Below are positions 1-64,000 of a DNA stretch of 64,000 nucleotides, piece after piece; the first letter of the stretch is position 1, and each line of letters opens with the position of its first letter. The stretch is from Metellina segmentata (lineage: Eukaryota > Arthropoda > Arachnida > Araneae > Tetragnathidae): positions 26,733,235 to 26,797,234 of the forward strand of contig OX375877.1 of the NCBI GenBank assembly GCA_947359465.1. The letters are read 5' to 3'. Under the pieces are notes generated by a model. The model did not search any database. It had not been told where the DNA came from and saw only the letters and a list, made by a program, of their open reading frames with translations. Both the position numbers and the translations under genes were made by a program.

Positions 1-1478
1 CACCAGAGATATAGAGGTAGAGAAAGGGAGAGGTGTGATAAGTACCAAGTCCAAAATCCTCCGGACTTCGAATTATTAGCATTTTTAGTCAAAAACAACC
101 TTAATTTAACCACGCGAATTTCGCGTTTGCAATAGTAAAATACCAGATATATAAATAGAAATATTTTTTTTTAAAGAAAAAAAATAAATAACTTTTTAAT
201 ATACAATGCCACAAATATCACTTGCAAATCTTCTAATTTTTCTGCTTGGTTATTGACACTGAACACGTCCGTTATTTTGCGTTGTTTCATCAATTAGGTC
301 CAGGTTTAACTCCTTGTTCTTTAAAAATTGTCGGAAAAGTGGAAAAAGTGAGGCGAAAAAAAAAAAAAACGCCAGTTAGCAAAACTTCCGGATTTGGGAC
401 TTTGTACAGTATGATGTGTATTTCAAGGGTACTGGCTCCAAAAAAATTGGGCTGGCTCCTAAATTTTTTTGTTTTTGTCATCCCCTGGTCTAGATGATCA
501 ATATATAAAATAAAAAGATTAAACTTTGTGCGGTATAAAAATTGCATATCTAACTCGGGGACCCCTTCCGAAATCAAATCCCAACTACGCTACTGCTTCA
601 CTTCACAAAACCGTGAACTAAGAAAGAAAAAAAACTTGACCACGATCAAAACTTTTCTCAACTGTCCTATTTATAGCAAAATTTTCGGTACAGAACATCA
701 AGCGAACGGGCCTCGTCCTCCGAAGGGAAGTTTTAGAACACTCGATCACGACCCAGATACAATACTTGTAAATGCGTACATTTTTTTGCAACACAAAATC
801 CAAGCGAGACGAACACGTCCAATCCGGATGACCTCAGGAGTTATCGTTCCAGTGGCGCGCATGAGGTCATTCGGGATGGACCAAGGATTTCGATTCTTTT
901 CCCGGCTATCCCAACACTTCTTTTTGAGGACAGGCCTCGGTTCCTTTGCAGTACTTACTTAACATTTTAAAAAGCGTTTAATGGATGGCATAAAGTTATT
1001 TTTATTTTACGAGCTCTTTTTTTCCCACTCCTCGGGATGCTTTGGTGGCAAGAAGAGACAAAACATTTACAACTCCTTCCTTGAACCGAGGATCGTGATA
1101 CTGGACTCTTCTTTTCCTATTGTAAAATGAAAGATGCAAGAGTCCTTCGACGGGATTGCGGAAATAATGGGGGAGTAATTGGCGGAGGAATCCTTCTTGC
1201 TGGGAAGGGCCAGGTGAAAGTTAAATATTTGCTTAATATGATTTTACACCGAATTTCACAGCAGTCTCGGAAATTAAACGAAGCAATAGACTGGTTGTCT
1301 TATTTATATACGGCGTTTAACCGCTGTAACGCATAAATGAACAGATGAACAAACAGAAGTTTTTTAACTGTTTAAACGTTAGAATTACGCCGTTCTAAGA
1401 GCGTTTCGAATGTTTTCTTTGGCTGGCATCATTGTTGATTCTCCAGTATTTAATTCTTTCAATAAAAGTTTAGGACAA
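1..1478. other. No gene recognised; AT-rich with repeat fragment
   Basis: Only short or non-ATG reading frames are present. A fragment at about 290-470 recurs at about 17870-18065, 19860-19990 and 24890-25010. It shares an A-rich stretch, a 'gttagcaaaac' core and a 'gatttgggactttgtact' end, so it is a dispersed repeat on both sides of and inside the CNOT6 introns. The 640-960 stretch is richer in CpG than its surroundings, but its longest frame starts at TTG and resembles nothing I know. Confidence 0.5.
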
Positions 1479-1772
1479 ATTTTAATTCACCGGTATGATA
1501 CACACGTTCTACGCGAAACATTAGAGGACATCACTACACTTTTTACGAAATAATTTCACGACTGGAAACGTTAATCTAGCGACTTCAAAGAAACGTTATT
1601 CCAAATTCTACGGGAATTTGGAACATTTTAATTCATTGGTACGACACACACGTTCTACGCAAAACATTAGATGACATCACTACACCTTTTACGAAATAAT
1701 TTAACACGACTTGTAACGGTAATCTAGCGATTTTAAAGAAACGCTATTCCAAATTATCATGCATACTTGTAT
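1479..1772. repeat. Two-copy tandem repeat, about 146-bp unit
   Basis: Two diverged copies lie head to tail. Both run from 'tttaattca' through 'cacacgttctacgc', 'aaacattaga', 'gacatcactacac' and 'tttacgaaataattt' to 'aacg(c/t)tattccaaatt'. The matching bases are offset by about 146 bp. I see no coding content. Confidence 0.8.
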
Positions 1773-2105
1773 CTTTCAAATAGTTGTCTAAAAAACCAAC
1801 GCATCGTGCAAATTTCCAAATTATTAGTAAAAAATGAATAAGGTAGCCAAATCAAAGGTTGGTTGAAATTTACGGCGCAAGGATCACATATGGCCTAGAT
1901 GCGCCATACTGAAGACAAAAAAAAATTCATTGGTATAAAATAGAACAATTTTCCGAATCGAAGGATAAAAATTCAAATAACTAAATGCAAAAAGTTAAAC
2001 GCCGATATTGTTGGTTTTTTGTGACGTAAGGGTCAGATGCAATCAAGCAATGTTATCCCGTCAAGTAAATAGAAATAGAAATACGAGGCTTTCAGAAGTA
2101 GTGGA

Positions 2106-2327
2106 TCAGTCCACTTTCTGGTCACTCAGATAATCACACCCGAACTCCTTTAAGTTGAATGTTTTTAGTGCATTTTTTAATCGTGTCGCTAGTTGCTTCG
2201 GTTCCCGAGAGAGGGCAGAAGAAAAGCGAAAAGTACACACGAGAAGGAACTTTAACTCGATGTATCTCAAAATGCTATGAAAAGGGACTCGATTCATTCC
2301 AGTTCTGAACTCCTCATATATCGTCAC
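2106..2327 (-). CDS. Candidate terminal exon, unknown protein
   Basis: On the minus strand an acceptor-like TTGTATTTAG sits directly before an open frame that starts GTG ACG ATA TAT. The frame runs 73 codons to TGA, with mixed residue composition and no obvious repeat match. It has no ATG at its start, so it could only be a 3' terminal exon. I found no upstream partner exon and recognise no domain. It may equally be a chance open frame. Confidence 0.2.
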   Translation of the reverse strand: MTIYEEFRTGMNRVPFHSILRYIELKFLLVCTFRFSSALSREPKQLATRLKNALKTFNLKEFGCDYLSDQKVD

Positions 2328-2369
2328 CTAAATACAAGAACTAACTTTTTGGGTTTTGAGATGAATTGA

Positions 2370-3290
2370 TTGTGAAGCAAAAAGGGCAATATTAGGTCAA
2401 GCCGCGCCAAACACAAGACCAAGAAAATGATATACATACTCCATGAAAGTTTTAACTGACACACAAGAGAGAAATACACCCAGGACAAGAAATACACCGA
2501 AGGTAGGACTTGGTAGGATAAAGATTTGGGAGTAATACATACAAGGTAGTTACAGAAAATGAATATGCCGTCTACAGCTTACAGGCTGCTAGTAAGCGTA
2601 GTGGGTGAAACTCACTACGCTAATACGAAATACACCCAGGACAAGTAATACACCGAAGGTAGGACTTGGACAACGACAGGACTTTAAGGATTAGGGAGCA
2701 ATACCCAAGGTAGTTACAGAAAATGAATCTGCCGTCTACAGCTTACAGGCTGCTAGCTAGCGTATTGGGCGAAACCCACCAAGACAAGGCGGACCCTCGA
2801 AACGCCAAGAAAATGGTTGATTGGGTTTTGTGAAGCAAAAAGGGCAATAATAAGTCAAGCCGCGCCAAACACAGGATCAAGAAAGGGTCATGCATACTCC
2901 AGGAAAGTTTTAACAGACACAGAAGAGAGAAATACACCCAGGACAAGTAATATACCGAATGTAGGATTTGGACAACGACAGGACTTTAAGGATTTGGGAG
3001 CAATACCCAAGGTAGTTACAGAAAATGAATCTGCCGTCTACAGCTTACAGGCTGCTAGCTAGCGTAGTGGTCAAAACCCACCAAGACAAGGCGGACCCTC
3101 GAAACGCCAAGAAAATGGTTGATTGGGTTTTGTGAAGCAAAAAGGGACATATTTGGTCAAGCCACGCCAAACACAGGATCAAGAAAGGGTCACACACACT
3201 CCAGGAAAGTTTTAACTGACACAGAAGAAAGAAATACATCCTGGGTAAGTTACATAAATCAAACCTGCACCGTTTAAAACTCGAAGGTTG
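2370..3290 (-). repeat. Tandemly amplified SINE-like repeat (family B)
   Basis: About three copies of one repeat lie in a row. The motif 'tgaagcaaaaaggg' is near 2376, 2831 and 3134, and the last two copies are spaced about 301 bp. A truncated copy lies at 2630-2800. Each unit has 'caagccgcgccaaacacag', 'agttttaactgacac', 'gaaatacacccagg' and 'tacagcttacaggctgcta'. The same modules occur singly elsewhere in the window (see 7045-7340), often with 'aatcgaacctgc', the reverse complement of a tRNA B-box-like GGTTCGATT. I therefore read the family as a tRNA-derived SINE on the minus strand, here expanded in tandem. Confidence 0.7.
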
Positions 3291-3299
3291 CTACTAGCA

Positions 3300-4138
3300 A
3301 AGGCTGAGCCCCCCCCCCACACACACACACAAAATAAAAAGTAAATTCCTAAACATCCCTTCTTGCAAGCTGTTAAATTCTTTCCAAATACGTATCCAAA
3401 TGAGAAATTTGGAAATTTCAGGCTAATATCCGCAAGTCCATTTACATCCACCAACTTAATTCAAAGCCCAAAGTCCGCAGATCGCCTGCCTAGAGGGAAG
3501 GCGCAGAATTTTTTAGGACAGGGTCCTTAATGCAGTTACTTCGTGGCACATAAAAAAAAGTAGAGGCAAAGAATAATAACCATAACAAACAAGGCTACCT
3601 ACATAAGCACGATGTCCATTGTTCGGGGACAGCGCGTATTGCGACGCGAAAGAGGTGGACGCAAGAAAAGAATGGATTTTGAAAACCGTCCGCATAGGCA
3701 AAAGGGTGATTCCGATTGTCTTCCAGTCAGCTGTCCGAGTTCATGGGCAGTCAAGTCTTCCAAGAGGTTCCGTTCTACCTGAATTTCCGATCGTGACCAA
3801 AAGGGGAAGTCCGTGGTTTAAATGTTACGAATGCGCGGCGGAAACGGGGATGGACAGAGGAAATAGGAAAGCGAAAAATATCACAATGAAACGCGCACGA
3901 CCTCAATATTTGCATGGGAATATAACAGATGCAACTGATTATCACTAAATAGGCAATGGGACAGAGCGTAAAAAAATCGAGACGATTTAAAAAGGAAGGA
4001 ATTCAAATGATGTGGTAAAATGAGCTAAGAAAAACGCAGCAATAGTATCGTTTACATGACCAAACCAATCGACCCGGGTAATATGAGGGTGGAAGGGATT
4101 TTCGAAGAGTACTCGCGTCGCCACATAAGAAAGAACTA
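3300..4138. other. No gene recognised; C-run and CA-run
   Basis: A short poly-C run followed by (CA)n lies at 3310-3331. The 3600-3900 stretch is relatively CpG-rich and has a long frame, but that frame begins at TTG rather than ATG and I recognise no domain in it. Nothing else is supported. Confidence 0.4.
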
Positions 4139-5400
4139 GGGATGCGACAACGACAGTGAAACATCGATGTTCAAAATTAAAACATCGATGTTGATAATAT
4201 AAAGTATAAGTGTACCAAATTTGGTGTGGATTGGTCAAACGGTGTAGATTTGTAGATAATATACACACATCTTTTTATACATATATAGATACTGTGTATT
4301 GCAATGTTGAACAAATATGTTAACGTATATTTCCTTTGTGCAACCGTTTTCAGAAGTCATGTGTTCTCGCTATATCGCCCTTCTCATTTTCTCCAAAACA
4401 AAAATTTTCAATTAACAAAAAAAAAAACTTTGGCTTTTACTCTAAGTGAAATTCAATGACATCCTCTTTAGCATTGAAATATATAAACCTATAGCGTACG
4501 GTGAAAAAAGACTGGCAAGAAAATTCAACCATTTAGTTGGATAAAAAGGATCCGCACCGAATGTAACTTAAGGCATTGTTCAAGACTTAACAATCGCTTT
4601 TGCCACGTCAAAAACAATGTATACAAAGTTTTGGCAATACTTCCGCTGTCAGCTTTAAGCAACTGCGGAGACACGTTCTAACCGTGTCCACAAATCGCGA
4701 AAACGACTTCGAACGTCTGTCATCATAACTTCATGCGGCTCGGATTTCAAATGCATTGCTAATATTGCCAAACCTATCATGAAAGAAAGCTATTGGATGA
4801 CAATTTAGAATAATCTAATTTTCAAATGTCCTCAATGCTAGGTCGCAGTACAAGTTTATGCCTAGAATTCTACTAGTCTCAATTTAGCTATGGCTGGTGA
4901 TTGGTATTGTGCATGCTCGCGGTAGGGATTAGGAATGCGACATCGACAGCAAAACATCAATGTTGATAATACATCGCACTAAAACCATCGATGCTTCTAA
5001 AATTCAGTGTATTTAAACTTTTTTCTCCATTTCTTAAAACTGGTTTAGCAACTAGAGATGCGACATCGGCTCCAATGCATCGAAGTTTTTATAAAACATC
5101 AATGTTTTGAAAACATCGACATCGATGTCGCATCTCTACTTTTCTGGCCCTTCACTCTCTTGGCCACTTTGGTCTTTAAGTATGTTCAATTTGCTGATTA
5201 TGAAAATTATGCTACTTACTTTGTTAATTTTAAAATTTTTATAACGATACTTTTTTTCATTTAAAAATAAAACATCGACAACGTAAAAACATTGACAAGT
5301 ATAAACATCGATGTTACAAAAACATCGACTACAATACATCGATGTTTTTTAGAAAACATCAACAGAACATCGATGTTTTTAAACATCTGTGTATTTAAAC
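4139..5400. repeat. Cluster of AACATCGATGTT-rich elements
   Basis: The palindrome AACATCGATGTT and variants (acatcaatgtt, acatcgac) recur near 4160, 4181, 4950-5000, 5070-5125 and 5265-5380, and in a separate block at 6893-7010. Several blocks start or end in 'gatgcgacatcg' / 'cgatgtcgcatc', as inverted terminal sequences would (for example 5053 and 5122-5138). Together they look like several small, nested or broken inverted-repeat elements of one family. The terminal 'agagatgcgacatcg' recalls hAT-type ends, but I found no clean target duplication. Confidence 0.6.
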
Positions 5401-5657
5401 TTTTTTTCGACTATTTCTTAAAATTGGTTCAGTAACCTCAAGCATTAGTGTTCGCCGGGGGGAAGGGGTTAATTTGTCATTTGCTGTGTTTAAATAATTT
5501 ATAAGTAAAAGTTTTTTTAACTGTCAAAACAAAGAAAAAAAAATTAAAACAGTTAACAAATCTTTTATATTTTCAAATTGAATAATATAATAGAAAATAG
5601 TATTTTCAACAATTTGACATAGGTACTACTATCTAACTATAAGAAATTTAGGTAAGC

Positions 5658-6625
5658 ACAGCTGTAAAAAAAAAACGACTCACCCGATCACAATTGCACT
5701 ATTTACATCGCAGAACCAAATGGAAGGAAGCAATCGGTAGGGATTAATGTATTCTACAAATATCAATACTTAAAATTTGTCTAAGGGGCCGTCTTCATAT
5801 TAAATTGGGTGCTTGCTCCGATAACTTCAATATGAACCTCCATCTTTTATCACAAATTTGGATTCTACACACAATTTCAGTCGGATTTGATAAAAAATTA
5901 ATGTAAAACGGCGTAAAATTAACCGAGAAAATTCATAAAAACCATTGAGGGAGCGTATAAATGTTCGGAATTCAATCACATTATAAATATTAAAGACGAT
6001 TATAGTGATCGTCGCAATCAATGACCTACAGGCGCCTTGGTATGGAGTCCATTAAGATGGTGACAAAGTCAGAATCTTTTCTGACTGAATCACAGGATCT
6101 GTTGGCAGAAATTTCTGTTTTCACTTTGTGAACAATCCCCAATAACGATACTAATCATCGAATTTTGCAAACAGTCTCACTGCGCTACTAATTATGCACG
6201 TGATGAGCTGGAATTTGGAATTCCGATGTTTCAGTAACAGATGAATCACATGGTGTCAAAATTTGCCCATGTTTTTATTCATAATTTTTATGAATATTAA
6301 ATTCATGATACAAAATAGTAAATTTAGTTAGGTAATTAAAATGTTTATATATTGTTTTTGGGAATGGTAGCAAAGGATGAAAAAACAATTTCTAAGAAAA
6401 GTTAATGTTTGTAGCAAATATAACGAAAAACGTGAAACATCAGTTTGACTTTGGGATATCTAATTTTCAAACAAGCATCCAATTTAATATGAAGACGGTC
6501 CCTTAGACACATTTTAAGTATTGATATTTGTAGAAAACGATTGCTACCTTCCGTTTTGTTGTGATGTAAATTGTACAATTACAATCGGGCAAGTCGTTTT
6601 TTTTTTTTTTTTTTTGATGGCTGTA
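5658..6625. mobile_element. Non-coding element with about 150-bp inverted termini
   Basis: The sequence 5658-5804 reappears as its reverse complement at 6478-6625. Both carry an A/T run, 'cgac(t)c(a)cccgat', 'gcaatcg', 'atatcaatacttaaaat', 'gtctaagg' and 'cgtcttcatattaaatt'. The interior of about 670 bp has no recognisable gene. The layout is that of a non-autonomous DNA transposon with long inverted termini, partly decayed. I could not assign the superfamily because the outermost bases and target duplication are unclear. Confidence 0.65.
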
Positions 6626-6892
6626 CATAACAATAATACATAAACTTATGTTTTATTTACTGTAAATTAAAAATATCGGGGCCTATAATTATTATTTACA
6701 GGTCAGTTTGTAAAAAAAAAGTTTGTTAACTTTCTCCACGGACAAGCCCCGACATCTTTTTTCACAAACTATCCCTCCAAGGAAAAAAACTCTTTCTGAT
6801 GGGAAGGATGTCGCCAAATCACTGACACATACTTAGTTGCACGGTTATTTTTTTTTTTACTTTTTACTATGGTGCTTTTTCCATTCAAAAAT

Positions 6893-7010
6893 AAAACATC
6901 GACAATGTTAAAACTTCGATGTTTAACAAACATCGGATCCAATAAATCGATGATAAATACATCGATGTTTTTATAAAATATCGATGTTTTGAAAACATTC
7001 GATATCGGTC
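6893..7010. repeat. AACATCGATGTT-type repeat block
   Basis: Same family as the cluster at 4139-5400. The motifs acatcgac, ttcgatgttt, acatcgatgttttta and atatcgatgttttg are packed into about 115 bp. Confidence 0.6.
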
Positions 7011-7044
7011 GTGGGCGAATTGATTCAATCGTAGGGAGAGATTA

Positions 7045-7340
7045 GATTGGCTTTGTGTTTGTTTTTTATAAGGGCCATATTTGGCCATGTTCCGCCAGAC
7101 AGAAGACATACAGTATCAAGTAATACACACACTATGAAACTTTTTATTGACAACACCAGAAGAATGAAATACACTCAGAGAGGAATGTACCACAACATGA
7201 ATCAAACCTGCCCCGCCTACAACTCGGAGGTTGCTAGCGCAGTGGGCATACCCACTGACCCCCCAACTGGGAATTGGATAGGATGTTCGGGGTTTTATGG
7301 CGCAAGGTCCAAAAGCGGACAAGCTATGCCAAGATCTTGG
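7045..7340 (-). repeat. SINE-like repeat, family B
   Basis: The plus strand reads 'gggccatatttggccatg', 'caagtaatacacac', 'tttttattgacaac', 'gaaatacac', 'gaatcaaacctgc', 'acaactcggaggttgctagc' and 'gcagtgggcataccca'. Other copies or fragments of this order lie at 11895-12230, 13345-13475, 18841-18950, 19220-19300, 20790-21060, 24425-24620, 25020-25110 and 25860-26000. The internal 'gaatcaaacctgc' is a B-box-like sequence in reverse complement. This suggests a tRNA-derived SINE transcribed from the minus strand. Confidence 0.65.
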
Positions 7341-7365
7341 AGAGGGTAGGTAGGTAATTTTTATT

Positions 7366-7680
7366 CACGTCGTTCTAGAGCAACACAACGGTCTATTAAC
7401 GACGGTCCGGGATCGATCCTCTAAGGGAAAGATCGAGGACAACACCTCGTAATTTTGAACCACGGTTAGACCACGAAGCAACACCTGAGCTGGTATCCCA
7501 ATCTCCAAAATACCACACCAACCCAACGGTCACAACAGATTTAAGGTGCAATAGCCGCCTCTACGCCATACTCTAACAAATATCCATGCACTGACTCAGG
7601 TTCGAACCAGGAACCTACCGATCTAGAGGCTAACACCTTAACCACCAGACCATTTCAACCAGACCGGTTGGTCGGCATCT
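7366..7680 (-). repeat. tRNA-derived SINE, family A, near full length
   Basis: Read on the minus strand, the copy starts 'gaccaaccggtct', has an A-box-like 'tggtggttaaggtgttagc' and a B-box-like GGTTCGAAC, and continues into a body. The body has 'accagctcaggtgttgctt', 'ggttcaaaattacgagg' and 'gatcccggaccgtcg', and ends 'aacgacgtgaata'. The same body occurs at 20220-20355, 26795-26970, 49556-49655 and 54938-55130 on the minus strand, and at 50341-50610 and 58636-59155 on the plus strand. The tRNA head with internal Pol III promoter boxes plus a family-specific body defines a SINE. Confidence 0.85.
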
Positions 7681-7753
7681 TGGGGAGGGATCCGTCAACA
7701 TAAATTAGTGAATTTGTGTACTACGCTTACTTGACGTTTTTAATTCGTTCGTT

Positions 7754-7966
7754 ATGGATACCAATTCACTCGCTGATAAAAGTTTCGTGGTCTTCTTACC
7801 GGAGCCATACTACAACGAAAGGATCCAACTTTCCATCCCAAAGCAGTTGTTTCAGTTGGATCTCATTCCGCAATTCATATGCAAAAACTGGGTTAAAGGT
7901 TACTTGGTAAAACGACAAATTGCACTTGTGTGTGCCAGTGAATATCAGAACATAATTAACAAGTAA
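7754..7966 (+). CDS. Hypothetical protein or exon, 70 residues
   Basis: The frame runs from ATG at 7754 to a TAA, and extends open upstream to a TGA at 7709-7711. The product looks protein-like, with mixed charged and aromatic residues and 'PEPYYNERIQLSIP' near residues 17-30, followed by a Lys/Arg-containing C-terminus. I recognise no domain. There is no convincing splice acceptor within the open extension, so it may be a small single-exon gene, the last exon of a gene, or a fragment of a transposon protein. It follows a SINE directly. Confidence 0.3.
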   Translation: MDTNSLADKSFVVFLPEPYYNERIQLSIPKQLFQLDLIPQFICKNWVKGYLVKRQIALVCASEYQNIINK

Positions 7967-9999
7967 TCAAAATGCTTTGTTGCCTGGATTCTGTACAGGA
8001 CCCTCCTTCAAGACTTTACCATTTCCCAATCATAAAACAAGAGTTTTAAACGGTGATAAATGTTAAAACTTTAAAGGATCAGGAAGTTTTTTTAAAAACT
8101 TCAAGATGCAACACTAGTATATTTTGTTTCTTAATTTAAATAAAGGATTTAGATTTTCATTTCAACCGTTTTGGAACTAAAAAAAGGTCGGTCCAGCTTC
8201 AATTATTATTCTTTATTATAATGAACATTGAATTTAAAAGAAATGTAGAAGGCTTCAAAACAACACAAGAAAAGGATAAAACGATAGATTTTCTGCATGT
8301 TATAATCTGAAGAGAGTTAATGAAAACGTAAAGAAATTTTTATTTAGCCTGACTGAGGAAATGAACACTTCAAGTATCGTGGCGCCATCTATCAACTCAT
8401 TTAGAAACTAAATTTAAAAGTAACATACAACTCTTGGAACAAAATATTAGTCCAGATGTCACTTTTGCTAACTGGAAGCGAAATGCGTTTCAATGCACAA
8501 AATTAGTAATTGTATCAAGTGCAATTGTTGAAAAAAAGTGCAAGATAAATTAAATTATAGATATATATTTAAATGTAGCAACTCGGATAAAAAAAAATTC
8601 TAGATGGGTTTCTGCCATCTCAGGAGGAACATAAGTTTGCCATTCAAGTGAAATGTAAATGACATTTTAAGCATAGATCATGTACTACAAATCTGAACCT
8701 TAGAAAAGGGTCAATGTCCAAATTTACTGATTTTGAGTTACATCCACAAACCACTTTAAGGTAAAGTTATCATAGAAAAATGCCATAAGTTCTGTCAAAA
8801 CATTAGGAGATAATGAAAACATAGGAAAGAATAATTTGTGAACTGTTTTAAATATCAATCAAAATTAGGTGTTAAAAAAGCTTTGACAAATACCTTAAAT
8901 GATAGAATTAATTTTAGTGTATGATTGTTTGGGGGAAATAAACCAATTCTTAAAACTGATGACTTAATTTTCTCTCTTCCTATATGATAGCATAATATTT
9001 GGCTACCTTAATTTTTTTATAACGATTTGCTCAACTACGCCTTTTACCATTAATGAGACCAGTCCGTTTTGAATTTCGTGGCTCCAGTGGTGGCTTTTTA
9101 TTCACTTTTCACTGATGCAATGCAAATGTTCACATAATTTTGTGTCATACTTTGATATTAACTTAAATATATCAATAAAGTTACCTGAATTTGTGTTACA
9201 CTCAATAGCCAAAGATTCTCTGTGACCTCTAAATGCTAAGTTCTTGCTGGTTAATTACTAATGTCCACTAAGATTTCGAACAATGTCACATGTTTCATGT
9301 CACATTTTTAGCCTTTTAATCAATATTCTGTACGTATATTTCTAAAGATGTCTTTAAGAGTAGGCCTGGCAGAAAATCAGGAATGTTTAAAATTTTTCAT
9401 AGTATAGAGCAGGCTTTGCAAATTATTATTGTCTGATTTTCAGCAAGGCCTTTTTTCCAACTCAAATCACAAGGCCGTCAGTGGTCGCTTGAACGCCTTC
9501 CGCCACTACTTTATGTTGGAAACATACTAGGAGATAACAGCAAATTTAATCATTACACAGGTAAAAAAGAACAAATTTATTAAAATCTGGGCACAATCAA
9601 GGGTTTCATTTAATGAAAAGAAATTCACAGGACAGCTTGTGTGATAAGTAATTGTTTATTATTCTTTCAATACAAAAATAAAAAGCAAAAAGTGGCTTTT
9701 CAATAAGTTCTTTACTGTGCATTAGTTTAACATCAAAACTACGTAACTTTGCAGAAAAGTTAGAGCAATTAGAATTTGAACTTTTTGTAAAGTACTGAAA
9801 AAATAAAAATTCTACACAGGGTCCCATTACTTTAGCAAAAGAAAAATTAGGACTGTTTTCAAAGCTACATTTAACAAATCAAAATACTGATATTGAGAGC
9901 TATGGTTGGATTCCAGACACAGCCTTGTTTAATGTCAAATATCATTACTGGGTCTAGTGATATTTGATTTCTTTAAAATGTTAAATTACTTGTCTAAGG
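7967..9999. other. No gene recognised
   Basis: AT-rich sequence with short frames only. I looked on the minus strand for the CCR4-type nuclease exons of the CNOT6 gene and saw none. It may be intron of that gene. Confidence 0.4.
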
Positions 10000-10138
10000 C
10001 AGGGCTCGAAATACCCGGGTGCACATGAAAATATAATTGTGCACCTAATTTTTTCCCACTAGGTGCACGCAGTGCACCTAATTTAAAAACTTAGGTGCAC
10101 AAGGTGCACCTGTATTAAAAAATCTTTTTCGAGGCCTG
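10000..10138. mobile_element. 139-bp hAT-type MITE with 8-bp target duplication
   Basis: The element begins CAGGGCTCGAAATA and ends TTTTCGAGGCCTG. It is flanked on both sides by the 8-mer GTCTAAGG (9992-9999 and 10139-10146), the duplication length of hAT transposons. The interior is dominated by iterated (A)GGTGCAC / GTGCACC. The same termini and GGTGCAC repeats are found in the larger element at 46543-47119, in opposite orientation. Confidence 0.9.
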
Positions 10139-10146
10139 GTCTAAGG

Positions 10147-11298
10147 TTATATTAATGATCATTGCTTTTCAATGCAGGTGAAACGAAATATGTAGTGTTT
10201 CATAATGCTTTAAAATTGTTTTATAAAACTAAAATTAATACTTGCATAAAGTTCTTAAAGTCATTGCTTAAAGGCTAATAAAAATTAATAAATACTTAAG
10301 CTTTTTAAGGCCTATGGAAACCCTATGTACAGATTACAATTGAAATTAGAATTGTAGCAGCTACATTATCAAATATACCTCCTACAAATTTTCAGAGGTA
10401 TTTCAGGAGAGGCTTGCTCAAAAGCCATTTTTCCATTTGGAAAATGTTCTATAGCTTAATCATCCTTTTTATAAACAAGGTAAGATGGTTTGTCATAATG
10501 AAGCAAGGCCTAAAATGTCAAGGTGAATTACAGTACCAGGCAAATTAAGACCCATGGAGCAGTAACAATTTTAGTTGAAAAGCTAAAGTTTTAAAAAATC
10601 AATTCAATACAAAGAATTGTAGAAATTTATAGATTACTTTTAAGATATGCATTTGTTTTTCTTTATTAGCTTTTTAGTACTTTATTTACAAAATAATTTT
10701 TTCAGACATACACCTACCGAATTAAAAGAAGCCTCCCATATTACTTATTATTTAACTATTTTGAAGTACATAAGTTGCTGTTCATTTAATAACAATGCAA
10801 CATATGCTATTCATGAAATTTAAATCCATAGTTCAACTTTTACCATTTCTAAAACACTATCACTGTAGAATATGGTTATGCGTCATGCTAGCACACATGA
10901 TGAGTTTTAACAAACAATTCACAAAAAAATGAGCCCTTAACTATCATTTTGCACTAGCAATCTACACTCTCTCAGTTGATTCACTCACTAACTTTCTGGT
11001 TGCAGCAACAAAAAAAAAAACATTAAATCCATTTAAATTTTGATCATTTGAAAAATCGTTCCTTTTTTCAAGAGGGCACCTTCAAACTATGTTAAATCAG
11101 TATACCAATAAATAAACAACTATTAAATGCATATCCTGAAAACACTAGTCTCGATATATGTCACATGTGCCACAAGCTCAAAACTATTACACTAGATCTA
11201 ATGTAGCTCTGATGAAAAAGCAGTCAATTAATCTAAAAGTACGGAAGGTAATCAGGAGATCTGCTAGCTGCAAAAGCATGGAGTGATTCCCATGGACA
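10147..11298. other. No gene recognised
   Basis: AT-rich, no long frames. Probably intron or intergenic sequence downstream of the last recognised CNOT6 exon. Confidence 0.4.
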
Positions 11299-11790
11299 GG
11301 GTTCCCATTCCATTTCAGAAATAAAATTCTGACTTTTTACAAATTCCAGGTCATACTTGCAATTTACAACATTCTTAAAGTGAAAAACCAAGAACTTGGC
11401 ATTCAATAGCCAATGATAAGAACCAATTTAAGAATTTTTTTTAATATACACTGTACAAATTAATGACTTTACATTAAAATAACTTATTCAAATAATCCAA
11501 CATATTTGACTTAAATTAATTTGGGATTTAATGTATCATAAGGATGAAATTCTTCAATTTAAGCCACTGGACGAAACAAAATTCTTTACCGGTTAAATAC
11601 ATATTTGCTGTTTCTTTCAAAAATCGGTTGAAAAATTATATTAATAAAATAAAGTGATACGAAACGACGCGAATCTTACGTGCTACTTTTCTCCAAAGCG
11701 TCTGATCAGTCATTTTCCAGGTTTTGAACGAAAATGCTTATTTTTCCATGACTTCTTTGAACAAAATTAAATTCCCATGTACATGACAGT
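11299..11790. repeat. Dispersed repeat, copy 1 (pair with 15130-15551)
   Basis: About 260 bp starting 'gtacaaattaatgacttt' near 11453 matches about 15165-15415 at high identity. Both continue through 'cttattcaaataatccaac', 'gaaattcttcaattt', 'acaaaattctttacc', 'aataaagtgatac' and 'ctccaaagcgtctga'. This copy begins near 'acagggttcccattcc', and the other ends 'gtgggagccttg'. Such CAGGGTTCCC / GGGAGCCTTG ends are common in hAT-like non-autonomous elements, so that assignment is plausible but not shown. Confidence 0.6.
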
Positions 11791-11894
11791 CTGGTGAATT
11801 TTCAAACTCGAACTGCTAATCCATTGCATTTCCAAAACCAGACTAGACTGCTTTCTGTCAGGAATTGAATTATATGTATGCTTAATATGAAGAA

Positions 11895-12230
11895 ATTGGT
11901 TGAGTTGGGCTTTGTAGCACATCAGCCATACTTGGCCGAACTGCAAACGCAAGACAGATACAAGGTCACATAAATTGACATACACACAAACGAGACTCCA
12001 ATGCCTTCTTGTAAGTTCGAATTATATGTATGTTCAATATACAGTGAAATTGTTTGGGCTTAATGCCACAAAGGCCTTGGCCAAGCTGCACCAAACACAA
12101 GACATACAATGTCAAGTAGATGGACATACAAACATGGAAAAAGTACCGACACAGAAGATAAAAATACACGCAGCAATCGAACCTGCGCCGTCAACAACTT
12201 GCAGGTTGCTAGTGAAGTGGACAACCCCAA
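11895..12230 (-). repeat. SINE-like repeat family B, two partial copies
   Basis: Two adjacent partial copies. The first has 'ttgggctttgtagcacatc' and 'cttggccgaactgcaaacg'. The second has 'ttggccaagctgcaccaaa', 'tacaatgtcaagtagat', 'aatcgaacctgcgccg' and 'caacttgcaggttgctagtg'. A further fragment lies at 13345-13475. Confidence 0.6.
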
Positions 12231-13789
12231 TATGCAGTGTGAGAAATTTGTTTATCAGTATAAGGTTACTTTTATTTTCAACACATAAAACAAAACAATT
12301 TTGGCTATCACTGGCCAGATATGCTTTTTACTCATAAAGACACTTCACAATTGCTATTAAACACTGAAATTATAAAACAAATTCCTTTACCCACATACAT
12401 CTCTTTCAGATTGTACCATCTCTTCCATTCAGAAAAAAAAAATTTCTTGGACTTCTTGGCACTCAAGAGATTTTAGTCAATGCCATAGTAAAACCAAACA
12501 ATGACATGCATTAATGCTGAAAAAACTTGAGTTGCCCTTTTTTTAATGTTAAGTTCAAGCTATGGGTTACTATTAGCAGTTCTTATGTTGTGAGGGTACA
12601 ATCGCTGTATCAGATAGAAATGTAAATTTCTTGAAAATATTCTCCACGAGGAGAATTGAGACAGACCTCGTATGAAATATATACAACGTGAAAAATGAGG
12701 TTTCATATAGAAAATTCTCGAACACTCCTCGCATTTTAATGCTTGAAGATTGTTTTCTCGAGAAGATTCCCCGTTAACACAAGAGCCAGACTACCGTAAA
12801 CATTAAGAAAATGTGGCCGATACAGCTGTCAAAACTCAAAGCATTCAAATGTTAATTTGAACTTAACATTTTAATGCTATTTGTTCAAATTGAAATTTGA
12901 ATCAATTTGTTCCAATTAACATTAATGACAAATGTTGTAAATTCGAATATATTTTCAAATTGAGATTTGGAAGTGAATTTTCCTTAGTGCAATTCCAAAT
13001 GTTGATTTGAACAAATTAATATTTGACAATGCAATTAGAAAACAAATTGGTTCCATGTATGAAGATAAAATAGTAAAAGTACTTCAAGAAAATATCTATA
13101 ATTTTTTTTTTAATTTTACGAGTTGAATCCGAAAATTCCTTTAACAAAATTTCCCAACTGCAATTTTATATGAAAGCATTTTCACATGTTTTGTTGTGAT
13201 ACCTCCATAACTTTAAATCAGATGGTTTCACAAAGTTATACCTGAAAGAAAAAACTCAAAATGCAATTAGAACCTATAGGCTACAGTTCAAAATTGATTC
13301 GTTATGGAAGGAACTGTTTTTATTCATTATTTCAAGGATAGGTCAATGGAGAGCCACATTGGCCAAACTGCACCAAATACAATTACAGACCCTGTCAAGT
13401 AATAAACTACAATAGGAAATTTTTCTGACAAAGAGAAATATACCCAAAGCAACAGGAATCAAACACACACCTTCGATTCAAGGGAAACATAAATTAGGAC
13501 AGCAAGATTAGAATATGGTGAAAGCCAAATTGAATAAAATGTGAACATGAAATTACTGATTTACTTATAGTTAGAAAAAGATTATTTGAAGCCAAAATGT
13601 TGGAATGATAGAATTGATACTCCATACAACTCAATCACAGAACATCACTGCATCTTTTTGTCATTTATACCAATATTTTTATCTGTTCTTAATAAAAGTT
13701 CCACACCCTAAATTACAAAATGGAATGAATAATGTTTGAATTAACTACTCAACGAAAACAAATGCCTCAATTTAACAAATCATTTGAGC
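12231..13789. other. No gene recognised; AT-rich, SINE B fragment
   Basis: 12830-13030 is a run of near-palindromic 'caaattgaaatttgaa' type sequence. A fragment of repeat family B lies at 13345-13475 ('ttggccaaactgcaccaaa'). No coding sequence is supported. Confidence 0.4.
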
Positions 13790-14185
13790 CGCGGTAGCTC
13801 AGTCAGTAGAGCGTCGGGCTCGCATCGGAAGGGTTGAGGGTTCTGTCCTCGGCGGAGCCTGCAATTCTGATGGTTGCGAGATCGGCGCTTGGACCTGGCT
13901 AAAGACAGTCATGTTCGCTAATGGTGGCTGGGGCACGTTACATAGGTTGTGGTCACAAAGTTCCCCATGTTCCCATACCAAATGAATACCTCTGGGGGTA
14001 CCTGATCAGGGGGTTATTTTGGCCTCTGATTGGGATCTAAATTACGATATGTGTGAGTGAATGGATGTGTGAAAGGGATCTTCCTGTAAAACGGATGTGT
14101 CATGTATGAAGAAGTCCAACCCTCCGTGGCAATGGCACCCCCATTTGGGCCATATATGGCCCACGCGACAACAACAACAAATCAT
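13790..14185 (+). repeat. tRNA-derived SINE, family C
   Basis: The head 'gccgcggtagctcagtcag' carries a canonical A-box region, and about 45 bp later 'gagggttctgtcctc' is a decayed B-box. The body includes 'gttacataggttgtggtc', 'gggggtacctgatcagg' and 'gggccatatatggcccac', and ends in (CAA)n-like 'acaacaacaacaaat'. Only this copy is seen in the window. It is not a functional tRNA gene, because the T-arm is degenerate and the 3' tail is SINE-like. Confidence 0.75.
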
Positions 14186-14364
14186 TTTACTTGGAATGTG
14201 AATAAAATTATTCGTTAAATCGAAAAGTTTGTTAGATTATTCCATAGAAGTTTGAATACTTATTTTCATTGGAACTTCCAAGACATGTTGATTTTCAGAA
14301 TTCGTAAAATTCAATTTTGCATAAAGCAAGGACCCACTTGAGTATTTATTCAAATCAGACTTAC

Positions 14365-14466
14365 CAGGGTGATGATCAATAAGATAATTTAAAATTTCTT
14401 CAGTGCGGCATGTTGAACGATTCATGATGTCCAGGATACGACCACCTAATGGATTTCCAGTCAGTT
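14365..14466 (-). CDS. CNOT6: CNOT6/twin-like deadenylase, exon 4 (end of LRR and linker)
   Basis: Minus-strand exon between an acceptor TTTTCTTTTAG and a donor G|GTAAGT. It joins exon 3 in phase 1 (TTA G|AA CTG), completing the last leucine-rich repeat as LELTGNPL. It then enters the conserved helical linker ending in ILNYLIDHHPG. GNPL followed some 20 residues later by a LLNYLL-like stretch is characteristic of CNOT6 family proteins at the border between the LRRs and the CCR4 nuclease. The exon ends in phase 1. The next, nuclease-encoding exon was not found between here and the left edge. Confidence 0.85.
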
Positions 14467-14552
14467 CTAAAAGAAAAACATGGCAACTTTAAATGGACGA
14501 ACTTATAAAATCAATCGCAATAAATAATTAGTTGAATTTATGTCATAACGAT

Positions 14553-15070
14553 CAACCGGTCTAATGGCTAAGCCGTTGGCCTCTGGATTGGAAGGTTCCT
14601 GGTTTGAATCCAGGGTCAGGGCATGGATGTAAATTGTACTGTTCTTTGTTAGGGGTAATGAAGGTCGAATGTTTTATTTATATTTTAATGAAAATGTTTT
14701 ATTTATATTTTATTTTTACGTCACCATTTAATATTCAAGACATCAAAGTTAAATTTGAAGTTTTTCTATTATGCAGTTATTTCACTTGGGGTTCAAAGTT
14801 AGATTTTTGCTATAATGAAGGTTCCATGGGCTTAATAAATTTGGAAAAACCACTGCTCTGGTGCAACACAATGGGCCAATTCAAATAGTCTCAACTAGGT
14901 TCAATCCTGAAGGGAAAGATCTGACCTCACAGTCTTAAATCATGGTGTGATGATGAGGTCAACACCTTAGCTGACCCTACTTTCCAAATTTCCACACCAT
15001 CCAACATAAAGGCATTCAAGACCACAACAGATTTAACATGCACCAGCTCCCACATACACAACCATGGTTA
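14553..15070. repeat. SINE family A fragments, both orientations
   Basis: 14553-14665 is a plus-strand SINE head ('caaccggtctaatggctaag', then GGTTTGAATCC). 14885-15070 is a minus-strand body fragment ('caatcctgaagggaaagatc', 'gaggtcaacaccttagctga', 'aacatgcaccagc'). AT-rich sequence separates them. Both lie downstream of exon 3, inside a CNOT6 intron. Confidence 0.65.
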
Positions 15071-15129
15071 CCACTCTTTGGTGGGGAAAATATTTAAGAA
15101 CTTTTCCAGGAATTTTCAAGGCTCATTTG

Positions 15130-15551
15130 AAGTTTTTCAAGGACTATCATAAAACTGTACTGTACAAATTAATGACTTTACATTAAAATAACTTATTCAA
15201 ATAATCCAACATATTTGACTTCAATCAATTTGTGATTTAATGTATCTTGAGCATGAAATTCTTCAATTTGAGCCAGTGGATGAAACAAAATTCTTTACCT
15301 GTTAAATACTAGCTGTTTCTTTCAAAAAATCAGGTGAAAATTTTTGTTCATACAATAAAGTGATACAAAACTGTGTACATATCTTATTGGCTAATCTCCT
15401 CCAAAGCGTCTGAGACACCATAATCAATCCTTTTCGAGGTCATTTCATGATTTTCCACGTTTTGGACATATATGTTAATTTTCCCCCGACTTTTTAGGAG
15501 AAAAATTAAACTTGACAATACCAGGTTTTCCATGACCCGTGGGAGCCTTGA
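15130..15551. repeat. Dispersed repeat, copy 2 (pair with 11299-11790)
   Basis: About 15165-15415 matches about 11453-11710. The copy ends 'ttccatgacccgtgggagcc'. See copy 1. Confidence 0.6.
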
Positions 15552-15779
15552 TCACCCTAAGAAAAGATTACTCGGGAAACTTGGGGTCATGAAGCCCGTG
15601 CTCCTAAAGATGTGTCCCTAGGGCTTTGCAACATTTGGAAATGAAAGAACTCATACAGAAATATTTGAAATGATGTCCGTAGAATCTAACATAGATTTAG
15701 GAATACTTAGAATGTGAAAAACAAATTGCGCATTTCTAACTGCAATGTTAATCATTAATTGCAGTTGATATAGTTATAT

Positions 15780-16240
15780 GAAAGGAATGAGAAAGGAGGC
15801 GAGGACCATCGAACCAGCCCCCCCTGATTACAACATGTTTCGACGCCAATGCCGTTGCAAAACAAAAGCTCTGCACTAATGCCCAAAGAAAATCATCCCT
15901 TCCCGAGCTTAACTACGACAGAGAAGTAACAACAACAATTGCCAGACTGAGGATGATGCACCTCAGATGTATGAAGATTTTGCCAGATGGATCAAGAACA
16001 TACCCTGAATGCAGGCACTGTCCAAGCATGCAGCTTAATCCCAAGCACCTCTTTAACTGCCCTTCCATTATTGCAGCACTCTTCAAGATCGACTTCAACT
16101 GTTCCAGGGAGACCCTTTATACTGACAAAGCTGTAGATGTGGCCTACACAGTGCTCCATGCTTTGGACCCATTTAACTATGCTCTTCTCGCCTCTCTCCC
16201 ATCCTTTTTCAATTATTGCACTGGTCACACGAAGGAATGA
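15780..16240 (+). pseudogene. 3' end of a non-LTR retrotransposon ORF2
   Basis: An open frame ending at 16240 encodes TTIARLRMMHLRCMKILPDG, then a zinc-knuckle-like array of Cys and His (CRHC, about 13 residues later HLFNCPS). This is the pattern at the C-terminus of jockey/RTE-like ORF2 proteins, where 'L.RLR.GH' is followed by C-x2-C...H-x4-C. Reverse transcriptase and endonuclease are missing, so it is a 5'-truncated insertion within a CNOT6 intron, oriented against the gene. Confidence 0.7.
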
Positions 16241-16267
16241 GAGCTATTAAGCTTATGGTTTAGTTCA

Positions 16268-16778
16268 TACTAGCCACTTGCAGGGCCAGCACAGCTTTGC
16301 CCGTGAGTTCTTTTCGTGGGGTCAGGTGTGACCAATGCTCGTTGACGATCCCCAACCCCCAGTGATTGCTATGTATTCCCATTTGGTTTGCTTCGCAAAC
16401 AAACTCCTCAGGCTCTGTTACGACCTCGAAGTGGCTATTATCAACAACGTAAATCAAAACACGCTACAATCGTTAAACTTGGCATGGTTCCAAAGGCAAT
16501 TCGGACGAAAAACGCTTGGGATGTCATTGGTCGAAAATCGCAAAAAGGGTTCGCTTCTTCTTCCCGAAGTCACATTTCGGAGAGAAGAAAGAATGGTGAA
16601 AAAATCTAATAAATTCATTTCTTAATGTTCTAAACAGAATTTTAAGATTCGGGCACTACACCAAAGTCGCAAACAATTAAGACCACCAGTGTGCCAAATT
16701 TCATTATTGTAAGTGTCATAGATTCGTCAGGACACTGCACACAGAGATACAGACACTTCCTTTTATAGTAGTAGAGAT
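16268..16778 (+). repeat. Dispersed repeat family D, near-complete copy
   Basis: Runs from 'tagccacttgcagggccagc' to 'cttccttttatagtagtaga'. Related copies lie at 43205-43600, 49085-49412 (3' parts), 32365-32517 (5' part), 42468-42522 (3' part) and, on the minus strand, 30313-30480. Shared modules are 'gctttgcccgtg', 'ggtttgcttcgcaaac', 'acttggcatggttcc', 'gtgtgccaaatttcattat' and 'catagattcgtcagg'. The class is uncertain. The 'gcgttgcccgtg...acttccttttatattag' layout resembles Helentron/HINE-type or SINE-like repeats. Confidence 0.6.
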
Positions 16779-17160
16779 GTACAGCATTATTCAAATTTCC
16801 CCAGTCCAGGTTTAGCAAAATTTAGACCTCAGCGTAAAGGACGTCTCAGTTTTCCATAACATTCTGGATTTAAATTTTGTTTCTCAATAAAAATTTGCAC
16901 AGAAAAGCAACATTCCAGTGCTCTTTTTGACACTACTGTTCACAAAATAAAACTGATCTTTGAAACCGAAATTTTTTATTTGCAAGCTCTAACTGTAATT
17001 GCAAGAGCTGGAATTATCTTTACCTCTTTTGATACTTGATTCTCAAAATGATTGAATCTCAAAATTCATGTCATTTTTTAACTGTGTTTGCTAGAATCCT
17101 CTAAATAAATGGTTACCTTTATGACCACCCTGTATTTAAAAACAATCAAAATAGCCTTAC

Positions 17161-17424
17161 CTAATAAACACAATTTAAATAGCTTTCCCAGCTGTGTCGG
17201 CAGAGTTGTAAGTTTATTGTGGCTCAAAATCAGTTCTCGCAGAGACCTCATGTCCCCAATTTCAGGAGGCAAACATCGTAATTTGTTGTGTGATACATTC
17301 AGATGAGCAAGATTAACTAAAAGAGATATTTCTCCAGGTAATTTCATCAGGGCATTATTGTTCAGGTACAAAGATGTCAAGGAAGTCATCTTCCACAGAG
17401 AAGAGCTCAAATGGCAAACGTCGC
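17161..17424 (-). CDS. CNOT6: CNOT6/twin-like deadenylase, exon 3 (leucine-rich repeats)
   Basis: 264-bp exon between acceptor CTATTTTTGCAG and donor G|GTAAGG, phase 1 at both ends. It encodes DVCHLSSSLWKMTSLTSLYL and then three further leucine-rich repeats with the LxxLxLxxNxLxxLPxxI spacing (NLAHLNVSHNKLRCLPPEI; SLRELILSHNKLTTLPTQL), ending FKLCLL. In CNOT6 proteins this LRR region sits N-terminal to the CCR4 endonuclease/exonuclease/phosphatase domain. It binds the CAF1 (CNOT7/8) deadenylase and so anchors the enzyme in the CCR4-NOT complex that shortens mRNA poly(A) tails. Repeat order, spacing and the LEITG|D junction with exon 2 point to CNOT6 rather than another LRR protein. Many repeat insertions lie in the introns on both sides. 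Confidence 0.9.
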
Positions 17425-20400
17425 CTGCAAAAATAGGCAGAAATTAAATACAACACACACATCATGACATACAAAACTTCAATGTAAACAAAATGCACTT
17501 AAACAAAATCATACTCTTTGACAGTCAACTAGCAGGAGCCAATCTGTATACATGGAATCTTTTACATAAATAAATGCACATTGTGATGACTAGATTTGGG
17601 CTTTGATGGAACAGTACAAAATTCAAAATCCAGAATCCTCCCGACCTCAGTCATTCCGGATTATTTGTATTTTTTTGTAAAAAACTCCTTTCCTAATCTA
17701 ACTTACGCACACAGTACTATATATATATAATAATTGGTCTGTGCATTATTTATGTCCGTAACACGTTTGCAATACTAAAAAATAGCAGATATATAAATAG
17801 GAATAATTATTTTAAAAGGAATATATATATTTTTAATACAATGCAACACATTTTACTTTGAAATCTTCTAATTTTTCTGCGTGGTATTTACTCTGAACAT
17901 GTGCGTTATTTTGTGCTGTTTCATCAATTTGGTCCAGGTTGAACGTTTTGTTATCTAAAAATTACCAGACGGGTGAAGAGGCAGAAAGATTAAAAAAAAG
18001 TGAGAGAAAAAGAAAAAACAAAACGTCCCGATTCTGGATGTCTGGATTTGGGACTTAGTACTGTATTTACTTTTTTGATTCACACATCATTAGGCACAGG
18101 AGTCTATGTTGGTGTTAGTTTATATTTATGAGTAGAACCGTTGACAGGTGCTTTGAATAAAATAAATGATAAATTTGCATCTTGCAAGCAAAAATTAGGC
18201 ATCCAAAATGGCAATTGGGTCATAATTCAACAGTCAAAATGAAATTTATACATGACAAATATGACCAACAAGAGCTAATTTCGAGCCCTCCTTATGTAAC
18301 TACTGAGAAAAAAGTAAATTTCAATAGAATATTGTTATGTTTATTTCTGTTTCTTTAGGACTATTCAATTAAAAGTAACATTACTATACGATGGGGTTAA
18401 AAAGTTGCTGAGATATTTGAAGATTGCAAACCCATCCCCAATGACAGTTGCAAAGCTTCACATAAAGTATTTGAATAGGGAGGTAACACAAAGAGTATTG
18501 TTTTAATCTTACAGTTAATGTGTGGGTGAACTTGTACGTGATTGCAAAATATAATTATCACAAGACAATTCTCATAATTTAAAATGAATTACATTTAATC
18601 ACGTAGATTTCACTTATGCAAATTAAAATTACGAGTTATTTGCTGCTTAATGAAATAAAATATGTCAAAACTAAAGTGATTTCATTAAGTGGCAGGAACT
18701 GTAGTCTGTCAACCAAGAACTGCTCTAGATAAAATCTAAGCAATGATGGTCACTATAGAAACAGGGCTCATGCATTTTGAGTCGAACGAGGTTTTGGTGT
18801 GGTGACAGGGAGGTAGATTGAGATTTAACTGACTCAAGCGCTTACTTTAGCTGAACTGCACAGGATTCGATTGGATACTTGGGTTTTAAGGAACAAGGTC
18901 CAAAAGCAAGCAAGCTGTGTCAAACAAGATAGAAACACCAGCAAAAGTATAAAATACTTAAAAACTCAAGTCGAAATCAAAGATAAAATGTAGATTTAAA
19001 ACATGTAAAACAGATGAGAATAAAATTTCAAACAATAGTCGGATGATAACTAAGAGCATTGTTCTGCAGCAGAATTAACGATAAAGACAATGATTAATTA
19101 CTTAGACAAATTTTGAAAATGAGTTGGTAACATCAACTAAATGAGAATGAAAAGCTGATTTTAGTGATGTCGTGATTCTCAAAGTCAGTGAACCTGTCAT
19201 TGCATTTTAATTAATAGGTCTATAGGTTGTTTTGCAGTTTTATGCCACAGTGGCTATATTTGGCGAAGCTGTGCCAAACACAAGACAAACTTCATGTAAA
19301 AAATGTTGTGAAAAGAAAAGAAAAAAAAGGATTATTCAAGATTTTTTTTCCTTTTACAAAATGGTCACTAGAAAAAGGGCTCATGCATTTTGAGTAGGGA
19401 AGAGTAGAAAGAAGATTTGGTGAATTTAGCAACAGGTAGGTACTAGTGTTTACTAGACAGTAAACCCCATAGGAAAAAAAGATTACCAGAGATTCTTGGT
19501 TACGGGAAGCTCTAATGAATTGATTAGCACACAAGGAATAATAGGCCTGTAACAGCTGTGAATTCTTCAAATGGTAAAACTGGAGAAAATGTTCAACCTA
19601 AATTTCCTTTTCGAAGTGTTTTGAAAAAAAAATAGAGCTTTTCAAACTGATTGTATTTTTTTTTACACATACCAGACTTAGTTTTACCTTACAAAGAAAT
19701 ATTCAAGTCATTTTGATTTGACCTATCACAAAGGAATGCACCATACTAATAGAAATCTTTCAATACATTGAACTTACATAGTTGAATCTGTTCACAGAAA
19801 TTAATTATCTGTTCTCGTAGAGATAAAATGTTGGCTAACACCAGTCCTCGTGATAACCAAAACACTTGTTTTTTAAAAATTGTTCTTAAAAGAGGAGGAA
19901 AGATAGAAAAAAGTGAGAGAAAAAAAACTGCTGGTTAGCAAAACGTTCGGATTTTGGACAATTCCAGACTTGGGACTTTGTACTATAGTAATGAAAATTT
20001 TCTGTTACAGCCAGAATGAAGTATAAAACCTGTGCCACATCAGAAGCGTTCTTTTCAGGTCTTATTGCTCGTTGAAAGAATTGTCTTTGCTTTTGCTATT
20101 CATCTTTTGAATTTTGCAGTATCAATTTTCATGCCTCTTCCAAATTTCGGTTATTTGTAGTTCTCATGAGCGTTACAATGATGAATATACATTGAAAATA
20201 GGTAAATCATTTAATTAACACCGCACTGGAGCAACACAGCGGGCTATTGGTGAGGTTTAGGATCAAACACGAAGGAAAAGATCCGAGGACACAACGTAAT
20301 TTTGAACCACAGTCAGATGATGTCACACATGAGCTGGCATCCAACTCCAAAGATATGCACTGAAATTCCTTGATATTGAAATTGCAGCATCACAAGGCTT

Positions 20401-22389
20401 GAAAATCATCTTTAGCACAAAAAGATAACACTGTCATTCCCAATCCTAATTAAAATAATTTCTTCCTTCAACATTCTTTTGGTCTACGACTCGTGCTGCT
20501 AAGCAGACAATAGAAAATGCCATCAAGCTGTGCAACTAGTCACAGATTGCACTTCAAAAAGAAACACTGTTATTAAAAGCTGATTGAAGAGAGGCTTTCT
20601 TAAACCTCTCATAAACTCTCCAACCAGCATATCATGCAGAACTGGCAACTATCAAGTTGGGAAAGTTGTCAGACATTTTGGAGTTACATTAGAATGGAAT
20701 CACCAAGGCTATCTGCAGCTTACAAGACTGTTAGTGTAGTGGTCTAATCTCATTTTCCTTATTACTTTCCTTGATGGAAAAGTAACAAGTGTGTTTGATG
20801 ATACATACAAAGGTCGACTTCGAACAAGCTACACCAAAAACAAGACAGACAGTATCAAATATTGAATATACTGACTGGTTTTACTGGCACAAAAGAGAAA
20901 TACAATCATGTAAAAGACGAGACTCAAACCTCCATTGTCTACAACCTACAGATTGCTACCACAAAAGGCAGCAAACCTACGTGGTCATTATTAGATCTGG
21001 ATTGAGTTTTACAGTGCAAGGGCCATATTTGCCCATGCTGCAAACTTCAAGTAAACCGTAGACCCACAAATATAAAAAGTGAACAAATGTGAAACTAGAG
21101 TGCACAAAATGTAACTGGAAAATTGACAAATTGCAATTTGAAAATTATCTTAAGTTTCAAATGAGTACTAGTTAATTTTTGCCTATTATCACACAATTTC
21201 GGTAGGAAAAGCAGCTTTTAGACAAGTTTGTATAAAATTGCTCTCAGTTAATTAAAAATAAAACCTTGTTTCAATAACAAGTGTCAAAAGCATTGATAAT
21301 TTTTAAGTGATGAATTGTGGACTTGAAGTACAGCCTGAGGTCAAAGTATCAAGATCTCTCAAAATCTTCCCCTCTCAAAAAATATCAAAGGACAACAAAA
21401 ATATAAAGACAAAGCTGATTTTATCATGAGGAAACAAAGCATCATGAATGCATGCATTGCAATAAGAGTTTCTTGCCAAACATTGTTTACACAGGTTTGT
21501 GACTTCATGAACATTCCCAACTTGCTTGTGATCCTAGATCTGATTGTGTTTTGAATTTTTTTATCAAGAATCATACACCATAGAATCATACCACTTGAAT
21601 AGGCAGATTTCAAAACACAGAGGATACACCACCAAATTTAACAAGGCAGTTTGCTGTTTGGTGCATGGTCAAGAACACGAGCTACTCTTTGAAGGCCAAC
21701 GAAGAGTTAAGTTAAAACAAAGATGACTTAAAAGTCACTATAAAAGTGTATAAAAATCAATAAAAAGTAGATCTTTAATTAAAATTATATAAAGTGTTCA
21801 TAAACAAAGGAATTAAAATATAATATGTCTGCTCTTTGGAAAACTATTAAGCCGAGTTAATTGAGCAAATTTAGAGAATAGACAGCTATTCTGAAGATTA
21901 TTAAATTCAAGTCATATTTCAATCTAGTCTTGACACATTTTAGTCATGTGTTGTATTCACCAATAACAAAACTAAACATATCGATGTTTAGCAAGTACCA
22001 CAATAGGTATAGGCAGTGTTAGAAAAGAAAAATAAGTGATTTGTCCCAAGGATCAGCGAAAATGAAAATATACTGGTCCGCTTCTAAAATAACAAATTAA
22101 CTTTGGTAATAGCGTGTTTCAATTCAGGGCACAAAATTGTCACTCGCCATTGGTGAAATTTTTACTTTGCCGAATAAAATTTCTGTCAAATTGTAGATAT
22201 ATATTGGGTCATCTGGAAAGCTCTGGGCATTTTCAAATCGAAGCTAGCTTTGTTATTATTATTTTGGTACCACTGACAGGGAGTGACCTTAATTGAAGCA
22301 GATGTTTAAATTCAGTCTTTTCTGCTTACACTGCATAATTATAGCATGTGTTGTGGCATAATTTTTGTTTAACTGCAGTGCTAAGATTA
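17425..22389. other. CNOT6 intron with repeat fragments
   Basis: Contains the gttagcaaaac-type repeat (17870-18065, 19860-19990), SINE B fragments (18841-18950, 19220-19300, 20790-21060) and a SINE A body fragment (20220-20355, 'gcaacacagcgggctattgg' and 'ctgagctggcat'-like parts). No convincing coding exon was seen on either strand. Confidence 0.55.
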
Positions 22390-23075
22390 GAGAACGAGAA
22401 AGTTAATTTTCGTCATATTAAGCTCTTTTATTTTAAGAAAAGTAAAAACGCTAGTCAGACTGCTCGTAAAATGTGTGATGTATATAGACATAGTGCTGTT
22501 TCTGAGGCCATGGTTCGTAGGTGGTTTGTTAAAATTTAAGTATGCAAATTTCAGTCTCAAAGATGATCCCCGCTCTGGACGAAAAAGTAATGCTTTCTGT
22601 ATGGTGAGATTAAAAAGGAATTGCTTATTATGAATTGTTGCCACAAAATCAGAAAATAAATTTGGAAACATACTGGTCTCAAATGGCACTATTGAAAGCA
22701 GAAATCAAAGCAAAGAGGCCAAAAACTGATCAATCGCCGAGGTGTTGCCTTCCAGCATGACATTGCTCTGCCCCACATTTCCCTGAATGTCAGACAAAGA
22801 CTTATCGAGTATGGCTGGGATGTTTTGTGTCACCCCCTATATTCACCAAACCTTGCCCCTCATATTTTCACTTCTTCAGGTCACTTCAAATCCTGGATTT
22901 CAATTCTTTGGGGACTGTCAAACAGCACCTTGATAACTTCTTTACAAATAAGCAGAATGATTTTTTAAAAAGGGAATTTTCCAGCTGCCAGAAAGATGGC
23001 AAAAAGTCATAGAACAAAATTGTGCTTATGCGATTCAAAAAAATTTACTTATATTTTTGTACTGCTTCATTGGTA
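22390..23075 (+). pseudogene. mariner transposase relic
   Basis: The N-terminal part (22390-22539) encodes a mariner-type helix-turn-helix segment ('FRHIKLFYFKKSKNASQTAR', then a WF motif), followed by DDPRSGRKS. After a large internal deletion the frame resumes out of register. It shows 'QHDIALPHISLNVRQRL'-like and 'FHFFRSL'-like segments, then 'LPERWQKVIEQN' near 22983-23020, the signature of the mariner C-terminus. Stops and frameshifts interrupt it and the central catalytic region is lost. It lies in a CNOT6 intron, opposite in strand. Confidence 0.8.
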
Positions 23076-23790
23076 TTCATCTCAAAAAACGCGCAGAACT
23101 TTAAGGATGACCCAATATTTTTTATTAGCTTCAAGTCTCTAAGAAATTCTAACTGCCCTATTCCCAGAAATTGGATGTGCAGGTCATCGCAAAAGAACAG
23201 TAATAAACCACATGGTCAAGTAAGCACACCCTCTCCAGCCAATAGAAATAACGAGATCGGAAATGCTCCATTGCGCACTTCGTTATGGTTCCTGCCGATC
23301 GTCAACAGCCATAGATTCGACAGGTGCCGATTGTTGGCAGAAACCAGAAATGACTCCAGTATATGCTGATACAAACTTCTAAATTCTCGATCATGCGACC
23401 GAAATAATTTTCGACAGCTTGCCAAATGTAAGGTTTGGGAGTTTGGATCTTAATTTAAAATAAAACATATGCACTAGAGCTTCCTCAAAGCTACTGGTCA
23501 AGCAGACCACCAAGTTTTAATCTCCTGGTCCAATCATACTTTCGGTGGTCTTGGATCGGCAGACCACAAATGATTACGAACGCTGGGTATACATTAACAC
23601 AGAGTAAACTAAATATTCTGTAACAGGTTCGCTAAATATTCTATATTTAGATCAGGAATGTAGTTGTATTATTAAATGTGCTACAATATATTGACAAAAA
23701 AAAATCTGTTATTATTAGATTACTATAGAAGCAATATTTATATATAATATATTGTTTGTAGTTTTGTATTATTAAATGTGCTTCAGAATA

Positions 23791-24344
23791 CACTAATCTA
23801 CAATAATGGACCGGACGCATTTGCATAAAATCCAACTACTTGTTTGGGGTTGTTTTTCGTGACATGGCCTCGGACCTTTGCATGTAGATCCTGGTCAATT
23901 GAATACCTATGCCTACATGAGCATTTTGGACAATCAGGTTTTTCCTACGTTCGGGCAATTGTATGGAATGGACGAATGTTACTTCCAGGACGACAAAGCT
24001 TTGTGTCATGTTGAAGCTTCTATCAAGCAGTGGTATCAAGATTTGGATGTAAAACATCTTCCCTGGCCTAAACCCCCACAGAACATTCGTGGAACCAGTT
24101 ACGGCGACGCTACGCTTACGGACCAGGGAACCATATCCGAAATCTACAGATGAGCTGGCGGCATTCTTGCAGCAGGAATGGACGCAAATACCCATAGCTG
24201 TGTATCAAAACCTTGTTGAAAGTATGCCCAGAAGGATTGCTAGTGTAATTGCAGCATGTGGGGATCATCCCCCTATTAAAACATGTGTATTCCTTCCCTT
24301 TTACCATCACATCTTGCTGTCCGCTCCATTATTGTAAGGTAGTG
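23791..24344 (+). mobile_element. Internally deleted Tc1-like element, copy 1
   Basis: Flanked by TA on each side. It starts CACTAATCTACAATAATGG and ends in the inverted sequence (CCATTATTGTAAGGTAGTG). Directly after the left terminus it jumps to the middle of a Tc1 transposase ('TTCLGLFFVTWPRTFACRS'-like remains of the VWGCFS motif), then 'YGMDECYFQDDKALCHVEAS', the second catalytic Asp region. Sequence corresponding to 'LPWP...PQN' and the C-terminal helix follows. The entire DNA-binding half is missing and the frame is broken. The copy at 47331-47897 has the same architecture. Confidence 0.8.
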
Positions 24345-24610
24345 TATTCACAAAAAAGAATCTAGCAGATTATACTGAATAATGCTCTATAGTAAACTTG
24401 CAGTTATTCTACAGTTAAAATTTAGTTGGATTGGGCTATATGATGCAAGTGCCATATTTATCAGTTCAAAAGACATCAAATGAATTTACATGCACACAAG
24501 TTTTACTGACGACAAAAGCTTAATAGTTAATTACATATATAGTATACACAGGGACACAAAACAAGAACAGTTCATGAGAAATCAAAATACCTGCATGAAA
24601 AACAACAAAC

Positions 24611-24754
24611 CTGTTATCTCCAACTCAGAGAATTCCTCTTTGGGTCGCTTCGACGCCTCGTCTGGTGACATGATGCAAAACAACCGCCGAGGATTGGGAT
24701 GAACATATTGGTTACGCTCTCTTTTCCTTGGGAATCGTTTTGACATAAGGTCAG
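24611..24754 (-). CDS. CNOT6: CNOT6/twin-like deadenylase, exon 2 (conserved N-terminal segment)
   Basis: 144-bp exon between acceptor TTTACTTCAG and donor ACAG|GTTTGT, phase 1 at both ends. It includes an in-frame ATG at 24746-24744. It encodes HPNPRRLFCIMSPDEA, a Lys-rich stretch, then EFSELEIT. The order 'NPRR..IMS.EEA' followed by 'ELEI.G' is the conserved N-terminal element immediately before the LRRs in CNOT6 family proteins. If the upstream exon at 28406-28385 is not used, translation would start at the ATG inside this exon. Confidence 0.8.
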
Positions 24755-25019
24755 CTGAAGTAAATATTGAAATGCAGTCAAATATTTAAAATTACGAAAC
24801 CATTTATCAAGTCATCGCATTAACGATTCTGTGCATTAAACCTTAATCTGCCAAGTAGCATACCCAAACAGTTAGGAAAATTTAGTTTGAATGCACACCA
24901 GAAATACTGTCAGAAAGATGAAAATAGTGACAAAAACAACAACAAAAAACGCCGGTTAGCAAAACATCCCGATTTTGGACAATTACGGATTTGAGACTTT
25001 TTACTGTATACCTTGGTTG

Positions 25020-26000
25020 TACAACTTGCAGGAAATATACCAACAGAGTTGTATAACCCGGTGTTGTATACAACTCTCATGTTGCTGGTGCAGTGGGCAA
25101 ACCCACTGCACCATGGTGATCCAGGGTGCCATTTGGAGGGTTAAAAAATAAGGAAACCTTATCATAAGATCTCAGGGGAAAAAATTTTGATAGATTTTGC
25201 TGTAATACCTTGGGATAATCATTTGGTTTCTCAGGAGATGCAATTTTACATGCAATCAAAAGGAAAATTTAGTTGTGACCAACCCAAGGTTTGATTTATG
25301 CAAACTGAAAATACATTGTCTTCTTAACTGGTTTTAAACTTTATTAGGCTACAATATCTGCTATGCGAGTGGACATTTTGCATCATATCATGATTACGCA
25401 TCACACAAAATCGTATTAAATTACTCTAGATTAATCAAACATTGACAAAGATAATTTAAGATTAGTTTTAACATTTGTGTAGAAAAAAGTTTATTTCACG
25501 ATATATTTCATTATTTTACCCTAGAATGCAAACAACTTCAGAGGGGCATTGAAAGCCTTACATCAGAGAATAGTACTTTAATATATTTTTTAATGCCATT
25601 TTTAACAGTACATAAAGTTATTGTGCAGATAAGGAAGTGATTATCTGTTTCTACTAATTTCTTTAGTACACATCTGAAACTTTGTTTATCTAATTTGACA
25701 GTAAATAAAACATGATATTTGAATATATACAATGCTCAAAATAAAATAAAAATGTTTTGAAATAAATCACACAAAATGTAAGGTTACAAACAAGTCATGG
25801 AACATAAACTTCAGCAACTGAATATTTTGACAAGGTAACTGGCATTCTCAAAAAGCATCAAAGTGGGTTGAATTTCTATCGCACAAAGGCTATATATTGT
25901 GGTCAAGCAGTGCAAAACACATGAAACACAACAATAAGTAACAGACAGACAAGAAAAGTTTTACTGACAGAAGGATACTCAGGATTGGTTACAGAAAAAA
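25020..26000. repeat. SINE-like family B fragments in CNOT6 intron
   Basis: 25020-25110 carries 'caacttgcagg', 'gttgctggtgcagtgggcaa' and related modules. 25860-26000 carries 'gcacaaaggctatat', 'gtcaagcagtgcaaaacaca' and 'agttttactgacag'. The sequence between is AT-rich with no gene. Confidence 0.5.
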
Positions 26001-26794
26001 GTATAAAGATGCTACTATAATTTTAAAGACAATTTTTTTCAACAATATAACTAGTTCTAATTTCTCTTAGAAAAAGGACTGAATTCTTTCTTTTACCTTG
26101 ATTTATGGATGACAATCTGTCACAAAATCTTAAGTATTTGAAAACCATTCTATCTCTGACAAACTGTTAAGACATGCGACCATATCAACAATTTGGTTAG
26201 TCAGTGTATCAAAAAGATAAGATGTTATCAAGAAAGTAAATAGAAAAGCCAAACAGAAAATACTATATATTCGTTGCCAACGTATACCTCATGTGGTATA
26301 GTGATGTTATAGAAAATATTGGTATGGTTTAATAATTATAGCAGTATGCCGCAATTGGATGCCTTTAAAAGAAAATATGCTACTCCGTAAGAACACAAAT
26401 AGGTTTACTTAGATTGCGGAAGAAAATATTATAATTTGTTTGCCTTTGCCTGAAAAAATATTCTTCAACGCAATAAATGCTGAACACATTTTGAAATAAA
26501 TGTAAAAACATGTTGGAATCATGCATGCTACAAGATGTTTATATTTAAAATTTTAACGAAAGGTACAGGACCTCACGAACTTGTGTATCAACTCACCTTC
26601 ATCTAAACCCACAAATCTAAAAACTAACAAAGATGAGAATTCCTTTGAAATATTATAAAATCACATAAAAGTCGACAATGCCGTCGTACCAAATTGCCCG
26701 GTTTATTTTAATTCCAGCGATGATTGATCAAGTAGGTTGCCAGATTGTCAAAAAAGCATGCTGCCAAAGTCTCGCGGTAATTGGTAATTGGTAA

Positions 26795-26970
26795 TTTCAG
26801 TTTACGTCGTACTAGAGCTACGCAACGGGCTATTGACGACGGTCCGGGATCAGTCCCTTAAGGGAAAGATTCGAGGACAACACTTCGTAATTTTGAACCA
26901 CGGTCAGATGACGAAGCAACACCTGAGCTGGCACCCCACTCTCCAAACCTCCACGCCAACCCAACGCCAA
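26795..26970 (-). repeat. SINE family A body fragment
   Basis: Matches the body of the 7366-7680 copy: 'gacggtccgggatcagtcc', 'aagggaaagattcgaggac', 'gaaccacggtcagatgacg' and 'caacacctgagctgg'. The tRNA head is missing. Confidence 0.75.
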
Positions 26971-28224
26971 AGTCTCGCGGAACGAGCAGTAGTTATAACG
27001 TGGCGATAGGAGATTTTTTTAATGCGTAAAAAACTTGTTTTATAAAGTCCGAGTAGGGAGAATTATTATGTTGGAAAACAAGCAAAAGATTATTTAGTTG
27101 AAACTATTAATATATGATGAAATCCAAATCCGAACTAATCAATTTTGAATGTGGAGATAAGCAATGACAACCAACTTGACCGAGAATTCATAAATCAGAT
27201 AAGCGATGGTTCAATGCTTATGATTGCCCCCCCCCTCTCTGAGAGGGATTTTCACAGTCCTCATCAAACCCAATGAAAAGTGAAGATTTAACTACCGCTA
27301 CCCAAATGTTCTCTAAATAAATGTATAGAAGCATGTTCTATGCTGCAGTGCGACGCACCTTTGGCAAGCTTGTGTGTGTAACAGTGCAACTTTGTCTGCC
27401 AAAAAGTACTCTCTGTTAGGAATGGGTTACACTGCTATATATACAATTGCAACGTATGTTAATTTTTTGTAGTTAAGGCTAATTTCTTCACAATACTCCC
27501 TTCCAGAATTTAGCGGTAGTCGAAATTCGATAGATGCCGCCACTACAGTTGAGTGACAGACACGTGAGAATGTAACAACTGTTTTTTTTTTATATCACAG
27601 ATGTACTTCCGCATGAGTGGACAAGCAATTTTTGGATTTCGATTGCAATTGTTCTTTATTGCCTTTAGCAACTGTGTGTGTCACCTTGTGAACAGTAGAC
27701 TGAGCAGCAACGAATGGAGTGAAGCCGTGATACGAAATGAGCAGTGTCTGATGTCACAGATTGTCAGACGGTTGATGAAAGTGATTAACATCGCATTGGT
27801 ATTTCAACTACTCGCCGTGGATCATACATAGAATTATTTAAATTTTTGTGTGTTCAAATCACGTCCGTGTCACCAATTTTACAAGCTAGTGCGAAACAGT
27901 TCAACTGAAATGAAAACAACGTGTGTATTGGAGAACTTAGGAAAAATGCCCTTTATTTTATTCAGAATGTAGACTGTAACTGAACAAATTGAGGTTAGAC
28001 ATGACTATTTATACTGTAACAATTTGAGAAAGGCTGCTGCAATGAGAAGGGCTGGTTATGATAGGTAGACGGAGTCACAACGTAAATCAAATTGGTACTA
28101 TACACCAGATGCTAAGATGACAGAATTAGTGCAAGAGAAAAGGGAGAAGAAAAAATATCAAGAAACCATAAAATCAAATATTAAGGATGGCCCTTGGCCT
28201 TTTACATAATTCAGTTCAACTTGT
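26971..28224. other. No firm gene; CNOT6 intron
   Basis: A frame at 27601-27831 starts with an ATG right after a pyrimidine-rich tract ending CACAG, but its product has no recognisable features and it lies in sense opposite to CNOT6. A poly-C and (CT) tract lies at 27226-27240. Confidence 0.35.
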
Positions 28225-28360
28225 GTCTATCAAAAAGGAACGGTGGATTTAATGTGCACCAGCCCCTACTGACACTGGTTGGAATAATTTTCGAACTCGA
28301 AACCACTGCTCGGTTGCTAATCTGCTACTCTTCCAACACGGCTATCGAGGCCTATGATAC
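28225..28360 (-). repeat. SINE family A relative, head and body fragment
   Basis: The plus strand reads 'ttaatgtgcaccagcccct' and 'ttcgaactcgaaaccac', the reverse of a B-box-containing head, and then 'cggttgctaatctgct'. It resembles the 58636-58945 copy ('gattagcaatcagaaag', 'gagttcaaaactcg', 'ggctggtgcactttaaattt'). Confidence 0.6.
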
Positions 28361-28384
28361 ATTGGAATAATTATAAAACGTTAC

Positions 28385-28406
28385 CTTGATAATCTGTATC
28401 ATCCAT
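28385..28406 (-). CDS. CNOT6: Possible CNOT6 first coding exon (tentative)
   Basis: An ATG at 28406 is followed by seven codons (MDDTDYQ) and a good donor CAAG|GTAACG, in phase 1. Joined to exon 2 it would read MDDTDYQADLMSKRF and stay open through exons 3 and 4, giving about 177 codons in the window. The open frame extends upstream as an acidic stretch without an obvious acceptor, so this could be a 5' terminal exon. Phase compatibility is the only support, and one phase in three would match by chance. Confidence 0.35.
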
Positions 28407-28918
28407 GTCATCGACTTCCGTGTAATCCAGAACGAAAATTTAATACGAAAAAGTAAACATAAAGTGTTATAGAAAATTGCGATATAATTAAATACTGATA
28501 CCAAAATTTTTATTATGAGGGAAGTAACACGTATTCATTCCTACACTATTGCTAGAATTTTTTTAGTTACACACAAAACAAGTTGTAAAAGAACCGATAC
28601 TTGAATTCGAACTCAATATTCAAATGTTATTTATTCCCTATTTAGACAAGCTTTTCATAATATGGTATCAGCTGAGATAAGTTTTTATCCTAACCATTTT
28701 CGTAAACAGCATAATGTAAGATTCATGACGAAAACAAACGATTAAATTCCTGTTATCGCAATGCAAAACATCCATTTTTGGAATTTCTTTAGATTTTTTG
28801 CTGTGGAAACGATCGTGTTTATTTGAAGCGCCGCCGAATGGAAATATTTTCCTAATTCGGTATCATTTTTAATTGGGACTCGCAATGGTAAAAGATAACT
28901 TTTACTCCAACTCCCCCC

Positions 28919-29727
28919 TTTTATAGACTCTATAACAAGAAAATCGACCCACCAAGAAGGAGTTGTCCGATTGCGATAAACATTGGTAGATGGTGAAGAA
29001 CATACATAAAAAAAACCGATTAAAATTCCGAACAATTGAATGATTTATTTCAGAGTTTGACCATTACAAAGGGAGGAAATCAATAAGGCGTTGTTCTACC
29101 TCTGGCCTGGATGCGTCACCCGGCGCAGCATCGACTGAAAAAGTTCCCGGATGGTGTCCTGCGGAATTTCTTGCAATCTCCGAATGTCGTTCTAAATGGT
29201 CAACATTCCGGGATGGTTGTAATCGCCTTCCCTTAACGTCCCAAATGTACTCTATGGGAGAGAGATCAGGAGACCTAGCAGGCCAAGGAAGTGTTGGGAA
29301 AGCTTGATGACAATTTATAGCATTGTGTGCCATGTGCGGCAGGGCATTATCTTGTTGAAAAGTAATTCCGGGGTGTTGCAAAAGGAACGGTACCACAACC
29401 GGTTGTAGAGTATTGTCTACGTACCGCTGTACTGTAAGTGTACCAGAAATGACTACCAAAGGGCTATCAAAGGATATGGAATCCCAGACCATAACGCCCT
29501 GTTTTGGGCATGTGTGGTATGCGATTGTAAGTGCAGGATTCCCACGCTGCCCTGGACGTGTCTAGAAACATCTGCGGTTGTCGTTAGGACACAGTTGGAA
29601 ACGGGACTCGTACGAAAGACTATACGTCCCCAGTCAGCGCCGTTCCAAGTGGATCGAACCCGGCACCACTGTAATTCTGCACCTTCTTGGTGCGTTGATT
29701 CTTTTGTTATCTATATATATATAATTC
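28919..29727 (-). mobile_element. Tc1-like element, broken transposase
   Basis: Inverted sequences about 45 bp long (28921-28966 and 29682-29727, containing 'accttcttggtg' and 'gattcttttgttat') bound the element. On the minus strand 29690-29500 encodes remains of the DWGRIVF catalytic segment with frameshifts. 29492-29064 is then an open 142-codon frame with VWDSISFDS, TFQQDNALPHMA, and PWPARSPDLSPIEYIWD, which carries the final acidic catalytic residue region of the Tc1/DDE family. The N-terminal DNA-binding part is gone, so it is non-autonomous. Confidence 0.85.
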
Positions 29728-30199
29728 TCTTACGTGGCACGCAAAAAAAAACGTTATTTGTAATCGCGTTTTGGCAACACTGTACGATTGTTTGTTTATC
29801 GCCAAGTCTCGCGCATCAATTAAATCGGATGAAACAACAAATTTTATTGAAAAAAAAAAGGAAATTTTAATGAGCTGTTGCAGTTAGTTTATAATAGAAA
29901 TTAAAAAAAAGCGGAAAAAATAGTTCAACAAGACGCTTGCACTACAACTTTCGGCAACAAACTCAATAAAAAAGTGTGGGTCGTTTGAGTACTGGGAAAA
30001 TGTACACACAAACAACATGCTGGGTATTCAATTTCCAAAGCAACGCTCACATTTCGAGTCAAAATTTGCACAAAATTTTCATTTAAATTCTGATTTTAAA
30101 GATACTGTATATATTTTTTCTGTAATACAACAAATTTAGATTTGAAAAACATTTTTTTGGTAACATAATTTGTAAACAATCCCTTCTGCTAGGACACAT

Positions 30200-30480
30200 G
30201 TCTTCATTGAGGCGAGCGAAGCGAGCATAGGTTCGCGCAGCGAACCAATGAGGATTGCGAAGTAATCCTCCGGGGGTTGGAGAGCGTTAGCGAGCAGGGG
30301 GCAGGCCCCCTAGTCTCTAATATTATAAAAGGAAGTGTTTGTCTGTTTTTTTCGCGGGTGCAAAATCCTGACGATTCTATGGCACTTACAGCAACGAGAT
30401 TTGGCACACAGGTAGTCCACATTTTTTGCAATTTTGGGGTCGCGGCGAAATTTTAAAATTCAATCTAGAAGATTTTTAAA
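30200..30480 (-). repeat. Repeat with GC-rich hairpin and family D 3' end
   Basis: 30200-30312 is locally GC-rich, with iterated 'cgagcgaagcgagc', 'gttcgcgcagcgaac' and 'gttagcgagcagg', and ends in a hairpin GGGGGCAGGCCCCC directly followed by CTAG. 30313-30480 then reads as the reverse complement of a family D-like tail ('aatattataaaaggaagtg'). A hairpin next to CTAG recalls a Helitron 3' end. I did not find a 5'-TC end, so the class is a guess. Confidence 0.5.
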
Positions 30481-31102
30481 TGAATTCAATAGTTTTATTC
30501 TCGACCTGGTTCTTCGTCCAGACGAGAGAAGAATAGCCCCAATGTTGACTTTTCTACCCACGTGACCTTGGAATCATGCCAATTTTCTTCACCGCTTCGG
30601 AGAACGCTCAGAAAATAATTTTTTCGTTTCCGCTTTGATTTTGCGCGGAGAAATGTTTATCCAGCCAGACGATATATATTTTAACTGTAGTCACACTTCT
30701 TATTTCTATCTCCTAGAACGTTAAAAATAGAGTAAAAATTTCAACGGATTTGAAATCTGCGGAAAAATTGACACCAGTTTAATACATTACACCACGGGCA
30801 AGCCATGCAGTGGCTAGTAGAGTATATTTGAAAAATAAATTTTCGAAATTGAAATCAGCTACTGGGCAATTGAAGTAGGATTTCTTACTGAAAGACACGA
30901 ACTTGGTGGAGAGAAATTGTTATACAGAAAAATATAATTTGGGCTAAAAGGTCTGTGGCTTGTATCCATAAAGGACAGTAAACCCTCCAAATGGTTTCGA
31001 TGAGATATTTTGTTCACCAAGAAGTGACCAACTATGCAAATGACAGTAAAACTTGTCATGATGATGGTATCAAGATCTGGTCATTTTTTTTCTTCTAATG
31101 AC

Positions 31103-31860
31103 TAGGGCAACGTTTTTGTTGCAGTAGAAATGGAAAAAATAGCATTTATCATTCTCTAAAGTTGCATTTATGGAAATAAAGTTGCATTTATTTTTGATAC
31201 ACTAAAATCTAAAAAAAATATGCGTAAAAAATGAAAAAATTCAAAATATATTGACAATTTTAGTCGTATGCAACAGTATTATAATACATCATTAATACAG
31301 AAGAACGTTGAACGTTCTTTAATATTGAAAATACACCAGCCGCAGTCATATAATGTGCTGCATCGGATGGCAGAAGTGCAAAATCATTTCGCTCCACATT
31401 CAGAGATTTTAAAACGTCATTTGCAAGACGAACAACATATTGATGATCTACACTCAGACCTCGCAAACTCTGCAGTCGATTACGCAAGTTTCATCTGTAT
31501 TATCAAGAGTGCCCATTTATTTCACTTTCGTCTGTAGGTCTGTTTCGTTCGTAGGACGAACACATTCTTTTCACGTACTTGTTTGATTCACAATACTGCG
31601 TTGTTGGCAAGATCAGACACATGTGATCGAAGGGATGGTTCAGAGGGGAAAAAATGAAATCGTAATTGCATATTAATTAACTTTAAGCTACATTTTAAAA
31701 AGTTGCCGGTGGGGTTGCATTTATATAAAAAGTTGCATTTATGTTGCGGTTATAACTCACTTACAATACACCCCATGAAGGAGGAATTTTGGTTTTAGTA
31801 CTTTACATGCAGCGTAGGACGTGTGAAAAAAAGTTGCATTTGTTGCAAAAAGTTGCCCTA
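31103..31860 (-). mobile_element. 758-bp hAT-type element with 8-bp target duplication
   Basis: Termini TAGGGCAACG...AAGTTGCCCTA are inverted repeats, flanked by exact CTAATGAC on both sides (31095-31102 and 31861-31868). Subterminal 'agttgcatttat' motifs are repeated at both ends. On the minus strand 31487-31260 is a fragment of a hAT transposase-like protein (SLRGLSVDHQYVVRLANDV and LLPSDAAHYMTAAG, the latter resembling the 'SDAA.YM..AG' motif of one hAT subgroup). The catalytic core is absent, so this is a deletion derivative. Confidence 0.85.
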
Positions 31861-31868
31861 CTAATGAC

Positions 31869-32364
31869 ACGATACCTCATTCATCGATCTGACTAATTTT
31901 GCTGTTTAGTTATATCGTCATAACGATATTGCCGATATTTCGATGATGACGAGATCAAGATTTGGCCAGTTTTCTTCTAATTATAAAATATCTCGTTCAT
32001 CAAGATCTGGTCAACTTTGCCCAATGACGAAATATCACGTCGAGATAACCACCAGGAGGATTAAGCACCTATGAAGTATCTAAGAGTGGGCGACGGCCCC
32101 AAGCGCTTATTTCTAAAAGGGCGATGTTTGAAAAAACACTTATTTAAATCTTTTGCAGTTTTTCTTGGGGAAAAAATGTATTACTATTAAAAAGACGGTC
32201 TTGTCCTGGCGACAGAAGTATATTCCAGTGTTGTATGTATGAAGTACAAGTTTTCGTGCCCTCTATCTTTGAATCTAACGTTTATAAGTCAATTCATCCT
32301 CTCAAGTACGCTTTCCTTCATAAGTATTACTTTTCGTGCAGCCCAATGCGTTTGTACAATTATA
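31869..32364. other. No gene; iterated 'gatctggtca...tctaatgacg' repeats
   Basis: Imperfect copies of 'gatctg(g)tca' and 'tctaat(g)ac' occur on both sides of the hAT element (31070-31100 and 31880-32030). A related stretch ('tttaaatggttttgacgagg') recurs near 53101-53200, so this is part of another dispersed repeat that the hAT element entered. Confidence 0.4.
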
Positions 32365-32517
32365 TGAAACTAGCCACTGGTGACCAGCACAGCGTTGCTC
32401 GTGATGGGGTCAGGAGTGACTACTGCTCGCTAACTCTCGCCAACCCTGGTGATTGCAACGCATTTCCATTTGGTTCGCTTCGCAAACCATCACCACTGGC
32501 CAATAATTGCCAATGTC
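32365..32517 (+). repeat. Family D repeat, 5' half, target of the palindrome
   Basis: 'tagccactggtgaccagcac', 'gcgttgctcgtgatggggtc' and 'tggttcgcttcgcaaac' match 16268-16460. The copy stops exactly at the left edge of the palindromic element. 3' sequence of the same repeat family resumes, in the same orientation, just after the right edge (42468-42522, 'attaattttaaaatatttta' and 'ttggggtggacaca'). Confidence 0.75.
32512..32517. repeat. Left target-site duplication AATGTC
   Basis: AATGTC abuts the first base of the palindromic element, and the identical AATGTC follows its last base at 42462-42467. Confidence 0.85.
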
Positions 32518-32552
32518 AGTAGATAGATTTTGAGAGTTCTGGCGCATAAAGG

Positions 32553-32612
32553 GAAGTTGGGCAGGAAGGGAAGGGAAAGTGGGCAGGAAGAGAAGTTGGG
32601 CAGGAAAGGAGG
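32553..32612. repeat. Subterminal purine-rich direct repeats, left arm
   Basis: 'gggaagttgggcaggaag', 'aaagtgggcaggaag' and 'agaagttgggcaggaaag' are three tandem versions of one 14-18-bp unit starting 35 bp inside the element end. The mirror copy is at 42367-42426. Repeats this close to an end are often binding sites for the transposition or replication proteins. That role is inferred. Confidence 0.6.
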
Positions 32613-32764
32613 GTAGAAGTGATAAGACAATTGCTTGTGGCCGTTTGATAAGAAACTGAAGATGAACATGATAACGTCAATTTGTTGACAAGTTGCCATG
32701 GTGGTGAATGACTGGTAGCGCCTTCTGGTGGTCAGATGATCAAACATATTATTTTAATTAAAAA

Positions 32765-32830
32765 GGAATTACTTGGATTCGAACCCGGGACCATCGTGAT
32801 GCGATGCGAGCATGCTAGCCGTTAGGCCAT
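32765..32830 (-). repeat. tRNA-like relic, left arm
   Basis: On the minus strand it reads 'ggcctaacggctagcatg' (A-box-like), then GGTTCGAATCC (B-box). The T-stem pairs only at three of five positions and no clean acceptor stem closes, so this is not a working tRNA gene. The right-arm copy at 42149-42214 differs by a single base (cgcgatgg for cacgatgg). Confidence 0.6.
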
Positions 32831-32834
32831 TGTT

Positions 32835-35735
32835 GACTTATCAAGCAGTGGTTATTTATCATACAATTCCAGTACTCCCTTCTGCAGATAAGGACTTGTA
32901 CTTTTTCTTTTTCACTACAAATGTATTGAGAATGGTTTTAAATTTATTTGTAGGTAATTAATACTTTTATAAAATAACAGGTAGCGCAATCTAGTGAAAG
33001 GTTGAACAATTAAACGTACTTAAGTGAAAATACTATAATATAAAGGACCTATAAGATTTCTTAAATTATAGGCTAAATGACAGGCACAGCCATCTAGTGA
33101 TGGAAAATGTAACAATTAGTTTTAATTAATTTATTTTCTAGCTGTTAACTTGTATTTTTAGCGTGATACTTGAGAATTAAATGGAGAATTATTTAAAAGA
33201 AAAATAATAATACGTGGATTCGGACCTAACAAAAGGTAATAGCGGTCAACCCTTTTTACACAAGCACTGTAGACGTTCGTCCACTACTACCTATGTGATC
33301 GTGTTATATTTAAAATAGTCTATCATTTTGTTAATTCATATAGTACATACTTCCAAACATTGAAAAGTCTAGAAGCTTCTGGAAAGGGTGACTAAGAAAT
33401 AATTGTACCCATAAAATAGTAAGATAACAGAGTTTAACACCAATTAGACATACTATCAAAGATTGAAATGCCTAGAAGTCTATGGAACTTGTGACATTAT
33501 GACTAAGGATTGTGTAGCGTGTGTAAGATTAAAGAGAATGTACGAAGTTATACACGGAGTCTGATAAAAAGTGACTCAAAAGATTAGCTTAAACTACCGA
33601 AGTACACGTGTTATGGTATCTGAAAAATGTTTGGGGCCAGCAAAGAAAGTAATTATACTGCTTGATAAATAAGAGGCCTTTAAAAGCATAGTTGGAGTGA
33701 GTTCTTGAGTCTTTGAATTACTTTGCTTCTTTGGATTTTTACCCTTCTACTGTTTTTATATACATTATGGATTCTGGTGATATCAGGCCCACAAAGAAAT
33801 TATGTGCCCCCTAAAAGATATTTGAAAAACGTTACAATTAATATTTATACCTTTGTGAATATTATTTTCTTAGTCTTACATATTATTGTTATTTTAAAGA
33901 AACTTTTTGCGTGTCTTACCATATACACTGTATTTTGGATTATCATTTTTTTTTTAATATTAAATATAAGTTTTATAAATGGTCTTTTGCAATGCATGAT
34001 CTGAAATTAAATTTTCTTTGCTATAAATATTTTAGTTTTTTTAAAATTTAGATGCTTTTAGTTAATCACTAATTATACATTGGATGCTATAGCACATATT
34101 TTATTACATAAATTATTTTTCAACACTCTACACTTCAGTAAAAGTGCAAAAAAAAAAATTATTTTTTCTTTTATTTGAAAACTTTGCAAGACCCGTAGTA
34201 CTATGATCATGTTTCCTTGTGCATTTGTTTGAATTGAACAAAAGAAAACTATCCAATATACCACAGAAGTACAATACGGGACTTAGAAATGTAAGTTGGT
34301 CAAAAGAAAAAGAAACAGTGGAACATAGTTAACTAAACTTACAAGATTTGATGACCATAACAAATGAGTAGAAACGCAATTGACTCCTTGTACATTTGAA
34401 GAAATTATAATCGTATTGAAATCTAAACCATATGTTATTTTCTAATTATTCTTTCCCAACCGTATTATTTTTTAATTTAAATAAATCTGTCTAAATTTTA
34501 GTGATTAATATTTTAGATTTACAAACTTTTTTAAATGAAATTTTCTTTGATTTATATTGTAAAAAGTTAAGATGTTTTCACACAAAAATTAGATTCCATC
34601 ATACATATTTTAATAATTAAGATTTAAATAAATATATGCAAATGAAACATGCATTAGATATTATTACCAAACTTTTAAATACAGATTAAAAAAAAAAAAT
34701 TATTTTCCATTTCAAATAAGATGTTTAGCAGTTTGATTCTTAAAGCGTGTTTTTATGCATGATTTAAAAAAAAAAAAAAATTAAGAAACCTGTAAAGTAA
34801 AATATTTTTTACCTTTATTTGAAGCTTTGCAAGAACCATACTATGAAGATGTTTCCTTGTACATAAGAAGTAGTGAAAATTAGTATAAGAAACCTTTTGT
34901 CCTTGAAGTTCTAAATTAAATGTTATTTTTTTCTAATTCTCTTGCAAACCATTCATATGCAGTTTAATTTGCAGAGCCAAATATCAATTTCGAAAAGGCA
35001 TTTTACAAGTTACTTTGTATATGTCTTTTTAATTTTAGATATACTGCAATGCTACGTTAAGTGGATAGTCAGAGGGTTTTCAGATTTTGAAAATAATGTG
35101 AACACTTCTGTGCTGCTAAACAAAATAAATTTTTGCCCTTTCTTGATAGTTAATGCATAATATAAAGATTTACTCACATCACTAATAGTTTTACACATGA
35201 ATAAAATTAAATAACAACCGAAAATTTTAAATACTAATCAATTTTTAAATGAACATATCTTGGTCTGTTTCTACAATTCTAAAAACTTAGAGTCCAGACT
35301 TTCCAAGGGAGACACACTTTCCCATGCTATGGGACAGAAAGGAAGTCCACATATGTATTTTTCAACATATCGTAGTTTTCCGATCTTTGGCACTAAGTTT
35401 ATGCTTATAAGTCGATAAGTTAAAACGAATACTTGAAGCTACTTGCCCTTTTATAGCAATGCATCCGTATTCACATACCTTTTTGAAGAAACCTTCTTGA
35501 GTCTGAAATTCACAATTGCACAAATATTATACATTGCTATTCAAAAAGCGTAAGCTATTCTTGGAAAAATAATTGTATACTGCGGGCACGAAGAGCTACA
35601 TAGCAGCATATTCTTACTAATCAGTAAAGTTAATCTAATCTTAGTCTTATCTTTTGTTAGTAACTATGAACACATAAGTGATGAATGTACTCAGAAAACA
35701 CGTGCTTGTGATGATGCGACATCTACTTGTGTTGT
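32835..35735. other. Left arm interior, AT-rich, no supported gene
   Basis: The longest frame (33723-34004) would encode a very hydrophobic product with at least two membrane-like segments, but it starts at TTG, not ATG, and its composition follows the local T-richness. Others (34942-35160) also lack an ATG. I treat the stretch as non-coding unless transcript data show otherwise. The mirror is 39243-42144. Confidence 0.5.
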
Positions 35736-35740
35736 GGAAA

Positions 35741-36029
35741 TGACGTCATATTGATCGAGTAGAGTGGAGTTGTGTTTCCTGCTGACGGAAGTGACGTCAT
35801 ACTAATCGAGTGTAGTTTAGTTGTTTTCGATTGCTGCTGCTGACGTCATCATGCTAGAGTTGAGTTTAGTTGTTTTATTATAGGTGTTTTTCGGATCTGG
35901 CAATAGGAATATTTAACTTTTATGGAATGGCAACGACTGACGAAATGCATATGATGACCAAAGTGCGGTGACGTGAGTGACGTCACAGTCTGGATGGTTG
36001 AAAAAATTGCGGTGTCTTGTGTGACGTCA
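35741..36029 (+). promoter_or_regulatory. Cluster of five TGACGTCA (CRE/ATF) sites upstream of the PC4-like gene
   Basis: Perfect TGACGTCA octamers lie at 35741, 35792, 35841, 35978 and 36022 (start positions), plus a near match TGACGTGA at 35969. All are within 290 bp and end about 290 bp before the ATG at 36318. TGACGTCA is the consensus for bZIP factors of the CREB/ATF family. Several spacers also share 'ttgatcgag'/'ctaatcgag'. This is most simply the promoter/enhancer of the gene downstream. The action of a host bZIP factor is inferred. Confidence 0.7.
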
Positions 36030-36317
36030 GACTTCTTATACGTGAAAGGACTCATTCCCACAAGTCTGATCATGTTCTCAATGACGCTGTGCCATCATAA
36101 GGTGGAAAGAAGTTGGTTTGAGTTGTATTTGTCCTGCTAGGAATATTTTCATTGGCTGTCTAAGATTTGTACTTGCTTTTTGGCAACAACGGCAGCTATA
36201 ACAGCGTTTTAATTTCGATTTCGTGTGATAAAATCTTCTTTCCCTTGGTGAAAAGTTGCTGTCGTGGTTACTAGAAATTTCTTCTTGAGAAACGTTAAGT
36301 CTTAAAAGGAAACAAAA

Positions 36318-37256
36318 ATGAAACGCTTTAGCAATCAACCTGAAATATGCAAAAGAATTCGTGGTGTTGATCAAACTATTTCATCGGATGTCTCAAAATT
36401 AACCATGCAAACTATTCCAGACAACATGTTCCCTCTTGGAAACTATTCATTTGTGGTGATTAATAACTTCATCGGCTCTACTCGAGTGCATGTACGAAAA
36501 TTTGCTTTGGATGAAAATGGAGTTTTGCTACCAACGAAGGAAGGTATCTCCCTATATCCAAACACATGGAATATTCTGATGAGAAAGGTTAGCAACTTTT
36601 TCGCACATGCTTCTGACTCCGACGTTAAAGTAATACAGAAAGAAGTCTGTCTTTCGAAAGTGTGTGATAACGGAAAAATGGACTTGGTTTTACAAAGACT
36701 ATTTCAGAAAAGAGACCATTCACTACAATTCTTACCCAACTCTGTTTTTCTGAATTCTGAGCAGTACTTTAAACTGTGTCAACACTATGAGAGTGTATCA
36801 TATATGCTGAAAATATCGCTTTTGAAATATTCCCTACAGTATTTTGTGAAAAAGGAAGTGCAAAAGAACTTTCCCAGTGAGGTTTACAAACCTTACTACG
36901 GTGATCCTGATAACCCTGAGGGCTGGAGAGAAGTTACAACTTCACTGTGTAAGTGTCTGAAGAATATTATAGCGCTTAACATTACTGTTCTTTTGGACTG
37001 CTTAAGTTGTAAAAATGAAATTATCAATCAATCTGTACATACATGCATGAACATGAGCGCTGATGAACGCTTTTGCGAATTCTTTACTCCTGCGTTATAT
37101 TCTGTAAACTGGAGAGATTTTGCTTTTAACTTTGTGAAAGAAAACCATGGAATTGTAAACTTCTTTTATATTGTATTTGAGGGTGACTTTTTTGATTGCT
37201 TGAATACAACTGATGTTTTTAATACTGTTAGAGAGATGTATGTGAAAGGTCTGTAA
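36318..37256 (+). CDS. PC4-like domain protein, 312 residues, left-arm copy
   Basis: Intact ATG-to-TAA frame with a good start context (acaaaaATGa) and an AATAAA 49 bp after the stop. Residues about 36-95 look like the PC4/p15 (Sub1) single-stranded-DNA-binding fold. A hydrophobic strand (NYSFVVINNF) is followed by VHVRKFAL, an acidic-Gly turn (DENG) and then PTKEGISLYPNTW, which resembles the conserved 'P..KGI.L....W' end of that domain. PC4 proteins bind ssDNA or melted DNA, usually as dimers, and act in transcription or replication. Residues about 100-312 are unfamiliar: Lys-rich and aromatic, with about 12 cysteines, including CLSC and several CxxxC-type spacings. PC4 itself is about 125 residues, so this protein has a long extra C-terminal region. 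Identical reading in both arms implies selection, recent origin or gene conversion. Confidence 0.75.
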   Translation: MKRFSNQPEICKRIRGVDQTISSDVSKLTMQTIPDNMFPLGNYSFVVINNFIGSTRVHVRKFALDENGVLLPTKEGISLYPNTWNILMRKVSNFFAHASDSDVKVIQKEVCLSKVCDNGKMDLVLQRLFQKRDHSLQFLPNSVFLNSEQYFKLCQHYESVSYMLKISLLKYSLQYFVKKEVQKNFPSEVYKPYYGDPDNPEGWREVTTSLCKCLKNIIALNITVLLDCLSCKNEIINQSVHTCMNMSADERFCEFFTPALYSVNWRDFAFNFVKENHGIVNFFYIVFEGDFFDCLNTTDVFNTVREMYVKGL

Positions 37257-37304
37257 AATAAGTACAATGTATTCTCTAACAAAATTAACATCTTATGTGC
37301 TTTA

Positions 37305-37310
37305 AATAAA
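37305..37310 (+). terminator. Polyadenylation signal AATAAA, left-arm gene
   Basis: AATAAA 49 bp past the stop codon, followed by a T-rich downstream stretch (37318-37360). Its mirror serves the right-arm gene. Confidence 0.6.
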
Positions 37311-37440
37311 TGTTCATGCTTTTTCATTTGTGTGTTATCAAAATTATTCTTTTTTTACATGCTTTGGGTTGATTTGTAAAACGCATCTTTTTCAGAACTT
37401 TGAAGTACGCGTTTTAAAGTTACTAAGGTTTAAAGTCATT

Positions 37441-37543
37441 CTACATCACATGATTAGCACGTGACACACCACGTGATAGAAATTCCTGCATATAACAGGA
37501 ATTTCTATCACGTGGTGTGTCACGTGCTAATCATGTGATGTAG
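37441..37543. repeat. Centre of symmetry with 7-bp spacer and CACGTG sites
   Basis: The arms meet at aattcctg-CATATAA-caggaatt, so the unpaired loop would be only 7 nt. Each side carries two CACGTG hexamers (37458 and 37469 on the left, mirrored on the right), the consensus E-box for bHLH proteins. Cruciform or snap-back hairpin formation is predicted for such a short spacer. Confidence 0.75.
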
Positions 37544-37673
37544 AATGACTTTAAACCTTAGTAACTTTAAAACGCGTACTTCAAAGTTCTGAAAAAGATG
37601 CGTTTTACAAATCAACCCAAAGCATGTAAAAAAAGAATAATTTTGATAACACACAAATGAAAAAGCATGAACA

Positions 37674-37679
37674 TTTATT
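37674..37679 (-). terminator. Polyadenylation signal AATAAA, right-arm gene
   Basis: TTTATT on the plus strand, mirror of 37305-37310, positioned 49 bp beyond the stop codon of the minus-strand gene. The two transcription units converge on the centre. Confidence 0.6.
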
Positions 37680-37727
37680 TAAAGCACATAAGATGTTAAT
37701 TTTGTTAGAGAATACATTGTACTTATT

Positions 37728-38666
37728 TTACAGACCTTTCACATACATCTCTCTAACAGTATTAAAAACATCAGTTGTATTCAAGCAATCAAAAAAGTCA
37801 CCCTCAAATACAATATAAAAGAAGTTTACAATTCCATGGTTTTCTTTCACAAAGTTAAAAGCAAAATCTCTCCAGTTTACAGAATATAACGCAGGAGTAA
37901 AGAATTCGCAAAAGCGTTCATCAGCGCTCATGTTCATGCATGTATGTACAGATTGATTGATAATTTCATTTTTACAACTTAAGCAGTCCAAAAGAACAGT
38001 AATGTTAAGCGCTATAATATTCTTCAGACACTTACACAGTGAAGTTGTAACTTCTCTCCAGCCCTCAGGGTTATCAGGATCACCGTAGTAAGGTTTGTAA
38101 ACCTCACTGGGAAAGTTCTTTTGCACTTCCTTTTTCACAAAATACTGTAGGGAATATTTCAAAAGCGATATTTTCAGCATATATGATACACTCTCATAGT
38201 GTTGACACAGTTTAAAGTACTGCTCAGAATTCAGAAAAACAGAGTTGGGTAAGAATTGTAGTGAATGGTCTCTTTTCTGAAATAGTCTTTGTAAAACCAA
38301 GTCCATTTTTCCGTTATCACACACTTTCGAAAGACAGACTTCTTTCTGTATTACTTTAACGTCGGAGTCAGAAGCATGTGCGAAAAAGTTGCTAACCTTT
38401 CTCATCAGAATATTCCATGTGTTTGGATATAGGGAGATACCTTCCTTCGTTGGTAGCAAAACTCCATTTTCATCCAAAGCAAATTTTCGTACATGCACTC
38501 GAGTAGAGCCGATGAAGTTATTAATCACCACAAATGAATAGTTTCCAAGAGGGAACATGTTGTCTGGAATAGTTTGCATGGTTAATTTTGAGACATCCGA
38601 TGAAATAGTTTGATCAACACCACGAATTCTTTTGCATATTTCAGGTTGATTGCTAAAGCGTTTCAT
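37728..38666 (-). CDS. PC4-like domain protein, 312 residues, right-arm copy
   Basis: Predicted protein identical to the left-arm product over all 312 residues. See that entry for the domain reading. Convergent transcription of two identical genes would produce complementary RNA if either transcript reads through the 470-bp central region, with possible consequences for host small-RNA silencing (inferred). Confidence 0.75.
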   Translation of the reverse strand: MKRFSNQPEICKRIRGVDQTISSDVSKLTMQTIPDNMFPLGNYSFVVINNFIGSTRVHVRKFALDENGVLLPTKEGISLYPNTWNILMRKVSNFFAHASDSDVKVIQKEVCLSKVCDNGKMDLVLQRLFQKRDHSLQFLPNSVFLNSEQYFKLCQHYESVSYMLKISLLKYSLQYFVKKEVQKNFPSEVYKPYYGDPDNPEGWREVTTSLCKCLKNIIALNITVLLDCLSCKNEIINQSVHTCMNMSADERFCEFFTPALYSVNWRDFAFNFVKENHGIVNFFYIVFEGDFFDCLNTTDVFNTVREMYVKGL

Positions 38667-38954
38667 TTTTGTTTCCTTTTAAGACTTAACGTTTCTCAAG
38701 AAGAAATTTCTAGTAACCACGACAGCAACTTTTCACCAAGGGAAAGAAGATTTTATCACACGAAATCGAAATTAAAACGCTGTTATAGCTGCCGTTGTTG
38801 CCAAAAAGCAAGTACAAATCTTAGACAGCCAATGAAAATATTCCTAGCAGGACAAATACAACTCAAACCAACTTCTTTCCACCTTATGATGGCACAGCGT
38901 CATTGAGAACATGATCAGACTTGTGGGAATGAGTCCTTTCACGTATAAGAAGTC

Positions 38955-39243
38955 TGACGTCACACAAGACACCGCAATTTTTTCAACCATCCAGACTGTG
39001 ACGTCACTCACGTCACCGCACTTTGGTCATCATATGCATTTCGTCAGTCGTTGCCATTCCATAAAAGTTAAATATTCCTATTGCCAGATCCGAAAAACAC
39101 CTATAATAAAACAACTAAACTCAACTCTAGCATGATGACGTCAGCAGCAGCAATCGAAAACAACTAAACTACACTCGATTAGTATGACGTCACTTCCGTC
39201 AGCAGGAAACACAACTCCACTCTACTCGATCAATATGACGTCA
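38955..39243 (-). promoter_or_regulatory. Cluster of five TGACGTCA sites, right arm
   Basis: Mirror of 35741-36029, with TGACGTCA at 38955, 38999, 39136, 39185 and 39236, upstream of the minus-strand gene. All five octamers are preserved in both arms. Confidence 0.7.
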
Positions 39244-42148
39244 TTTCCACAACACAAGTAGATGTCGCATCATCACAAGCACGTGTTTTCTGAGTACATT
39301 CATCACTTATGTGTTCATAGTTACTAACAAAAGATAAGACTAAGATTAGATTAACTTTACTGATTAGTAAGAATATGCTGCTATGTAGCTCTTCGTGCCC
39401 GCAGTATACAATTATTTTTCCAAGAATAGCTTACGCTTTTTGAATAGCAATGTATAATATTTGTGCAATTGTGAATTTCAGACTCAAGAAGGTTTCTTCA
39501 AAAAGGTATGTGAATACGGATGCATTGCTATAAAAGGGCAAGTAGCTTCAAGTATTCGTTTTAACTTATCGACTTATAAGCATAAACTTAGTGCCAAAGA
39601 TCGGAAAACTACGATATGTTGAAAAATACATATGTGGACTTCCTTTCTGTCCCATAGCATGGGAAAGTGTGTCTCCCTTGGAAAGTCTGGACTCTAAGTT
39701 TTTAGAATTGTAGAAACAGACCAAGATATGTTCATTTAAAAATTGATTAGTATTTAAAATTTTCGGTTGTTATTTAATTTTATTCATGTGTAAAACTATT
39801 AGTGATGTGAGTAAATCTTTATATTATGCATTAACTATCAAGAAAGGGCAAAAATTTATTTTGTTTAGCAGCACAGAAGTGTTCACATTATTTTCAAAAT
39901 CTGAAAACCCTCTGACTATCCACTTAACGTAGCATTGCAGTATATCTAAAATTAAAAAGACATATACAAAGTAACTTGTAAAATGCCTTTTCGAAATTGA
40001 TATTTGGCTCTGCAAATTAAACTGCATATGAATGGTTTGCAAGAGAATTAGAAAAAAATAACATTTAATTTAGAACTTCAAGGACAAAAGGTTTCTTATA
40101 CTAATTTTCACTACTTCTTATGTACAAGGAAACATCTTCATAGTATGGTTCTTGCAAAGCTTCAAATAAAGGTAAAAAATATTTTACTTTACAGGTTTCT
40201 TAATTTTTTTTTTTTTAAATCATGCATAAAAACACGCTTTAAGAATCAAACTGCTAAACATCTTATTTGAAATGGAAAACAATTTTTTTTTTAATCTGTA
40301 TTTAAAAGTTTGGTAATAATATCTAATGCATGTTTCATTTGCATATATTTATTTAAATCTTAATTATTAAAATATGTATGATGGAATCTAATTTTTGTGT
40401 GAAAACATCTTAACTTTTTACAATATAAATCAAAGAAAATTTCATTTAAAAAAGTTTGTAAATCTAAAATATTAATCACTAAAATTTAGACAGATTTATT
40501 TAAATTAAAAAATAATACGGTTGGGAAAGAATAATTAGAAAATAACATATGGTTTAGATTTCAATACGATTATAATTTCTTCAAATGTACAAGGAGTCAA
40601 TTGCGTTTCTACTCATTTGTTATGGTCATCAAATCTTGTAAGTTTAGTTAACTATGTTCCACTGTTTCTTTTTCTTTTGACCAACTTACATTTCTAAGTC
40701 CCGTATTGTACTTCTGTGGTATATTGGATAGTTTTCTTTTGTTCAATTCAAACAAATGCACAAGGAAACATGATCATAGTACTACGGGTCTTGCAAAGTT
40801 TTCAAATAAAAGAAAAAATAATTTTTTTTTTGCACTTTTACTGAAGTGTAGAGTGTTGAAAAATAATTTATGTAATAAAATATGTGCTATAGCATCCAAT
40901 GTATAATTAGTGATTAACTAAAAGCATCTAAATTTAAAAAAAACTAAAATATTTATAGCAAAGAAAATTTAATTTCAGATCATGCATTGCAAAAGACCAT
41001 TTATAAAACTTATATTTAATATTAAAAAAAAAATGATAATCCAAAATACAGTGTATATGGTAAGACACGCAAAAAGTTTCTTTAAAATAACAATAATATG
41101 TAAGACTAAGAAAATAATATTCACAAAGGTATAAATATTAATTGTAACGTTTTTCAAATATCTTTTAGGGGGCACATAATTTCTTTGTGGGCCTGATATC
41201 ACCAGAATCCATAATGTATATAAAAACAGTAGAAGGGTAAAAATCCAAAGAAGCAAAGTAATTCAAAGACTCAAGAACTCACTCCAACTATGCTTTTAAA
41301 GGCCTCTTATTTATCAAGCAGTATAATTACTTTCTTTGCTGGCCCCAAACATTTTTCAGATACCATAACACGTGTACTTCGGTAGTTTAAGCTAATCTTT
41401 TGAGTCACTTTTTATCAGACTCCGTGTATAACTTCGTACATTCTCTTTAATCTTACACACGCTACACAATCCTTAGTCATAATGTCACAAGTTCCATAGA
41501 CTTCTAGGCATTTCAATCTTTGATAGTATGTCTAATTGGTGTTAAACTCTGTTATCTTACTATTTTATGGGTACAATTATTTCTTAGTCACCCTTTCCAG
41601 AAGCTTCTAGACTTTTCAATGTTTGGAAGTATGTACTATATGAATTAACAAAATGATAGACTATTTTAAATATAACACGATCACATAGGTAGTAGTGGAC
41701 GAACGTCTACAGTGCTTGTGTAAAAAGGGTTGACCGCTATTACCTTTTGTTAGGTCCGAATCCACGTATTATTATTTTTCTTTTAAATAATTCTCCATTT
41801 AATTCTCAAGTATCACGCTAAAAATACAAGTTAACAGCTAGAAAATAAATTAATTAAAACTAATTGTTACATTTTCCATCACTAGATGGCTGTGCCTGTC
41901 ATTTAGCCTATAATTTAAGAAATCTTATAGGTCCTTTATATTATAGTATTTTCACTTAAGTACGTTTAATTGTTCAACCTTTCACTAGATTGCGCTACCT
42001 GTTATTTTATAAAAGTATTAATTACCTACAAATAAATTTAAAACCATTCTCAATACATTTGTAGTGAAAAAGAAAAAGTACAAGTCCTTATCTGCAGAAG
42101 GGAGTACTGGAATTGTATGATAAATAACCACTGCTTGATAAGTCAACA
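39244..42148. other. Right arm interior, AT-rich, no supported gene
   Basis: Mirror of 32835-35735. The arms differ here in three homopolymer lengths (about 40214, 40293 and 40831) and one substitution next to the 40293 run. Those length changes account for the 5-bp length difference between arms. Confidence 0.5.
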
Positions 42149-42214
42149 ATGGCCTAACGGCTAGCATGCTCGCATCGCATCGCGATGGTCCCGGGTTCGA
42201 ATCCAAGTAATTCC
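42149..42214 (+). repeat. tRNA-like relic, right arm
   Basis: Plus-strand 'ggcctaacggctagcatg', then GGTTCGAATCC. Same degenerate structure as the left-arm copy, with one substitution. Confidence 0.6.
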
Positions 42215-42366
42215 TTTTTAATTAAAATAATATGTTTGATCATCTGACCACCAGAAGGCGCTACCAGTCATTCACCACCATGGCAACTTGTCAACAAATT
42301 GACGTTATCATGTTCATCTTCAGTTTCTTATCAAACGGCCACAAGCAATTGTCTTATCACTTCTAC

Positions 42367-42426
42367 CCTCCTTTCCTGCCCAACTTCTCTTCCTGCCCAC
42401 TTTCCCTTCCCTTCCTGCCCAACTTC
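42367..42426. repeat. Subterminal pyrimidine-rich direct repeats, right arm
   Basis: Mirror of 32553-32612: three versions of 'ttcctgcccaactt(ctc)'. Confidence 0.6.
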
Positions 42427-42461
42427 CCTTTATGCGCCAGAACTCTCAAAATCTATCTACT

Positions 42462-42467
42462 AATGTC
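42462..42467. repeat. Right target-site duplication AATGTC
   Basis: Identical to 32512-32517. Confidence 0.85.
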
Positions 42468-42526
42468 AATACATTAATTTTAAAATATTTTATATTAAAA
42501 TTTAAAAATTGGGGTGGACACATTAA

Positions 42527-42978
42527 GACCCGTGCACACATCCGATTTTTCAACGTGCGGCGCCGCTGCGGCACCGTAGCCCAACTATGCACTCCCAACC
42601 GTGAAATGACGCAAGCACTCATTTTGCGCCATTTGCGAAAAATATTCTATCGAAGACGATTTCTGTCGATTTCGCTTAGTTGGTGTAAAAAAAAAGTATA
42701 TTTTGAAACAAAATAAACGTTACTGGATACAACCATATAATAATTATTATTTATATTCCATTTATTTATGAAAACAAGGTACTTCAGAACGAAGACTCAT
42801 GTGCGGCGACCGTGGGGAACTGCGGTACAAATTACACGCAGTTTGGACGTGCGTCGCAGCAGCAGCAGCGGCGACGGAGGCATGTGTGCACTACTCCATT
42901 GGATCTAATATATATCAGACCGCATTTGCGTTGCGGTAGCGGCGGCGCACTTTGAAGAACCGGATGTATGCACCGTAC
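42527..42978. mobile_element. 452-bp GC-rich MITE flanked by TTAA
   Basis: TTAA lies on both sides (42523-42526 and 42979-42982). The termini are imperfect inverted repeats of about 40 bp (GACCCGTGCACACATCCG against the complement of CGGATGTATGCACCGTAC), then GC-rich 'gcggcgccgctgcggc' and 'gcggtagcggcggcgc'. TTAA suggests piggyBac-type insertion. Read as TTA/TAA it would fit PIF/Harbinger, which the GC-rich termini also resemble. No coding content. It inserted into the family D repeat 60 bp right of the palindrome. Confidence 0.75.
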
Positions 42979-43204
42979 TTAATCTTACTGATACTGAAAA
43001 CATTAAAAAGATAAAACAATAATTTTAAGACTGAGTCCCACCTCCATCCTACATGATACGTTACACGGGTTAGAATAGAAAAATGATTTATTTAAAGAAA
43101 ATCGTATTTAAGGTATCGATTTAGTGTACAATTTTCTGTAGATTTTAAAACCCTTGAAATTTTCATTCTATCTTTATCGATCGCGAAGTTAGAAAACCTC
43201 AAAT

Positions 43205-43600
43205 AGTCTTTGCCCGTGACAAAGTTGAAATCACTAGCAAGAAAGCCATACTTAAACAACGTAAATCAAAACATGCTAGAATCGGAAAACTTGGCATGGC
43301 TCCCAAGGCTTTAGGACGAAAAACGCCTGTGACGTAAGCGGTCGAAAATCGCAAAATCTATTTGCTTCTTTTGTTGAAGTAGGGGTGACGTCACATTCCG
43401 GAAAGAAGAACGGATGGTGAAAAAAACTAATAAATTAATTTTAAAATGTTCTAGGTTAAATTTCAAAATTCGGGTTGGACACAAAAATTGCAAAAAATTA
43501 GGACTACCTGTGTGCAAGATTTCTTTATTGTAAATCCCATATATTTGTCTGGACATTGCGTACAATGTCACAGAGAAATACTTCTTTTTACAATAGAGAA
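43205..43600 (+). repeat. Family D repeat copy
   Basis: 'cccgtgac', 'aacgtaaatcaaaacatgct', 'acttggcatggctccc', 'attccggaaagaagaacgg' and 'acctgtgtgcaagatttc' follow the order seen in 16268-16778. Confidence 0.7.
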
Positions 43601-44749
43601 GAGAGGAAACAGATCACTAAAACTATCTTCTCACAAATGTCTACAGAGCACAAAACTAAATCAGGGGGATGGCTTTTCCAACTTCCTTTCTTAATAAACA
43701 TCAACAGGAGTAATTATCAAAACACATTCATTTGGTATTTTTATGTATATTCAATAAAGATTGCAAACAAAATAATATAAAGTGAACAGTAATTTTATAA
43801 CAATATATTAATTAGTATATTTTTTATGTAGTAAATATATTTTAATAAGAAACCATTACTATTTTAAGTAGCAAATCTTGTCTGGTACAGATGGTGTCAT
43901 CAGTCTCATTTTACCCAAATCCCAAAAAGTCTAACTGTACCTCTGTTTTAGACTCAACGTGCTCGTAAAAGTAAGAAATTTCAATTGTTTTTAATGATTT
44001 CTAAATCCTTTAGTTAATGTGGTTTAAATGATAATTTCTGTTAGTATAGTATTAGTTCTTAAGTAATATCTTATCATTTGAAAATTATTACGCTTTCAGC
44101 ATAATTGAGACCCGAGGAACACATATGTGTACTTAAAATATTTAACCCCTATGATGCCAGCATTTAAAAGAGAAATTTACGTGAGAATTTAGCAGTGTTT
44201 CATAACATTTATCAGAAAAAAACTAATTTTTGTATGGTTGGTAGTGAAGAGGTTACCGAACAATGGAAATCAATCACATTATAACTACTGTTTACTTGTA
44301 AAATTTCAAAAGCAATTTTTCATCAAGAAAGTAAAAATGTTTGTATATTGAGTATTCCCGTTTCCCATTTTTGGGTTATTCTAATACAAAATCAATGGTT
44401 TCCACTTTTGATGTATCTCTGTGTATGTTTTTATGCGTGTTACGCTCACCCTCTAAACAAATGGGTCAAACCGGTCACTCCTTTTTTGAAAAATGGTAAT
44501 CCATTCCATTTTTATACAACACACTTAACACATTAAAAACACACACCAATGAATGTAATTTTCCAGAAAGTTTATTCGCTTTAAAATAATCATAACTCCA
44601 AACTCAAAATTGACTTCTCCGGTGTTACTTTCTGAATGATTACCACTATACTTCTTATTATCTGGATGTTGTGTATGTGGATGCTTACCACTAGACCTCA
44701 AACTAAAAGAAATTTAGAATAAATTTAAAATACTTAAACAGAAAGAAAA
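43601..44749. other. No gene recognised
   Basis: AT-rich, only short frames, no repeat I could match within the window. Confidence 0.4.
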
Positions 44750-45640
44750 TCTAAAAATTAACGGAATAGAAATTAGGGCTGAAAACGTTCAAATAGAAGA
44801 AACTACTTGGTCACCACCTTGGGATATATTAAAATCCCCATGGAGATATCATGGTAAAGAAGAACGATTAGAAGGAGTGAAAATTTTTTACAGACGGCTC
44901 TAAAAAAGAAGGGAAGGTAGGAAGCGGCTTAGTCGTTTATTTCGAAGGGGTAGAAGTTTACAGCGAGGCAATAAGAATTAGCGATCACTCTACGGTTTAT
45001 ATGGCAGAATTGATAGCTATTGAGAGAGAGAGAGAGAGAGAGAGCTATATCTCTCATTATAAAGAATGACATCAGAAAGGCCGACATTATTACTGACTCA
45101 AGATCCGTGATAATGGCCCTAGGCAATATTACCAACAGTGATAAATAAATTTGCAATATGAAACGCGAAATAAAGAATTACTCAGGGGTTATAAACCTAA
45201 AATGGATTAAAGCCCACGCAGGACATGCGGGCAACGAGAGGGCGGATGCTCTGGTAAAAGAAGCAACAGAGAAACAATACATCGACAAGTCACAACAAAT
45301 GGACAAGGAATACATGCTGAAACAAATCAACAAAGAAGCAGAAGGAATGTGGCAAGGGCGATGGGACTACTCAGAGAAGGGAAGAGTAGTCCATACAGAA
45401 TACAAGGACATGTCACAGACGAGACTTCTAGGATCTTTTGAGATCAATCAATTTATCACTGGTCACGGTGTATTTGGACAGCAACAGTAACATTCTTTCA
45501 ATAAGGATGACAAATACGAAGTGGAGAAGGAATTCAAAGTGTTGACCACGTACTTTACGACTGCAAACTGTGGGAAAACATAAGAAAGCACCTATTTTCC
45601 CGTGACCACAAAAAAAGGTAGAAAGAAAACTACTATGGAC
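44750..45640 (+). pseudogene. RNase H and tail of a non-LTR retrotransposon
   Basis: Frameshifted coding remains run through 'IFYRRL'-like and 'VYMAELIAI' segments (44885-45020) and 'ADIITDSRSVIMALGNI' (45082-45131). The open frame 45158-45490 then has LKWIKAHAGHAGNERADAL, a classical RNase H motif (W.KAH.G..GNE.AD), ending 'GSFEINQFITGHG'. After a stop the remains of a Cys/His tail continue (VLYDCKLWEN). A (GA)n run at 45021-45044 interrupts the domain. RNase H after reverse transcriptase is typical of the I, R1 and LOA-type clades. The element is 5'-truncated and dead. Confidence 0.8.
45021..45044. repeat. (GA)n microsatellite
   Basis: About 12 GA units inside the retrotransposon RNase H pseudogene, where they expand and break the reading frame. 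Confidence 0.9.
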
Positions 45641-45842
45641 AAGTAAAAAGTCAAGACAAGGCCTTGAGATCATAGCCAATCAACTTTTTTGAAATAATCT
45701 ATTATAGCCCATCCCATGATAGCAAGTGTAATAGTATTGTAATATTGAGAAACAAAGGCGGCAACGTATGTGCTGGGCGGGGTTGCTTGCAACCCAAAAC
45801 TACACCGTATGCTTTACGGCAGGACGGTTTGATAAGTAATAA

Positions 45843-46440
45843 TATATGGACAGAAGTATATATTTGGACACTGCAGAAATTAGAAGGAGGATCTATCTTA
45901 GTGCGGAGTTGTTTTCCTGGTGAGGACTGTTTCCATTGCTTTATGTACTAGGTATCATGAAAGCTGACGTGTACCTCGACGTTCTGGATAATTCGGCCTT
46001 GCCTACATTGTGGCAATATTACGGCGATAATGGTTGTTTCTTGCAATAGGATCGAACTCTATGTCATACTGCAAAACGTGTGCTGGACTGGTTTCCTGAA
46101 AATGTGGTGAATTTGCTTGACTGACAAAGCTAGAGCTCTAGTCTAGAGGTCTAGAGCTCCGATCTCAATCCTATCGAGCACATGTGAGGAAAACTGGAGC
46201 GACGAGTACAACATCGCCACGCACGCTCACCATCACAACAATCTCTTCTAACAGCCTTGCAAGAGACATGTCTGGGCTATTCCTGCCCAGACTTACAACA
46301 GATAACGTGTGGAAAGTATGCCTGGACGTGTTGCAGCTGTAATACAAACAAAAGGAGGACATACCAGTTACTATAAATAGAATAATAAAGCACTTTCCTG
46401 AAAAAATTGCAGTGTCCAAATACTTTTGTCCACATCGTGT
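45843..46440 (+). mobile_element. Internally deleted Tc1-like element, second family
   Basis: Left 'tatggacagaagtatatatt' and 'tggacactgca' match the inverted right end 'tgcagtgtccaaatactttt' and 'gtccacatcgtg'. Between them is a decayed transposase C-terminal half: 'LPTLWQYYGDNGCFLQ', 'HTAKRVLDWF', remains of the SPDLNPIEH region at 46150-46175, and 'VESMPGRVAAVIQTKGGHT'. The DNA-binding half is missing, as in the other Tc1 copies here. The TPTLW...F.QDNA-like layout places it in Tc1 rather than mariner. Confidence 0.75.
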
Positions 46441-46542
46441 ATATAACCTGAAAAATAGGTTGCAAATTGCATCACGTATTTTCACTCCTGTAAATTTCGA
46501 ATATTTAAATGTGTACTTACATAAATGTATATTAATGTATAC

Positions 46543-47119
46543 CAGGCCTCGAAATAGATTTTATAATACAGGTGCACCTTGTGCACCTAAGTTTTTAAAT
46601 TAGGTGCACAGGTTATATTTTAGGTGCACATTTAAAAAAACTTAATATAAGAGCATTAATGTAATGTAAACTACTTTATTTTAGTTGTGTATGTTCATAT
46701 ATATATATATATATATATATAGATTAGTAGTAGATACCAAATAAAAATATTTAAACACCTAAATTCTCCCTTCTCTAGCGCACTGCTGTCGCGACAGTCG
46801 CTTCAACCGAGCCATCTTGAAAATGTTTCGATCATCGGAAAGTTCTGGTGGCAGTGGCACAAGTACACTTTCCTCTTGTATAAACCCGTTACGGCCCAGC
46901 TATTTTGTTTTCGCATAGTGTTTATTCAGGAATTTTAATTACGTTCCCTTAGAGCATCAGAGGTCGATACTAAATTTTGTGCAAACATCGAAATAACATA
47001 AAACACGTTTCTGCCCCTCCCCCTTTTCTTTTAACGTTATGTGCACTGCGTGCACCTAGAGGGGAAAAAATTAGGTGCACAATTTTATTTTCATGTGTAC
47101 CCGGGTATTTCGAGCCCTG
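46543..47119. mobile_element. 577-bp hAT-type element with 8-bp target duplication
   Basis: Begins CAGGCCTCGAAATAG and ends TATTTCGAGCCCTG. The flanking 8-mers ATGTATAC (46535-46542 and 47120-47127) are identical. Both ends carry GGTGCAC/GTGCACC repeats like the 139-bp element at 10000-10138, which is a shorter relative in the opposite orientation. The interior holds an (AT)n run at 46699-46720 and a GC-richer stretch (46780-46900). That stretch has an ATG frame beginning MFRSSESSGGSGTSTLSS, possibly the first codons of the parental transposase. Confidence 0.9.
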
Positions 47120-47330
47120 ATGTATACATAATGTATTTAAATGTATATTACATCAGCTTGTATCTTGCCCGGAGTAACCTATTTGCCCAGAGGGAGAACC
47201 GTATCTAATCCACGGGCCTCGTTTTGTTTTACGCTTGCTGGTCCTAGTGGGCGACATCTGACCATATAGAGGTCAACAGCTATTTATCAAATAGCTAACA
47301 GTAAATCGAAATCATAAGAAAGATCCACTA

Positions 47331-47897
47331 CACTACAATAATAATGAACCGGACGCCAGCGGATGTGCATAAAACCCGACTACTTGTTTGGGGGTGTTTT
47401 TCGTGGTATGGCCTGAGACCTTTGCACGTTGTTCCTGGTTAATTGAACGCCGACGCCTACATAAACATTTTGGATAATCAGGTTCTTACTACGCTCTGAC
47501 AATTTTATGGAATGGACGAATGTTATTTCTAGGATGACACCGCTAAATGTCACGTTGCAGCCTCTGTCAAGCAGTGGTAACGAGATATGGATATAAAACG
47601 TCTTCCCTGGTCTGCTCAGAGTCCCGACCTAAACCCCATAGAATATTTGTGGTACGAGTTACAGCGTCGCTGACGAACCAGGGAACCACGTCCGAAATCT
47701 ACAGCTGAGCTGGCGACATTCTTGCCGCAGGAATGGGCACAAATACCCGTAGTTGTGTATCAAAACCTTGTTGAAAGTATGCTCAGAATTGTTTCTAGTG
47801 TAGTTGCAGCACGTGGGGACCACCATCCTGTTAAAACATGTATTATTTCCCTTATACCATTGCATCTTGCTGTCCGGTCCATTATTGTAGGGTAGTG
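47331..47897 (+). mobile_element. Internally deleted Tc1-like element, copy 2
   Basis: TA-flanked, termini CACTACAATAAT...ATTATTGTAGGGTAGTG. Same structure as 23791-24344: terminus, then 'gcataaaacccgactacttg' running straight into the VWGCFS region, 'QFYGMDECYF' and 'PWSAQSPDLNPIEYLW', which includes the last catalytic region better preserved than in copy 1. Frameshifts and stops are present. The shared 5' deletion point shows that the two copies derive from one already deleted element that kept moving. Confidence 0.85.
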
Positions 47898-49084
47898 TAC
47901 ATTATATCAGAAAAAAAACCTGATATTTGATCAAAGTAAATAACATTAGTGTTCCTAATTTTTTTTAAAGGTGTATTTCTGATTGGGATTATTTCACCGG
48001 ATTCATCATAACTGATTCATTTTATTTTTCAGTGTGATGTAGTGATAATTTATAATTTCAATTAAGATTATTTTGAATCGAATTTGAACTAGTTGTGCCT
48101 TTTTCATAGTAAAAACAATAGTCAACAATAGTCTAGTTAACATAGAGAACAATAGTCTAGAAAATGCACGTTGGTGAGCTTAAAGAATCGATGTTTTGAC
48201 GTGGTGTATGCGATATGATAATACATTTTTCTGTTTGATATTGCAGTTATCTAAAACATTGAAAAGAAAACAACATCTAAGACGTCTCTTGAGTGTATTT
48301 TATAAGCTGAATATCATGCTTCCACTGACGAAAGATATAGTTTGGTTTACACGTTTTAAAGCGAAACAACAAATGCAAATGTTCAGCTCCTAAGTGAAGT
48401 AAGTCAATGTACAACACGCTACAAGTAGAAAATACGTAGCTTTGTCATCTGCAAATACGTTCAATCTTCCCCAAAATGTTACCAAAAAGCACGGAGTATA
48501 GTCTTTCGGAAACTGTTTCTCTTAGTCTACAAAAGAAATATACTTGGTTTCAGAGCGGTCATAAACCTAGTTTAAGTAGAGGCAAGGGTGCATTGGATAT
48601 TTGGACCTCTTCCACTAAACCCAATATCCTATTCTCAAGAGCATAAATGATGTCTTTTCAGCGTATCAAGCTGAATAAAGTGGTCTTGAGACGGCTGTAA
48701 ATACAAGAAAGGGATTTCCTTGTCCATTGGATAGTGATATATTGATATACTTTTACGAGTTAAACGAACTTCTAACTTCAGATATTTCTGTTCCGTTTCG
48801 TCGTTCCGTATATTGAATGGGTTTTGACTTTTGAGTGATCAAACAAGGAGAAACAGGCTGAATTTTTTATAATTAAAATATAAAATCGCAGATTTGTAAT
48901 GTAATTGAATTTAATTTCCTATGCAATTGTAATTTACATATGCTTGCTCTCTCAGAGATAAGTAGATTTTGTTAGTGGCGAAAATGGCTCGAAGAAAGAA
49001 ACTAAATGAAGACGTTGGTTGCATTGAGTTTTTTAGGGCGCAAGGAACTCCGTATTTATGACAACTAAACAAAGATTACAATAT
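47898..49084. other. No gene recognised
   Basis: AT-rich. A 65-codon frame at 48196-48393 has no recognisable features. Confidence 0.4.
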
Positions 49085-49412
49085 ATTTTTGGCAGTATTT
49101 TTAAATAACTATGGGGCTCCCCCTTGCTCGTTTTTGCTCGCCTTGTGACATCAGCGGTCAAAATCCTCACCTTTTTTTCAATGACGTCACATTCCGGAGA
49201 GAAGAAAGAAAGGCGAAATAAACTAATAAATTAATTTTTAAATGCTCTAAATGAAATTTTAAAATTCAGGAGTTACACGAAAGTCGAAAAAAATTAGGAC
49301 TACCTGTGTGCCAAATTTCATTATTGTAAGTGCCATAGATTCGTCAGAACAGTACACATAATACACTGAGACACAGACAAACACTTCCTTTAAAAAAAGT
49401 AGAGATTGTAGG
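49085..49412 (+). repeat. Family D repeat copy, 3' part
   Basis: 'gtgacatcagcggtc', 'cacattccggagagaagaaa', 'acctgtgtgccaaatttcat' and 'cataga ttcgtcagaac' end in 'aaacacttccttta', as in 16268-16778. Confidence 0.7.
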
Positions 49413-49555
49413 TGAGGGTGGAGTTAAAGCTTCGTTGGCCCATCTTTGAATTCGTTCTTGTTGTAACGTCTCTTTCTTTACATGTCTCTTAACCAGTCAG
49501 CTTTCTTGACCATCCAAAAATTTTCTAGAAAACTTCTACTCAGAGGCGATGAGGT

Positions 49556-49655
49556 GATTTTAATTACCGTCGTACTAGAGCAACACAACGGACTATTGAC
49601 GACGGTCCGGGATCAATCCCCCAAGGGAAATATCCGAGGACAACACTAATACTCA
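49556..49655 (-). repeat. SINE family A body fragment
   Basis: 'gtcgtactagagcaacacaa', 'gacggtccgggatcaatcc' and 'gaggacaacact' correspond to the 3' end of the family. Confidence 0.75.
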
Positions 49656-50340
49656 GAGGCAAAGCTATACTTTTGGAGACCAGGGGACAAAGAGGCGGAT
49701 GCAGTCCAAAGCAAAAAATGTACGCATTTAAAATATATATTAAATATACTTAATAAAATAGTTAGGTTAGAATTACTAATTAGGGTGATCATTAATATTT
49801 TCATAAATTATTGTTCACAATATTAATTTTTCATTGGATTTAACTATAGAGTGTAGGAAATCTTGCCGGAAGCCGGGCATTTTTAAGAGTTTCTTTTAGA
49901 TGAGCAGCAACAAAGTAAGAACAGACGCTCTCGTCTTGTTTTGTGCTCTTAAGGCGCTCATGAGAAGTTTAATTCGATTGCTTTTTGTCTCTCCCCTCTC
50001 TTTTCTGAATAGTATATAAATACGATGTGTGTGTGGGGGGGGGGAGGCTATATGAGTTGGTCTGGGGGTTTAAACATGAAGGAAATATCAAAGTAGAGTG
50101 ACTATATTGGTAACTTTTTTATGTGCCAAAAACTAGTAGTAACGTGAACATGAGATTTCTTTCATCTGCCGAGTGGAACCGAACATTCATTATGCAACAT
50201 ATTCAATTGCATCGGTTTTCCGCAGGTTCCAGCAAGAGAAACTAGAATTATTGGTAAGAATCAACCAATGTGGTTACAATTCAATATCTCGATTTCTCGG
50301 AATAGTATAATTAATTGAGTGAAATTATAATATTCATCTA
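49656..50340. other. No gene recognised; poly-G run
   Basis: A (GT)/(G)n run lies at 50026-50046. No other feature supported. Confidence 0.4.
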
Positions 50341-50610
50341 GCCGACCAACCGGTATAGTGGTTAAGATGTTAGCCTCTAGATCGGAAGGTCCCCGGTTCG
50401 AATCCGGGTTCGGGCATGGATGTTTGTAAGCGTATACCAGCTCAGGTGTTGCTTCGTCATCTGAACATGGTTCAAAATTACGAAGTATAAATTGTTAGGG
50501 GCAATGATGGTCCTCCCACTGTGTGCTCCTTCACAAGTGGCCATCATTTCCGGCCTTGTAGTGGCCAATGACTTAGGTCAAAATGTGCCGGCCATTAGAA
50601 AAAATAAATA
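50341..50610 (+). repeat. tRNA-derived SINE, family A, best-preserved head
   Basis: Head 'gccgaccaaccggtatagtg', A-box 'TATAGTGGTTAAG', B-box GGTTCGAATCC with a T-stem that pairs perfectly (cccgg...ccggg), then 'ttcgggcatggatg' and a body with 'taccagctcaggtgttgctt'. It ends 'aaaaaataaataaataat'. This copy could keep an intact internal Pol III promoter. Confidence 0.85.
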
Positions 50611-51199
50611 AATAATATTCATCTGAGGTTCGCTCACGCACACACACGTGCGTTGTTCTTCTGCAAAGTGCAGTCTTTCCTACACGACTTCATCCAATAT
50701 TGATCTTCTTGACCTATAGAATCTTTTCTACGAATATGAACGATTTTATTTTGTAAATGTGTATGTTGTGGCGGAATTTCGAGGCTACACTAGTCGGAAA
50801 TTTCGTGAGGTTGAAAGGTTTACAGCTTATAGTATATCCAAACAAGCAAATCAACCAAATATACACAATAGTCAATGATCAATTGTTTTACTTCCGTGAA
50901 CCTTTAACCATTTTACGGTAAAGATCCTAATCTGGAGGAATGCACGTGTGGACCCAAACTCACCCCCTCCTAGCTTTGAGATACAGAGTCATAAAATCAA
51001 ATAGGCAGTCTCTCTCAGAATGATAAATCTTGTGTTTAAATTGAATACATTTTCAACAGGCTTCTCATCATCTTGCGCTTCCATTTACCCAACCCTTTCT
51101 GAACCCAGGGAGTAACTCAACACTCCACTCCCCTCAAAATTACATTTCATTCTCCCTTGGGAGGTAGAAAGGGAGGGGTCAGAGCCAAATCCATGCTTC
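50611..51199. other. No gene recognised
   Basis: Upstream of the GC-rich stretch at 51200. A (CA)n run lies near 50638-50650. Confidence 0.4.
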
Positions 51200-52148
51200 G
51201 TAGGGGGGGGGGAGGTTAGCTACTGGGCATCCTTCCAAATCCTCCCCATCCTCCCCTTTTTATTCCCCGCGGGATGCTTTTGTTCATCGCGCACTAAAAA
51301 TCCTTCAACCCCGTCCAATGCGCATGCGCGACAGTTGGGTACCCGGGGTGGGGGGCAAAATCAGGGAAGAGTCGCTTCTCCATTGCTGGTAGCATGGCAA
51401 CAATCAGATGCGTGCGCGGACGGTTTTGGAATCAATCCGGACACTTACACCACTGCTAGGGCTTCATTCGGATTGACAGCTGATGGAAGAACAGTGTCGC
51501 TAGAAAGTCTTATTCAATTACGGGCCCGGGCAATCCGTTTTTTTTTTGCCGCTTCTTTTCGGGCATTTTCTAAGGTTTTGGGATTCGTGATTGGAGTGCA
51601 AAGGGTGAAGTGCGATCGGTGGGGTTTTGTTTTATTCTTAAATCTGATCTTTCGCCTTCTCTTGGAAACCGAGATCGAAGTTGCTGTCGTTCAGTTTTTG
51701 TGGAACACTCGATGTGAATTCGATTTTCTTCTAAATGTTCCTGCAAAGAGTATCGTCGTAAGGAAACTCGGACTTCGGAATTTTGTTTGAAGTGTTGGAG
51801 ATCGCAGATTTAATCAAATTGCTTGATTCACTTGAAAAAATTGTAATTTCAAGCATTCCAGCATAATTCCAATGTAACTTCTCTGAGCGTCTCACAACAA
51901 TTTCCCTTGAACTTTAAAAACGGTTGAGATTGTTCCCTCTTCTCGGTCATCGAACCTGTCATTAGGATATCTCCATCTTATTTATTCCACATAAGTTTCT
52001 ACAATGGATGGTGCATCTGGTGCTTCGAAATAAGACTGGATAACTCAGCAAAAACAAGCGGGTCTTTGTTCAAGTCAGTGTAATGTGCCAGAAATACAAC
52101 TCTGGGTAAAAGCTTCTATTGCAAAAGACTTCGAAATTACCAACTAAA
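51200..52148 (+). promoter_or_regulatory. GC-rich, CpG-rich stretch: putative promoter and 5' UTR
   Basis: GC and CpG content rise sharply at about 51240-51760 ('ccccgcgggatgc', 'aatgcgcatgcgcgacag', 'cagatgcgtgcgcggacgg') compared with the AT-rich surroundings, then fall toward the ATG at 52149. The palindromic TGCGCATGCGC resembles the NRF1 consensus found in animal promoters. The long frame over 51335-51790 starts at TTG and is probably a product of GC content. I infer a transcription start for the plus-strand gene at 52149. Confidence 0.45.
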
Positions 52149-52435
52149 ATGGTGCAAATGTTCTATTACGAGAACCACGGACACGGGTGTCGCAAGATTC
52201 TGAACCACGAGGGATCGCCTAACAAGATCTTCCTCTTCGCGGACGAAGGATATGCCAAGACTGCACCAACTGCCCACTGGATACTTAAACGCCCTTGGTG
52301 GAGCCGGACATTTTGTAAAATCACTGAAATAACGGCCACTCGGCGGGTTAGTGCTCGGGCTAAGATCGTGGACCTTGGTAAAGGGAATATGTGCATCAAA
52401 GGTCGCTTTAAAGATGTCGAAGACCCTGATTTCAG
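52149..52435 (+). CDS. Unknown conserved-looking gene, exon 1 of 2
   Basis: ATG in a strong context (aaaATGg). The frame runs 95 codons plus two bases to the donor TTTCAG|GTATTT. The product begins MVQMFYYENHGHGCRK, has WILKRPWWSRTF in the middle and ends MCIKGRFKDVEDPDF. It is basic, aromatic-rich and carries several Gly-His and Trp residues. I do not recognise the family. The next exon at 61053 fits in phase 2 (AG|G, Arg) and stays open to a stop, giving 149 residues. The intron of 8.6 kb is full of MITEs and retrotransposon ends. Without the second exon the frame would end five bases after the donor (TAT TTA TAG), as expected for true intron sequence. Confidence 0.5.
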
Positions 52436-52637
52436 GTATTTATAGCCTTTATCTTGACATTTAAAAGAAGGTGTTGCTTCATTTATTTCACAATGTTTCT
52501 GATACAAATTTGCTGTGTACAGGTTTCCATTCTATGCTAAAATGATTTAATATCAGTAAAAAAGACAATCTATGAACAGATTGAACTGACATTTTAATTT
52601 TTTATCGTATTATCAAATCTACTATCAGCTATGCATA

Positions 52638-52907
52638 TCGCACCCCGGCAAAAAAAGTGACACAAGTCAAAAAATAAAAAAATTGTTGTTATGTCATTGA
52701 AAAATATGTATGAGGTGTCCCAGCGTATTATATATTCTATTATATTACTATTCTATAGAATATAATAGAAGCTACCGCCACATTAATGCTTACCTACAAT
52801 TTAAACGAACTTAAATTATTTCAATATAAGTTTTATAGTATCCTTTAAGTTGATGTTTCTCAAATTCTTCAATTTTGAGTTGTGTCACTTTTCTTGGAGG
52901 GGTGCGA
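52638..52907. mobile_element. 270-bp TA-flanked MITE
   Basis: Inverted termini of about 30 bp, TCGCACCCCGGCAAAAAAAG on the left and the inverted equivalent with 'cttttcttggaggggtgcga' on the right, flanked by TA. The interior contains a palindromic 'attctatagaat' block. The TA duplication fits Tc1/mariner-type mobilisation. Confidence 0.8.
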
Positions 52908-52919
52908 TATATACTGATG

Positions 52920-54937
52920 AATAATTAAGATCATAGTGGAGATATTGTCAACTATTTCAGTCCTATGAATAATTTTTATCATACATAACCCTAAATAGCG
53001 TTCAAACAATACATAAACCTAGAAGTTCAAATTTATTTATCCTATAAAAAATACCCGCTGATTTATCTTATATGAAAAATAATAAGTCACGTATTTAACC
53101 CTTTAAATGGTTTTGACGAGGTATCTCGTCCGTCAATATTCGATCAGTTTTGTTAATGAGGAGACACCTCGATGAGGTCTCAAGAGGGATAAGCATTACA
53201 AGTGTGAATGAAAATTCAAGTAGCTTGTCACAATGTAATTGTTGCATTAACACTTGTTTTCTTATGCACCTTAAATGGAAAAGCCAAATACCATTCGGTG
53301 AAATTCCGACATAAAATTTTCGTATTCAAATTCATTTATACTTCTAAAAGTTATTATTATCCATGCCTCGTCAAGAGTTTGACACTTTTGAGGTGCATAT
53401 ATTATCTTTGACGATAGAACAGGAAAACAGAAGTTAATAATTTTATTTAAACATTAGTACTCAATTAATAAACTCCACAAATCTTCGTATCGGTGTATTA
53501 GTGGAACACCTATTGATTAATTGCTTTTATACACAAATAGCAATGAACATTATAAAAAAGATAAATACACTAATTTAATTCTGAAACTAAGGAAATTAAA
53601 ACATTAATAAAAGTTATTTGCAAAACATGTATCAAAAATGCACTTTCAAACAAATAATTATCGTCTGACAAATTATAAATAAAAAAATTTACTTTTGAAT
53701 AAACATCGTTTGGTAAAATATATTCCTAGAAACTCATAACTCTAGTTCCTTATTTTATATTTTTAAAAACTACACCTTGCGAGCAACTAAGAACTAATTC
53801 TCAGATTTTGTTTACTTTTCACGGATTTACAGGAACAATGAGATCATATCGATATTGGTACACACACATTCCATTTGAATTTATACACAATGACATTTCC
53901 CATTATTCCATGTATTCACCTATTTGACACTTCTTAAGTTGATCATGAGGATTTGTGGAACCGACAACGTGGAACGTGCTCTAAATTTGCTATCATGAGT
54001 GAAGTGAGATTAAATTTTCTGAGCAAATTCCGATCAAATTTATGAGTTCCTACTATGGTTAAATTACAATTTTCAACTAGCGTCTGTATATTTTATAGCA
54101 AATTTTAGCAAAATATAAGTTATACTAGCTAGAGGAGCATTTTATGGTAAACTTAAACAAATATAATCGAAATAGATTATAATAACTACAATTAGAATAA
54201 TTTTGTTATCAAAACTAAAACTGTTATGTACTAAATTAGAAATTTTAAATAATCTGATTTTTCTGGTACATAGAATATATGTTTCGTCTTATCTTCCTTC
54301 TAGGTTGAATTTAAACAATTTCTATTTAGTAGGTGGTATAGTAAGTACTCGAAAAGTACATATAATACCAACTTTTTTTCAATGCTGTCAAAAAAATATG
54401 TGTTAACGTACTACTTCTAAGTTCTAAATGAAGAAATCCGGTTGTAGGATTTGCAGTTGAATAAAACCTAAATATAATTAATTTTATCAAAATATAAATG
54501 AACAAATTCGCGTTCCCGAATGGAATTAAGTTAATTAAGTACTTGCGTTTAATTTAAATTATTCGTAAAAGGATGACTTTAAATTTATCGTCCAGAACCC
54601 AATCAATATGCTTCTGAATATTGAATAAATCAATTGTTTGAATGACAAAACATTTCGTGTGCATGTAAATTCGAAAGCAAACCAGCTATAAAATTTTTAT
54701 TGATTTAATTTAACAAATTGGAAATAAATATCTTGCATGAAAATTTAAGTCTTATGAAATGTAAGAACATGTTGTTAAATGCCGAGCATTTGGCTATGAT
54801 GCTATTAGCTCACTGCTCTCTATTACTTTTGCACAAGTCAGTAACACCCTTGGTACTGTGCACACGTCCAAATGATTAGCATTGAAATCAACTTGTCTTG
54901 GGTCACATAAGATACAAAAGGCATGTAGACCGTTGAA
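52920..54937. other. Intron sequence, no gene recognised
   Basis: Very AT-rich. 53101-53200 has 'tttaaatggttttgacgagg' and 'gatgaggtctcaagagg', related to the repeat around 30960-31060 and 31870-32060. Confidence 0.45.
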
Positions 54938-55130
54938 TTAATGTTGCACTGGAGCAACAAAACTGGCTATTGGCGATGGTCCGTGATCAATCTCGAAGGG
55001 AAAGAGCCAATTACAACACCTCATAATTTCGTACCGCGGTCAAATGACGAGGTCTACACCTTAGCTGACACCCCACTCAGAAACAGACGGGAGAATAGGT
55101 TAAAGGCCAGTGCGAAAGAGATGGGCAGAT
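54938..55130 (-). repeat. SINE family A body fragment
   Basis: 'tgcactggagcaacaaaact', 'gcgatggtccgtgatcaatc' and 'accttagctgacaccccact'. Confidence 0.7.
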
Positions 55131-55448
55131 AAATAGTGGTGACATTTGTAAGTTAAGCGGGAAGATTTTGTATATTAATTACTCAAATTATTTCTTCACT
55201 TTGCTTGCTTGAACAATTAATCATGCATAATGTTGGAACACTAGCGGATAAGGGTGCAATCCATGTCGAAAATAATTAACAGCAGTCATTGTTTTCTATG
55301 CTTTAAAAAGCATTTCATTGTGGCCTCCATTACCTTTTCGACATTTCGACGTGCTTTCGACTCGCCTTCGTATTGCTCTCAGACATTTTTTAAAAGGAGA
55401 TGACCCTGTTTGTGGTCCCTTTTGCTAATAATCATATGGACCGGGTTA

Positions 55449-55682
55449 AAGTTACAGTGGTGTAAGTCACTTTTTCGAATAAAAAAAGACAGAACTTCCA
55501 TTGCCATCAGTTGGGCGTTGAAAAAAGATCTGACTTCACGTTTTCAGTTTTCAGATTGACTTATCTAGATCTGGTTTCTGTGTCTAACTCTAATTATATT
55601 TAGTTAAAAAGGTTATATTATATCTGGTTTCTGTGTCTGTCTTTTTTGTTATTGAAAAAGTGCCTTACATCACTGTAACTTT
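55449..55682. mobile_element. About 235-bp inverted-repeat MITE
   Basis: Left 'aagttacagtggtgtaag' and 'tcactttttcgaataa' pair with the right end 'ttattgaaaaagtgcc' and 'ttacatcactgtaactt'. Only about 130 bp lie between the termini, including a repeated 'atctggtttctgtgtct'. No unambiguous target duplication. Confidence 0.65.
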
Positions 55683-55870
55683 CAACCGTCCATATTTTAA
55701 TAAATTGATCAGTTTATAATCACATCTTCGAAACGTATTTAGCAGTCCACTTTTAGACTTGCGGGTTTTGGAAAGGGAAAATCTTCATCCAAATGTGTAT
55801 AAATTTTCATGGGTCATTAGCTTTCTGAACTTCATTTATTTCTTTTATCCGTACCTTTTAATCAAACCAT

Positions 55871-56545
55871 GGAACAGCTACACTCTACGTTTATGAGTGG
55901 TGGCAACGGCCTTGGCGATTTTTTTTGGCGCACTTCTAAAGTTGCCAAGGAAAGAATTATTTCAAAAATCTTTTTCTTTCAAAAACATTTTTCTTTTCAC
56001 AACGGAAAATGAAAGCTTGAAAACACATTTGAAAAAATATATATATCTTTAAATTTTATAAAAGTAAATACATTACAAAACACAATTGTGTTCCAGCAGA
56101 ACTAAACTTCGAATGTTGGGTAAAAATATATATATACTCTGCAACTTTGGCAAAAAAAAAATATTAATCCTTTAGTGAAAACTAATATAAAAAAACAAAA
56201 ATTCCACAACTGTCGAAGTACAAATAAATGAACCAATGATATCGCAGAAAAAGATTTAAAAGGACCAATGCAATCAAAGAATATTTTAAAATCAAATTAA
56301 CCAATGCGAGCAAAGAAAAAATTTCAAAGGAACCAATGAAATCAAACGACTTGAACGGATTTTGGAAGAACTTTCTTGAAAATTAAAAATGAAAATGGAA
56401 AGTTTTCGTTTGTCGAGGTTGCCATGAAAACCACAACAACCGTAACGGCAGAAGATTTGCCTTAATTTATCGTAACTCGCTACTTGAAGTGCTCCAAAAA
56501 AAATCAACAAAAAAATCACTCATAAACGTAGAGTGTAGCTGTACC
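55871..56545. mobile_element. 675-bp hAT-type MITE with 8-bp target duplication
   Basis: Termini GGAACAGCTACACTCTACG and the inverted CGTAGAGTGTAGCTGTACC, flanked by identical CAAACCAT (55863-55870 and 56546-56553). Subterminal 'ggcaacggccttggcgat' on the left and 'gaggttgccatgaaaacc' on the right are also found in the copy at 63400-64000. Confidence 0.85.
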
Positions 56546-56612
56546 CAAACCATATTTAATCTGTTGTTAAAAGTACCGTTGATATAAAACTCTTTTTTTT
56601 TTACCCTTTTAA

Positions 56613-57527
56613 GGTATCCGGACATGTTCGAGACCCTTTTTTTTTAAATGTGGTATCGAAAAATTTTAATAATATATTTAAGTTTAATGATATTAAATAA
56701 TAGAATTTTGCTATATATATTAAAAATAAAAATTAATAATTTTGTAAAACTGATAACTATGTATGAAATTTTAAAGAAATTTATCAAAAACTTCAAATGT
56801 GCTACAAGAAAATCTATTCAACCCATTTGAGAAATGATGCTACCAAAATAAGCTACATGCATTTTTTGAGGGAATGAACTATAATCAAAAGGATATTTAA
56901 ATAAAAAAATTTTTTACAAGCGATCGAAAAATGAATACCAGGTTTTTGATAGTTTTGCAGTCCTATTTCTTAAATAAATGACCATAATTAAAAAACTTTT
57001 CAACTCAGCATAATTATTCTAGTTCATTCCCTAGACAACATTATAAAAAACAAGTTCTCAAAGTTTTACGAGAGTCCATCAGTAATTTTTTTGTTATAAC
57101 ATTTGAAGTGAGGAAATATTGCATAAAAATTAATTTAGAGTAGAAAATAGTTTGTTGCTCTCTTGCTTTTACTGTTTGTGTAAACAATTTTGTTCTTCAC
57201 TTCTCTTTAAAAAATTTCACACTATTTCCTAAAGAGAAACCCTTTTAACATTTGGGAAACCTTTCTAAAATTATGTTTACAAAGAAAGTAAGTTTTAAAT
57301 TTAAAGTTTGGAAGGTCATTGGTCTTTTAACGGCCACTTCCGGTGTTTTCCATATCTACTTCCGGTTTTCTCGAATTGATTAAAATCTTAATATCTCTGC
57401 AACTAATTAAATTAGAGAAAAAATCAAACATATTTTGGAAAGTCAAATAAATACTCTGTCGAATAGGATCAAAAAATGTTTTTGGAATTTTTGGTCAAAA
57501 ATGACGTTTTTAACGTGTTTGGATACC
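56613..57527. mobile_element. 915-bp TTAA-flanked MITE
   Basis: TTAA at 56609-56612 and 57528-57531. Termini GGTATCCGGACATGTT and the inverted AACGTGTTTGGATACC. The interior is AT-rich and non-coding. The TTAA target suggests piggyBac-type mobilisation. Confidence 0.75.
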
Positions 57528-57531
57528 TTAA

Positions 57532-58635
57532 ACTGGTATTTTAATCTCAGCTGTCTCTATTGAATACATATTTAAACTGTTTTATTGAGTTGCATTCAGT
57601 CTCGTGTTTGGTGTAGACTATACTTTTTTGTATTTTGCGACATCAAACTCAAACCAATCAACGATTTAAAATTATGGTAACTTTGCTCAAAAGTGTTTAC
57701 TTTGATCCCTTTCATTTCACTGATCACTTATTGGCAGTATTTTTTTGCTTTTAATACATGAATCAAGACATGCTCAACTAAACTGAACAGTGGAATACTT
57801 TCTAAGTAAATGTGTTTCCTGATAAGTAATCATTAATATCTGATATAATTGTTGATGCTAAACGGTATTTGGTAAAACATTTACATTAAATTTGGCGATG
57901 CACTTTTGAAATTCGAATCCATGATTTAAAAAAATCTGAAATAAATTCACATACAGAATGCTTTCTATAAAATTTTTTTTATCAATTTTACTCTCTCATT
58001 ATAATAGAATGAGTGATTATTGTTTTAAGGTTACAGTAGTTGTTTTTCATTTTTAGAAACTCTTAGAAAAAATGATGAAGTTTAATGCTTTAGCAATCCC
58101 GAACGCCGGCTCAATATCTCCCAATGGAGTCTACTCAAATACCTAATACTAAAATTTTAAGTCACGTCAACAAATTATCTTGTCTAAATTATCATATCTC
58201 GTATAACAAAGGCGCAAGAAAGTTAGATTTTTAGCTAAGCAGAAAATTCGTTAAAAAAATACCTTATAAAATTAATTTTTTAAATTGCGAGGGAAATGTT
58301 TTGAAATAATCTACAGTACACACTCTCAATATAATGACACTTTTATCTGTAAAATTAAGACACGTGGAAAAATATATTTGAGGCATATATGCCTTGAGAT
58401 AAGGAAATAACAAGTACGATACACAATTGTAATAATGGGCTCATTGAATAATATATGTGTCAAATATGATCAATATATGTAATGAAATTCTATATTTGTG
58501 TGCATCTAATTTGTTGATTATAACTAAGTCTCTAAAAAAATAATACCAAATTTATAACCAACGTTTCTTTCTTCTTTTTAAGTTTAACTTCAAAATTTAG
58601 TTTCTTCTTGTTCATAATAGTATCCTGCATTATAC
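57532..58635. other. Intron sequence, no gene recognised
   Basis: AT-rich, short frames only. Confidence 0.4.
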
Positions 58636-59155
58636 GGAGCCATGGTAACACAGTAAATGGAGTCGCAGATTAGCAATCAGAAAGTTACGAGTTCAAAACT
58701 CGATGCAACTAAAGACTGTTATGCATGTGGGGGCTGGTGCACTTTAAATTTATCGTGGCGTCAAATGTCTTCATGTTGGTGTGGTGTGGAAATTTTGAGG
58801 ATGTGTTGCCAGCTCAGGTGTTTCGTCCACTGACAGTGGTTCAAAAATACAGTGTTGTCCTCTGATTTTTTTCTTTTGGGATTGATCCCGGACTGTCACC
58901 AATAACCCAGTGTGTTGCTCCAATGCGACGTAAATTCAAGTACCAACCAACCACGTTAAATCGATCGTGGCTTCAAACTTCCTCACATTCGCATGGTATG
59001 AAAGTTTTGAGGGTGGGGTGCCGACTCAGGTGTTGATCTCGTCATTTGACCGTGGCTCAAAATTAAGACGTGCCCTCAGATTTTTACCTTCTGGACTGAT
59101 CCCGGACACTCGCCAATTAGCCATTGTGTTGCTTCAAGTGGGACGTTAGTTCAAC
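58636..59155 (+). repeat. Two SINE family A-related copies in tandem
   Basis: The first copy (58636-58945) has a decayed tRNA head ('gagccatggtaacacagtaa', 'gagttcaaaactcg'), 'ccagctcaggtgttt', 'gggattgatcccggactgtc' and 'ccaatgcgacgtaaattcaa'. The second (about 58950-59155) repeats the body only: 'cgtggcttcaaacttcctca', 'ccgactcaggtgttgatc' and 'gactgatcccggacactcg'. This looks like a head-to-tail pair or a dimer with a truncated second unit. Confidence 0.75.
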
Positions 59156-59279
59156 TACCAAACGAAATACATATTATACGTTACCCTTTTAGCAATAGTT
59201 CTGCGTATATTCTTCTAGGTCTCAGATGGTCTTTGTACATGAACAGTGACGATGTTTCGTGTTTTTGGGGGACACAAAT

Positions 59280-59640
59280 ACAAATACCAATACAAATATT
59301 GACGACCAGCTACAGGCTCAAGCCCAACAAGGCTGGTCCTTTGTTTATGAATTCCCCAATTCCCACTGACTATCCAATTGTATCTTAAATTCGTACACTC
59401 CCTTTCAATTAACTATATTTTCTGGCAACGCGTTCCATTTGTCTATTACCCTATTAAAGTAGAAGTTTTTTCTTAAATCCCGATAAAAATGTGTCTTATT
59501 CAATTCATACCCATGGCCCCTTGTTCTGTTATCCCTATTGAAATTTAAGCCCTCTGACTCCCCTTGTTTTACCAACTTGAAAAGCTGGATCAAATCCCCC
59601 CCTCCTTCTTCTTCTTTCCAGTGTATGCATGTTTAGCTTA
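59280..59640 (-). pseudogene. 3' end of a CR1/L2-like retrotransposon
   Basis: The minus-strand frame 59593-59405, open further upstream, reads LIQLFKLVKQGE, then RGHGYELNKTHFYRDLRKNF and FNRVIDKWNALPENIVN before the stop. The sequence 'R.R.FF..RV...WN.LP' just before the stop codon is the hallmark of the C-terminus of many non-LTR ORF2 proteins. The 3' end is marked by repeated 'attggtatttgtatttgt' units (59270-59300). Strongly 5'-truncated. Confidence 0.75.
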
Positions 59641-59644
59641 CTTA

Positions 59645-60393
59645 AACGTTCATTATAGGCGAGATTTGCTATCCCCTTTATTATTTTTGTAGCTGTGTAG
59701 ACACGTTAAAACGTGAATTTTCAAGTGAAGTGATTTAGCAAAAGTCGAGAAAAAGTGTCTTAAAAATAGAACACACACAAATTGTTTATCAATTACACAC
59801 ATTTTTATTTGCTCTACTTATAAAATTGAAAATCAATGAAAAAAAACCAATAGTAATAAGGTAGAATATTTAAAAAAATAAACATAATGCAAGCTTTAGT
59901 CATCGAAATATTTCTATCAATACTCCACATTGATTTCATTCATCCTTTTTATTTATTCCTCATTACATTCAAAATTGATGACAGAACATTGTTAAATATA
60001 CGAAATGCACATAATATTTGAAAACAAATTTCATCTTATCACACTTTATTCATCGAAATAATTTTTCAATTCAGTGTAGCTTTCTCGCAGGGATTGGAAT
60101 CTGTTCTCACCAGCGAGCTGGTTCGAAAACCTTCAGTTATGGCAAAAGTATATCTGCATCGGTATCATATTATAGTGTGGGAATTTTCCACTGCTTTTAT
60201 TGACCGAAAATTCATCAAAAAACCTACAAAAAAGAGCAAGGGATGCGTCGATGTAATGGGGATTACTGTATTTGGACGATCTATAAACCGATATCTTAAT
60301 TTGTATTAACTTTATGTTTTAAGGATAATGTTTATATGGCATTGACATTAAATAAGCATAAGTTGATTAAATGATTGTTGATTAGTTGATTAA
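59645..60393. other. Intron sequence with an unassigned frame
   Basis: A frame over 60094-60309 encodes 'MAKVYLHRYHIIVWEFSTAF' from 60139 and a Lys-rich end. It is unrecognised, possibly a transposon remnant. Confidence 0.3.
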
Positions 60394-60750
60394 TGGCAGA
60401 ACGAATGGAATGAACAAACGGAGAACCAACTCCATGCTATTAAACCAAATATTACTCCATGGAAAACACTACCTTTAAGAAGACAAAATGTTGTATTAAC
60501 ACGCTTCCGTATTGGACATACTCGGATAACCCATAGAAACCTCCTCCTCGGAGAAGATTATCCTATTTGTAATTACTGTATTTGCCCACTAACGGTAAAA
60601 CACATTTTAATAGAATGTTCTAATTTTAATAGTCAACGACTTAAGCATTTTAATTCTTATACCTTGGTTTTAGAAGACATGGTTGGAGAGAATCCTCATC
60701 CAAATATTTTTAGCTTTTTACATGACGCTGGGTTTATATATCACGTATAA
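60394..60750 (+). pseudogene. C-terminus of a jockey/RTE-like retrotransposon ORF2
   Basis: The frame runs open from after a TAA at 60391 to TAA at 60748. It encodes WNEQTENQLHAI, PLRRQNVVLTRFRIGHTRIT, then 'CNYCICPLTVKHILIEC' and FLHDAGFIYHV. The 'RRD.V.L.RLR.GH' region followed by C-x2-C-x8-H-x4-C is diagnostic of the ORF2 C-terminus. It is 118 codons without a break, so a young, 5'-truncated insertion. The 3' UTR-like 'tgtcccaagaggactcaatg' follows at 60846. Confidence 0.75.
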
Positions 60751-61052
60751 TTTTTTATAGTATTCATTTTATTATGACATGACTCATTTCATTTTATTAT
60801 TATATCATGTATCTGATTTTTTTAATCTTGATCTTGGCATAATATGTCCCAAGAGGACTCAATGCCACAAAACCAAATCCAATTCAATCCATGTTGATTA
60901 ACGTTTTCATTAGAATAACAAATGTGAATGATTTTTAAAAACTGAATTTAAAAATTATGAGCTGAATTTTAACCCACTCGATCTTTCTATCATAAAAATG
61001 TGCATTTTCATCTTGTCTCACGCCTTTTCATTACGTTTCACTGTACTTTCAG

Positions 61053-61215
61053 GATGTACCTTACAACTCATGTGTCATCAGCTGACTTTAAGCAAGGCTA
61101 CAGCATGACTGGAACACTGGAAAGAGGCCACAAGAAGAAAGGAGGGCTTCATCTAACCCACTTTGCAATGCTGAAGAGAAAAGACTATCTGAAGGACGAC
61201 AACAACAACAAGTGA
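61053..61215 (+). CDS. Unknown conserved-looking gene, exon 2 of 2
   Basis: Acceptor TGTACTTTCAG|G. The first base completes the Arg codon from 52435. It encodes MYLTTHVSSADFKQGYSMTG, 'GHKKKGGLHLTHFAML' and a charged tail KRKDYLKDDNNNK, ending in TGA. The frame before the acceptor is open only by chance. A basic, His- and Lys-rich C-terminus is all I can describe. No AATAAA within 100 bp was evident. Confidence 0.5.
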
Positions 61216-61624
61216 AATACGTATGGAAATTGAATCTGACGCGTCTTAAGATGTTTTGCTTTAGAAGTTGTACATAAAGCTTTCAGCTACTTGTGATACC
61301 TGTCGAATTGTGCTCGTTCCTTACCATTGTGATATTCTCAAAATCTGACTGTGGAAAGATGCCCAAATCTATGATCCTTGCCATTGGTCAAGGTTAAGTC
61401 TCTTATTATGGTTAGCAATTGTAACGCCATTTGAATTCATGGTCAATGTGTAAGCAGTTTTTTGCTTTATATTGTTTGAATGGATCTCACGTTTTGTCAT
61501 ATTTAAACGCATCGAGATAATAAGCAACTTAAATTGAGTGAAGTTTGTGTTCTTAATATTTATTTTATGAAAGAAAAGTGAAAAAAAAACACGTAAAATT
61601 TATTTTAAACGCTATATCTACTAT

Positions 61625-61825
61625 TTATAATGTTAATTTACCTAATTTCAATGTGCCTTTTCTCGGAATATACTTAAGATAATGGTATGGAATTTTCGAA
61701 TCTATGAGAAGCCTTTTCTGTGAAGCCGAATGCAGGGGGTCGTAATGTTTTTGAGACAAAACAGGCCTTCTGTATGTAATCCGAACTTCATGCCCTTGGC
61801 TTGTTTTTGAATACGATTCCCGCAT
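61625..61825 (-). CDS. Candidate exon, unknown protein
   Basis: The minus-strand frame from ATG at 61825 encodes MRESYSKTSQGHEVRITYRR, then 'PLHSASQKRLLIDSKIPYHY' and a basic end. The frame is open upstream to an acceptor-like TTCTATAG at about 61840, and a donor-like TTAG|GTAAAT lies at 61643. It reads like coding sequence and converges on the plus-strand gene ending at 61215. No family recognised. Confidence 0.3.
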   Translation of the reverse strand: MRESYSKTSQGHEVRITYRRPVLSQKHYDPLHSASQKRLLIDSKIPYHYLKYIPRKGTLKLGKLTL

Positions 61826-61845
61826 GTCGCAAACAGAAATTCTAT

Positions 61846-63399
61846 AGATTGAATTCAGAATTGATGTACGATATTAATTAATCGCTCAACCCCAATTACA
61901 TTAAACTCCAAACGTCGGTAAATTTCATTTTAAGGAAACCCCGATACGTATCGTGAGACAGTATTTGGGTAACAGGATGTAAAATATCCGTCTTTGATTG
62001 TTAACGCTGAAAAAGCCTCCCATAGAATACTTATATGCTGGAGTGATGATTTAAAATTATATTATATAACATTAATAGAATAAAGATATGTTTTGTGTCT
62101 TTAAAAAGTGTATAACAAAAGCAACGACTGTACACGTTAAAAAGCAGTAACTTCAGTATAATCTACTATGCTTATGGATCACGTTGAAGAAAATTTTCCT
62201 ACAAGATTAAAGTAGTTTCTTGGAAAAGGTACCTTGAAGATAAAAATGTTCACTAAGAAAATCAAGTTTAATAATCGAATTTGTGTTTATCATTAGTTTT
62301 ATTTATATGGTTTAGCCTTCTTTGGGAGTTAAAAACAAAAGAAAACATCATTTGAAAGAGCAATGAATATCTACCCCCAATCGAATCTTCAAATCTCACA
62401 AATATCAGATTAGATAATTTAAAAAAAAATTGGGGTTCGAACAACCCTTAAAATGTTTTTCACTGTTGTTTTAACAAATGCATTTTGGTAACATTTTATT
62501 TTTTTGAAATTGCCTGATCCTCGAGAAGGTGAAATTCATTGACACCCTCCCAAATTGCCGAACTGTTCTTAACACACGCCAATTTCATGAACAGTGAGCT
62601 TCTAATGTGAAACAAACACAATTTCCTTCCAAATAATTGATCGTCCAGGCATCTTTAAAGCAGATTTCACACTCTGCATCAAATTCCATCCTTAAAAAGA
62701 CTGAAAGCATTAAAGTTTTAACCGATAACGGTAGAATAGAATAATAATGTTTGAAGTGATCTGTCCATTTTGTGAAACTTTTAGGCTTTTAACCTTCTGA
62801 TAGAAAAACACGAAAAGTGCTTAGCTCTTAGATGGATATATTAAATAGATTAGACTACTCCTTTAAACTATTAATGAATGATATAGTTAGAAATGACTGT
62901 GCCATATATATTGGTGTTACGCATGCTTGGTGTTTGAACATCATCTGTGCACTTTATTTGATAACCACAAAAACTTATATGTGATTTATCTGATTGCTCA
63001 TTAAGTACTTTAACAAGTAGCAGATTAAAGCTAGGCAAGCCACACATTGGTACATCATCAGTCCTGCGACACTAAACTGACTGAAATACGCATGCGTTAC
63101 CTGCACAGAAACGGAGTAAGCATGCGCTTGTTTTGTTACATGCGGCTCAAGCATTTAACCAGGTTTACACTTCAGCGAGGTCAGACCTATTCATCGTCTA
63201 TTCATTTCTCATTCATTCTCCGTCTACCTCATTAAAATGAAATAGACGGTGTTATTTCTTCCAGTTTCTCAGTTTCAAGATTTGACACGTAGTTGTGGGT
63301 AAAAGAAAGAATCCTAAATTGCTGATTGGTTAAAGTGATTTCCACCGTGATCAAAAACACCAGTCTGCGATTCGACAGCCAATCGGCGAAGGCGATTCG
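61846..63399. other. No gene recognised
   Basis: AT-rich. Short ATG frames (for example 63047-63235) show no recognisable motif. Confidence 0.4.
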
Positions 63400-64000
63400 G
63401 GTACAGCTGCACTCTACGTTTATGAGCAGTGGCAACGGTCTTGGCAATTTTTTTGGCGCACTTCTAGTCGCGAGTTACGGTAGATTAAGACAACCCATCT
63501 GTCTTTACGGTTATTGTGGTTTTCATGGCAACCTCGGCAAACGGTAACTTTCAATTTTCATTTCAATAATAATATTTTTCACAAAACGTTTTAGAGGTTT
63601 TTTTTTTGACATTTGTGGTATTTTTGTTTTCTATTATTTTTTCCAGGAACAGTTCTGACGTATCAAGTTGTATTATTTCTTGCTTTTTTTCATATATTTT
63701 TTTTAAAGCCTACTGTATTTAGTGTAATTGATAAGTTTCAGGGTGTTCTTACCCAACATTCGCAGCTTATTTTTTCTGCTGTTTCACAAATGTGTTTGGA
63801 AATGTGTTTAAACTTTCTACTTTTTGCGAAAGTTTTTTAAAAATTTACTTTTCAAAACGTTGTTATAAATGTTTTCAAACTTTCTTTTTCCGTCGTAAAA
63901 ATAAAAATATTTTTTAAAGAAAAAGAGTTTTGAAATAATTCTTTCCTTGGCAACTTTAGAAGTTCGCCAAAAAATATCGCCAAGGCCGTTGCCACTGCTT
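63400..64000. mobile_element. hAT-type MITE related to 55871-56545, cut by window edge
   Basis: Starts GGTACAGCTGCACTCTACG. Its left part ('gttacggtagattaagac', 'gtggttttcatggcaacctc') matches the reverse complement of 56400-56490. Its right part ('ctttccttggcaactttaga', 'tcgccaaggccgttgccact') matches the reverse complement of 55905-55955. The copy is therefore inverted and nearly complete. The last about 25 bp and the target duplication lie beyond the window. Confidence 0.8.

What the first reader, a model, noticed from the sequence alone, without database searches (positions are those of the whole stretch)
32512..42467. A 9.9-kb nearly perfect palindrome that behaves as a mobile element
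Seen directly: arms of 4,971 and 4,966 bp, a 7-bp spacer, termini AGTAGATAG...CTATCTACT, and the exact 6-bp direct repeat AATGTC on both sides. Large palindromes are usually assembly faults or sex-chromosome arms. A target-site duplication plus insertion into a known repeat instead points to transposition as a unit. Six-bp duplications and AG...CT ends match Polintons as I know them, yet no Polinton protein is recognisable. I know of no described element that is palindromic over its whole length and encodes one gene per arm.
Basis: partly seen in the sequence, partly recalled or inferred. Interest (0 to 1): 0.92.

Follow-up and report, generated by a model that had tools for sequence, protein, structure and literature searches.

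The report
Mirror-image relatives of Maverick transposons
A 10-kb stretch of DNA that reads the same on both strands is a jumping element: the host genome holds dozens of such mirror-image elements, derived from virus-like Maverick (Polinton) transposons, and the two halves of each copy are kept nearly identical to each other as the family spreads.

Summary
The palindrome is real: 32518-42461, arms 4,971 and 4,966 bp, 7-nt spacer, exact AATGTC duplication. It belongs to a mobile family: of 21 loci examined with AGTAGATAG ends, 14 are complete palindromes (9.9-11.3 kb) with exact 6-bp target duplications. A second family (AGTAGTGGAAAT ends) shows 32 end pairs, 27 of them 10.4-11.4 kb, 22 of those with mirrored gene hits; 10 of 10 copies read at both ends have exact duplications. 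The same ends bound a 19.3-kb Polinton/Maverick with integrase and PolB genes; three open integrase frames of that lineage exist. Each arm encodes a PC4-domain protein, 99% identical to that of another, 13.4-kb Maverick lineage; 12 of 14 complete palindromes add an AlkB-type gene. Private substitutions sit in both arms of a copy more often than in one (55 v 19). C11:53.1 is a visible foldback of a PolB-bearing monomer. Best reading: non-autonomous palindromic Polintons, born by strand-switching, integrated in trans, propagated through a foldback intermediate (the last three inferred). New variant of a known kind.

The parts
32512..32517 (.). left target-site duplication AATGTC
   Evidence: empty-site match
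32518..37488 (+). left arm (4,971 bp), begins AGTAGATAGATTTTGAGAGTT
32518..33317 (+). outer arm, about 80% identical over its first 800 bp to the integrase-side end of the 19.3-kb Polinton C11:1.79
33767..33814 (+). 15-codon remnant of the AlkB-type gene (MDSGDIRPTKKLCAP); about 620 bp present in 12 of 14 complete palindromes is missing here in both arms
   Evidence: family PF13532 for one relative
35736..37352 (+). PC4 module: 1,617 bp, 99.4% identical to the right-end region of the Maverick C7:55847720-55861144
36306..37256 (+). PC4-domain protein, 316-codon open frame, first Met codon at 36318 (left arm)
37489..37495 (.). 7-nt centre, loop of the predicted hairpin; the same centre (one base different here) is visible in 12 of 14 complete palindromes, in either orientation
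37496..42461 (-). right arm (4,966 bp), reverse complement of the left arm
37728..38678 (-). second copy of the PC4-domain gene, convergent with the first
42462..42467 (.). right target-site duplication AATGTC

Best explanation
It is a non-autonomous, whole-length palindromic derivative of Polinton/Maverick transposons. Shown: it moves as a unit, has Polinton-type ends and 6-bp duplications, shares its ends with integrase- and PolB-bearing Polintons in the same genome, and the two arms of a copy change together. Inferred: (1) the palindrome arose when Polinton DNA synthesis switched template and copied back along its own or the sister strand, giving a molecule with the same Polinton end at both termini; (2) such a molecule is replicated by a helper PolB and inserted by a helper integrase acting in trans on its two ends; (3) in each cycle a displaced single strand folds into a hairpin about 5 kb long closed by the 7-nt loop, and copying or repairing that hairpin makes both arms alike again. 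The PC4-domain protein probably serves this replication by binding single-stranded DNA.
For: 24 of 24 complete palindromes read at both ends have exact 6-bp duplications, one of them in a TA run; over 26 insertions, two asymmetric elements included, the site is about NAYRTN and position 4 is a purine in 26 of 26. The same 21-bp ends bound C11:1.79 and C4:53.15, which hold open 360-codon integrase frames; a third lies 1.1 kb inside such an end on C3. C11:53.1 is a foldback of a C11:82.2-like PolB element: arm segments 99.95% and 99.5% alike, 598-bp single-copy loop, 4-bp overlap at the switch. Over the outer 3.9 kb, arm differences within a copy are 0-4 in 13 of 14 (11 in C11:53.1) against 10-37 to the nearest other copy in 12 of 14. 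Private substitutions: 55 in both arms, 19 in one. AlkB-type frame lengths (225, 221, 201 or 15 codons) are equal in both arms in 13 of 13 fetched copies; the altered PC4 module of C10:91.9 is in both arms. PC4 dN/dS 0.24 between the two families.
Against: No hairpin, episome or movement was observed. Arm homogenisation could also come from gene conversion in the chromosome. The 19.3-kb copy carries a BEL-like frame (DUF1759) near its right end, and no complete, unbroken helper was shown. No asymmetric partner with AGTAGTGG ends was found among the listed PolB hits. In C2:126.8 and C4:113.2 the nearest other copy differs by 0, so they do not discriminate. The palindromes lack PolB, integrase and capsid genes.
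Confidence: 0.8

Rival explanations
1. Same palindromic Polinton derivative, but it moves as ordinary double-stranded DNA and the arms are evened out later by arm-to-arm gene conversion in the chromosome, as in primate Y palindromes (recalled).
For: Would give the same sisterhood of arms (13 of 14 copies); long near-identical inverted arms are good conversion substrates.
Against: Arm-specific lesions persist: C10:93.8 lacks about 430 bp next to the centre in one arm, C7:67.9 is about 640 bp longer on one side of its gene pair, and the two PC4 hits of C4:127.97 and of C7:20.8 score differently. C2:126.8 and C4:113.2, nearly identical at two loci, have near-identical arms. None of this is decisive.
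Confidence: 0.3
2. The palindromes are satellites of a virus: replicated by Maverick/adintovirus proteins and also packaged in their capsids, spreading between cells or hosts.
For: The PC4-bearing Maverick C7:55.85 has protease-like and ATPase-like frames (E 0.008 and 0.0015, below Pfam cut-offs) and a PolB 48% identical to that of an adintovirus. The palindromes (9.9-11.3 kb) are shorter than that 13.4-kb element. IAP and AlkB-type genes recall viral accessory genes.
Against: No particle and no palindrome outside this genome; IMG/VR and phage scans found no relative of the PC4 protein.
Confidence: 0.15
3. Assembly artefact, or two elements inserted head to head.
For: Palindromes are assembly hazards; two one-armed copies lie beside runs of N (L038, L041).
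Against: Outer duplications in 24 of 24, one shared centre at different loci, arm-specific differences, and repeat copies matching the empty site.
Confidence: 0.02
4. The palindrome is autonomous and its PC4-domain protein is itself the transposition enzyme.
For: It is the only frame of the window element with a Pfam match.
Against: PC4 is a DNA-binding fold without a known nuclease (recalled); the same gene lies beside PolB in Mavericks; the duplication length and ends fit a Polinton integrase.
Confidence: 0.03

Closest known systems
Polinton/Maverick (adintovirus-type) elements
   Same: 6-bp target duplications and AGT...ACT-type ends (PMC8097293 reports 6-bp duplications and (AG)3 or (AGT)2 end motifs for vertebrate Mavericks; two passages read); 21-bp ends identical to integrase- and PolB-bearing elements in the same genome; PC4 gene shared with a 13.4-kb Maverick
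   Different: No PolB, integrase or capsid gene in the element; the whole length is one inverted repeat; arms homogenised. The second family's ends (AGTAGT) equal the (AGT)2 motif; the window's (AGTAGA) differ by one base
Foldback elements (Drosophila FB, Galileo, Tetris)
   Same: Long inverted repeats, multi-copy; Tetris also feeds a satellite (search listing only)
   Different: As recalled, other ends, other duplication lengths and another transposase; here the ends are a Polinton's and the arms carry genes
Symmetric palindromic defective genomes of adenovirus (recalled; not found in searches)
   Same: One genome end mirrored at both termini, arising during protein-primed replication
   Different: As recalled, by-products in culture; these are inserted in chromosomes and propagate as families sharing one centre
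Palindromic MITEs and Y-chromosome palindromes (recalled)
   Same: Near-perfect inverted arms
   Different: MITEs are short and gene-free; Y palindromes have no transposon ends or target duplications

Membership tests
Polinton/Maverick | 6-bp target-site duplication | tested here: met
   24 of 24 complete palindromes read at both ends, one uninformative; the deleted palindrome C3:43.6 matches at 5 of 6
Polinton/Maverick | terminal inverted repeats shared with elements that encode PolB and integrase | tested here: met
   C11:1.79 (19.3 kb) and C4:53.15 (13.1 kb) have the same 21 bp at both ends, PolB hits and integrase frames
Polinton/Maverick | PolB gene in the element | tested here: not met
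   no frame of 150 codons or more other than the PC4 gene; 10 further frames of one arm without a Pfam match
Polinton/Maverick | retroviral-type integrase gene in the element | tested here: not met
   no integrase hit at the window among the 113 listed
Polinton/Maverick | capsid, protease and ATPase genes in the element | tested here: not met
   protease- and ATPase-like frames seen only in C7:55.85 (weak); capsid genes were not searched for elsewhere
Foldback (FB/Galileo) | FB-type ends, duplications and transposase (recalled) | tested here: not met
   6-bp duplications and Polinton ends; no transposase match in the element
Hairpin-replicating elements (what it works like) | one arm re-copied from the other each cycle | tested here: inconclusive
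   arms homogenised per copy; conversion in the chromosome not excluded

The most novel reading that the evidence does not exclude
A class of selfish DNA whose heritable unit is a single hairpin-forming arm: a Polinton satellite that persists as a palindrome because replication through a foldback strand re-makes the mirror image every cycle, so that new mutations, deletions and acquired genes (AlkB-type, IAP, PC4) become symmetric automatically. The palindromic state would be an old, stable lifestyle that outlived the divergence of the two families (PC4 62% identical), not a series of accidents.
Probability: 0.45. Interest if true: 0.9.

Novelty: new variant of a known kind. Interest (0 to 1): 0.78.

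Why it matters
Long perfect palindromes are expected to be unstable, yet here dozens spread as mobile units and many carry open genes. They make two open questions testable in natural sequences: whether Polintons/Mavericks replicate as extrachromosomal linear DNA by strand displacement (palindromic by-products are the trace expected of that), and whether they support satellites in trans. They also show a route by which acquired genes (AlkB-type, IAP) are doubled and kept identical.

Tried and rejected
Assembly artefact and head-to-head double insertion: rejected. PC4 protein as a known transposase: no support. Relatives outside the genome: IMG/VR none, phage records none, one metagenomic relative at 36% identity. 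Host identity: I suspected Argiope bruennichi from genome size; the published assembly (1,778 Mb, 29-30% GC in the rows seen; passages of PMC10904950) does not fit G000 (1,665 Mb; window 35% GC), so it is dropped. A spider host is an inference from the PolB matches: several of the closest named proteins are from spiders, but the top hit is from a lacewing. One-armed copies as insertions of half elements: not supported; neither C10:62.5 nor C1:103.9 repeats its 6 bp at the broken centre. Orientation of the centre loop: not informative in a palindrome. Cutting elements at half length gave large arm differences in two copies (C10:93.8, 93; C11:53.1, 119), explained by a one-sided deletion and by the 598-bp loop. 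The 58%-identical PC4 class was not followed up. Literature: searches listed no whole-length palindromic Polinton; only open-licence papers are held, and I saw listings, plus passages of PMC11071296, PMC8097293, PMC6431247 and PMC10904950; searches served other points.
Full report
Observation. The palindrome stands at 32518-42461 (9,944 bp): arms 4,971 and 4,966 bp, spacer 37489-37495, ends AGTAGATAGATTTTG...CAAAATCTATCTACT, AATGTC on both sides. The arms differ by 3 substitutions and 5 gapped bases. The central 201 nt fold as one unbroken hairpin with a 7-nt loop.

Gene content. Each arm has a 316-codon frame (36306-37256 and its mirror) with a PC4 domain (PF02229, E 5e-9; PC4 chains in the PDB). 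Ten other frames of the left arm, 66-100 codons, have no Pfam match. One relative of the PC4 protein was found in the 5.8-billion-protein set, at 36% identity. In 12 of 14 complete palindromes the arm also holds an AlkB-type frame of 201-225 codons (one relative's frame, from L041, matches PF13532 at E 5e-28). The window and C9:46.9 copies lack about 620 bp of it in both arms, leaving 15 codons.

A mobile family. The genome (G000, 1.665 Gb; window at C5:26733235-26797234) gave 86 matches to the outer 2.5 kb of the arm, many as plus/minus pairs 10-11 kb apart; only the best 40 of 1,454 candidates were scored. I examined 21 loci, the window included. Fourteen are complete palindromes with both ends and exact 6-bp duplications: window, C9:46.9, C4:87.7, C10:93.8, C3:125.6, C3:47.8, C4:113.2, C2:17.6, C2:126.8, C3:8.0, C4:66.2, C11:48.4, C11:53.1, C10:91.9 (C3:47.8, whose right end has lost bases; C3:8.0 lies in a TA run and is uninformative). 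Of the other seven, C8:40.0 has lost its left end, C3:43.6 has a large deletion in one arm and a 5-of-6 duplication, C11:82.2 is asymmetric with PolB, and four have one arm: two beside runs of N (C4:60.3, C13:24.2) and two broken at or near the centre (C10:62.5, C1:103.9). Joined window flanks match 38 other repeat copies through the junction.

A second family. PC4 relatives at about 62% identity lie in minus/plus pairs. C7:46.9 is a 10,664-bp palindrome with ends AGTAGTGGAAAT, duplication CAGGTC, self-complementary at 99.7%, with PC4 and IAP (BIR plus RING) genes in each arm; it is the only copy of this family read through. The end pattern gives 69 ends and 32 pairs; 27 pairs span 10.4-11.4 kb, 22 of these have mirrored PC4 hits, 3 have one hit and 2 none in a capped list. 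Nine further copies, all among the 22, were read at both ends: 9 of 9 duplications are exact. Across 26 insertions (24 palindromes, C11:82.2, C11:1.79) the site is about NAYRTN; position 4 is a purine in all 26. Next to the centre, 66 bp align at 88% with the window family, which suggests, weakly, a common palindromic ancestor.

Parents. The same 21 bp bound C11:1793650-1812959 (19.3 kb, duplication TGCAAC). Its left end holds a 360-codon frame with integrase core (PF00665, E 2e-10) and chromodomain. A PolB hit lies inside (C11:1803765, 97% to the C11:82.2 frame), and the right end is 96% identical to the PolB side of C11:82.2. C4:53148132-53161272 (13.1 kb) has the same ends, a PolB hit and an open integrase frame, and a third open integrase frame lies 1.1 kb inside an AGTAGATAG end on C3; a fourth relative on C10 (85%) has stops. 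The window arm matches the integrase-side end of C11:1.79 at 80% over about 800 bp. C11:82.2 (10.6 kb, duplication TACGTG) has PolB in several frames on one side (PF03175, E 6e-20, for one frame) and the AlkB/PC4 arm on the other. The PC4 module of the window arm (35736-37352) is 99.4% identical to the right-end region of C7:55.85. That element has a 1,217-codon PolB frame, which matched no Pfam polymerase model but is 46% identical to the C11:82.2 PolB frame and 48% to an adintovirus PolB, and weak protease- and ATPase-like frames. From its right flank I expected ends AGTAGAAGGG and duplication CACGGC; the pattern search placed the element at 55847720-55861144 and the left flank reads CACGGC. 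The window element is thus a mosaic of two Maverick lineages.

How palindromes form. C11:53.1 follows C11:82.2 from its right end inward to position 4864 of that element, then switches strand and runs back out from 5466, with 4 bp of overlap. Its arm segments are 99.95% and 99.5% alike around a 598-bp single-copy loop; the left arm also lacks about 150 bp. This is the structure expected of a template switch. Its centre differs from the 7-nt centre visible in 12 of the other 13 complete palindromes (in C10:93.8 the region is altered by a deletion), so formation has probably happened at least twice.

How they persist. Over the outer 3.9 kb of the arms, the two arms of a copy differ by 0-4 substitutions in 13 of 14 copies (11 in C11:53.1); the nearest other copy differs by 10-37 in 12 of 14 and by 0 in the pair C2:126.8/C4:113.2; the arms are sisters in the tree in 13 of 14. 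At variable gap-free sites the arms agree in 1,854 of 1,876 cases. Private substitutions are in both arms 55 times and in one arm 19 times (44 and 11 without C11:53.1); gap runs of 3 or more are shared by both arms 110 times and seen in one arm 32 times (runs inherited by several copies count repeatedly). AlkB-type frame lengths are equal in both arms in 13 of 13 fetched copies, and the altered PC4 module of C10:91.9 is in both arms. So the arms of a copy descend from one arm. Copying through a hairpin explains this. Chromosomal gene conversion is the main rival; persistent one-arm lesions (C10:93.8, about 430 bp; C7:67.9) argue against its being fast but do not exclude it. In the second family the two PC4 hits score identically in 13 of 22 pairs.

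Function of cargo. PC4 between the two families has dN/dS 0.24, so the protein is under constraint, though part of that history lies in asymmetric Mavericks. PC4 proteins bind single-stranded DNA (recalled), which fits a replication role.

Novelty. Maverick ends with 6-bp duplications are known (PMC8097293, two passages). Searches listed no whole-length palindromic Polinton; only open-licence papers were searched. I rate it a new variant of a known kind.

Noticed in passing
G000 C11:55.14-56.44 Mb: AGTAGATAG ends alternate plus/minus about 4.45 kb apart, at a spacing of about 6.58 kb over parts of the stretch: a Polinton-ended element seems to have been amplified into a tandem, satellite-like array near mid-chromosome.
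   Followed up: no
G000, about 20 places (e.g. C1:75637780, C8:80170592): A further PC4 class, 57-59% identical, unpaired in the list, most copies with 1 TAG and 2 TAA inside: a degraded but multiplied relative.
   Followed up: no
L033/L034 (C10:91.9) and L049/L050 (C7:46.9): The PC4 gene lies in the opposite orientation to that in the window arm, in both arms, although C10:91.9 shares the window family's centre: the PC4 module has been exchanged or inverted symmetrically.
   Followed up: partly
L043 near 5120; L046 near 254: Two one-armed copies break at or next to the 7-nt hairpin loop, as if the loop had been cut; no target duplication at the break.
   Followed up: partly
L054:3-743: A BEL/Pao-like frame (DUF1759) lies inside the 19.3-kb Polinton near its PolB end (the BEL/Pao label is recalled).
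   Followed up: no
window 2627-3238; 29067-29561; 17081-17443: A 302-bp tandem repeat, a Tc1/mariner-like transposase frame and a leucine-rich-repeat frame (the last two recognised by eye).
   Followed up: no
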